Part shown: in pieces, positions 1 to 40,483 of the stretch | Layout of the letters: every line of letters starts with the position of its first letter | Position numbering within the stretch: the first letter of the stretch is position 1 | DNA from: Planctomycetaceae bacterium | GTDB taxonomy: Bacteria > Planctomycetota > Phycisphaerae > Phycisphaerales > SM1A02 | Assembly (NCBI GenBank): GCA_021297815.1 | Contig: JAJTGK010000016.1 | Span: 1 to 40,483 of the forward strand | Direction of reading: 5' to 3' | Length of the DNA: 40,483 bases | Translations under genes and position numbers: made by a program | The notes under the pieces: generated by a model | Seen by the model: the letters and a program-made list of their open reading frames with translations, nothing else | The model's database searches: none | Told to the model about the DNA's origin: nothing

Positions 1-17
1 TGCCGCATTATCACACG

Positions 18-1505
18 ATGGAAGCGAAGATCATTCTCGAGGGCATCACCTTCGACGACGTCCTCCTGATCCCGGCCCACAGCCGAGTCACGCCCGACCT
101 CGCGGACACCGCGACGCGTCTCACGCGCGGGATCTCGATCAACATTCCGCTCATCTCGGCGCCGATGGACACGGTCACCGAGTCGAACCTCGCGCGCGCG
201 CTCGCGCAGGAGGGCGGCATCGGCATCATCCACAAGAACCTCCCGCCCGATGTGCAGGCGCGCGAGGTCGCGAAGGTGAAGCGCTCCGAGCACGGCGTCG
301 TCGTCGACCCGGTCACGCTCGCGCCGGGCGAGACGCTCGCGCACGCCGCGAAGCTGATGAGCGAGCAGGGCGTCTCGGGCTTCCCGGTCACCGAGGACGG
401 CTCGAGGCGCGGCAGGCTCGTGGGCATCCTCACGCGCCGCGACATGAAGTTCCTCGAGGGGAAGGACCTCAACGGCATTCCCGTCTCCGAGGTGATGACG
501 CGCCAGAACCTCGTGACCGCGCCGCCCGATGTGAAGGCCGAGGAGGCCGAGCGCCTCATGAGCCGCGCGCGCGTCGAGAAGCTCCTGCTCGTCGATGCCG
601 CGGGCTCGCTGCGCGGGCTGATCACGATGCGCGATGTCGAGAATGTGCGCACGCATCCGAAGGCCTGCCGCGACTCGCGCGGCCGCCTGCGCGTGGGCGC
701 CGCGATCGGCGTGCGGCAGTACGACAGGCTCGAGAAGCTGCTCGCGGCCGAGGTCGATGTGATCGTGATCGACACGGCGCATGGCCACAGCGAGAATGTG
801 CTCGAGACGGTGCGCGAGGCGAAGAAGCGCTACTCGATCGAGATCATCGCCGGAAATGTGGGCACCGAGTCGGGCGCGAAGGCGCTGATCGATGCGGGCG
901 CCGACGCCGTGAAGGTCGGCATCGGGCCCGGCTCGATCTGCACCACGCGCGTCGTCACCGGCGTCGGCATGCCGCAGATCACGGCGATCATGGAGGCCGT
1001 GCGCGCCGCCGAGAAGGCGGGTGTTCCCGTGATCGCTGACGGCGGAATCCGCCAGTCGGGCGACATCGCGAAGGCGATCGCTGCGGGCGCGTCGAGCGTG
1101 ATGCTCGGCTCGCTGCTTGCGGGCCTCGAGGAGAGCCCGGGCGAGGTCGTGCTCGCGCGCGGCCGACGCTACAAGACCTACCGCGGCATGGGCAGCGAAG
1201 GCGCGATGAGCGCGGGCTCGGGCGACCGCTACGGCCAGGGCAACATCAAGGACACGCGCAAGTTCGTGCCCGAGGGCGTCGAGGGCATGGTGCCGTACCG
1301 CGGCGTGCTTTCCGACTTCGTGTACCAGATGGTCGGCGGCCTGCGCAGCGCGATGGGCTACTGCGGCTGCGCGACGGTCGACGCGTTCCGCCGAGATTCG
1401 CGCTTCGTGAAGGTCTCGAGCGCGACGGTGATCGAGAATCACCCGCACGACATTCAGATCACGAAGGAAGCGCCCAACTACAGCGCGGGCCTGCGCGCGG
1501 AGTAG
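18..1505 (+). CDS. guaB: Inosine-5'-monophosphate dehydrogenase
   Basis: Oxidises IMP to XMP with NAD+, the committed step of GMP synthesis in the cytosol. The 495-residue protein has the normal length for bacterial IMPDH. It opens with the family start ([15 protein letters not shown]), carries a tandem CBS pair at about residues 95-210 inserted in the TIM barrel, and has the catalytic loop GPGSICTTR with the nucleophilic Cys near residue 308. The phosphate-binding stretches [14 protein letters not shown] and MLGSLLAG and the mobile flap ([11 protein letters not shown], then RYGQG) are intact. The ATG is 17 bases from the window edge, so its promoter and ribosome binding site are not visible. 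It converges with the next gene across only 13 bases. Identification is secure. Confidence 0.98.
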
Positions 1506-1518
1506 CGCGGCGCGCGCC

Positions 1519-3015
1519 TCAGGCGAGGATCGGCGAGATCACATGGCCGTGCACATCGGTCAGGCGACGGTCGGCGCCGTTCTGCCGCCATGTCAGCTTG
1601 GTGTGGTCGAGCCCGAGCAGGTGGAGCATGGTGGCGTGGATGTCGTACATCGTGGTGGGGTTCTTGCGGTCGAGCGGCTTGTAGCCCCACCGGTCGCTCT
1701 CGCCGTAGGTCACGCCGCCGCGCACGCCGCCGCCGCACATCCAGTTGGTGAAGACGAACGGGTTGTGGTCGCGGCCCTTTCCGCCCTGCGAGCTCGGCAT
1801 GCGGCCGAACTCGGTCGTCCACAGGACGAGCGTGTCCTCGAGCATGCCGCGCTGCTTCAGGTCGGCGATGAGCGCCGCGGCGCCGCGCGCCATGCCGCGC
1901 GACAGCGGGCCGTGGTCGCGACGGATGTCCTCGTGCGAGTCCCAGTTGCGCCGCGGATGCGAGTTGTCGTTGCCGCTCCAGACCTGCACGAAGCGCACGC
2001 CGCGCTCGAGCAGCCGCCGCGCGGTGAGGCACTTCTGCGCGAAGACATACGACTCCTCGGCGTCGTTGATGTTCGCGTCCCAGGTGGCCGGGTTGCGGTC
2101 GAGGCCGTAGAGGCGCAGCACATGCTCGGGTTCACCTGCGGTGTCGAGCACCTCGGGTGCCGAGAGCTGCATGCGCGCGGCCAGCTCGTAGCTCTTGATG
2201 CGCGCGTCGAGGCGCGCGTCGTCGTCGCGCGGCGCCTCGTGCCTTCTGTTCAGCTCGGCGAGCAGCGCGCGGGCGTCGCGCTCGCTCGATTCGCTGATGA
2301 AGCGGCCCGCCGCGTGGGGGTGCAGGTTGTCGATCGGATTCGCGGTGCCGGGGTAGATCACGGTGCCGCTGTGCTCGTTCGGAAGGAACGCGCTGTCCCA
2401 GTTCTTCACGCCGTTCGAGGGCATGCCGCGGTGGTCGGGCAGCACGACGAAGGTCGGCAGGTTCTCGTTCAGCGAGCCGAGGCCGTAGCTCACCCAGCAG
2501 CCTGCGCCAGGGAACCCAGGCAGCTGGTAGCCCGTGGTCGCGAGCATGGTCGCGATCGAATGCACGCCCGAGCGGCTCGTCATGTTGTGGATGAACGCGA
2601 TGTCGTCGACATGCGCGCCGAGCTCCTCGACCGTCTCGCCGAGCATCTTGCCACACGCGCCGTGCGGCTTGAAGTTCCACACGGGCCGAAGCCATGGGCC
2701 GAGGCCGTCCTGGAAGGTCTCGACCTTCTCGCCGAAATCGCTTGGTTTCCCGTCGTACTTCACGAGGTCGGGCTTGAAGTCGAAGAGGTCGAGGTGGCTC
2801 GCGGCGCCCGACATGAAGAGCTGCACGACGCGCTTGGCCTTCGGCGCGACGGCGAGTGGCGGCGGCGACACGGTGTCCAGGAGCGCCGATGCGTCGCGCG
2901 AGAGCATCGATGCGAGCGCGATGCCGCCGAGGCCGCCGCCCGATTGCCAGAGGAACTCGCGACGCGAGAGCGGGCGCGTGGCGGCGGTGCGGTGGAACGG
3001 GGAACCGTGGCTCAT
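1519..3015 (-). CDS. DUF1501 family protein with Tat signal
   Basis: A 498-residue protein of the DUF1501 family, which is distantly related to sulfatases and alkaline phosphatases and is abundant in planctomycetes; its biochemical role is not established. The N-terminus carries a twin-arginine signal (SRREFLWQSGGG, followed by a hydrophobic stretch), so export in folded form is likely. Family hallmarks include VVQLFMSGAASHLDLFDFKP near residue 65 and, toward the C-terminus, WTTEFGRMP and GRDHNPFVFTNWM. The ATG lies 5 bases downstream of the stop of the DUF1549/DUF1553 gene, so the two are almost certainly co-transcribed and probably translationally coupled. This pairing is the standard planctomycete arrangement. 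A larger open frame continues upstream past this start, but it is antisense or out-of-frame reading of the neighbour. Confidence 0.93.
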   Translation of the reverse strand: MSHGSPFHRTAATRPLSRREFLWQSGGGLGGIALASMLSRDASALLDTVSPPPLAVAPKAKRVVQLFMSGAASHLDLFDFKPDLVKYDGKPSDFGEKVETFQDGLGPWLRPVWNFKPHGACGKMLGETVEELGAHVDDIAFIHNMTSRSGVHSIATMLATTGYQLPGFPGAGCWVSYGLGSLNENLPTFVVLPDHRGMPSNGVKNWDSAFLPNEHSGTVIYPGTANPIDNLHPHAAGRFISESSERDARALLAELNRRHEAPRDDDARLDARIKSYELAARMQLSAPEVLDTAGEPEHVLRLYGLDRNPATWDANINDAEESYVFAQKCLTARRLLERGVRFVQVWSGNDNSHPRRNWDSHEDIRRDHGPLSRGMARGAAALIADLKQRGMLEDTLVLWTTEFGRMPSSQGGKGRDHNPFVFTNWMCGGGVRGGVTYGESDRWGYKPLDRKNPTTMYDIHATMLHLLGLDHTKLTWRQNGADRRLTDVHGHVISPILA

Positions 3016-3020
3016 CGGAT

Positions 3021-5966
3021 TCAGTCGACGAAGGAGAACTCGTTCAGGTTCAGGATGACGCGGCAGGTGTTGGCGAGGCCGTGGCGCTGCGTGAAGCGCT
3101 CGAGCGACGCGCGCTCGACATCGTCGGGGCCGCGGCCGAGCGCGAGCCGCATGGCGCGCTCGATCTGCGCGCGCGGGTCTTGGCCCGCATCGCGCTCGAC
3201 GCGCGCGGCGAAGCGCGCGGACTGCGCCAGCATGAAGCCGCTGTTCAGGTAGGCGAGCGCCTGGTTCGCGCTCAGGCTCTGGTTGCGGCGGTCGACGCGC
3301 ATCGACGGGTCGGCGCAGTCGAGCGCGGTCATGAAGGGCTGCATCTGCGAGCGGACGATGAAGCGGTAGACCGAGCGTCGGAAGGTCGCGGCGTCGTCGG
3401 GGTCGGCGCGGTCGTAGCGGTAGTGCGGCGAGTGCTCGGGCTGCTCGACCACGAAGTCGTGGAAGCCGGGGCCACCCATGGAAAGGTCGAGCGAACCCGA
3501 GGCCGCGAGCACGCTGTCGCGGATCGCCTCGGCCTCGAGCTTGCGCGCGTTTGCGCGCCAGAGCAGAGCGTTTCCGCGGTCGATCGCGGCGGCGGCGGGG
3601 TTCGTGGCGTCCGAGCGCTGGCGGTACGCGGCGCTCGTCACGATGAGCCTGTGCAGCGACTTCAGCGAGCCGCGCATGTCGTCGCGGAAGGTGGCGGCGA
3701 GCCAGTCGAGGAGCTCGGGGTGCGAGGGAGTTCCGCCCATGCGGCCGAAGTCGTTGGGCGTGTCGACGATGCCGCGTCCGAAGTGGTAGTGCCACACGCG
3801 GTTCACGATCGAGCGCCAGACGAGCGGGTTGCGCGCGTCGCTGAGCCAGCGCGCGAGCGCCGCGCGCCGGGCCGACTCGGGCGCGTCGGGGGCGAGGCCG
3901 AGGTCGGCGGGGAGGATCGGGCCGAGCAGGGAGAGCGCCGCAGGCTCGACGAGTTCGCCCGGCTGCGTCACCTGACCGCGGGCGAGCAGGCGGATCTCGC
4001 GGGGTTTGCCGCCTTGTGCGCCGGTTCCGACGAACGCGCCGCTTCCCGTGTGGATGGTGGCCGCGTACACGAGCTGCTGCGGCGGCAGGGCCGCGAGCGC
4101 GGAGGTTGCGCGGGGAAGGGCTTCGTCGAGTTCGCTGCGGCGCGCGGTGTCGGTGGCGCTCTCGAGGCGCGCACGGAGCTGTTCGCGCGCGAGCCGAAGC
4201 TCGGCGGTGCGCGCCGCTGCGTGCTTGGCTCCTGGGTAGATCCCGTCGGTGAGGTTGGTGCGGCGCCAGCGGTCGGCCATCTCGATGCTGTCGAGGCTCG
4301 TGACGGCGGCGCCTGCGGCGAGGTTTCGTCCCGAGGCGTCGAGCGCCTGCAGCTCGGCGAGCGCGAAGATGTAGTCGTCCTTGCGTTCGGCGAGTTCGGT
4401 CGCGGTGACGCGGATGTACCTCGCGTTGCCGCCGTGCGCGTCGAACGCGATGGGCGCCGACTTCGGGCTTCCGAGCGAGGCGTCGGTCGACTCGCGCACG
4501 AGTTGCACGCCGCGTTCGAACGCGGGGTCGTCGCTCATCTCGATGCGGAAGCGCCGCGGAAACCCGAAGCCGTCGCCGATGCCGTTGAAGCCGTCGCTGC
4601 AGGGCGCGAGCACGACAGACGCGATGGCGCGAGGTTCTCCGAGATCGACTTGCACCCATTTCGTGCCCTGGCGCTCGGCGGCGATCTCGCTGTGGAAGCC
4701 GAACTCGGCGGGGGTGTCGGCGCGCTCCGCGGCGTGGAGCTCGCGCTCGATCGCGGCGAGATCGGGTCCGCATGCGTGCGCGGTCCGCTGCTCGATTGCG
4801 GCGCGTTCCGCTTGAATCCGCGCGATTTCCGCAGTGAGCGATGCACGCTTCGACGCGATGTCGGCGTCTGCGTCGAAGCGCTTGTCGGCGCGGTCGACCG
4901 CGGCGAACACCGCCTGGAGCGCGTAGTAGTCGCGCTGCGGCACGGGGTCGAACTTGTGGTCGTGGCACTGCGCGCACTGCACGGTCACGCTCGCGAAGGT
5001 GCCGAGGGCGTTGCCCACCATGTCGTCGCGGTCGAAGTGCCGCGCGATCTTCCCATCGATCTTGTCCTCGCCGACCTCCTCGTGGCCGATCAAGTCCCAC
5101 GGGCCTGCGGCGAGGAAGCCGAGCGCTTCGACTCCATCGCGTGTTGCGGGGAAAAGCGCGTCGCCCGCGATCTGCTCCTCGAGGAATCGGGCGAACGGCT
5201 TGTCGTCGTTGAGCGCGCGAATCACATAGTCGCGGTACGGCCATGCGTGCGGGCGCGGCTTGTCCTTGTCGTAGCCATGCGTGTCGGCGTAGTGCACCAC
5301 ATCGAGCCAGTGTCGGGCCCAGCGCTCGCCGTAGCGCGGCGACGCGAGCAGTCGGTCGACGAGCCGCTCGTACTTCGCGGGGTGGGTGTCGGCGACGAAC
5401 GACTCGAGTTCCTCGGGCGGGGGCGGAAGTCCCGTCAGGTCGAAGGTGACGCGTCGGCAGAGCGTGCGTGCATCGGCCTCGTCCGACATCGGGAGTCCGT
5501 CGCGCGCGAGTCGCTGGGCGATGAATGCGTCGATGGCGTTCGGCGATTTGGCTGGCGGAGTCGCGCGAACGATGGGCTTCAGGCTCCACCAGTCGAGTGG
5601 GTCCGCGACGCGCGCGCTCGCAGACTCAGGCCACGACGCGCCCTCGTCGATCCATCGACGCAAGAGCGCGATCTCACCCTCCGTGAGCGGTTCACCGCGC
5701 GGAGGCATCTGCATGTCGGGATCCGCGCCCGTGACATAACGGATGAGAAAGCTCGCGGCGGCGTCGCCCGCGATGATGTTCGGGGCGCTCAGCTCACCGC
5801 CCGTTCGCGCGATCGACGCGACATCGAGGCGGTAGCCGCTGCGCTGCTTCGAGGGTCCATGGCAGTCGAGGCACCGCGCAGCGAAGATCGGCGCGATCTC
5901 ACGCTCGAAATCGACGGGTGGCACGAAGCCCGAGGCCGCGGCAAGGACGAATGCGGCGAGCGACAT
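3021..5966 (-). CDS. Cytochrome-like PSCyt1-DUF1549-DUF1553 protein with discoidin-like insert
   Basis: A 981-residue exported protein typical of planctomycetes, with unproven function; a role in surface or polysaccharide metabolism is often suggested. A short hydrophobic N-terminus (residues 1-16) is followed by a planctomycete cytochrome-C-like segment with a CLDCH haem motif at 32-36. DUF1549 spans about 140-350 and contains a second CAQCH motif (CAQCHDHKFDP). A beta-rich segment at about 416-575 resembles an F5/8 type C (discoidin) carbohydrate-binding domain (WVQVDLGEPRAIASVVL; ARYIRVTATEL). DUF1553 fills about 685-965 (NPLVWRSIVNRVWHYHFGRG). It is the first gene of the operon with the DUF1501 gene. 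The start lies 27 bases from a 55-bp palindromic repeat, so any promoter must lie within or beyond that element. Confidence 0.93.
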   Translation of the reverse strand: MSLAAFVLAAASGFVPPVDFEREIAPIFAARCLDCHGPSKQRSGYRLDVASIARTGGELSAPNIIAGDAAASFLIRYVTGADPDMQMPPRGEPLTEGEIALLRRWIDEGASWPESASARVADPLDWWSLKPIVRATPPAKSPNAIDAFIAQRLARDGLPMSDEADARTLCRRVTFDLTGLPPPPEELESFVADTHPAKYERLVDRLLASPRYGERWARHWLDVVHYADTHGYDKDKPRPHAWPYRDYVIRALNDDKPFARFLEEQIAGDALFPATRDGVEALGFLAAGPWDLIGHEEVGEDKIDGKIARHFDRDDMVGNALGTFASVTVQCAQCHDHKFDPVPQRDYYALQAVFAAVDRADKRFDADADIASKRASLTAEIARIQAERAAIEQRTAHACGPDLAAIERELHAAERADTPAEFGFHSEIAAERQGTKWVQVDLGEPRAIASVVLAPCSDGFNGIGDGFGFPRRFRIEMSDDPAFERGVQLVRESTDASLGSPKSAPIAFDAHGGNARYIRVTATELAERKDDYIFALAELQALDASGRNLAAGAAVTSLDSIEMADRWRRTNLTDGIYPGAKHAAARTAELRLAREQLRARLESATDTARRSELDEALPRATSALAALPPQQLVYAATIHTGSGAFVGTGAQGGKPREIRLLARGQVTQPGELVEPAALSLLGPILPADLGLAPDAPESARRAALARWLSDARNPLVWRSIVNRVWHYHFGRGIVDTPNDFGRMGGTPSHPELLDWLAATFRDDMRGSLKSLHRLIVTSAAYRQRSDATNPAAAAIDRGNALLWRANARKLEAEAIRDSVLAASGSLDLSMGGPGFHDFVVEQPEHSPHYRYDRADPDDAATFRRSVYRFIVRSQMQPFMTALDCADPSMRVDRRNQSLSANQALAYLNSGFMLAQSARFAARVERDAGQDPRAQIERAMRLALGRGPDDVERASLERFTQRHGLANTCRVILNLNEFSFVD

Positions 5967-5992
5967 GGTCGCATCCTACCCCCGGACCGCCC

Positions 5993-6047
5993 GGTGCCTG
6001 GCACGTGCCGTGCAGTGCCTGGCACTGCCTGGCACGTGCCAGGCACC
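5993..6047. repeat. 55-bp palindromic repeat, copy 1
   Basis: A 55-bp element with perfect 17-bp inverted arms (5993-6009, ggtgcctggcacgtgcc; 6031-6047, its reverse complement) around a 21-bp centre. The centre holds a second palindrome (agtgcc-t-ggcact). It can fold as a long hairpin or cruciform. Copy 2 at 6136-6190 is identical in all 55 bases and in the same orientation. It sits directly upstream of the minus-strand cytochrome/DUF1553 gene. It resembles a REP- or MITE-type dispersed element, but no transposase is seen. Confidence 0.9.
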
Positions 6048-6135
6048 AACGGTGTCGCGGTGCCGCAACCGGCGAATCGAAGAGATCCCGTCGAGTCGCG
6101 CGCGATCTCGGACTCAGGCATCCGCGATCGAGTTC

Positions 6136-6190
6136 GGTGCCTGGCACGTGCCGTGCAGTGCCTGGCACTGCCTGGCACGTGCCAGGCACC
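6136..6190. repeat. 55-bp palindromic repeat, copy 2
   Basis: Identical to the element at 5993-6047 and in direct orientation, separated from it by 88 unrelated bases. The arms are 6136-6152 and 6174-6190. It lies between the first copy and the tRNA-Leu terminator. The complete identity of two such elements so close together suggests recent duplication, gene conversion or a mobile origin. Confidence 0.9.
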
Positions 6191-6223
6191 GATCGGGAAT
6201 GACCAGAGCCCGCCCAGAACGAC

Positions 6224-6251
6224 CGCGGGGCCCGACTGCTCGGGCCCCGCG
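6224..6251 (-). terminator. GC-rich hairpin downstream of tRNA-Leu
   Basis: A perfect 11-bp stem (cgcggggcccg / cgggccccgcg) with a 6-base loop begins 2 bases past the mature 3' end of the tRNA-Leu gene. There is no strong T-run after it on the minus strand, so it may be a terminator of reduced strength or a processing or stabilising stem. Confidence 0.6.
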
Positions 6252-6253
6252 AA

Positions 6254-6338
6254 TGCCGGTGACAGGAATCGAACCTGCAAGCCTTTAGGGGGCGGCGGAT
6301 TTTGAATCCGCTGCGTCTGCCAGTTCCGCCACACCGGC
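6254..6338 (-). tRNA. tRNA-Leu (anticodon CAA)
   Basis: An 85-nt class II tRNA on the minus strand. The 7-bp acceptor stem pairs GCCGGTG with CACCGGC and the discriminator base is A. The anticodon stem GCGGA/TCCGC encloses the loop TTCAAAA, giving anticodon CAA, which reads UUG leucine codons. A long variable arm follows, then a T arm with GGTTCGATTCC. The 3' CCA is not encoded, since the next bases are TTC. TTG codons are rare in this GC-rich genome, so this is expected to be a low-demand isoacceptor. Confidence 0.97.
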
Positions 6339-6347
6339 GATCTTTCC

Positions 6348-6378
6348 AGTGTAGCCCACACGCGTGCAGATTTTTCGA
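6348..6378 (-). promoter_or_regulatory. Possible promoter of tRNA-Leu
   Basis: On the minus strand TACACT (6348-6353) lies 9 bases before the tRNA 5' end and fits a sigma-70 -10 box. A weak -35 candidate, TCGAAA (6373-6378), is 19 bp upstream, which is a long spacer. Assignment rests on position and the -10 match only. Confidence 0.35.
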
Positions 6379-6479
6379 GCGCATCTGAGAGGTGCCCGCG
6401 CCGAGCGCGGAAGGGGATGACGGCAGGTCTCGTTGTCGGCCCGCCGCCCGTCCTACCCCCAGATGCAGGAACCGAAAGA

Positions 6480-9056
6480 ATGAACCCGTTCACGCGACTC
6501 TCTTCGTTGGCCGCCCTCGCCGCGGCATGTCTCTCTGCCCCCGCGCTCGCACAGTCGGACGACTGCGCCACGCCGACCCCGATCCAGGGCGCCGTGGTGA
6601 TGCCGTTCGACCTCGGCACCGCGACGCAGAGCTTCCAGGGCAATGTCCTGAACTGCCTCGGTGGTTCCGGCTTCGGCACGATGGGTCGCGATGTCTGGTT
6701 CTGCTGGACCGCCGACTGCGACGGAATCGTGCGCATCTCGACCTGCGGCCTGACGCAGGGCGACACCATCCTCGCGATCTACCCTGAAACCCTGCCGTGC
6801 GGTGCGTGCCCGGGCGACCTGCCGCCGCTCTGCTGCAGCGATGACGCCTGTGGGAAGCAGTCCGAGATCACCTGCGAGGTCCGCTGCGGCATGCGGTATC
6901 TCATTCAAGTCGGCACGCGGCCGAACGATCCGGGCTTTCCTGGCTCGGTGAGCATCGCGTGCGAGGGCAAGCCGTGTGGCGGCGGCGGTGGTGGCAGCGA
7001 TCTGACGCCCCCCGAGTGCGGCGACTGCTGCGGCGCGCGTCCGCCGCTCGTCGACACGCTTCCCACGCCATTCACCCCTGGACAGGTCGCGGTCGCGACC
7101 GAGTTCGCCGATTTCGGCGCGGGCCCCGCGGTCGTGCTCGTCGATCTCGGCGATCAGTCGCTCGCCCCGATCGGCGGTCCGCCGGTCTCGAACTGGAACA
7201 CGCAGCGCTATACGCACCCGAGCTGGTCGGTCGCCAACCTCGGCTCCGTGTTCGGCACGACCTTCGACGGCTCGGGCAACATCTTCGTCGCCCACACCGC
7301 GATCTACCCGAACTGGTACGCGTTCCCCGACCCGCTCGGAACCGGCGGCGCGGGCGCGATCTATCGCCTCGACGGCGTGACGGGCGCGATCTCGGTCTTC
7401 AAGAACCTCCCGCAGTCGATCGACCCGGCCCTGCCCGCGACGGCTCCGCACCCGGGCCTCGGCCAGCTCGATTTCGACTGCTCGCGCAATGTGCTCATCG
7501 CGTCGAACTTCGAGGATGGACGCATCTACTCGATCCACGCGACCTCGGGCACGGTGTACGCGTTCGACCATGCGACGGGCGTCGCGACCAACGCGCTTGC
7601 GGGCAACGGCAATCAGCTCGCCGAGACGGGTGACCAGCCTGGCGCTGCGCCGCGCGGCGAGCGCGTGTGGGCGGTGAAGGTCGCGGGCGACCGCGTCTAC
7701 TACTCGATCTGGTCACAGGATGAATCGACCTCGGGCATGGCGCCTCCCAACACGATCCACTCGGTGCAGATCGACGCCAACGGCAAGTTCGTCGCCGGCA
7801 CCTCGCGGCTCGAGCTCACGGTCCCCGCCGCGTCGTTCGGCTACTCGAACCCCGTCGCCGACATCAGCTTCGACGACCAGTGCTGCATGCTCGTGGCCGA
7901 GCGCACCATGGTCTCGGTGACCGACACGGGTGCGCACCGCTCGCGCACGCTCCGCTTCTGCTTCGACACCGCGGCGAACGCCTGGGCCCCGCCCGCCAGC
8001 TACGCGACCGGCGTGCCCGGCTTCAGCGAGAACACCGCGGGCGGCGTCGACTTCGTGCTCGGCGCGAACGGCCCGCAGGTCTGGTCGATCGCCGACGCGA
8101 TCCAGCTCGCGTACCCCGTGATCTACGGCCTGACCTCCGCTCCCGTCGCGGGCGTCGGCACGATCGACGCCCCGAATGTCGACCTCGACGGGAACCTCAG
8201 CCAGCAGCAGAAGTACCAGCTCGGCTCGCTCGACATCACCTGCTGGGGCGCCGCGGCTCCCTGCGAGTTCGAGACGAAGTCGATCAAGTGCGACCCGAAC
8301 GACGACGGCACGATGGACTTCCTCTGGGAGGTCACCATCACCAACAACTCGAATGTGCCGGCGAACCTCCTCATCCTGCCCGACGCCGCGTTCGCGCCGA
8401 ACCATGTCGTCGTGCTCAACCCGCCGCTCGGCGTCGGCGCGTCGACCACGCTCGTGATCCCGATCAACGGCGGCACGCCCGGCACGCAGTTCTGCTTCTC
8501 GGCGACCCTCGCGGGCTCGACGGGCGACGAGTGCTGCACCACGGAGATCTGCATCGAGCTCCCCGACTGCCAGTGCTTCGAGTACGACCTCGAGATCAAG
8601 GACCTGCCCGGCAACGGCAGCTTCACCTTCCAGCTCGACATCACCAACCTCGAGCTCTGGAACGCCGAGTGGATCACGATCGCCGTCGATCCGAGCTACC
8701 CGGGCACCACGGTGAACCCGTCGCTGATCAACATCCCGACCCTCAACTTCGCGTCCTCGCTCGCACTCGCCCCCGTCACCGTCACGACGGGGCTCCCCGC
8801 GGGATCCACGATCATCGTGATCGTCGGCATGCACTCCGCCACCTTCCACCCGTGCTGCTTCAAGGAGATCACGCTCACGGTGCCCGCGAACACGCAGACC
8901 ACGCTGCCAGGCGACCTCGACGCCGACGGCATGGTGGGCGCCTCGGACCTCGCCGCCATGCTGAACGCATGGGGCATGCCCGGTGCGACCGACCTCAACG
9001 GCGACGGCGTGACCAACGCCGCCGACCTCACGGTCCTGCTCATGAACTGGAGCTGA
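6480..9056 (+). CDS. Secreted cysteine-rich dockerin-type protein
   Basis: An 858-residue exported protein of unknown function. The chosen ATG is preceded by AGGA and gives a clean Sec signal peptide ending ALA-Q at about residue 25; a frame-extended start 21 codons earlier would spoil the signal. Residues about 26-165 are rich in Cys and resemble a pre-peptidase beta domain (DVWFCWTADCDGIVRISTCG). A Gly-rich linker follows. Residues about 190-590 look like a beta-propeller-type region (GSVFGTTFDGSGNIFVAHTA; AGAIYRLDGVTGAISVFKNL). Cys-rich beta domains follow to about 805. The C-terminus is a dockerin with two calcium-binding repeats (GDLDADGMVGASDLAAMLNA; DLNGDGVTNAADLTVLLMNW), as in Phycisphaerales GC-type dockerin proteins. 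It is monocistronic, ending at a strong terminator. Its partner cohesin or sorting system is not in the window. Confidence 0.9.
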   Translation: MNPFTRLSSLAALAAACLSAPALAQSDDCATPTPIQGAVVMPFDLGTATQSFQGNVLNCLGGSGFGTMGRDVWFCWTADCDGIVRISTCGLTQGDTILAIYPETLPCGACPGDLPPLCCSDDACGKQSEITCEVRCGMRYLIQVGTRPNDPGFPGSVSIACEGKPCGGGGGGSDLTPPECGDCCGARPPLVDTLPTPFTPGQVAVATEFADFGAGPAVVLVDLGDQSLAPIGGPPVSNWNTQRYTHPSWSVANLGSVFGTTFDGSGNIFVAHTAIYPNWYAFPDPLGTGGAGAIYRLDGVTGAISVFKNLPQSIDPALPATAPHPGLGQLDFDCSRNVLIASNFEDGRIYSIHATSGTVYAFDHATGVATNALAGNGNQLAETGDQPGAAPRGERVWAVKVAGDRVYYSIWSQDESTSGMAPPNTIHSVQIDANGKFVAGTSRLELTVPAASFGYSNPVADISFDDQCCMLVAERTMVSVTDTGAHRSRTLRFCFDTAANAWAPPASYATGVPGFSENTAGGVDFVLGANGPQVWSIADAIQLAYPVIYGLTSAPVAGVGTIDAPNVDLDGNLSQQQKYQLGSLDITCWGAAAPCEFETKSIKCDPNDDGTMDFLWEVTITNNSNVPANLLILPDAAFAPNHVVVLNPPLGVGASTTLVIPINGGTPGTQFCFSATLAGSTGDECCTTEICIELPDCQCFEYDLEIKDLPGNGSFTFQLDITNLELWNAEWITIAVDPSYPGTTVNPSLINIPTLNFASSLALAPVTVTTGLPAGSTIIVIVGMHSATFHPCCFKEITLTVPANTQTTLPGDLDADGMVGASDLAAMLNAWGMPGATDLNGDGVTNAADLTVLLMNWS

Positions 9057-9127
9057 ACGGCTGGACGACCCGACCGAGGCGACTCCGTCCTGCGGAGTCC
9101 CCGTCGGAGGCCGACGCTCCTCTCCTC

Positions 9128-9164
9128 AGGCGGCCCGCGTTTCGACGCGGGCCGCCTCCGTTTT
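9128..9164 (+). terminator. Rho-independent terminator of the dockerin gene
   Basis: A perfect 12-bp stem (aggcggcccgcg / cgcgggccgcct) with a 6-base loop tttcga is followed by ccgtttt. It lies 71 bases after the dockerin gene stop and 33 bases before the kinase gene. Confidence 0.85.
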
Positions 9165-9196
9165 CGGCCCATGCATCGGTTGGGTACCATTGGCGC

Positions 9197-11065
9197 ATGA
9201 CTTCAGAGCTCTCGCGCCGCATCATCGGGGCGCTGCCCGACGCGGTCGTTTCGATCGACCGAACAAGCATTGTGATCTCGGTGAACGACGCCGCATGCAG
9301 GATCTTCGGCTACGCGGCCGAGGAGTTCGTCGGCCGCCCGCTGGCGGAGACCATCATTCCGACCGAGCTTGCGCCGCAGCATGGGCGCGGCATGGACAAG
9401 TTCCTCTCGACGGGCCACGGCCCCGTCATCGGCCGTCACATCGAGATCGTGGCGCGTGACAAGACCGGGCGCCGTTTCCCGATCGAGCTGTGCGTCTTCC
9501 TCGACCCCGAGCAGCCGCGCGAGGTCTTCCACGCGACGATCCGCGACATCTCCGCCCGCGCCGCGCGCGATGCCGCCAACGCGGCCGAGCGTGCACAGGT
9601 GCAGCTGTTCTTCGACGCGACGGCCGATGTGTGGTGGGATTGCCGCATCGGCGGCGAGACGCGCTTCAGCGAGCGTGCGGCCTCGGAACTCGGCCTCGCC
9701 GATGGCGTGCTGGGGCCGGTCCCGACTCCCGACCAACCCTGGATCGCGCACACGGACCGCGCGCGCATGCGCGAGGCGTGGGACGAGCATCTCCGTGGCG
9801 CCTCGGGGCGCTACGAGTGCACCTACCGCGTCGAGACCAACGAGGGCAAGGAGCGGTGGTTCCGCGATCGCGGCCGGGCGGTCGAGTTCGACGCGGGCCG
9901 TCCGATCCGCATCGTGGGCTCGACGACCGATGTGACGGAGCAGCGCGAGGCGGAGGACCGGCTCCGCAACGCGCAGCGGCTCGAGCTGCTCGGCGTGCTC
10001 GCGGGCGGCTTTGCGCACGACCTCAACAACCTGCTCGCGGCGATCCGTGGACAGGCGGCGCTGGCCGCGACCGAGCATGGCGTGGCGCCCGCGGTGCTCG
10101 AGTCGCTCGAGGCGATCCAGCTTGCGACCACGAAGGCCAAGGTGCTCGCCTCGAACATGCTCTCCCTCGGCAAGCCGCAGGCAAGCGAGATCCGTCGGTT
10201 CCCCGCGCGGCCTGCGATCGAGGAGTCGGTGCAGCTCGTGCGCCCGGGCCTTCCGCGGTCGATCGCGATCTCCGTCGATCTCTCGGGCACCGATGGGCTC
10301 GACCTCGAGATGGATCCGAGCGCGTTCCAGCAGGCGATTCTCAATCTGGTCATCAACGCCCGCGACGCCATGCCGCAGGGCGGCACCCTGCGCATCGAGG
10401 GGTCGTCGCGCGCCGATGCGTCGGGCAACCTCGAGCTGCTGCTGCTCGTCGAGGACACGGGCGTCGGCATGACGACCGAGGTGCGGAAGCGGCTGTTCGA
10501 GCCGTTCTTCACGACGAAGCCGAAGGGGGTCGGCACAGGCCTCGGTCTTGCCGTGGTGCACCAGGCGGTGGTGGGCGGCAAGGGGTCGATCGATGTCAGC
10601 AGCGAGCCGGGCCGCGGCACGCGCTTCACGCTCGCGCTTCCTGCATTCGAGTCGGCCGAGGCCATGCAGGCCTCGAACGCGATCGAGCCGCTCGAGATCG
10701 TGCTCGGTGAGGAGCACGGCATGCTGCGCCCGATGCTCGCCGAAGCGCTGCGGGCGTGCGGTCACACGGTGTACGAGGCTGCGGACGGAGCCCTAGCACT
10801 TCGGCTGGCGTCGGAACGCGCGTCGCCCCCTGGCTTGCTCGTTCTCGACGCGCAGCTGTCGCATGTCGACGGTTTCCGCGTGCACGCGCGCGCCGAGGAG
10901 CGTTTCGGTGGGCGCGTTCCCGTGGTCTTCACCTCGTCGGACGGGTCGACAGTGATGCCATCTCCGTCGTCGCCGCATGTGACCCTGCTCGCCAAGCCGT
11001 TCGAGATCCACGAGTTGCTCGACGCCGTGGCCCGCGTCACGCGCGGCCGCGATCGATCGCGGTGA
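9197..11065 (+). CDS. Hybrid sensor histidine kinase/response regulator (PAS-PAS-HisKA-HATPase-REC)
   Basis: A 622-residue cytosolic sensor kinase with no membrane segment. PAS 1 is at about residues 5-120 (LPDAVVSIDRTSIVISVNDAACRIFGY) and PAS 2 at about 135-255. The dimerisation domain carries the phospho-acceptor His-274 in FAHDLNN. The ATPase has the N box (ILNLVINARDAMP), DTGVGM, FEPFFTTK and GTGLGLAVV. A C-terminal receiver domain has phospho-acceptor Asp-551 (LVLDAQLS), a Ser/Thr cluster (VFTSSDGS) and Lys-600 (LAKPFE). The usual acidic Asp-Asp pair of the receiver appears as Glu-Glu (VLGEEHGM). The PAS sensing suggests an intracellular or redox ligand. No separate response regulator or obvious target is adjacent. 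The gene is flanked by terminators, so it is transcribed alone. Confidence 0.93.
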   Translation: MTSELSRRIIGALPDAVVSIDRTSIVISVNDAACRIFGYAAEEFVGRPLAETIIPTELAPQHGRGMDKFLSTGHGPVIGRHIEIVARDKTGRRFPIELCVFLDPEQPREVFHATIRDISARAARDAANAAERAQVQLFFDATADVWWDCRIGGETRFSERAASELGLADGVLGPVPTPDQPWIAHTDRARMREAWDEHLRGASGRYECTYRVETNEGKERWFRDRGRAVEFDAGRPIRIVGSTTDVTEQREAEDRLRNAQRLELLGVLAGGFAHDLNNLLAAIRGQAALAATEHGVAPAVLESLEAIQLATTKAKVLASNMLSLGKPQASEIRRFPARPAIEESVQLVRPGLPRSIAISVDLSGTDGLDLEMDPSAFQQAILNLVINARDAMPQGGTLRIEGSSRADASGNLELLLLVEDTGVGMTTEVRKRLFEPFFTTKPKGVGTGLGLAVVHQAVVGGKGSIDVSSEPGRGTRFTLALPAFESAEAMQASNAIEPLEIVLGEEHGMLRPMLAEALRACGHTVYEAADGALALRLASERASPPGLLVLDAQLSHVDGFRVHARAEERFGGRVPVVFTSSDGSTVMPSPSSPHVTLLAKPFEIHELLDAVARVTRGRDRSR

Positions 11066-11090
11066 GGCCAACACGACGCACACAGGAACG

Positions 11091-11122
11091 AGCGTCGCGC
11101 CTTCGCGACGCTTTTCATTTTT
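11091..11122 (+). terminator. Rho-independent terminator of the hybrid kinase gene
   Basis: A 9-bp stem (agcgtcgcg / cgcgacgct) with a 4-base loop is followed by tttcattttttt. It begins 26 bases after the kinase stop and is a textbook intrinsic terminator. Confidence 0.9.
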
Positions 11123-11137
11123 TTCCCATCTCAGGGC

Positions 11138-11182
11138 TTGCGAAACCTCTCGGCAAGATATACTAACAGATACCAAACAGAT
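11138..11182 (+). promoter_or_regulatory. Promoter-like sequence with overlapping direct repeat
   Basis: TTGCGA (11138-11143) and TATACT (11159-11164) resemble sigma-70 boxes with a short 15-bp spacer. The 7-mer AACAGAT occurs immediately downstream at 11165-11171 and again at 11176-11182, one helical turn apart, as an operator might. The nearest downstream gene in this orientation is imuA, over 600 bases away. Speculative. Confidence 0.3.
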
Positions 11183-11513
11183 GGCGGTTCCATCTGCGGT
11201 CGCGAATGGCGTCAATGAGGGTTCGGCGTGGCTTGAAGAGACTGCTGTGTGATTGCCTGTGAGTTCCGAGCGTGCGTTGTGACTGCCAGCCGTGCAGCGG
11301 CGAGTCACAGCGGGCGTGTGGTGGCCATGTTGGCGACGGGGCGCTGGTCTGGTCGTGGGCGAGTCGCCTCGCGCGCTTCATCACGGGTCTCCCCGCGTTC
11401 GCCGGCGAAGTTCCGGGCAGGTTCTCGCGGCAGATTCCACAGGCGGCAGTTCTTCGACTGCACCTGTGCGTTGTGTCTGCGAATTGCCACGCAGTCGCCT
11501 CGTTTGCGGTCAG

Positions 11514-11573
11514 ACATCACGCGATCTCACATCACGCGATCTCGCATCACGCGATCTCACATCACGGGGATTT
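11514..11573 (+). repeat. 15-bp tandem repeat in imuA upstream region
   Basis: Three near-identical copies of acatcacgcgatctc (11514-11558) are followed by a degenerate fourth. It is outside any supported gene. It belongs to the series of short tandem repeats spread over the following 10 kb. Confidence 0.85.
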
Positions 11574-11819
11574 CACCGCGCGCGTTCGTGCGCTGAAACT
11601 CGCAGGCCAGCGTTGTCTCGATGTCGCGTGACTGGAGACATCGGGCACGCGTGTTTGCGTGTGGCCTGCACCGCGTGATGTCCGCGCGGCGTCGTGCGTG
11701 ATTCCGCGGAGCCTTGTGCCATGAGGCAGGGCGCGCGTATCCCCCGTTCGAGGATCACTCGCTCGGCAATCACGAGAACTGAGACAGGCAAAGGCGAAGG
11801 GAACGAAAGAAGGAAGGCA

Positions 11820-13889
11820 ATGGTCACTCGACAGTTGCAGACATCACGCGCGTATCGGCATCAAGGAAATCCGCATCAAGAATCCATGGCTCAGGAATGC
11901 ATGGCACAAGAATGCATGGCACAAGAATGCATGGCACAAGAATCCATGGCACAAGAATCCATGGCACAAGAATCCATGGCACAAGAGCGTGGCTTTGACG
12001 GAAATCCCGCATGTTCACGGCATCGTTCGATGGTCGAGGCGTCGCTGGAGCGTCTGGACGAGCCGTGCGGCGTGGAATCGTCTCGCGGCCGCGCGGCGCA
12101 AACAGGCAGCGTCCAGCAGCATGCAGCTCGTCTTGCGATCGGCAGAGAGGTGTTGCGTTCGAGGTCCGTGTCGGCATCGATGCAGGAGCAGCGCGATGAC
12201 GCCGCCGGCGCGTTCCGCGACGATGCTGCTTTGTGCGATGACGGCCATGAAGCTCCGTGCCGCCCACCTGCGACGCGGAGGTTCCAGCCACGGTCGCAGC
12301 GTCGCATCGCTGCGGCGACCATGGTTCGGATCGCGCTTGAGCAACGAGAGAACCTCCGCGGCTCCGATGCGGACTTGCATGATTCGCCGGTCTGCCCGTC
12401 GCCGCTCCTGCCGACGGGGGCGCCTGAAGCCTCGCGCCCACCGGGCGCCGACGGAGTGCGGGCGATTTCATGTGCGCAGGCGAAGCCCGTATCGCCGTCG
12501 CGTGGCCATGTGCCGCGCATTTCGCTCGGATGCCCCGAGATCGATGCGCTGCTCGGCGGCGGACTTGCGCGCGGCGCCATCCATGAGTTGATCGGAGTTC
12601 GCGGAAGCGAGCCAGGCGGAGCGCTGCGTCGCAGCGGCAGCGGATGGCTTCCACCCTTCGCATGCATCATCTCGATGGTCCATCTCGCGCTGCAGGCTTT
12701 CGACGCAGAGCCCGATACCGAGGGCGGCGCATGCGTGGCTTGGATCGGCCAGAGGATTCATCCGAGCCCCGACTGCTTCGCGGATCTTCCAATGGTCCTG
12801 CGCCGTGACGGCGCCAGAAACGGCGCCAGAAACGGCGACAGCGATGACATCATCGGCAGCCGCGGTGTGTCCCCCGATGCCACCACCAGCCTTGGATTTG
12901 CGCTGCTCCAAAGATCCCTGTTCGTGCACGATGCAATGTCGGCGAGATCAAGCCATGTGCAAATCCAGCCGCGTTCTGGCTTGTCGGGGGCGCGGCGCAT
13001 CCTCGGCGACTCTTCGCGATCTGCGCAGAAGTCGGGGCGGGCATCGTCGGCACGCTCGCGCGGAGCGCCAGCGCCGTCATCTTCTGCGGCGGCCGAATCG
13101 CGTGCATGGTGTGCGGAGCAGGCGATCCACCTTGGCGCCGCCAGGATCATCGTGCTCGACGCCAACGGGCTCTGCCCGCGCTCGTGGCGTCGGCTCCAGT
13201 TGGCCGTCGCATCGTCTCCACACATGCCGGTCGTGTTGGCCGTTTCAGCGCCCTGCAGCGGTGACCGTTGGGATTCGGGTCGGTTTCATCCGACCGCCAC
13301 GCGCTGGTCGGTCGAGCCGGCGCTCGACGGGTCTCCGGGTACTTCGGGTACCTCGGGTACCTCGGGTACCTCGGGTACCTCGGGTACCTCGGGTACCTCG
13401 GGTGCTTCGGGTGCTTCGGGTACTTCGTGCGAAACCCCGTGCAGATTCCGAGGCGTCGAGGCATGCCCTGGTCAGCCTGTCGATCGCACGCAGGAAGACT
13501 CCAAGTCGGCATGGAGTGAACCGACGCAGCTTGAACCAGCATGGAAAGTCGTCCTCCGCTCCATTCGTGCCGTATCGCTTGATGTCGCCGCGTTGGAAGA
13601 GGGAATCGGTCCTCGTGCATCGGAACTCGTCGGGCTTCTCGAGTCGGGCGCGATGTCGCTCCGCGTCGTGTTGCCGCGGGCCTCGGAAGGGTACGGCGCA
13701 TGGAACCATCTCGAGCAGCGCGTACTCGCGGGAGCTATCCGCACGCACGCGACCTGGGATCGGTCCACGGCCGCAAGCGCGTCGACGGCTTCATGGACGG
13801 ACGGGGCGATCGGCCACGATGGCATCGCGGAGGGAGCGCAGCGGAGGACGATGTCGGGGACGCCTGCATCGCAGACCCATGCCGCGTGA
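11820..13889 (+). CDS. imuA: ImuA-like protein (RecA-related mutasome component)
   Basis: Probable ImuA, which works with ImuB and DnaE2 in damage-induced mutagenic translesion synthesis. The start at 11820 follows a strong GGAAGG ribosome binding site. The conserved core begins near residue 232 (ISLGCPEIDALLGGGLARGAIHELIG, a RecA-fold entry) and continues with CVAWIGQRIHPSP and a region with RSWRRLQLAVA that corresponds to the ImuA RRLQLA motif. A C-terminal beta segment (AWKVVLRSIRAVSLDV) follows. No Walker A lysine is seen after HELIG, as is common for ImuA. At 689 residues it is far longer than usual ImuA (roughly 230-300). The excess is a low-complexity N-terminal 230 residues with a seven-unit MAQE(S/C) repeat, and internal insertions including ten GTS/GAS units. 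It overlaps imuB by 11 bases. Confidence 0.78.
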   Translation: MVTRQLQTSRAYRHQGNPHQESMAQECMAQECMAQECMAQESMAQESMAQESMAQERGFDGNPACSRHRSMVEASLERLDEPCGVESSRGRAAQTGSVQQHAARLAIGREVLRSRSVSASMQEQRDDAAGAFRDDAALCDDGHEAPCRPPATRRFQPRSQRRIAAATMVRIALEQRENLRGSDADLHDSPVCPSPLLPTGAPEASRPPGADGVRAISCAQAKPVSPSRGHVPRISLGCPEIDALLGGGLARGAIHELIGVRGSEPGGALRRSGSGWLPPFACIISMVHLALQAFDAEPDTEGGACVAWIGQRIHPSPDCFADLPMVLRRDGARNGARNGDSDDIIGSRGVSPDATTSLGFALLQRSLFVHDAMSARSSHVQIQPRSGLSGARRILGDSSRSAQKSGRASSARSRGAPAPSSSAAAESRAWCAEQAIHLGAARIIVLDANGLCPRSWRRLQLAVASSPHMPVVLAVSAPCSGDRWDSGRFHPTATRWSVEPALDGSPGTSGTSGTSGTSGTSGTSGTSGASGASGTSCETPCRFRGVEACPGQPVDRTQEDSKSAWSEPTQLEPAWKVVLRSIRAVSLDVAALEEGIGPRASELVGLLESGAMSLRVVLPRASEGYGAWNHLEQRVLAGAIRTHATWDRSTAASASTASWTDGAIGHDGIAEGAQRRTMSGTPASQTHAA
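11881..11985 (+). repeat. 15-bp tandem repeat, 7 units, in imuA
   Basis: Seven units of aat(g/c)catggcacaag encode the pentad E(S/C)MAQ. Units 2-4 carry aatgc and units 5-7 carry aatcc; the first has ggctcagg. Every unit contains an in-frame ATG, so unit number does not alter the frame and several internal starts exist. Near-perfect DNA identity indicates recent slippage expansion. Confidence 0.97.
12810..12833 (+). repeat. 12-bp direct repeat, 2 units, in imuA
   Basis: Two exact tandem copies of ggcgccagaaac encode GARN-GARN within the ImuA core, just before the FALLQRSLFVHDA segment. This is a minimal repeat but it fits the pattern of in-frame duplications in this cassette. Confidence 0.8.
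13338..13427 (+). repeat. 9-bp tandem repeat, 10 units, in imuA
   Basis: Ten uninterrupted 9-bp units ggt-(a/g)c(c/t)-tcg encode seven GTS, two GAS and one GTS. Six consecutive units are identical in sequence (ggtacctcg). The run sits between the RRLQLAVA segment and the C-terminal beta segment of ImuA, presumably as a flexible linker. The array is prone to slippage that would change length without shifting frame. Confidence 0.97.
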
Positions 13890-16800
13890 TGGAGCTGCCT
13901 CGGGAAGCCGCGGCGGCGCCGGCGAGAATCTCAGCCAAGGCACCGTCGCGGCGCATGCGCCGAACCTCGACCATGAGGCTGTCGATGCCGTCGACCGTCG
14001 CGATGGCAGCCCGCGCGCGCGTCGGTTCTTGGCCATCGACTTTCCGCAGTTCCTCGTGGACTTGGCAAGGCGCATGCTCTGTCGCACGGCCGAGCGGCAC
14101 GGACTTCAGCATGAGCGATCGAAGGTCTCTGCGCACGATTCGGTCTTGCCGCCATCGAATGCAGACGACGCTGCGGTTGAAGGCCGCACCGAGGCCGTGG
14201 CGTCGGGCGCCACCGACTTGACCCGTGAAAGGCTGGTGCAGTGGCCGTGTGTCGTCATGCATGCACATCGCGGGTCATGGCGGGTGCTGCAGGCCTGCCG
14301 CGGCGCCATGGCACATGGCATCCAGCCCGGCATGAGCATGGTCGAGGCGGAATCGAGATGTGCCGACGCTACGTTTCAGAGGCGGGCCGTCGAACACGGC
14401 ATGTCCGCCGACACATGCGCCCGCATCGCCCGTCACTGGATATCCGCTCGCGGCGGCGAGTTCCATGATGGTGGTGGCGGCGGCAGCGGCGTGCTTGCCG
14501 CGACACCGCGCATGGTCGCCATCGATGAGAGGTCGCTGCGGGCCGAGGCGGCGCTGGTACGCATGGCCCATTGCCTCGAGCGTTGGATTCCACGGGTCGG
14601 CGTCGTTCGCAGCGACGGCATCCCGTCGGAGTCGCAGCAACTTTGTTTGGATTCGGCGGGGTTCTTCGGGCTCGTGGGGGAGTTCACAGGATGCGAGGCG
14701 ATCTTCCGCCGCTTGCACGGCAGCGAGCGCATGCTGGCCGTGCGGGTGCGCGATGTATTCATGCGTCGCGGCTTCCTTGCCAGCGTCGGCACTGCGTCGA
14801 CCGTCGGCAGCGCGATCGCCGTCTCGCGGCATGCAGACGGTGTCGCCGTCGTCGTGTCGGGCAAGGAGCGTGAGGCACTCGCATCGCTTCCGGTCGAGTC
14901 GCTGCGCATACCGCGCGAAGACGCGACCCTGCTGCACGCGGTCGAGGTCCGCCGCATCGGTCAGCTGCTCGAACTTGGACGGCGTGGGCTGGCAGCGCGG
15001 CTGGTGGGGCGGCACCCGTCGGCGACGGCCGAAACGCGCATGCAGTCCACGGAGGCGACATGGGCGTCGGCAGGTGGCCGTCCGGTTCGTCGCCGCGCGC
15101 GGTCGGCGGGGAGGCCGGGCGATGCAGGCGGCATGATGGCGCTTCCGCTCTTTGCCACGGCGTTCGGCCCGGAAGAAACGCCCGGAACGGCCGCGGCATC
15201 GGCCAGCGTTTCTCGCGGGTGTCCACGGCTCGAGGAAGCTGTTCTCCGTCGGCTCGACCAGGCGCTTGGACTACGCGAGGAGGCGGTCGAGTCGGTGCAG
15301 CATGCAGAGCGAATCGCGTTCGTGCGCGACTTCGATGCGCCCATGGCTTCGCCCGATGGGCTTATGGTCGCGTGCGGCGAGATCCTGGCGCGGCTTTGCG
15401 CGCGGTTCGACAAGGATCGGCGCGCACTGCGCCTGGCACGCATCGACCTGCACCATGCCCGTGTTCCCGCCTCGAACGAGAGCATCGGAGCACCCCGCAT
15501 CGATCGCACCTCGATCGAACTCCGTCTTCTCAGGCCAAGCGGAAGAGCCGTGCATCTTTGGACCATCCTGCGGCCGCGGCTCGAGACGGTGTCGCTCGAA
15601 TACGGCGTCGAGCGGATCGAGCTCGAGGTACTGCAGAGTGTCCTTCGCAGGTTCATGCAGCGCGGCTTTGCATGGTCGGACTCGCCGGGCCGACCGCGTC
15701 TGGCGCGAGGTGCGCCGCTTCAGCCGATGAGCCGCGATGGGACGCGCGGCTCCCCAGGCAGCCCCGTCATGCAGCAGGCTCGAGGCGCAGCTGCCTGTCC
15801 GCATGATGTACCGCCAGGCTGGCGCGCGTGGCCGCGTGATGCCGCAGGCAGAACATCGCAGTCGCATGTCGCGGATGCGCGGTTCGTCCCGTCGCGAGCC
15901 CTGCGCGAGTGGATCGACCTCGTGCAGTCGAGGCTGGGGGAGCATGCCGTTCGCCAGCACGGCATGCAGCGGTCCTCTGGCCGTGCAAGTCGGTCTGGCC
16001 ACGAACTGCCGCTTGCCTGCAGCGTGCGTAGGCCGGCCTTGCGGTTCGACCGCCCTCAGCGCGCCGTACTGCATGTCGCAGATGCCGATGCAGATGCCCG
16101 TGCAGATGCCCGTGCAGATGCCCGTACAGATGCCCGTACAGATGATCGACATGACACGAGATGCCTTCGCGCTTGCGGCAGCGCACAACGGAACCTCCAT
16201 GAGCCATACGGCCCCATTCACGCCGGCAACCACGCCGGCACTCAGCATGTCGCCCATTCTCTCGCCCACGATGCCGCCCACGATGCTGCCCACGATGCTG
16301 CCCACGCGATCGCCCGCGCCATCGCGCAGAGAACGGCGTGGAGCTCCACGCCGCACGGCGTTGAAGACACCGTATGCCGCTCGAACGACGGTGCATGCAT
16401 GGCCGAACGCTCCACGGTGCCGAGCGGCACCGCGATCGATGGCTACGACCTGACGAAACGCCGTTGGCCGATGCTGTACTGGAGCGGGGTCGCACATCGA
16501 GTCCATGCCATCGATGCATGGGAGCGTCTGGCCGACCCATGGTTCGCCACGGCCTCGACCGAAGGCGGTCATTCAGGAGCTCTGCAGCACGGCGCGTCGG
16601 ATTCGGAGCCGCACACCCAGGCGAATGCCGGCACGGGCGCTCCCTGCGCCATCGCATCGGACGGGCGCCATGTGGCCGAGGGCATCGGACGCACGGCCGT
16701 ACAGAGCGGGCGCGTCTGGTCTCGGATCCAGATCGACGGAGGAATCTGGCTGCATGTTCGATGGCCGCGGCATTTCCGACGCGAGATAGGCACGGCAGCG

Positions 16801-17238
16801 CATCGTGATGTGCATGCCGACCGCACGACATGTCTCGGCGGTCAGGATTTCATCACTCGAAGCTTCACAACTCAAAGCTTCACAACTCAAGGCTTCACAA
16901 CTCAAGGCCTCACAACTCAAAGCTTCACAACTCAAGGTCTCACAACTCAAGGTCTCACAACTCAAGGCCTCATCACTCAAGATGGCCTCCTGCACATCGC
17001 CTCCGATCTGGAAAAGCCGATGTTGGGCGAAGCGTCGTGCCCGAGGTCGACGCAGCACGCGCGTCAGGAGCATGCATCGTCAGATGCCGTGGGCCATGGC
17101 GAGCATCCTGCGGCATCGATCGGCCGCTGGGAGGCGGCACGCGTGGTTCCCTGCGCATGCGAGCGCTGCTGGGTCCGAGGGTGTGCCGCATCGCTGCGCG
17201 ACGGCGTCGAGATCGAGATCGCGGGGGTGTGGTCATGA
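13879..17238 (+). CDS. imuB: ImuB-like inactive Y-family polymerase (mutasome hub)
   Basis: Probable ImuB, a Y-family polymerase relative that lacks catalysis and links the beta clamp, ImuA and DnaE2. The ATG at 13879 overlaps imuA by 11 bases and is the last good start before the first palm strand (RFLAIDFPQFLVDLARR, Asp-54). Other matches are the GIQPGMSMVEAESRCADA motif, the LCLDSAGFFGLVGEFTGCEAI strand (Asp-258, without the SIDE-type catalytic pair), the fingers (RVRDVFMRRGFLASVGTAST), a helix-hairpin-helix-like RRIGQLLEL, and a little-finger-like part with HLWTILRPRLETVSL. The C-terminal (RVWSRIQIDGGIWLHVRW) matches the ImuB tail. It has 1119 residues against roughly 500-550 in the family. 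The excess is mostly after residue 620 and includes three tandem-repeat tracts. Codon choice is more mixed and less GC-rich than in neighbouring genes. Confidence 0.82.
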   Translation: MPRDGAASGSRGGAGENLSQGTVAAHAPNLDHEAVDAVDRRDGSPRARRFLAIDFPQFLVDLARRMLCRTAERHGLQHERSKVSAHDSVLPPSNADDAAVEGRTEAVASGATDLTRERLVQWPCVVMHAHRGSWRVLQACRGAMAHGIQPGMSMVEAESRCADATFQRRAVEHGMSADTCARIARHWISARGGEFHDGGGGGSGVLAATPRMVAIDERSLRAEAALVRMAHCLERWIPRVGVVRSDGIPSESQQLCLDSAGFFGLVGEFTGCEAIFRRLHGSERMLAVRVRDVFMRRGFLASVGTASTVGSAIAVSRHADGVAVVVSGKEREALASLPVESLRIPREDATLLHAVEVRRIGQLLELGRRGLAARLVGRHPSATAETRMQSTEATWASAGGRPVRRRARSAGRPGDAGGMMALPLFATAFGPEETPGTAAASASVSRGCPRLEEAVLRRLDQALGLREEAVESVQHAERIAFVRDFDAPMASPDGLMVACGEILARLCARFDKDRRALRLARIDLHHARVPASNESIGAPRIDRTSIELRLLRPSGRAVHLWTILRPRLETVSLEYGVERIELEVLQSVLRRFMQRGFAWSDSPGRPRLARGAPLQPMSRDGTRGSPGSPVMQQARGAAACPHDVPPGWRAWPRDAAGRTSQSHVADARFVPSRALREWIDLVQSRLGEHAVRQHGMQRSSGRASRSGHELPLACSVRRPALRFDRPQRAVLHVADADADARADARADARTDARTDDRHDTRCLRACGSAQRNLHEPYGPIHAGNHAGTQHVAHSLAHDAAHDAAHDAAHAIARAIAQRTAWSSTPHGVEDTVCRSNDGACMAERSTVPSGTAIDGYDLTKRRWPMLYWSGVAHRVHAIDAWERLADPWFATASTEGGHSGALQHGASDSEPHTQANAGTGAPCAIASDGRHVAEGIGRTAVQSGRVWSRIQIDGGIWLHVRWPRHFRREIGTAAHRDVHADRTTCLGGQDFITRSFTTQSFTTQGFTTQGLTTQSFTTQGLTTQGLTTQGLITQDGLLHIASDLEKPMLGEASCPRSTQHARQEHASSDAVGHGEHPAASIGRWEAARVVPCACERCWVRGCAASLRDGVEIEIAGVWS
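16078..16149 (+). repeat. 12-bp tandem repeat, 6 units, in imuB
   Basis: Six units of (g/a)cagatgcccgt encode ADAD-ADAR-ADAR-TDAR-TDDR-like tetrads. The three central copies are identical. The repeat lies in the long, poorly conserved C-terminal half of ImuB and keeps the frame. Confidence 0.95.
16264..16311 (+). repeat. 12-bp tandem repeat, 4 units, in imuB
   Basis: Units of gcccacgatgc(c/t) encode AHDA three times, followed by a degenerate AHAI unit. A pair of 12-bp units encoding HAGN-HAGT lies shortly upstream at about 16219. The frame is preserved. Confidence 0.92.
16846..16980 (+). repeat. 15-bp tandem repeat, 9 units, in imuB
   Basis: One degenerate unit (16846-16860) and eight near-perfect copies of (a/g)g(c/t)(t/c)tcacaactcaa encode the pentad (S/G)(F/L)TTQ. 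The tract is strikingly AT-rich against the surrounding sequence. It falls after the conserved WLHVRW tail motif, near the ImuB C-terminus where clamp and partner contacts are usually found, so copy number could alter the spacing of an interaction surface. Confidence 0.97.
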
Positions 17239-17384
17239 ACCTACCGCCATGCCTTCTTGTGCAACGGTGCACCGTGCAAGCGCATGCAGTGAAGGCAAGC
17301 GCTCCGCAGGCACGCGCTGCGGAGTCCGACACTCGTGCGGCGCCGCGCCTGCGTCGCTACGGTCGAGGAGGCGGCGATGCCTGA
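17235..17384 (+). CDS. 49-codon ORF bridging imuB and dnaE2
   Basis: The ATG of this ORF overlaps the imuB stop as ATGA (17235-17238), and its own TGA (17382-17384) lies inside the first three codons of dnaE2. The predicted peptide begins MNLPPCLLVQRC and ends RRYGRGGGDA, and has no recognisable domain. Its position suggests a coupling ORF that carries ribosomes across the 138-base gap to the dnaE2 start; it could also be fortuitous, or the remnant of a fused reading frame. Confidence 0.4.
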   Translation: MNLPPCLLVQRCTVQAHAVKASAPQARAAESDTRAAPRLRRYGRGGGDA

Positions 17385-20300
17385 GCAGCCTCCGCCCAAG
17401 TTGGTCGTGCATCCGGCGTTGTCGAACCCGCGCGTGCATCCCGCTTCAGCAGCCGACGACGGCGTCGCATCGATGCGCCATCGGCCTCCATGCGTGCCCC
17501 GCCGGCGTATCGCCGCGATCGAAACCACCAGCTGCCACTCGTTCCTGCGCGGTGCAAGCCAGCCCGAGGAACTCGTCGCCCATGCGGCGCGCCTCGGGCT
17601 CGATGGGATGGGGCTCTGCGACCACGCGACGGTGGGTGGGGCGGTGCGCGGCCATGTGGCGGCGCGGGATTCTGGCCTGCCGCTGGCGCAGGGTGCGCGC
17701 GTGTTTCTCGACCTACCCGAGCATGCGCCGCTCGAGATGCTGCTCTACGCGAGCGACCGTGCGTCGTGGGGCGCCCTGTGCGCGATGCTCACCAAAGGAA
17801 AGCGCGCCGCACGCAAGACGCATTGCGCTCTGACCGTGCATGACCTCGTCGAGGTGCTTCGCGCACGACAGCACGGCGGTGGCGCGGCGGGCGAGGGGCT
17901 ACTCGCGGTGCTGATCCCTCCGCGGGTTCCCGCCCAGCCGTTCCTCGAGGCGGCGGAAGGCCTGGCCGCGCTCATGCACGAGCGGTTGGCCGTCGCCGTG
18001 CGTCGCGTCGACGACCCCGACGGCGTGGTCGACGCCGAGCGTGCGCTGGTGCTGGCACGCTATCTCGGCGTGCCGCCCGTGGCCGCCTGCGACGCGCGCA
18101 TGCACGACGCCTCGCGTCGTCCGCTCCTCGATGTCCTCGCCTGCATCCGTCAGCAGACCGACATGGCGCGTGCCCCGCACCTCGTCTCGCGCAACGGCGA
18201 GCGCCGGCTCCATGCGCCCGACGAACTCAAGCGCCGCTACGCCGACCTGCCCGAGGCCCTCGAGTGGTCGTGGCGGCTGGTCGAGCGCGCCTCGGCGTTC
18301 TCGCTCGACATGCTGCGCTACGAGTATCCGGCGGAACTGGTGCCCGAGGGCGTCACCGCCATGGATCACCTGCGCGGACTCGTGCGCCACGGGGCGGCCG
18401 AGCGCTATCCGTACGGCGTGCCGCCCAAGGTCCTTCGCCAGTTCGAGCACGAGTTCGCCATCATCGAGGACCTCGGCTACGCGCACTACTTCCTCACGGT
18501 GCACGAGATCGTGGCCTTCGCACGCTCGCGCGGCATCCTCTGCCAGGGCCGGGGCGCGGCTGCGAACAGCGCCGTGTGCTTCGCGCTGGGCGTGACGGCG
18601 GTCGATCCCGATCGCGTCGATGTGCTCTTCGAGCGCTTCATCAGCCGCGAGCGCAACGAGCCGCCCGACATCGACATCGACTTCGAGCACGAGCGGCGCG
18701 AGGAGGTGATGCAGCACATCTACGCGAAGTACGGCCGCAACCGTGCGGCGCTGGTGGCCGAGATCATCAGCTACCGTGGCCGCAGCGCCGTGCGCGATGT
18801 GGGGAAGGCGCTCGGCTTCTCGCCCGATGCCATGGCGCGCCTCGCCAACGAGGTCGACCGCTGGACTGGCGGCGGGCTCGGAAGTCGCGACGATGCAGGC
18901 GAGGCGTTCTTCGGCGACGACGGCGACCCCGCGTCGCCCCCCGAGCTCGCGCCGCAGGCGGCCGAGCGCGTCCGCGCCGCAGGCCTCGACCCTGCGTCGC
19001 CTGGCGTGCGGCACCTCGCGCGGCTCGTCGGACAGATCCTCGGCTTTCCGCGCCATCGCTCGCAACATGTGGGCGGCTTCGTGATCTCGAACGGCCCCTT
19101 GTGCGAGTCGGTGCCGATCGAGAACGCCGCCATGCCTGGCCGCACCGTGATCGAGTGGGACAAGGACGACATCGAGGCGCTCGGCATGCTGAAGATCGAC
19201 ATCCTGTCGCTCGGCATGCTGACGGCGATCCGCAAGACGATCGACTTGGTGAACGGAGACCGCATGGCGCTGGCGGCGGGGGCGTCGCCTTGCCGAGCCG
19301 CCGACGCGCCCGACCCGCGGCCCGATTTTGCGTGCACGGGTCCTTCGTCGCGTCTCCCGTTGGATCCGCGGCCGAACGCGAGCGCGGCCGTTTCTCCAAC
19401 CAGCGCTCCAGCCAGCACGCCTCCTGATGACGCGTCTTCCGCCGCGGTGGGCGTCTTCGCCGAACCCGCGGTCGAGCCGCTGCGCTTCCACGCGATTCCC
19501 CCGGAGGACGGGCAGACCTACGACATGGTGTGCAAGGCCGACACGGTGGGCGTCTTCCAGATCGAGTCGCGCGCCCAGATGTCGATGCTGCCGCGCCTGC
19601 GGCCGCGGTGCTTCTACGACCTCGTGATCGAGGTCGCCATCGTGCGGCCCGGGCCGATCCAAGGCGACATGGTGCATCCGTACCTGCGGCGCCGGAATGG
19701 CGAGGAAGCCACGGTCTACCCCGACGACGCCGTGCGCAAGGTGCTCGGCAAGACGCTCGGCGTGCCGCTCTTCCAGGAGCAGGCGATGTCGCTCGCCGTG
19801 GTCGCGGCGGGCTTCACCCCTGGCCAGGCCGACGAACTGCGGCGCGCGATCGCCGCGTGGAAGCGGCAGGGGAACCGTATCGCGCAGTTCGGCGCCCTAC
19901 TCGAGGAGGGCATGGTGTCGCGCGGCTACACGCGCGAGTTCGCGCGGCAGGTCTTCGAGCAGGTGAAGGGGTTCTCGGGGTATGGGTTTCCCGAATCGCA
20001 TGCGGCGAGCTTTGCGCATCTGGTCTACGCCAGCGCATGGCTCAAGCGGCATCATCCTGCGGCCTTCGCGGCGGCGCTGCTCAACAGCCAGCCGATGGGC
20101 TTCTACGCGCCCGCCCAGCTCGTGCGCGACGCACGCGAGCACGGCGTGGCGGTGCGCGCGGTTGACATCCACTGCTCGCGCTGGGACTGCACGCTGGAAC
20201 GCGGGCCCGACCTCGCGGCTGAACTCGCGACACGGCAGGGCGCTGCGGTGGCCGACGGGCTCTTCGGAAGCGCCGAACCCGTCGGCCACGCGCCACCGCG

Positions 20301-21651
20301 TGCTTCCGCCGCGGCGTGGGGTGGCCCAGAGATCTATCGCTATCGCGGATCGCACCAGGCCTCGCGAAACCCCGCCGTGTGCCATCTCGCTTCACGAAAC
20401 CTCGGCACGGTACGGATCGACGCCGACCCCGCAGGCATGGCCCGTCCGCATGTCGAAGATTGGAAGGGCGACGCCACGCCAGCGCGCGGATGGACACGCA
20501 CCTTCGCCGCCTCGCGGCGCAGTGTGCCTGACGCAGTCCTGTCGGAAGCGAACCTGCTCCACGCAGAGGGCAGCATGCCCGTGTCGCCACGCTTCGTCCA
20601 TGCGCGCGGCAAGAGCGTGCTCTGGATGTCGGATGACGAGACAGGGGCCGCGATGGATGACGCACGAGATGGCACTCGGGCCGGATACGCCACAGCGGCC
20701 TATCGCGCCGAGCCTCTCTGCGCTCCGTCGGCGGGACTCGTCGCTGACCACGCGCCCGACCCCAAGCGCTTCGCGGTCCCCACGCAGCCATGCATACGGC
20801 TCGGGCTGCGCATGGTGCGCGGCCTCGCGGTCGAGGACGCCCTGCGCCTCGTCGACGCGGTCGTGCGATATGGATCGTTCGGATCGATGGCCGAACTCTC
20901 CGAACGCACGGGCCTTTCCGCCGCGCCGCTGCGGCGGCTGGCAGCGGCCGATGCGTTCCGTTCGATGGGCCTCGATCGCCAGCAGGCGACCTGGCAGATC
21001 CTGGCGCTGCGCGATCGTGGGCGCGTGTTGTGGTCATTCGCTTCCGAAGCACGCGACGCCGCGAACGGCACGCAGGCGACTCCACACGGCGCGGCATGCG
21101 CCGAAGCTGCATGCCCTCCAAGCACATCGGCCGCGCAGCACGCTGACGACCGTGTCGACGACCGTATCGACGACCGTATTGATGATTACGAGCCTGCGCT
21201 GCCACGCATCCACGAGCTGGACGCGATCGCACGCGACCTCGAGTCGACGGGCGTCGCGCTGTCAGGCCATCCGATCGCCTGCATCCGTGCGAAGCTCGAC
21301 CGCATGGCGGTGACCCGCTGTGGCGAGTTGCGCGATGAGGACCGCGTTCCGACCAGCACCCGCGTGTCGGTCGCAGGCATCGTGCTGGTGCGCCAGCGCC
21401 CATCGACCGCCAAGGGCATCGTCTTCATGACCATCGAGGACGAGTCGGGCATCGCGAACCTGATCTACCGACCGAAGGTGTACGAGCGCGTGCGTGCCGC
21501 CGTGCGGCACTCGGTCGCGGTGCGCGTCGAGGGCCAGGTCGAGCGTCGCCACGGCGTGGTGCATGTGCTGGTACGAAGCGCCCGAAGCCTCGACAAGCTC
21601 CTCGGGCAGGAAGGAGGGGCGATGACATCGCAGTCGCGAGACTTCCACTGA
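17377..21651 (+). CDS. dnaE2: Error-prone DNA polymerase III alpha subunit, DnaE2
   Basis: C-family polymerase that performs mutagenic bypass with ImuA and ImuB. The ATG at 17377 follows a GAGGAG ribosome binding site. The PHP domain begins near residue 48 (SCHSFLRGASQPEELVAHAA), in the DnaE2-specific form. The palm has GRGAAANSAVCFALG and the catalytic PDIDIDF motif (Asp-431/433/435), with a further conserved Asp-608 in MLKIDILSLGML. GVFQIESRAQMSMLPRL and VRPGPIQGDMVHPYLRRR follow, then FPESHAASFAHLVYASAWLK. The C-terminal OB domain (VAGIVLVRQRP to VHVLVRSARSLDKLL) is complete. It has 1424 residues against roughly 1000-1100 in the family. Extra segments lie at about 625-700 and 965-1140, rich in Ala, Pro, Arg and Ser, with a DDR(V/I) repeat later. 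All catalytic motifs remain, so it is probably active. Confidence 0.95.
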   Translation: MPEQPPPKLVVHPALSNPRVHPASAADDGVASMRHRPPCVPRRRIAAIETTSCHSFLRGASQPEELVAHAARLGLDGMGLCDHATVGGAVRGHVAARDSGLPLAQGARVFLDLPEHAPLEMLLYASDRASWGALCAMLTKGKRAARKTHCALTVHDLVEVLRARQHGGGAAGEGLLAVLIPPRVPAQPFLEAAEGLAALMHERLAVAVRRVDDPDGVVDAERALVLARYLGVPPVAACDARMHDASRRPLLDVLACIRQQTDMARAPHLVSRNGERRLHAPDELKRRYADLPEALEWSWRLVERASAFSLDMLRYEYPAELVPEGVTAMDHLRGLVRHGAAERYPYGVPPKVLRQFEHEFAIIEDLGYAHYFLTVHEIVAFARSRGILCQGRGAAANSAVCFALGVTAVDPDRVDVLFERFISRERNEPPDIDIDFEHERREEVMQHIYAKYGRNRAALVAEIISYRGRSAVRDVGKALGFSPDAMARLANEVDRWTGGGLGSRDDAGEAFFGDDGDPASPPELAPQAAERVRAAGLDPASPGVRHLARLVGQILGFPRHRSQHVGGFVISNGPLCESVPIENAAMPGRTVIEWDKDDIEALGMLKIDILSLGMLTAIRKTIDLVNGDRMALAAGASPCRAADAPDPRPDFACTGPSSRLPLDPRPNASAAVSPTSAPASTPPDDASSAAVGVFAEPAVEPLRFHAIPPEDGQTYDMVCKADTVGVFQIESRAQMSMLPRLRPRCFYDLVIEVAIVRPGPIQGDMVHPYLRRRNGEEATVYPDDAVRKVLGKTLGVPLFQEQAMSLAVVAAGFTPGQADELRRAIAAWKRQGNRIAQFGALLEEGMVSRGYTREFARQVFEQVKGFSGYGFPESHAASFAHLVYASAWLKRHHPAAFAAALLNSQPMGFYAPAQLVRDAREHGVAVRAVDIHCSRWDCTLERGPDLAAELATRQGAAVADGLFGSAEPVGHAPPRASAAAWGGPEIYRYRGSHQASRNPAVCHLASRNLGTVRIDADPAGMARPHVEDWKGDATPARGWTRTFAASRRSVPDAVLSEANLLHAEGSMPVSPRFVHARGKSVLWMSDDETGAAMDDARDGTRAGYATAAYRAEPLCAPSAGLVADHAPDPKRFAVPTQPCIRLGLRMVRGLAVEDALRLVDAVVRYGSFGSMAELSERTGLSAAPLRRLAAADAFRSMGLDRQQATWQILALRDRGRVLWSFASEARDAANGTQATPHGAACAEAACPPSTSAAQHADDRVDDRIDDRIDDYEPALPRIHELDAIARDLESTGVALSGHPIACIRAKLDRMAVTRCGELRDEDRVPTSTRVSVAGIVLVRQRPSTAKGIVFMTIEDESGIANLIYRPKVYERVRAAVRHSVAVRVEGQVERRHGVVHVLVRSARSLDKLLGQEGGAMTSQSRDFH
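21145..21192 (+). repeat. 12-bp tandem repeat, 4 units, in dnaE2
   Basis: Units gacgaccgt(g/a)t(c/t) encode DDRV-DDRI-DDRI, followed by a diverged DDYE unit. It lies just before the C-terminal OB domain. The frame is maintained. Confidence 0.9.
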
Positions 21652-21843
21652 ACGATTGGGCAATGTGCTGCCGACGCTCGATCGTCGCCGTTGACCGCGT
21701 TGTGGCGCCTCGATGCAGAACTGCCTCGAGGCATGTCCCTCGACACCCTTTCAGCGGGGAGCCTTCCGAACGGCGGCGAGGCCTCGACGATCTTCGCCGT
21801 ACTTTGAACGCAGACCACAAGGTGAGGTGCTGTGCGTCGTGCC

Positions 21844-21863
21844 ATGGCATGGCATGGCATGGT
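21844..21863 (+). repeat. 5-bp tandem repeat between dnaE2 and the small lipoprotein gene
   Basis: ATGGC three times plus ATGGT lies in the 295-base spacer 21652-21946, which otherwise shows no supported gene or terminator. It is the only tandem repeat of this region whose unit is not a multiple of three, and it lies outside coding sequence. Confidence 0.85.
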
Positions 21864-21946
21864 GGATCCACTGCGTCGATCCACTCGGCAACATCTTGCG
21901 GTCCAAGGCTCAGCGGGATTGCACTCGCCTCGGTACGCTTCCCGCC

Positions 21947-22186
21947 ATGAGCGCGCGAGCCCAAGGTCTGCGTCTGGTCCGCACCGTCGTTGTTTCGGCG
22001 GCGGCGATCGCCATCGCATGCGTATGGACAGGGTGTGGCGGAGCGATCGGCACGAACCGTCCGCTGCTCCAGGAGTCCCCGACAGCCAAGCCATCGATCT
22101 CGCCAAGCGCCCCCGAGCGCGGCACAGGGTCGGATGGAACCGCCGCCACCGAGGCGCCCGCCGCGGCACCGACTTCGCCGCGCTGA
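21947..22186 (+). CDS. Small putative lipoprotein
   Basis: A 79-residue protein with no recognised domain. The ATG at 21947 gives a short basic N-terminus (MSARAQGLRLVR), a hydrophobic stretch (VVVSAAAIAIACVW) and a lipobox-like TGC, so it may be lipid-anchored with Cys at about residue 30. The rest is Pro/Ser/Ala-rich and low in complexity. No clear ribosome binding site is visible. It converges with the MFS transporter gene across a 142-base gap. It could be a periplasmic tether or a spurious call. Confidence 0.55.
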   Translation: MSARAQGLRLVRTVVVSAAAIAIACVWTGCGGAIGTNRPLLQESPTAKPSISPSAPERGTGSDGTAATEAPAAAPTSPR

Positions 22187-22328
22187 CCGCGGTCACCCGC
22201 CGCACAGGCGCGACCACCAGCAGTTCGCCTCGGAAGCGACGAGGGGACCTACGGGCATGCCGACCACACCCTAAGGTCTGTCGCGCGAGGAGCGCGGTCG
22301 CATCGCCACCGCGCGCACCCATCCGCGC

Positions 22329-23648
22329 TCAGCCCTCGGGCCCAAGCCTGCGGTGCTCCTCTTCCGCGTACTCGGCCTCGCGGACATCCTCCTTCGTCTC
22401 GGTAAGCCGTCGCATGCTCCGCAGCGCAGGAAACGCCGCCGCCACGAACGCCACCACGAGTAGCGTGCCCACGCCGCCGCTCACCACCGAGAAGACCGGG
22501 CCGAACCACTTCGCGACCAGCCCCGACTCGAAGGCGCCGATCTCGTTCGACGACTCGATGAACACCGTGTTGACCGCGGTCGTGCGGCCGCGCATCTCGT
22601 CGGGCGTGCGCATCTGCACCAGCGTGTGGCGAATGACCACCGAGATGTTGTCGAGCGCGCCGCTCACGGCAAGCGCCACGATCGACAGCCACAGCCACGG
22701 GCTCAGCCCGAACACGATCATGCACACGCCGAACCCCGCGACGCTCCAGAGCAGCGCCGCCCCCGCGTGCCGGAAGTTCGGCCGCGCCGCCAGCCAGATC
22801 GCCATGCCGAACGCGCCGACGAACGGCGCCGCGCGCAGCGCGCCAAGGCCGATCGGCCCCGCGCCGAGCATGTCGGCGTAGACAGGCAGCAGCGCCGTCG
22901 CCCCACCGAACAACACCGCGAGCAGATCAAGCGTGAGCGCCCCGAGGATCGTCTTCTCGTTCCAGATGTGCCGTGCGCCTGCCAGCATGTCGCGGAAGCG
23001 GGGCGGTGCGCCCGACCGCACGACCGGGCGCGGATTCAGGAAGAGCGCCGCCGTCGCGGCCGCGCTGCACAGCACCGCCGTCGTCGCGTAGACCGTCCAG
23101 GCGCCGCCTGACATCGCGATCATGGTCCCCGCAAGCAGCGGCCCCGCGACCGCCGCGAACTGGAAGAACCCCGACTGCCACGCGATCGCGTTCTCGAAGC
23201 GCTCGGGCGGCAGCAGCGATGGCAGCAGGGCGCCCCGGCTCGGTGCATTGAAGCTGCGCACGCAGCCCGAAACGACCAGTAGCCCGAACAGCAGCCAGAT
23301 CGGCGCGTGGGTCGAACTCGCGAACGCGAGCCCGAGCGCCACCATGCCGAAGAGAAACTGCGTGATCGACAGCACACGCTTGCGATCGGACCGGTCGACG
23401 ACCGTGCCCGCGGGCAGCGTCAGCGCGATCACGGGCAGTGCGCGCGCAAGCCCTGCGAGCCCGAGCATGAACGCGTCGCCCGTCCGCTCCCAGATCTCCC
23501 AGCCGATCGCGGTCGAGAGCATCTGCAGCCCCATGCTCGACGCCACGAACGAGAAGGCGAAGAACCGATAGTTCGGATCCCGAATCGCGGCAAACGGATC
23601 GTGCTTCGGGGGGTTGGAGTCGGTTTGTGGCACGGGGGCGGAACGCAC
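22329..23648 (-). CDS. MFS transporter (EntS-like family)
   Basis: A 439-residue inner-membrane transporter with the alternating hydrophobic segments expected of about 12 helices. It resembles the MFS_3/EntS-type exporters: DPFAAIRDPNYRFFAFSF at the N-terminus, then an inter-helix loop with GTVVDRSDRKRVL (motif A-like) and FNAPSRGALLPSLLPPERF. The C-terminal tail is charged (ETKEDVREAEYAEEEHRR). Initiation is at GTG 23648, with another GTG five codons in. Substrate is not predictable. It diverges from the lipoprotein gene at 23719 across 70 bases, where both promoters must lie. Confidence 0.9.
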   Translation of the reverse strand: MRSAPVPQTDSNPPKHDPFAAIRDPNYRFFAFSFVASSMGLQMLSTAIGWEIWERTGDAFMLGLAGLARALPVIALTLPAGTVVDRSDRKRVLSITQFLFGMVALGLAFASSTHAPIWLLFGLLVVSGCVRSFNAPSRGALLPSLLPPERFENAIAWQSGFFQFAAVAGPLLAGTMIAMSGGAWTVYATTAVLCSAAATAALFLNPRPVVRSGAPPRFRDMLAGARHIWNEKTILGALTLDLLAVLFGGATALLPVYADMLGAGPIGLGALRAAPFVGAFGMAIWLAARPNFRHAGAALLWSVAGFGVCMIVFGLSPWLWLSIVALAVSGALDNISVVIRHTLVQMRTPDEMRGRTTAVNTVFIESSNEIGAFESGLVAKWFGPVFSVVSGGVGTLLVVAFVAAAFPALRSMRRLTETKEDVREAEYAEEEHRRLGPEG

Positions 23649-23718
23649 AGGCTACCCGCGCCACCGATCCGCATGTTGCCGCTTCCGCGGCGCGCGACGG
23701 CGCGCTACCCTCGTCGAC

Positions 23719-25395
23719 ATGCGAAGCCCCGCACACACGGTCGCCGCTGTCTGCCTTGCCGCGCTCGTCGGCGCGCTTCCCGCATGCCAGAACCGAAAGG
23801 TCCGCGTCGAGATCGACGCCAAGGGCGACACCGCCTCGCGCACCTTCGCGACCAACGACACCTCGTCGAAGGCGCTCGACGAGCTCGAGGCCGCCTACCG
23901 CACCAAGGCCGAGGCCGACGCCGCGCTCGGCACGCGATTCACGGGCACCTTCGCCGAAGACGCCATGCCGTCCGAGATCGGCAACCGCGGCGCCATCGGC
24001 CGCGTCGACTCCGCGCTCGGCTCGAGCCGCACCTACTTCGAGCAGTTCGCCGAGCGGCGCGGCGAATGGCAGGCGTTCCGCCAGCGCACCGAGGGCGGCA
24101 TCCTGTGGATGCGCCTCTTCGGCCGCTACATCGAGCTGCGCGAGATCAAGGACGACGCCCGCCGCGCCGAGTTCAAGGCGTGGTGGGAGGGCGACATGAT
24201 CCCGTTCGCCTCCGACCTCTACATCATGTATTCGGGCATGCAGGCGGTCGCCCAGGCGCAGCGCATCGGCGCGATGCCGCGCAAGGCCTCCGACCTCGCG
24301 CCGCGCAGCGACGACGAGATGTTCCGCCTGCAGGTCTTCCAGCCGCTTGCGATCATGCTCGCCGAGCGCGGGTTCCTGACCGCCGACGAACTCGCCTCGG
24401 TCCAGATGCTCGCCCTGAACGGCAATGTCTCGAAGCGCGAGCGCGACTGGGCGGGCGAGAAGCTATTCACGCCCGCGCTGCAGCGCATCGTGCAGCGCTT
24501 CGCGCCCGACCGCAAGGACATGAAGCTCGCCGACTTCGTGCCGATCGCCGTCAACTTCGTGCTCTGGACGAAGCTGAGCCGCGAGTACCGCGACATCGTC
24601 CTCGACTCGCCCGCCATCGACGATGCGACGAAGGAGGCGATCCGCCGCGGAAAGTGGGACTTCGAGCTTCCGCCGCCCTTCGGTTTCCGAACCATGACGC
24701 GCCCTGGTGTGACCGACGCCACCGTCATCCTCGACACGGGCGCCAAGCCCTTCATGACCAACGGCCGCTGGAACGACGAGACGAAGCGCGTCGAGTTCAA
24801 GGGCGACTTCTACGAGTCGCAGTACCGCTACGCGCCCTACAACGCCCCGTACTACGCCATGTGGTCGCTGCCGTCGCAGCGCCAGGAGTCGGTCTTCGGC
24901 GCGGTCATCCTCGAAGGCGAGCCGCTCTCCGAGTACTGCGCCTGGGAGAACGCCCTCGAGCAGCCCGCGCGCGAGCGCTGGCTCGCCGCGCTCGACGCGC
25001 TCGCCGCCTCGAAGGACCCGCTGCCCGCCTACGCGATCCTTGAGGAGATGGTCGTGAACCACCCCGCGCCTCAGCCGCTCGCCGAGTGGGTCTCGCAGAA
25101 GGCCGAGCGCCCCGTGCCGACGCGCGAGGCGGTCGAGGCGCGGCAGAAGTCGCTCGAAACCGCGCCGCGCGAGCCGCAGCCCACGCCCCCCGCGAAGCCC
25201 GCCCCGTTCTCGCTTCACCCGACGCGCGTCGGCGTCAGAACCCGATGCTCGCCTTCTCGCCCTGCTTCACGATCTGCGCCTCGCCTTCCCACACCGCGCG
25301 GCCCGTCGAGGTGTTGGTCAGGCTCATCTGCAGCACATAGGCGACCTGCCGCATGCTGCCCGCGCGCGCCCGGTCCTCGAGCAGCTTCGCGGTGA
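23719..25395 (+). CDS. Large putative lipoprotein of unknown function
   Basis: A 558-residue protein not recognised as any family. A signal peptide with a clear LPAC lipobox (Cys at about residue 21) predicts lipid anchoring. The body is mixed alpha/beta with many charged helices (YFEQFAERRGEWQAFRQR; ARRAEFKAWWEGDMIPF) and a Trp/Tyr-rich stretch (YRYAPYNAPYYAMWSLP). The C-terminal tail from about 475 is Pro/Ala-rich. The last ~55 residues (25235-25395) run antisense into lpoB and read as an Arg/Ser/Pro-rich sequence with no plausible fold; they may reflect loss of the original stop. The ATG at 23719 was chosen because it places the signal peptide correctly. Confidence 0.8.
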   Translation: MRSPAHTVAAVCLAALVGALPACQNRKVRVEIDAKGDTASRTFATNDTSSKALDELEAAYRTKAEADAALGTRFTGTFAEDAMPSEIGNRGAIGRVDSALGSSRTYFEQFAERRGEWQAFRQRTEGGILWMRLFGRYIELREIKDDARRAEFKAWWEGDMIPFASDLYIMYSGMQAVAQAQRIGAMPRKASDLAPRSDDEMFRLQVFQPLAIMLAERGFLTADELASVQMLALNGNVSKRERDWAGEKLFTPALQRIVQRFAPDRKDMKLADFVPIAVNFVLWTKLSREYRDIVLDSPAIDDATKEAIRRGKWDFELPPPFGFRTMTRPGVTDATVILDTGAKPFMTNGRWNDETKRVEFKGDFYESQYRYAPYNAPYYAMWSLPSQRQESVFGAVILEGEPLSEYCAWENALEQPARERWLAALDALAASKDPLPAYAILEEMVVNHPAPQPLAEWVSQKAERPVPTREAVEARQKSLETAPREPQPTPPAKPAPFSLHPTRVGVRTRCSPSRPASRSAPRLPTPRGPSRCWSGSSAAHRRPAACCPRAPGPRAASR

Positions 25396-25834
25396 TCGTG
25401 ATGTCGGGCACATTCTTGTTGCTCGCGTCGGTGTCGACGCCCGCCGCGCGGTCCTTGCGGCGCTGCGCCTCGCGCGCGATGCGGTCCTCGGCGCCGCCGA
25501 AGAGGTCGTCGGCCATGATCACCTCGACCTTGCCCGTGTTCAGCAGCGAGATGCGGATCTTCTTCACGATGCCGTCGGTGTCGAACTGCTGCGTGGTCGT
25601 GTTGATGACGGGGTTCAGCAGCAGCCCCGCGGGCTTCGTCGGCAGCCGGTCGAGCACGCCCGAGGTGACCATCGACTGCACGACCTGGTCGGCCAGCATG
25701 CTCCAGTCCTGGATGTTCATGCGGTCGGGGTTCACGATAAGGTCGTTGCCCTTCGGGTCGACATACTGCGTCTTCTGGCAGGCGGTGGCGGCGAACGAGG
25801 CGGCGACGAGGGAAAGCATGGCGATGGTGCGCAT
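25235..25834 (-). CDS. lpoB: LpoB-family penicillin-binding protein activator
   Basis: A 199-residue lipoprotein of the LpoB family. In Escherichia coli LpoB is an outer-membrane lipoprotein that reaches through the periplasm to activate PBP1b. Here the signal peptide ends in a TAC lipobox (Cys at about 19). The fold's family features are present: NPVINTTTQQFDTDGIVKKI, LLNTGKVEVI, a central helix, DITITAKLLED, and the closing YVLQMSLTNTSTGRAVWEGEA. It is the last gene of a minus-strand trio with YcfL- and COG3014-like lipoproteins, spaced 54 bases after ycfL. An AGGACC ribosome binding site precedes the ATG. Its stop region lies opposite the end of the convergent 23719 gene. No PBP gene is in the window, so activation of one is inferred only from the family. 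Confidence 0.9.
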   Translation of the reverse strand: MRTIAMLSLVAASFAATACQKTQYVDPKGNDLIVNPDRMNIQDWSMLADQVVQSMVTSGVLDRLPTKPAGLLLNPVINTTTQQFDTDGIVKKIRISLLNTGKVEVIMADDLFGGAEDRIAREAQRRKDRAAGVDTDASNKNVPDITITAKLLEDRARAGSMRQVAYVLQMSLTNTSTGRAVWEGEAQIVKQGEKASIGF

Positions 25835-25888
25835 GGTGTGGTCCTGTGTGCGTGCGTGAGGTGGTGCGGCGTGCGTGCGCGTGCGGCG

Positions 25889-26314
25889 TCAGCGCTGCTG
25901 CTGGTCGAGGAAGGTGAGCCGCCACTGCGACGCGGCGGGCGCGGGCGACACCGAGGTGAGCGTGATCGTCTCCTTCGGCTTGATCGTCACGCTCGTGAGC
26001 GAACTGGTCGCGCTCTGCACGGGCATGCCCGACGCGTCGAACCAGTCGAAGCGATAGCTGAAGCGCTGCGAGGTCAGCTGGTCGCTGTACACATCGACCG
26101 CGACGCGCTTCATGTCGCCGTTCACGGTGCCCTCGCGCACGCCCACGATGTTCGCCTTGTACTTCAGCCAGCCGTTGGTCACGATCTGCTCGAACGGCAT
26201 GGTGCCATCGGCGCGGGCGGGGCCCATCGGGCGGGTGGTGTTCGCGGTGTTGCAGCCCGCGAGCGCAAGGCACGCGGCGCAGGAGAGGAGCGTGGCGGTG
26301 TGGGTGAGGTTCAT
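25889..26314 (-). CDS. YcfL-family (DUF1425) lipoprotein
   Basis: A 141-residue lipoprotein with a LAGC lipobox (Cys-21) and a small beta-sandwich-like body (RVAVDVYSDQLTSQRFSYRF; WFDASGMPV; TITLTSVSPAP), matching the DUF1425/YcfL family. It stands between the COG3014-like and LpoB-like genes, the same neighbourhood it has in many proteobacteria. A GGAAAGAA purine-rich site lies before the ATG. Its molecular role is not known; it is presumed to act in the cell envelope with LpoB. Confidence 0.87.
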   Translation of the reverse strand: MNLTHTATLLSCAACLALAGCNTANTTRPMGPARADGTMPFEQIVTNGWLKYKANIVGVREGTVNGDMKRVAVDVYSDQLTSQRFSYRFDWFDASGMPVQSATSSLTSVTIKPKETITLTSVSPAPAASQWRLTFLDQQQR

Positions 26315-26397
26315 GGTGGTTCTTTCCGTTCGGCCATCCGTTCGGCCGCAGAGGAGTCGGTCTGTCTGCACGCGGGGCGCTCGGTCGGTCTTGGGGG

Positions 26398-27828
26398 CTA
26401 CCCCACGGGGAGGCGCATGGTACGCACGGCGGGGGTGGAGCCTGCGCGCGTGGCGCGGACATGGACGATGGTCACGCCGTTCGATTCCACCGCGATGGGG
26501 CCGACCCGCTGGCCGTCGCCGAGCACGATCTCGACCGACCCGTCGGCGGGCGCGGCGCACCGCGCGTAGTGGACCTCCTTGGGCAGCGTCGTCCAGATGC
26601 GCAGGTCGGCGCTGTTGGTCGCGAACTGGTAGATGCCGCCGATCACCGCCGCCAGCACCGCCGAATCGTTGCTGCGGCCGTTCAGCGACTCCTGGATCGC
26701 GTAGGTTGCGATCGCCTTGGTCGCGCTCGAGACGAGCGTGACCGCGATGATGCCAGGCAGCCGCCTGTTGAAGTCGTCGCCCACCACGCGGTCCATGTCG
26801 GTCAGCACCGCCGACGGCCGCGCCTCGCCCGCCGCACGCAGCGCGAAGCCCGCGGGCCCCGCCACGCCGCGCTCGAGGACGGGAAACGCCGCACCCACAT
26901 ACGGCACCTTGCGCAGGAAGAGCGGAATGCTGATCTTGAACTCGCGCAGCCACGGGCCCGTGCCCGTCTCGAGGAACACATGCACCGTGGCGGGGGGCGC
27001 GGCGCCCGTGCCCGCGGCCTCGCACATCGCCGCGTCCTCGAGCGCATAGCCGCGGTCGGCCTCGCCCAGCATGCCCGCCACGCGGCGGAACGCGACGGTC
27101 GCCTGCTCGAGCTCCGACCGCCCGCCCGACGCGCGCAGCACGAGGCCGCGCAGGTAGGTCGCGTAGGGCACCTCGAACTCGCCATACCCCGTCAGGTCGC
27201 GCAGCGGCCCGTACGCCGACTCGATCTCGCCCTTCGTGCGCGCATCGCGCATCGCGCGATCGGTGTCGTAGCCCTTCGACGAGCCCGCGCGATCGGCCTC
27301 GCGCTCGAGCGCCTCGACCTCCTTCGCGTTCTTCGCCAGCGCATCCTGCTGCCACTCGAGCGCGCGGCGCAGCGACACCATGGCCTTGCCGCGGTCGCCG
27401 CGCGACAGGTGGTTCAGAGCCTGATACGCACAGCACATGATGCGGTCGTAGGTCGTGCCGCGGTAGGTCACGATGGTCTGGTTGGTCAGGATCGCCGCGG
27501 CCTGCTCGGTCACGCGCACCTCGGGCGCGTCGTCCAAGTACTCCCACATGCGTTCGTCGGCCGAGCCAAGCGCGGCGAGCGACCGATCGAGATCACCCGC
27601 GGCCGCGTAGATCGCGCCCGCCTCGAGCTCGTAGATCGTGCGGTCCTTGTCGCTGTCGCGACGGTCCTTGAGGAGCGGCGTCATCTCCTCGGCCGCACGC
27701 TGGAAGTCGCCGCGCGCGAAGCCCTGCATCACGGGCTTCATGCGGTCGTGGTGCGAGCAGCCCGCAAGGCAAAGCGCCGCCAGGGCGACCGCGAGGAACT
27801 TCGGAAGACGGGAGCGAATCTGCTGCAC
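26398..27828 (-). CDS. COG3014-like TPR lipoprotein
   Basis: About 476 residues if initiated at GTG 27828. A TTG nine codons upstream (27855) is also possible, and neither has a clear ribosome binding site; the GTG gives the better signal peptide (QQIRSRLPKFLAVALAALCL, then an AGC lipobox). The N-terminal half is helical and TPR-like (GDFQRAAEEMTPLLKDR; YELEAGAIYAAAGDLDRSLAAL; ALNHLSRGDRGKAMVSLRRALEW). The C-terminal half is beta-rich with VHVFLETGTGPWLREFKI and a segment resembling the COG3014 core. In proteobacteria COG3014 proteins are encoded next to LpoB and YcfL, so this trio is likely a functional unit. Each gene is separated by 50-90 bases on the minus strand. Confidence 0.82.
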   Translation of the reverse strand: MQQIRSRLPKFLAVALAALCLAGCSHHDRMKPVMQGFARGDFQRAAEEMTPLLKDRRDSDKDRTIYELEAGAIYAAAGDLDRSLAALGSADERMWEYLDDAPEVRVTEQAAAILTNQTIVTYRGTTYDRIMCCAYQALNHLSRGDRGKAMVSLRRALEWQQDALAKNAKEVEALEREADRAGSSKGYDTDRAMRDARTKGEIESAYGPLRDLTGYGEFEVPYATYLRGLVLRASGGRSELEQATVAFRRVAGMLGEADRGYALEDAAMCEAAGTGAAPPATVHVFLETGTGPWLREFKISIPLFLRKVPYVGAAFPVLERGVAGPAGFALRAAGEARPSAVLTDMDRVVGDDFNRRLPGIIAVTLVSSATKAIATYAIQESLNGRSNDSAVLAAVIGGIYQFATNSADLRIWTTLPKEVHYARCAAPADGSVEIVLGDGQRVGPIAVESNGVTIVHVRATRAGSTPAVRTMRLPVG

Positions 27829-27975
27829 GGGTACGACCGACGAGGTGGGCGGCAAGCGTATTCGGCCACGCGCCCTCGGACGGGGGAATCTACCGATCGC
27901 AGGCCGATCGGCAACAGGCGCGCAGATCGGTCATAATCCGCGGCTCGCGCCTTCGACCGCGCCTCGGGAGACCTC

Positions 27976-28920
27976 ATGCACGCCGTCCGCCTCCTCCTTG
28001 ACTCGGTGCTCGACTACGCGGGCCTCTTCCCGCCCGCAAAGCTCGACATGCAGCCGACCGTCTCGAACTACGCGCGCTACATGAAGGGGCCCGACGCGTG
28101 GATGCTGGCGCGCCTCATCGTGCCCGTGACGCGCTTCCCCGAGTTCGTGCGCGAGGCCGACCCGCTTCTGCCGAAGACCGCCGATGTCGAGGGCGAAACG
28201 CCATGGGCCCTCTCGGTCCTCGTCGCGCCCGCGTCCGACCGCCAGCTCGTCGCCGACCTCGAGCGCATCGAGCGCTTCAACCAGCGCATGGAGGACCGCG
28301 AGTTCAGCCGCGCCCACGGCCGCGCGGTGATCGACACCATCGAGACCCGCGCCACCACCGCGCACGAGATCGACCGCGCGCTCGAGTATGTGCCCGACGA
28401 CATCTACGCCTACTTCGAGATTCCCGCCGACGCCGACCCGCGCGGGCTCGTCGCCACCATGTCGTCGCTCGACGCGGGCGCAAAGCTCCGCACGGGCGGC
28501 CTCACCCCCGACGCGCACCCCACGCCCGAGCAGGTCGCGCGCTTCCTCAAGGTCTGCCGCGCGGCCGAGGTGCCGTTCAAGGCGACCGCGGGCCTGCACC
28601 ACCCGTGCCGCCACCTGGCGACCGATGTCGGCTGCATGCAGTTCGGCTTCCTGAACATGTTCGTGGCGGCGTGCCTGCTCTGGAACGACGAGTCGATGTC
28701 GGAGAAGGAGCTCGAGCAGGTCCTCGTGGAGGAGAACCCGCGCGCCTTCGACTTCCACCCGACGGGCCTCGCCTACGGACGGCGCATGCTCAAGTTCGAC
28801 GAGATCGCCGAGGCGCGCGAGCGCTTCGCGCACAGCTTCGGCTCGTGCTCGTTCGAGGAACCGCTTGCAGACCTGCGCGCGCTTGGGCTGCTGCCCGCCG
28901 CCGAGGAGGTGGCCCAGTGA
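27976..28920 (+). CDS. Conserved-looking protein of unknown function, coupled to fumarylacetoacetase
   Basis: A 314-residue soluble protein with no signal peptide or membrane helix and no family I can name. GGGAG precedes the ATG. Motifs that look structured are LLLDSVLDYAGLFPPAKLDM at the N-terminus, VPVTRFPEF, AYFEIPADADPRGLVATM, FKATAGLHHPCRHLATDVGC near residue 205, and AFDFHPTGLAYGRRMLKFDE near the C-terminus. The His/Cys-rich LHHPCRHL segment could bind a metal or be catalytic. Its TGA overlaps the next gene's GTG as GTGA, so it is translationally coupled to fumarylacetoacetase and may act in tyrosine or homogentisate degradation. That role is inference from position. Confidence 0.85.
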   Translation: MHAVRLLLDSVLDYAGLFPPAKLDMQPTVSNYARYMKGPDAWMLARLIVPVTRFPEFVREADPLLPKTADVEGETPWALSVLVAPASDRQLVADLERIERFNQRMEDREFSRAHGRAVIDTIETRATTAHEIDRALEYVPDDIYAYFEIPADADPRGLVATMSSLDAGAKLRTGGLTPDAHPTPEQVARFLKVCRAAEVPFKATAGLHHPCRHLATDVGCMQFGFLNMFVAACLLWNDESMSEKELEQVLVEENPRAFDFHPTGLAYGRRMLKFDEIAEARERFAHSFGSCSFEEPLADLRALGLLPAAEEVAQ

Positions 28921-30221
28921 CCGTGAACCAGCTCGTCGATCCGAACGACCCCGCGCTGCGCAGTTGGGTCGAGAGCGCGAACGACCCCGCAGGCGACTTC
29001 CCGATCCAGAACCTGCCGTATGGCACGCTCGACGGCGGCGTGGCCGTCCGTATCGGCGCGAAGGCGCTCAGGCTGCGCGACGCGCTCGACGCCGACCTCC
29101 TCGTGCGGAAGCTCACCGACAACGAGGACTTCCAGTACGCCGCCCACACGGCGTGGCTGAACGGCATCGCCGAGCTCGAGCCCGAGCAGCAGTCGATGCT
29201 GCGGCGCAACCTCGCGCATCTCTTCGCCGCGGGTTCGCCCGCGAAGGCGAAGGTCGAGCGCCTGCTCATCGACGCCGAGAGCCCGACCGACGAGCCGCCG
29301 TTCGTCGTCGGCGACTACACCGACTTCTACGCGTCGCTCCACCACGCGACCAATGTCGGCTCGATGTTCCGCCCGAACAATCCGCTGCTGCCGAACTGGA
29401 AGCATGTGCCCATCGGCTACCACGGCCGCGCAAGCTCGATCGTCGCGTCGGGCACGGGCATCGTGCGTCCGCACGGCCAGACCGTGTCGTCGGACGACGG
29501 CCCACCCGCGTTCGGCCCGTCGAAGCTCCTCGACTACGAGCTCGAGGTGGGCTTCTTCGTCGGCCGTGGCAACCAGCTCGGCGCGACCATTCCCATCGCC
29601 GAGGCCTGGAGCCACATCTTCGGCTTCTGCCTCGTCAACGATTGGTCGGCGCGCGACATCCAGAAGTGGGAGTACCAGCCGCTCGGCCCGTTCCTGGCGA
29701 AGAACTTCGCCACGACCGTCTCGCCGTGGGTCGTCACGCGCGAGGCGCTCGAGCCGTTCCTCGTCGCGGGCCCGCCGCGCTCGGCCGACGACCCGAAGGT
29801 GCTCGCGTACCTCGACGACCCGAACGGCCGCAATGTCGACATCACGCTCGAGGTGCTCGTCTCGAGCGCCGCGATGCGCGACAAGGGGCTCGCGCCCACG
29901 CTCGTCTCGCGCGGCTCGTTCCGCGACATGTTCTGGACGCCCGCGCAGATGCTCGCGCACCACGCCTCGAACGGCTGCCCGATGATGATCGGCGACCTGC
30001 TCGCGTCGGGCACCGTCTCTGGCACCACCAAGGAGTCGCGCGGCTGCCTGCTCGAGCGCACCTGGCGCGGCACCGAGCCGATCGCGCTCGGCGACGGCAC
30101 CGAGCGCAAGTTCCTGCAGGACGGCGACGAGGTCGTCATGCGTGGCTGGTGCGAGCGGGCGGGCTACCCGCGGATCGGCTTCGGCGAATGCCGCGGCATC
30201 GTGCTGCCCGCGCGGGCGTGA
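28917..30221 (+). CDS. fahA: Fumarylacetoacetase
   Basis: Hydrolyses fumarylacetoacetate to fumarate and acetoacetate, the last step of tyrosine degradation, in the cytosol. The 434-residue length is normal. An N-terminal SH3-like domain (residues about 1-120) precedes the FAA_hydrolase domain. Conserved residues are visible: metal ligand Asp-136 and catalytic His-143 in DYTDFYASLHHATNVG, VGYHGRASSIV-type loop (PIGYHGRASSIVASG), Glu-208 and Glu-210 (YELEVGFF), Asp-242 and Arg-246 (VNDWSARD), and LAKNFATTVSPWVV. It starts with GTG overlapping the upstream stop, behind GAGGAGG. No other tyrosine-pathway genes are in view. Confidence 0.97.
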   Translation: MTVNQLVDPNDPALRSWVESANDPAGDFPIQNLPYGTLDGGVAVRIGAKALRLRDALDADLLVRKLTDNEDFQYAAHTAWLNGIAELEPEQQSMLRRNLAHLFAAGSPAKAKVERLLIDAESPTDEPPFVVGDYTDFYASLHHATNVGSMFRPNNPLLPNWKHVPIGYHGRASSIVASGTGIVRPHGQTVSSDDGPPAFGPSKLLDYELEVGFFVGRGNQLGATIPIAEAWSHIFGFCLVNDWSARDIQKWEYQPLGPFLAKNFATTVSPWVVTREALEPFLVAGPPRSADDPKVLAYLDDPNGRNVDITLEVLVSSAAMRDKGLAPTLVSRGSFRDMFWTPAQMLAHHASNGCPMMIGDLLASGTVSGTTKESRGCLLERTWRGTEPIALGDGTERKFLQDGDEVVMRGWCERAGYPRIGFGECRGIVLPARA

Positions 30222-30273
30222 GCCTGGCGCATCGGCCGAGACATTCCTTGCACAGGACCCTCACGAAGAGGGG

Positions 30274-30302
30274 TTCGAATTCGACCGCCGAGGCCGTACG
30301 AT
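30274..30302 (+). promoter_or_regulatory. Candidate promoter of the first ECF-kinase module
   Basis: TTCGAA (30274-30279) and TACGAT (30297-30302) are separated by 17 bp, 30 bases before the ECF gene start. The -10-like hexamer and its flanks (gTACGATg) recur before the second ECF gene at 36574-36581 with the same spacer length. The -35-like region overlaps a perfect palindrome tcgaattcga (30275-30284). Either a housekeeping or a module-specific promoter is possible. Confidence 0.4.
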
Positions 30303-30332
30303 GCCACGCGTACACGGCGCCGCGGCGTTCCC

Positions 30333-30905
30333 ATGACCACGCGTGAACCCACCCACCCGAACGACGACCGCACGGGCCAGCCCGAGCTCGATGTAGGCAC
30401 GCTGGCCACCTTGGTCTACGACGAGCTCCGTGGCCTCGCAGGCGCCTACATGCGCGACCAGCGCGCGGGGCACACGCTGCAGCCGACGGCGCTCGTGAAC
30501 GAGGCGTTCCTGAAGATCGCCAAGGCGAACCCGCGCGCCACCACGAGCCGCTCGCATTTCCTCGCCGTGGCGGCGACGGCGATGCGGCAGGTGCTCATCA
30601 ACCACGCCGAGGCGCGCGGGGCGCGCAAGCGCGGCGGCGGGAGGGTGCGGGTCGATCTCGACCAGCATCTCTCGCCCGAGCGGGGCGGCCTGAGCCTGCT
30701 CGAGGTCCTCGCCATCGACGATGTGCTGCGAAAGCTCGCCGAACTCGACGGCCGCAAGGCGTCGGTCATCGAGATGAAGCTCTTCGGCAACCTGACCCAC
30801 GAGGAGATCGCCGAGGTCCTCGGTGTCTCCCTCTCGACCGTCGAGGCCGACTGGCGCATGGCGCGGGCGTGGCTCGCCAAGGAACTCGCGGAAGGAACGG
30901 CCTGA
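30333..30905 (+). CDS. ECF-type sigma factor (planctomycete kinase-associated group)
   Basis: A 190-residue RNA polymerase sigma factor. Region 2 is at about residues 25-95 (VYDELRGLAGAYMRDQRAGH; LQPTALVNEAFLKI; HFLAVAATAMRQVLINHAEAR) and region 4 at about 130-185 (IEMKLFGNLTHEEIAEVLGVSLSTVEADWR, the helix-turn-helix). The HTLQPTALVNEAFLKI signature is typical of the ECF group found beside Ser/Thr kinases in planctomycetes. It lies 9 bases upstream of the membrane kinase gene, and no anti-sigma factor is encoded. The kinase is therefore the likely regulator of this sigma, probably by phosphorylation. Confidence 0.93.
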   Translation: MTTREPTHPNDDRTGQPELDVGTLATLVYDELRGLAGAYMRDQRAGHTLQPTALVNEAFLKIAKANPRATTSRSHFLAVAATAMRQVLINHAEARGARKRGGGRVRVDLDQHLSPERGGLSLLEVLAIDDVLRKLAELDGRKASVIEMKLFGNLTHEEIAEVLGVSLSTVEADWRMARAWLAKELAEGTA

Positions 30906-30914
30906 GCGGGTCGC

Positions 30915-33900
30915 ATGGGCATGCCGAGCCCTCCTGACCCGACTTTCGGAGAACCGTCAAGGGGTGCGCCCCCCGATCCTGTCTCTGACGGCGTAGGCCC
31001 GCGCCCGATGGACCAGACCTCGCGTTTCCAGCGCCTTTCCGAACTGTTCGACGCCGCCGTCGCGCTCGACGAGGCCGCACGGGCGCGGCTTCTCGGTGAT
31101 CTCGAAGACGAGTCGCTGCGCCGCGAGCTCGAGGCCATGCTCGACATCGACCGCAGGGCGCCGAGGTCCGCGCGGCCGATCGTCGACATCGTGGGCGCGC
31201 TCGACGAGACGCGGCGGCCGATCGAGATCCCGAAGTCGATCGGCGGCTACCGCGTGCTCGGCCTCGTCGGCCACGGCGCCGGGGGCGTGGTGCTGCGCGC
31301 GGTCCAGCCCGAGACCGACCGCACGGTGGCGCTCAAGGTCCTCGCCTCGGGCCTCTGGAACCAGAGCGCGCTCGCGCGCTTCCGCCGCGAGATCCGCCTC
31401 CTCGGCCAGCTCGACCATCCGTCGATCGCGCGCATCTACGGCGCGGGCACCGACACCGACATGGTGCCCGCGCGCCCGTACTTCGTGATGGAGTATGTCG
31501 AGGGCCAGACGCTGTCGGCGTGGCTGCGCGAGTCGCCGCGCTCGCCGAAGGAGATCGTCCGCGTGGTCCGCGAGGTCGTCGACGCGCTCGGCTACGCCCA
31601 CGCGCGCGGCATCGTGCACCGCGATGTCAAGCCTGGCAATGTGCTCATCGACACCTCAGGTAGGGCGCGCGTACTCGACTTCGGCGTGGCCGCCGTCGTG
31701 CAGACCGAGGCCGCCGACGACCCGCTCACGCGGCTCTCGCGCACGCTCGACCTCGCGCCCACGCGCAGCCTCGTCGGCGCCACGCGCGAAGGCGCGGTGC
31801 TCGGCACGGTGCCGTACATGAGCCCCGAGCAGCTCGTCGGCGCGGGGTCGGTCGACGCGCGCAGCGACCTCTACTCGGTCGGCGTCGTGCTCTTCGAGGC
31901 GCTCGTCGGGCGCCTGCCGTTCCCCGTCGAGCGCATGTCGCTGCCCGAGGCCGCGGCGACGATCCGCGACGAGGAGCCTTCGACGATCGGCCGCTTCGAC
32001 CGCGCGCTGCGCGGCGACCTCGAGGCGATCGTCGCGCGGCTTCTCGAGAAGGAGCCCTCGCGCCGCTACCAGACCGCGCGCGAACTCTGCGACGACCTCG
32101 ACCGCTACCTCGCCGACCAGCCGACGCGCACCCGCCCCGCGACCCTGCTCGAGCGCACGCGTCGCTTCGCGCGGCGCTACCGAGGCCTGCTCGTCTCGGT
32201 CGCCGCCGCGTTCGTCGTGCTCGTCGGGTTCCTCGCCTATGCGATCAGCCTCTGGCAGGTCGCCGAGGATCGCGGTGACGAACTTTCGGCCGCGCTCGAG
32301 GCGTCGCGCCGCACCGAGTACCGCCGCGCGGTCCACTACAGCGAGGCCGTGCTGCGCGCGGGCATGCCTGGCGACGCGCGGCAGGCGCTCGACGCGACCG
32401 ACCCTGCGCGTCGCGGCTGGGAATGGCGCTACCTCATGGGCCGTGCGCGCGGCGAGTCGCGCGTGCTCCACTTCCCGGGCGTGCTGGTGCGCATCGCGTC
32501 GCGCGACGGCATCACCGCGATCAGCGATGTGCGCGGCAGCGTGCATCTTGTCGACGAGCGCACGGGCCTTGCGCGCCGCATTGCGCACCGCGGGCGCACC
32601 GTCTCGGGCCTCGCGGTCGGCCCTGGCGGGCGCGAGGTCGCCACCGTCGATGTCTCGGAGCCGACGATCGTCCTTCACGACGCCCGCACGGGCGAGCCGA
32701 CGCGCATCCTCGACACGGGTATCGGCACTGCGAACGACATCGCTTGGAGCGACGACGGCGCGCTGCTCGCGGTCGCGGGCTACGACGGTTCGCTCGCCGT
32801 GCTCGATGCGGCGACGGGCGCGGTGCGCTGCACGCATCCTGTCGAGGTTGTCGGAGCGCGGCCGGGCGAAGGACTCGTCGCGTTCCTCCCCGCGTCGCAC
32901 ACGATCATCGTGGCGGGCCGCAGCAGGGCTGGCGCGCGCATCCTCGCGTCGCCCGAGTCGGCGCCTGTCGATGTGCCCGAGCTGAAGGGCGTGGTCGAGT
33001 CGGTCAGCGGCTGCATGACGAGGGATGGCCCGCTGGCGCTGCTCGGCACCTACGACGGGCGGCTGTTCGTCATCAACCCGCGGTCGGTGCAGGTCGAGCG
33101 CGTGGTGAAGGCGCATGAAGGCGCCGTGCGGGCGATCGAGGGCGGGCCAGGCATCGGGCGCTGCGTCACGGGAGGCACCGACGGCGGCATCCATGTGTGG
33201 AATGTCGAGGAGGGCGTCGCGGTCGGCGACGCGGTGGGCGCCGAGCTGCATGTGCGCGGCCTCGCGGTCGACGCGGGGAGCGGCGACCTCATGGCCGTGG
33301 GCGACGACCGCTGCCTTCGCCGCTGGGAGACCTCGCGGCAGGTGCTCGAGCCCGTCCTGCGCGGGCACCGCGCGTGGGTGTATTCGGTCGCGTTCCTACC
33401 CGATGGTTCGCTGGTTTCGGGCGCGGGAGAGGCGCCCGAGATCGACGGCCGCCTGATGGCGTGGGACATTCCGTCGCGGCAGCCCGTCTGGGCACACAAG
33501 CTCGGCGCAGCGCAGGACCCGAACATCATCTGGCGCGTGGCGCACGACCCGCTCGGCACCGCCGTCGCCGTGTCGGGGCGCAGCCTGCACTTCGTGTCCG
33601 AGAGCGGCGTGGTCGAGCGCAAGCTCGCCCGTATGCCGTACGACCTCGCCGTCGTCGACGGCGGGCGGCTTCTCGCGGCGCTGGAGTGGGAGTCGCCCGA
33701 CCTCGTGCTGTATGACCGCGAGGGGCGTGTTCATGCGAACATCGCGCGGCCTTCGGTTTCGATGGGCGGGCTTGCGGCCGATGCGTCGGGGCGCCTGCTC
33801 GCGCTTGCGCACGAGTCGTCGCTGCGGCGGTTCCGCGTGTCGGAAGGCGCTGTCGACGAACTGTCGCCCATCGCGCTGCGCGGGCGTGGCCGATCGGTGT

Positions 33901-34256
33901 CCTTCTCGGGCAACGCGTCGCTGCTTGCGGTCGGCGTCGAGGGCGGCACGGTGCAGGTGTTCGACCTCGCCGCGCCAGGCGCGCCGCGCGAAGTCTGGCA
34001 CGCGCGGGCGAACCCAGGCGAAGTGGTGCGCGTCGCGCTTTCGCCCGACGGCATGCGGCTTGCGACAGGCGGCACGGGGCCGAGCATCCGCGTGTGGGAC
34101 GCGCAGTCGGGCGACATGCTGCTCGCGCTCGACGGGCACGGCGACACGGTGATGGATCTGCGCTTCTCGCCCGACGGCACGGCGCTCGCGTCTTCGTCGA
34201 TCGACGGCACGGTGCGCCTGTGGATGGCCGACACTCACGCAGGAGAGAAGCCATGA
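30915..34256 (+). CDS. Membrane Ser/Thr protein kinase with WD40-type propeller
   Basis: A 1113-residue kinase. Cytosolic catalytic domain at about residues 110-380: Gly loop GLVGHGAGGVVL, Lys-141 (VALKVL), HRD Asp-237 (VHRDVKPGNVLI), DFG Asp-255, TVPYMSPEQL and SDLYSVGVVLFEALVGRLPF. A single membrane helix follows at about 425-446 (LLVSVAAAFVVLVGFLAYAI). The C-terminal outside region of about 660 residues is beta-propeller/WD40-like, with units such as AVRAIEGGPGIGRCVTGGTD and SPDGTALASSSIDGTVRLWM. The ATG 9 bases after the sigma gene was chosen; Met-32 (31008) is an alternative. The stop TGA overlaps the next gene's ATG. It likely senses an envelope signal and controls the partner ECF sigma factor. 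Confidence 0.93.
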   Translation: MGMPSPPDPTFGEPSRGAPPDPVSDGVGPRPMDQTSRFQRLSELFDAAVALDEAARARLLGDLEDESLRRELEAMLDIDRRAPRSARPIVDIVGALDETRRPIEIPKSIGGYRVLGLVGHGAGGVVLRAVQPETDRTVALKVLASGLWNQSALARFRREIRLLGQLDHPSIARIYGAGTDTDMVPARPYFVMEYVEGQTLSAWLRESPRSPKEIVRVVREVVDALGYAHARGIVHRDVKPGNVLIDTSGRARVLDFGVAAVVQTEAADDPLTRLSRTLDLAPTRSLVGATREGAVLGTVPYMSPEQLVGAGSVDARSDLYSVGVVLFEALVGRLPFPVERMSLPEAAATIRDEEPSTIGRFDRALRGDLEAIVARLLEKEPSRRYQTARELCDDLDRYLADQPTRTRPATLLERTRRFARRYRGLLVSVAAAFVVLVGFLAYAISLWQVAEDRGDELSAALEASRRTEYRRAVHYSEAVLRAGMPGDARQALDATDPARRGWEWRYLMGRARGESRVLHFPGVLVRIASRDGITAISDVRGSVHLVDERTGLARRIAHRGRTVSGLAVGPGGREVATVDVSEPTIVLHDARTGEPTRILDTGIGTANDIAWSDDGALLAVAGYDGSLAVLDAATGAVRCTHPVEVVGARPGEGLVAFLPASHTIIVAGRSRAGARILASPESAPVDVPELKGVVESVSGCMTRDGPLALLGTYDGRLFVINPRSVQVERVVKAHEGAVRAIEGGPGIGRCVTGGTDGGIHVWNVEEGVAVGDAVGAELHVRGLAVDAGSGDLMAVGDDRCLRRWETSRQVLEPVLRGHRAWVYSVAFLPDGSLVSGAGEAPEIDGRLMAWDIPSRQPVWAHKLGAAQDPNIIWRVAHDPLGTAVAVSGRSLHFVSESGVVERKLARMPYDLAVVDGGRLLAALEWESPDLVLYDREGRVHANIARPSVSMGGLAADASGRLLALAHESSLRRFRVSEGAVDELSPIALRGRGRSVSFSGNASLLAVGVEGGTVQVFDLAAPGAPREVWHARANPGEVVRVALSPDGMRLATGGTGPSIRVWDAQSGDMLLALDGHGDTVMDLRFSPDGTALASSSIDGTVRLWMADTHAGEKP

Positions 34257-36457
34257 GGGGCGTCGCGGTGCGAAGGGCCGTGGTGACGGCGGTGTTCGCG
34301 GCGTTCGCGATGGCGGGGCTCGCGGCCGCAGAGCCGTTCGCGCGCCACGCCGCGCGAGGCTCGGCCGCGAGTGCGTCGTCGGCACCAGAAGTCGTCTCCG
34401 TCGAGTCGCTCCTCGCGGAGCTCGTCGACCCGCTCGCGCTCGCGCGCGTGCCGAGCGTTTCGTTCACCGCTCGGCTCGACACCTCGCGCGACCTCGCGTC
34501 GCGCGATCCTGCCGACGCCGCGACCTGGTTCGCGAACGCCGACCGTGGCCAGTTCCTCCGCACCGAGCGCTTCACCGATGCGAAGGGGGCCCGCGACGAG
34601 TGGGTGCTCGTCGATCTCGAGGGCCCGGGCGCCGTCGTGCGCCTGTGGACCGCGATGGAGACCGCGCTTGCGAACACCGTCGTGCGCATTCGCCTCGACG
34701 GCGCCGCCGACCCCGTGATCGAGGCGCGCTTCCAAGACCTGCTGGGTGGTCGCGCCGCATTCCCCGTGCCGCTGGCCTGCGTGCCTGCGCCGGGCGCGAC
34801 CGAGGACCAGTCGGCCTCGGGTGCACTCTCGTACTTCCCGATTCCGTTCGCGTCGCGCTGCGTGATCTCGCTCGACCGCCCGCCTGGCTACTGGCAGGTG
34901 TCGTCGCGCATGTACGCGAAGGGCACGGCGGTCGAGTCGCTCGCGCAGGGTTGGCAGGCGCGCCACGCCGCGGCGATCGCGCAGGCGGCGCACGCGTTCG
35001 GCCTCGCGCCGTGCGCCACGCTGCCGCTCGCGCCCGATGCGCCCGAGACAAGCGAGGGAAGCGCCGCGCCGCGTGTCTCCGCGGGCGGCGTGCTGTCGCA
35101 CCGTGTCGCAGGTGGCGCGCTCGTGCGTCGGCTCGCCGTGCGGCTCGGGCCGCTCGCCGATGCGGCGCTGCGCGATGCGCTGCGCGAAGTCTGGCTCGAG
35201 GTCGATGCCCTCGTCGAAGGCCAGGCGGAACCGACGGCCTGCGTTCGCGCACCGCTTGGCCACTTCTTCGGCGTCGGTTCGTGCCTGCCGCCTGTGGCCG
35301 ATCGGTTCCGCGAGGTGCAGCGTGCACGCGATGGCAGCGTGCTCCTCGTCTCGCGACTGCCCATGCCCGCGCCCGCGGGGCTCGAGGTGCGGCTCTCGAA
35401 CCGCGGGCTCGCGCCCGTCGCGTGCAGCTTCGAAGTGGTCGAGTCGGAGCCGCTCGCGCTCGATGCGGGCGGCTGGCGACTGCTGCACGCGAGCTTCCGC
35501 GAGGACATCGCGTTTCCATCCGATGGGTCGCGCGACTGGCGCATGGTCGAACTCGCCGCCGACGGCGATGCGGCCGTGCCGTGCGCCGAGCTGGTGGGCA
35601 CCACGCTCGCCGTCATGAATCCGCGGGTCGACTGGTGGGGTGAAGGCGACGAGAAGATCGCGGTCGACGGCGAGGGCTTCCCGTCGCATTTCGGCACGGG
35701 GAGCGAAGACTTCATCGGCTGCGCCTGGGGGTTCCCGCGCGTGCTCTCGTCGCCGCTCGTCTCGGTCGCGCTGCGCGACGGCGCGAGCCGCCTCATGTAC
35801 GACCGACGCACGACCGTCTCGCGCATGCGCGGGCTCGACGGCATTCCGTTCCGCACGCGGCTCGTCGCCGACATCGAGTGGATTCCTGCCCGCGCGGGCG
35901 GCGTGGCGTCGCTCGCGGCGACCTCATTCTGGTACGCGCCCGCAGGCGTTTCGCGCGCGGTCGGTGCCACCGATGTCGCGCGCATGCCGCCAAGCCCGCT
36001 GCCGCCCAACTTCGCGCCCATCGAGGGGCTCGTCGAGGCGGAGTCGCTCGCGGTGCGCTCGGTCACGGCGGGCACCGAGTGGGACATCCAGCTCATCGGC
36101 GCGAGCTATCCAAACGGCGTGTGGAGCAACGGCGCGATTCTGTTCGCGCGACCACCCGCCGAGGGCGGAGGTCTTGCGCTCGAACTGCCTGTCGTCGGCG
36201 ACGAACCCGTGCGGGTGTTCGCGCGCTTCGTGAGCGCCCCCGACTACGGCACGGTGCGCGTCACGCTCGAAGGACCGGCGAAGGGCGGGCCGATCTCGCT
36301 GCGCGCGGCGGCGGTCGGACCGCATGCGGAAGTCGACCTCGGCGTCGCGAGGCCCAACGGGGGCCGCGTGGTGGTCCGCATCGAGTCCGAGGCGGTCGGC
36401 GCGGCGGGCGAGGGCAATATCTTCGGCGTCGACGGGTTCCGCGTCGTGGAGCCCTAG
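34253..36457 (+). CDS. Secreted DUF2961 (GH172-type) protein
   Basis: A 734-residue exported protein with a signal peptide (VAVRRAVVTAVFAAFAMAGLAAA). It belongs to DUF2961, the family that contains glycoside hydrolase family 172 enzymes (difructose- and arabinofuranose-acting). Family features include DEWVLVDLEGPGAVVRLWTA, ALSYFPIPFASRCVISL, GHFFGVGS and the strongly conserved FGTGSEDFIGCAWGFP motif. The C-terminal 150 residues form an extra beta domain, possibly carbohydrate-binding. The ATG overlaps the kinase stop (ATGA) behind AGGAGAG, so it is translationally coupled to the kinase and may be a product or input of that regulatory module. Substrate is unknown; a furanose-containing polysaccharide is plausible. 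Confidence 0.88.
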   Translation: MRGVAVRRAVVTAVFAAFAMAGLAAAEPFARHAARGSAASASSAPEVVSVESLLAELVDPLALARVPSVSFTARLDTSRDLASRDPADAATWFANADRGQFLRTERFTDAKGARDEWVLVDLEGPGAVVRLWTAMETALANTVVRIRLDGAADPVIEARFQDLLGGRAAFPVPLACVPAPGATEDQSASGALSYFPIPFASRCVISLDRPPGYWQVSSRMYAKGTAVESLAQGWQARHAAAIAQAAHAFGLAPCATLPLAPDAPETSEGSAAPRVSAGGVLSHRVAGGALVRRLAVRLGPLADAALRDALREVWLEVDALVEGQAEPTACVRAPLGHFFGVGSCLPPVADRFREVQRARDGSVLLVSRLPMPAPAGLEVRLSNRGLAPVACSFEVVESEPLALDAGGWRLLHASFREDIAFPSDGSRDWRMVELAADGDAAVPCAELVGTTLAVMNPRVDWWGEGDEKIAVDGEGFPSHFGTGSEDFIGCAWGFPRVLSSPLVSVALRDGASRLMYDRRTTVSRMRGLDGIPFRTRLVADIEWIPARAGGVASLAATSFWYAPAGVSRAVGATDVARMPPSPLPPNFAPIEGLVEAESLAVRSVTAGTEWDIQLIGASYPNGVWSNGAILFARPPAEGGGLALELPVVGDEPVRVFARFVSAPDYGTVRVTLEGPAKGGPISLRAAAVGPHAEVDLGVARPNGGRVVVRIESEAVGAAGEGNIFGVDGFRVVEP

Positions 36458-36551
36458 CGCGCGAGCCCCTCGGTCTGCGCCCGCCGCGGCATGCCCGAGC
36501 ACCGCTGCCCTCCGCGAATCGAGGGATCGCCGAGCAACACCGCCTTCTGGG

Positions 36552-36580
36552 TTTGGGATCGCGGCACGCTTCTGTACGAT
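36552..36580 (+). promoter_or_regulatory. Candidate promoter of the second ECF-kinase module
   Basis: TTTGGG (36552-36557), a 17-bp spacer, and TACGAT (36575-36580) lie 11 bases before the sigma gene ATG, which would give a nearly leaderless mRNA. gTACGATg matches the sequence upstream of the first module, with the same spacer length. Confidence 0.4.
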
Positions 36581-36591
36581 GAGGCGCGCTC

Positions 36592-37191
36592 ATGCAGCCA
36601 GGCGACGCTCCAATCAGGCCCGATGGCAACGCCACCAAGGTGGGCGGGGTGTCTGATCCCGGGGCGCTGACCTCGATGGTCTACTTCGAGCTGCGCGCGC
36701 TCGCAGGCGCCATGATGCGCTCGCAGCGGTCGAGCCACACGCTGCAGCCCACGGCGCTCGTGCACGAGGCGTTCCTCAAGATCGCCCAGTCGAGCCCGCA
36801 GGCGATGCAGAACCGCGCGCACTTCCTGGCGGTGGCCGCGAAGGCGATGCGCCATGTGCTCATCAACCACGCCGAGGCCAAGGCGACCGCGAAGCGCGGC
36901 AGCGGCGCGCGGCGCGAGTCGCTCGAGGCGGGCCTCACGCTTGCCGACGATTCGGTGGGGGTGGTCGATGTCCTCGCCATGCACGAGACGCTCAACCGCC
37001 TCGAGGCCCTCGATGCTCGCAAGGCGCATGTGGTCGAGGCCAAGGTGTTCGGTGGCCTGACGGGTGCCGAGATCGCCGAGGTGCTCGGCGTCTCCGAAAC
37101 CACGGTCGAGAGCGACTGGCGCACGGCCAAGGCGTGGCTCTCGAAGGAACTCGACGGAAGCCGCGGCGCCGCGCAGGGTGGCGGCGGGTGA
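36592..37191 (+). CDS. ECF-type sigma factor, second module
   Basis: A 199-residue sigma factor paralogous to the one at 30333. Region 2 shows MVYFELRALAGAMMRSQR, LQPTALVHEAFLKIAQ and HFLAVAAKAMRHVLINHAEAK. Region 4 shows VEAKVFGGLTGAEIAEVLGV, then SETTVESDWR. The Gly-rich C-terminal tail differs from the first sigma. The downstream kinase gene begins 158 bases after the stop, or at a GTG overlapping the stop (37188) in the alternative reading. The two modules are separated only by the DUF2961 gene, so a tandem duplication followed by divergence is likely. Confidence 0.93.
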   Translation: MQPGDAPIRPDGNATKVGGVSDPGALTSMVYFELRALAGAMMRSQRSSHTLQPTALVHEAFLKIAQSSPQAMQNRAHFLAVAAKAMRHVLINHAEAKATAKRGSGARRESLEAGLTLADDSVGVVDVLAMHETLNRLEALDARKAHVVEAKVFGGLTGAEIAEVLGVSETTVESDWRTAKAWLSKELDGSRGAAQGGGG

Positions 37192-37349
37192 GTGGTCCCG
37201 ACCCGCGGCAGGGCGACGCCGCAGGACTTTCCGCGAATCCGCGAAACCCAGGAGTTGTGGCTGAGGAGGCGGGGAAGGATTCCTGTTCTCGCTCCGCAGC
37301 CTCGGATGGGCCGACGCTGCACGGCCCCAGGGGGGTGCGCGGAGCGACG

Positions 37350-40300
37350 ATGGACGAAGCGGCCAGGTTTCAGCGCGTCAGCGAGCTCTTCGAGAGCCTG
37401 CGCGATCTGCCGCCCGACCAGGTCGCGCAGGCGCTCGACCTCGTCGAGCCCTCGGAGGTCCGCGCCGAGATCGCCGCCATGCTTGCGGCCGACCGCTCGG
37501 GCACGCCCTCGGTGCGCACCATCGTCGATGTCGCGGGGGTCATCGACGAGGTGCACGCGCCGCCCGCGGTGCCGTCGCGCATCGCGCAGTACGAGGTGCT
37601 CGGGGTGATCGGCTACGGCGCGACGGGCGTCGTCCTGCGCGGGCGCCATCTCGACGGCGGCCCCGTGGTCGCGATCAAGGTCCTTGCGAGCGGCGCGTGG
37701 AACCCCTCGGCGCTTGCGCGCTTCCGCCGCGAGGTGCGCCTGCTCGAGCGGCTCAGCCACCCTGGCATCGCGCGCATGATCGAGGCGGGCACAGACACCT
37801 CGGGCGTCGCGATGCAGCCGTTCTTCGTCATGGAGTACATCGAGGGCGACACGCTGTCGGCGTGGCTGCGCGCGGAGCCGCGCGACCTCGGCGCGATTCT
37901 GCGCGTCTTCATCGACATCGTCGACGCCGTCGGCTACGCGCACGCGGCGGGCGTCGTGCACCGCGACTTGAAGCCTGGCAACATCCTCGTCAGCGGCGCG
38001 GGCCGCGCGAAGGTGCTCGACTTCGGCGTCGCGTCGATCTCGGGCGACGACGGCGCCTCCGACCATCTGCGCACGCTCACGCGGCAGCTCGGGCTCGGCC
38101 GTCGCACGATCGGCGCGGGCACGCGCAGCGGCGCGCTCTTCGGCACGCTGCCCTACATGAGCCCCGAGCAGTTCGGCCCGTCGCGCAAGATCGACCGGCG
38201 CAGCGACCTCTACGCGATCGGCGTCATGCTCTTCGAGGCGCTCGCGGGGCGCCTGCCGTACCGCTCCAGCGTGCAGACGCTGGCCGAGGCATCGGCGGCG
38301 ATCCGCGACGAGCAACCGCTCACGCTCGGCAGCATCGAGCGGTCGATGCGCGGCGAGATCGAGGCCGTCGTCGCGCGGCTTCTCGAGAAGAACCCCGATC
38401 GGCGCTACCAGTCGGCGCTCGAACTGCGCGAGGAACTCGAGCGCCTGCGCGAGGGCCGGCCCACGGTCGCGCGGCCGCTTCGCACGATCGAGCGCGTGAG
38501 GCGCTTCGCGGCGCGCGACCCCTGGCTCGTCGCGGCGGCGGCGGTGCTTGTCGTCTCGCTCGGCGGTGCCCTCGGGTACACGGTGCAACGCTGGCAGCGC
38601 GCGATCGCGCAGCAGGCGAGCATGGCCGAGAGCCTCGAGACGCGGGCGCGCGCCGACTACGACCGCGTGATCGGCGAGGCCGCGTCGTCGCTGCGCGCAG
38701 GGTCGCTCGAGGCCGCGCGTGCGACGCTCGCCCTCGCGAGCCCCGAGCGGCGGGGCTTCGAATGGCATCTCCTGGCGCGTCGCGCCGCGGAGGAATCGCG
38801 CACGCTCGTCACCTTCGGCCTTCCCAAGACGCTTCGCGCGGCGGGCGGGCGGCTTGTCTATCGCGCCGCCGAGGAGAGCTTCCACGCGCTCGACGCGCTC
38901 GACGGCTCCCCGCGCGCGCTGGCCAAGGCATCGCAGCGGCACCTCGGCCTCGCGCTCTCGCCCGATGGCGCGCGCGCGGCCACGGTCGACGCGGTCGACG
39001 GCGTGGTCATGCTCTGGCGGATCGACGGTGCGGGGCCCGCGCGGTTGATCGCGGCGCTCGACATGGCCGACCACGGCCTCCGTTCGCCCGCGGCGCAGGT
39101 CGAGTGGTCGCCTGTTGGCAACGAGATCGCGGTGGTGTGCGTCGATGGGTCCTGTGCGGTGCTCGGCGTGGAGCAGGGCGAACTGCGCCGCAGGACGCCC
39201 GCGCTGGCCGCGGCACGCACGAGCCTCGAGGCGCCGCATGCGTTCGTGCGCTTCGTGGGAAGTTCGCAGCGGCTCGTCGTCGGTGCGCGCGGTGGAACGC
39301 GCGTCGCGTTCATCGAGGCCGACGGTGCGGTCGCCGAGGTCGACCTCGGGCCGCGGCAGGCCGAATCGCTGGCGGCCACCGCAGTCGGTGGGGGAGCGGT
39401 GTTCGTCGGTTGTGACGATGGGCGCATCGTGGTCCTTGGCGAGGACCCCACGGCGGCGGCGCGCACGATCGATGCGCACAACGGCCCCGTGTACGCGCTT
39501 GCGGCCGATGCCGCAGGTTCGGTCGTCGCGTCGAGCGGCGGTGATTCCACAGTGCGGCTCTGGGAGGTCGCAGGCGGGCGCGCGGTGGGCGCCGTGCGCG
39601 CCATCGAGGGCGGCGCGCGTGCGCTCGAGATCGCCGCGCTCGGCAGCGGTGCGGCCGATGCGGCGGTTCAGCTGGTGGCCGCCGCTCCCGACGGAAGCCT
39701 GCGGTTCTTCCCGCTCGCGGCGGTTGCGCTCGAGTCGGACCTCGTCGTCGGAGGCGCGGGTGCGCCGCTCGCCGCATTCCTTCCTGACGGCACGCTCGTG
39801 ACGGCGCGTTCGGCCGGTGCCGAAGCGCTGATGCAGACCGAAACCGCAACGCGCCAGCGCGTCGCCAGCTGGCCGACCGATGCGTCGCTTCCCGCCGCGA
39901 CGATTCGCGCGCTGCTGGCGCCCGCAGAGGCCGCGGATGTCGGCGCGAGTGTCGTGGCGGTCGCGCTCGACGATGCGGGCCGCGGGTTCGTCGCCGATCG
40001 CACGGATGCGGGCGCCTGGCGCATTCGCGACGCAGGCGTCGCTGGCGACCTCGTGGCCGCGCGCCTGCACGACGGCGGCGTTTCGGTCGCATCGCGTACG
40101 GCGGGCGAACTCATGCTGCTCGGGCCGACCGACGACGCGCCGCGCTCGGTGGCGCTGCCCTCGAATGTCGGCGTTTCCGCCATGTCCACACACGCGCCTC
40201 ATGCGCTGATCGTTGCGCAAGGCCGCGACATACTGCTCGTCGAGCCCGCTTCCGCAGAACCACGCGTCTCGCGCATCCACACCGCCGAAGCGGCGGTCGT

Positions 40301-40483
40301 GGCGCTTGCGACAGCCGCGCGCGGCGACGCCTGCATCGCGCAACTCGAGACAGGCGCGCTGGTCTCGCTCGTGCTGCGCGACAGCGTGCAGGCCGCGGTC
40401 CGCTGGCAGGTCTCGCCGTCGCCGAGCGGCGAAGCCACTGCCATCGCAGTCGACCCCGAAGGCACCCGCGTCGTCGTCGCCCG
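37350..40483 (+). CDS. Membrane Ser/Thr protein kinase with beta-propeller, second module (3' end outside window)
   Basis: A paralogue of the kinase at 30915, open to the window end with 1044 codons visible and no stop. The ATG at 37350 follows GGAG at a 5-base spacing and matches the position where the first kinase's conserved N-terminus starts (MDEAARFQRVSELFESL). A GTG at 37188 overlapping the sigma stop would add 54 poorly conserved residues. The kinase domain has GVIGYGATGVVL, Lys-110 (VAIKVL), Asp-206 (VHRDLKPGNILV), DFG Asp-224, TLPYMSPEQF and a single membrane helix (about 391-412). The outer region is propeller-like (VVASSGGDSTVRLWEVAGG). It probably partners the sigma factor upstream. 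Confidence 0.9.
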   Translation, partial: MDEAARFQRVSELFESLRDLPPDQVAQALDLVEPSEVRAEIAAMLAADRSGTPSVRTIVDVAGVIDEVHAPPAVPSRIAQYEVLGVIGYGATGVVLRGRHLDGGPVVAIKVLASGAWNPSALARFRREVRLLERLSHPGIARMIEAGTDTSGVAMQPFFVMEYIEGDTLSAWLRAEPRDLGAILRVFIDIVDAVGYAHAAGVVHRDLKPGNILVSGAGRAKVLDFGVASISGDDGASDHLRTLTRQLGLGRRTIGAGTRSGALFGTLPYMSPEQFGPSRKIDRRSDLYAIGVMLFEALAGRLPYRSSVQTLAEASAAIRDEQPLTLGSIERSMRGEIEAVVARLLEKNPDRRYQSALELREELERLREGRPTVARPLRTIERVRRFAARDPWLVAAAAVLVVSLGGALGYTVQRWQRAIAQQASMAESLETRARADYDRVIGEAASSLRAGSLEAARATLALASPERRGFEWHLLARRAAEESRTLVTFGLPKTLRAAGGRLVYRAAEESFHALDALDGSPRALAKASQRHLGLALSPDGARAATVDAVDGVVMLWRIDGAGPARLIAALDMADHGLRSPAAQVEWSPVGNEIAVVCVDGSCAVLGVEQGELRRRTPALAAARTSLEAPHAFVRFVGSSQRLVVGARGGTRVAFIEADGAVAEVDLGPRQAESLAATAVGGGAVFVGCDDGRIVVLGEDPTAAARTIDAHNGPVYALAADAAGSVVASSGGDSTVRLWEVAGGRAVGAVRAIEGGARALEIAALGSGAADAAVQLVAAAPDGSLRFFPLAAVALESDLVVGGAGAPLAAFLPDGTLVTARSAGAEALMQTETATRQRVASWPTDASLPAATIRALLAPAEAADVGASVVAVALDDAGRGFVADRTDAGAWRIRDAGVAGDLVAARLHDGGVSVASRTAGELMLLGPTDDAPRSVALPSNVGVSAMSTHAPHALIVAQGRDILLVEPASAEPRVSRIHTAEAAVVALATAARGDACIAQLETGALVSLVLRDSVQAAVRWQVSPSPSGEATAIAVDPEGTRVVVA

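Follow-up and report, generated by a model that had tools for sequence, protein, structure and literature searches.

The ImuA-ImuB-DnaE2 mutasome is known from Mycobacterium and Caulobacter, and bacterial repeats of the VNTR type are usually reported in surface or intergenic loci. We analysed a stretch of 40,483 nucleotides (the window) from a bacterium of a planctomycete group related to lake dwellers, in which the two meet in one operon. This operon resembles the described mutasome in its imuA-imuB-dnaE2 order, in a DnaE2 recognised by the family model and possibly in the predicted Y-family fold of its ImuB-like product. It differs in that the proteins of this genus are longer (ImuB of 784-1275 aa and DnaE2 of 1352-1688 aa in the loci read), and in that its loci are full of young-looking tandem arrays and encode ImuA and ImuB proteins that curated models hardly recognise. 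The arrays share with bacterial VNTRs and intragenic minisatellites the near-identical units placed head to tail, the in-gene periods in multiples of three and a sign of copy-number change, but here many unrelated arrays crowd a single operon and are replaced between species. Like contingency loci with simple-sequence phase variation, the operon carries slippage-prone repeats both in genes and in the DNA upstream of them; unlike those loci, its repeats are not conserved, and the in-gene units of 9-24 bp keep the reading frame and therefore provide no on-off switch by frameshift. Within the same phylum and habitat type, lake Planctomycetota carry many structural variants, and their noncoding deletions often fall at tandem repeats (PMC9426551); those repeats are intergenic, however, and the accessible part of that report does not mention the mutasome.

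The operon and its tandem arrays

The identity of DnaE2 is certain by its family model (NF004225, error-prone DNA polymerase, 1242 bits at a cut-off of 939), and its Pfam domains comprise PHP, DNA_pol3_alpha, finger, HHH_6 and OB. The other two products are putative assignments that draw on gene order, which recurs in relatives, on weak matches and on fold. The imuA-like product scores 21.5 bits against NF033429 (ImuA_translesion), below the cut-off of 150, has a weak RadA match, and aligns by tblastn at 24-38% identity (56% in one 34-residue piece) with genes at the same place in relatives. The imuB-like product stays below the cut-off of IMS (PF00817, 20.7 bits), while Foldseek aligns its AlphaFold model (mean pLDDT 58.6) with Y-family polymerases at a best E of 2.3e-11. 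Neither gene was called in the window by the gene caller used for the background. A palindrome resembling the LexA box GAAC-N4-GTTC lies upstream of imuA in three congeners, with the spacer reduced to 3 bases in one of them; the window contains no exact match to it.

Arrays were called with Tandem Repeats Finder (TRF) under a fixed set of cut-offs (periods of 6-30, 2.7 or more copies, a match of 88% or higher and no more than 1% indels). Eight near-perfect arrays with units of 9-15 bp passed within positions 11514-21179, in or just upstream of the three genes (Table 1), and none passed in the remainder of the window. The same filter returned no array in a total of 200 second-order Markov and 200 codon-shuffled versions, which rules out a chance origin for these head-to-tail, near-identical units, a trait of VNTRs and minisatellites. 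The first-pass annotation had listed at least seven near-perfect arrays and a 5-bp array in about 10 kb, with none elsewhere in the window except two palindromes. TRF recovered all of them together with one more (the GARN array of imuA), and both the mutasome operon and its strong local excess of arrays proved real. The two palindromes belong to a palindromic element that recurs across the genome.

Table 1. Genes and tandem repeats of the operon region, in window coordinates
Feature	Coordinates	Strand	Remarks
15-bp array, x3.5	11514..11566		upstream of imuA; TRF
22-bp imperfect repeat, x2.1 (80%)	11673..11719		upstream of imuA; TRF, fails strict filter
imuA-like gene, 689 aa	11820..13889	+	putative; ATG start inferred; frame open from 11694
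15-bp array, x7.3, reads QE(S/C)MA	11877..11986		in imuA; TRF
12-bp array, x2.8 (GARN)	12808..12841		in imuA; TRF
9-bp array, x10.2 (GTS)	13336..13427		in imuA; TRF
imuB-like gene, 1119 aa	13879..17238	+	putative; ATG start inferred from sequence; overlaps end of imuA
12-bp array, x5.6 (DARA)	16078..16144		in imuB; TRF
12-bp array, x3.7 (HDAA)	16262..16315		in imuB; TRF
15-bp array, x7.8 (FTTQ with G or S)	16865..16981		in imuB; TRF; segment with predicted pLDDT about 30
dnaE2, error-prone DNA polymerase, up to 1438 aa	17335..21651	+	NF004225 and Pfam
12-bp array, x2.9 (DDRI)	21145..21179		in dnaE2; TRF; insert absent from compact DnaE2 proteins
5-bp array CATGG, x4	21843..21862		downstream of dnaE2; TRF

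In the QE(S/C)MA array the C-type and S-type units mostly form contiguous blocks. Besides the FTTQ array, ImuB has two arrays in the window, and for the segments that hold them a partly helical structure is predicted with low to middling confidence.

Array density and constraint on the proteins

In a sample of the same genome (40 of 180 contigs, 587,888 of 3,032,785 bases) the filter found 10 arrays, at most three in any 10 kb, against seven in the 9,958 bp of the operon frames, so that the operon is about 41-fold denser. The excess ranges from 31.8- to 59-fold across four strict filters and drops to 4.7-fold when every merged TRF row with a score of at least 50 is counted. Run over these 40 contigs, the tandem repeat search that the first-pass annotation had proposed for the whole genome shows a background that is not equally dense. 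The operon also exceeds intergenic DNA, both in the window's genome (7 arrays in 10.0 kb vs 5 in 66.8 kb; 9.4-fold, p 3e-4) and across the genus (49 in 108.8 kb of operon open frames vs 34 in 168.5 kb; 2.2-fold, p 2e-4). The genus-wide intergenic arrays have mixed periods, and coding DNA elsewhere holds 25 arrays in 1.30 Mb, all 25 with periods in multiples of three; the background count of one congener, G013, includes two arrays from its own mutasome flank.

This excess over intergenic DNA would be expected of a mutational hotspot in cis, at which genes and their flanks would both gain tandem duplications at a higher rate, SOS-induced transcription and local gap repair being examples of a cause. 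Non-coding DNA near the operon is enriched as well, with 8 arrays in 10.1 kb of intergenic DNA within 1.5 kb of it vs 2.0 per 10 kb elsewhere (p 0.002). However, intergenic DNA at a greater distance on these loci is almost equally rich (6 in 10.5 kb), the coding flanks of the mutasome loci hold no array in about 111-113 kb, and conservation of the DnaE2 core within the locus comes close to that of DnaE1 (median identity 0.73 vs 0.78). Arrays also occur in the linker-bearing control genes infB (6 in 45 kb), dnaX (4 in 23 kb) and recA (3 in 20 kb), and none was found in dinB (16 kb) or recJ (8 kb, 4 loci); mutL has one in 22 kb of longest frames, some of which may be wrong since minus-strand loci were left unturned. 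Per indel-tolerant residue, the mutasome proteins (36 arrays in 13.0 kb, five terminal imuA arrays left out) do not differ from the control proteins InfB, DnaX and RecA (13 in 3.6 kb; p 0.39), a comparison that is partly circular because arrays themselves make indels. We therefore regard a local hotspot as unlikely.

Several lines point to weak constraint on the operon proteins outside the polymerase core. Median best-alignment identity between congeners is 0.785 for RecA, 0.79 for InfB (at least one infB pair without alignment counted as zero), 0.78 for DnaE1 and 0.75 for DinB, and falls to 0.63 for DnaE2, 0.32 for ImuB and 0.33 for ImuA. Over 45 pairs in the genus the DnaE2 core has a median identity of 73% (69-82%), yet ImuB reaches only 32%; three compact-genome pairs show identities of 42-48% in ImuB and 62-67% in DnaE2 (64-69% in core columns). 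The arrays fall in columns that are absent from compact homologues, both in DnaE2 (mean 0.985 vs 0.30 for random placement; 12 arrays, one from G031, a member of another genus), where the value becomes 0.971 when a 97-aa fragment (L127) is removed from the compact set of seven, and in ImuB (0.89 vs 0.48; 19 arrays, one from G031), where two window arrays of the long ImuB frame were dropped as belonging to imuA. Codon bias of imuB is weakened, with GC3 0.08-0.21 below neighbouring genes in 7/7 usable genus loci (of nine, L060 lacked a gene for comparison and L062 had been read in the wrong frame), whereas the difference is -0.07 to +0.05 in 6/6 compact loci; in G031 it is also lower (0.54 vs 0.64 in one gene). 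Relatives outside the genus have an ImuB of 502-697 aa and a DnaE2 of 1072-1339 aa, with the exceptions of ImuB in G031 (850 aa) and G047 (763 aa) and of DnaE2 in certain other members of the family, whose open frames measure 1350-1618 aa. Further relatives, for instance G017, G019-G022, G024 and G033, gave only weak, DnaE1-like matches.

On balance, then, it is probable that slippage throughout the lineage produces arrays which persist at any site that tolerates inserts, and that this operon is unusually tolerant. Such a process would generate short tandem arrays across the genus; between genes they would survive at any unit length, whereas within genes they would have to consist of whole codons and to fall where the protein can accept insertions. 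ImuA, ImuB and the inter-domain linkers of DnaE2 may be under little constraint in this lineage beyond frame and some core blocks, and the operon would be the densest place found because of it. New arrays would expand, mutate and decay, lengthening the proteins by species-specific low-complexity linkers while the polymerase core is conserved and the mutasome complex presumably still works. The maker of the arrays would be polymerase slippage rather than recombination, and relaxed selection rather than a higher local rate would account for the excess, an idea that had been raised from the sequence at the outset and that the inserts, the divergence of ImuA and ImuB and the codon bias of imuB now favour over the other idea put forward with it. 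Against this explanation stand the greater density of the operon relative to intergenic DNA, the richness of the intergenic DNA near it, a DnaE2 core somewhat less conserved than DnaE1, and the two ImuB arrays of the window in segments predicted to be partly helical.

Recurrence and turnover in relatives

Arrays were found in all 15 genus genomes whose locus is readable wholly or partly (43 in 103 kb, the window's seven included) and also at mutasome loci of two other genera of the family. Units are mostly 10-20 bp overall and most often 12 bp within genes, where 43/43 periods are multiples of three, contradicting frameshift switching (phase variation) inside the genes; outside genes the periods are mixed. 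In the wider open frames 48/50 periods are multiples of three, and the exceptions, of 11 and 13, probably sit in non-coding 5' extensions of the imuA frame. All 63 array units at the genus loci are distinct, none being common to two loci. In G013, two contigs overlap at their ends upstream of imuA; with the flanks identical, an 11-bp unit is repeated 5 times in one and 7 times in the other, and a 12-mer array differs as well. The arrays look young by these distinct units, by this difference in one congener, by the near-identity of units and by variants in blocks, in line with the recent slippage first proposed, and array lengths are not fixed among relatives. With arrays masked, identity at lag 12 is still slightly raised (0.293 vs about 0.284 at other lags), in line with decay; unmasked coding DNA elsewhere has a smaller rise (0.321 vs about 0.318).

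The copy-number difference upstream of imuA and the recurrence of arrays in every genus genome with a readable locus might also suggest that array length is selected, in-frame linkers and upstream arrays together tuning mutagenesis between cells as a graded contingency locus. We consider this highly doubtful, since no unit is shared, in-gene changes are unable to switch frame, and intergenic DNA and the unrelated linkers of InfB, DnaX and RecA hold similar arrays, though less densely; the initial proposal that the locus tunes its own protein length is unsupported on the same grounds. Alternatively, error-prone gap filling by ImuB and DnaE2 could yield tandem duplications genome-wide, displayed best in the tolerant operon itself, and the four sampled array-bearing genomes (G000, G012, G013 and G031) do carry the mutasome. 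Its chance seems slim, because 57 distant loci with DnaE2 have one array in 393 kb at the mutasome and four in 728 kb beside it; these loci were taken as outside Planctomycetota and split by locus number, although at least L134 is titled Planctomycetota. The single array in 393 kb also rules out arrays as a general property of mutasomes. A self-referential form of the hotspot, in which the mutasome, or repair at its induced operon, would raise the duplication rate and hit its own operon most in cis, linker variation maintaining a polymorphism in mutagenesis strength within natural populations, appears quite improbable to us.

Assembly of metagenome bins could in principle produce such arrays, as all genus genomes are fragmented (30 to 730 contigs) and in two congeners an array in dnaE2 contains an N-gap or ends at one. 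This is scarcely credible, since the array-rich loci were recovered by several projects from several waters, their in-gene periods always keep the frame and their unit variants are ordered in blocks. Contig ends are common at the locus, but a rough hand estimate from contig numbers gave no excess of breaks. The split dnaE2 of G010 and G015 breaks at N-gaps, and therefore no frame change can be read there. Loss of mismatch repair or RecJ was rejected as a common cause, MutL being above its family cut-off in 11/16 genus genomes and RecJ in 14/16, the window's included.

The repeats that differ between species are most likely explained by proteins that tolerate extra loops and by copying slips that keep forming repeats. 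A mutagenesis operon appears to evolve largely through turnover of tandem arrays around a conserved catalytic core, in one genus and in two or more other genera of the same family. It offers a natural system for measuring the birth and loss rates of in-frame minisatellites in bacterial genes, and a clean test case for the intrinsic instability of a mutagenesis locus. A further caution is that assembly gaps can break up mutasome genes of this kind and that curated family models can overlook them.

Tandem arrays at the mutasome operon of the window

The eight near-perfect TRF arrays listed below, together with a 5-bp array, lie in and around the imuA-imuB-dnaE2 operon, and under the same strict filter (period 6-30, at least 2.7 copies, at least 88% match, at most 1% indels) the window holds none outside this region, so that the local concentration reported by the first-pass annotation is borne out. 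None arose in 200 Markov and 200 codon-shuffled simulated sequences. In the first imuA array, TGC-type and TCC-type units stand mostly in separate blocks, as expected from unit copying after a base change.

Features of the window and of related loci
Feature	Sequence	Position	Strand	Remark
imuA, imuB, dnaE2	window	between 11.8 and 21.7 kb	+	
Eight near-perfect arrays	window	starts 11514, 11877, 12808, 13336, 16078, 16262, 16865, 21145		TRF
CATGG x4	window	21843		TRF
Palindromic unit, two direct copies	window	5994-6046, 6137-6189		~55 bp
Longer tandem repeats	own genome, L039	5022-5430, 12659-12959		
Longer tandem repeat	own genome, L053	281-569		
Longer tandem repeat	own genome, L087	3045-3575		
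Long-unit repeats	G098, L366	1915-2333, 5595-5772, 7414-7627		72-120 bp units, 96-98% match
Overlapping contig ends	G002, L063 and L247	1-353 and 9674-10026		
CGAAC(N3-4)GTTCG	congeners L055, L056, L061	4141, 4852, 4760		upstream of imuA

The window is one whole contig (C168, 40,483 bases) of a 3.03 Mb genome in 180 contigs, 88% complete. A repeat-finder run over 40 of these contigs (587,888 bases; 10 arrays, at most 3 per 10 kb) placed the operon 41-fold above the sample under the strict filter and 4.7-fold when every TRF row scoring at least 50 is counted; the corresponding contrasts are 27-fold and 10.8-fold in the congener G013, and 13.5-fold and 5.2-fold in the congener G012. G012 has the top array density among three sampled genus genomes and, although 98% complete, lacks a MutL match that clears the cut-off (28.6 bits); this is a single case. 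Other repeats occur in the window's genome. The palindromic copies, 143 bp apart beside a tRNA-Leu, look like a paired REP-type element with 59 similar matches genome-wide (both strands and partial pieces counted), often paired at like spacing with an unconserved spacer, and the longer tandem repeats include 88-bp and 73-bp units, similar ones recurring at more than one place.

The third operon gene is certainly DnaE2, scoring 1242 bits where profile NF004225 requires 939. The putative ImuA (21.5 bits against a curated-model cut-off of 150) is named from gene order and weak matches, as is the putative ImuB (IMS domain 20.7 bits, under the 23.2 cut-off), whose AlphaFold model (mean pLDDT 58.6) also finds Y-family polymerases as its top Foldseek matches (E 2.3e-11). 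The CGAAC(N3-4)GTTCG palindrome that three congeners have upstream of imuA resembles a GAAC-N4-GTTC LexA box; the sampled DNA, 1.28 Mb in all, contains 7 sites of this type. Another palindrome, ACAGAA-GAGCGGA-TTCTGT, stands upstream of recA in six of 13 genomes examined (L349, L350, L351, L354, L356 and L357, the last with GATCGGA) and is a possible operator.

Arrays in relatives and variation in copy number

Named relatives are chiefly planctomycete metagenome bins, including Lake Zurich bins ZH-13MAY13-plancto13, 44 and 70, Erken bins, 'Phycisphaera sp. RI_241', a pond bin and Phycisphaerales bins; the name Kuenenia on two related records is taken as mislabelled. A DnaE2 match was accepted as real in 14 of the 15 other genus genomes, G006 having none, and their loci, whole or in part, were read along with the window's own, three being short remnants and G002 lying in two contig pieces. 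Arrays are present in all 15 genomes (43 across a gene span of 103 kb, including the window's 7), one of the two G002 pieces having none. All 63 array units at genus loci and flanks are distinct, rotation and reverse complement considered; the arrays are not fixed among relatives.

Beyond the genus, G031, of a different genus in the same family, has 3 arrays in 7.7 kb. In G098, which belongs to a third genus, 9.5 kb contain 17 TRF rows scoring at least 50, of which 5 pass the filter and some others are long-unit; the mutasome region of G098 carries the long-unit repeats of the table besides short arrays. G091 has 2 filter-passing arrays, G114 none in the part of the locus covered, and the mutasome span of nine more family or order loci (L066-L074) holds between 0 and 3 short, near-perfect arrays. 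Among further named planctomycete records, L106 has three, L107, L109 and L117 one each, and L108, L110, L112, L113, L118 and L119 none. The 57 distant loci, taken as outside Planctomycetota though at least L134 is titled Planctomycetota, gave a single array over 393 kb of mutasome sequence and 4 over the adjoining 728 kb. Among the matches listed, titles and abstract openings on mutasomes, dnaE2 duplication, planctomycete and intragenic repeats, and repeats in connection with repair genes and mutators describe no tandem arrays in mutasome genes, and no paper matched repeats together with error-prone polymerase.

Immediately upstream of imuA in G013, the last part of contig C11 overlaps the first part of contig C1: the two share identical unique stretches of 40 and 54 bases, between which an 11-bp unit occurs five times in one contig and seven in the other, and an adjoining 12-bp array differs too. 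This is the sole direct hint of within-population variation, and it may reflect an assembly error. The dnaE2 genes of G010 and G015 have N gaps that lie within an array or at its end. The two G002 contig ends overlap in conserved dnaE2 at 97% identity (342/353), so this bin may mix two strains. According to a Lake Biwa long-read study, structural variants are disproportionately many in Planctomycetota, with noncoding deletions frequent at intergenic tandem repeats (PMC9426551).

Reading frame, conservation and the origin of the arrays

All 43 in-gene mutasome periods are multiples of three, 12 being commonest, whereas flank arrays have periods of 10, 11, 12, 13, 14, 15 and 28; elsewhere, with genes from our own gene caller, each of the 25 coding arrays has a period divisible by three and intergenic periods are mixed. 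This argues that arrays arise at any length and are filtered by selection on frame. They also fall where the proteins are extended: 0.985 of the 12 DnaE2 arrays (0.971 without one faulty row) lies in columns absent from compact homologues, against 0.30 for random placement, and 0.89 of the 19 ImuB arrays against 0.48, L056 being the one clear exception at 0.17. ImuB spans 784-1275 aa in genus loci (1119 in the window) against 502-697 aa outside, where G031 (850 aa) and G047 (763 aa) are also long; DnaE2 spans 1352-1688 aa against 1072-1339 aa, with open frames of 1350-1618 aa in some further family members. With TRF arrays scoring at least 40 masked, lag-12 identity is 0.293 against ~0.284 at neighbouring lags, suggesting a decayed-array origin for part of the linker sequence; coding DNA elsewhere, unmasked, has a smaller rise.

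Median pairwise identity among congeners (best local alignment) is 0.78-0.79 for RecA, InfB and DnaE1, 0.75 for DinB, 0.63 for DnaE2 with inserts and 0.32-0.33 for ImuB and ImuA; the DnaE2 core alone reaches 0.73 over 45 pairs (0.69-0.82), somewhat under DnaE1. Since ImuB is still 42-48% identical in three compact pairs at 62-67% DnaE2 identity, its divergence for a given amount of DnaE2 change is much faster in the genus. GC3 of imuB is 0.08-0.21 under neighbour genes in all seven usable genus loci and within 0.07 of them in all six compact relatives. Y-family proteins losing the active site are described, in PMC6511836, as relieved of selection and evolving faster.

The first-pass annotation had offered two ideas, a hypermutable locus tuning its own protein length and relaxed selection. 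A cis hotspot is the main rival reading, and we think it improbable. Tolerance alone sits poorly with an operon 9.4 times richer in arrays than intergenic DNA in the window's genome (2.2 times in the genus), and with 7.9 arrays per 10 kb in intergenic DNA near the operon against 2.0 elsewhere (p 0.002); but more distant intergenic DNA of these contigs is also enriched (5.7), and per indel-tolerant residue, a partly circular measure, the mutasome does not differ from control proteins (27.7 against 36.3 per 10 kb, p 0.39). Linker-bearing infB, dnaX and recA carry arrays too, at 1.3-1.7 per 10 kb. We lean, with some reserve, towards relaxed, frame-only selection as the most likely explanation: slippage across the lineage would make arrays at any length, and selection relaxed to frame alone would let those in frame stay.
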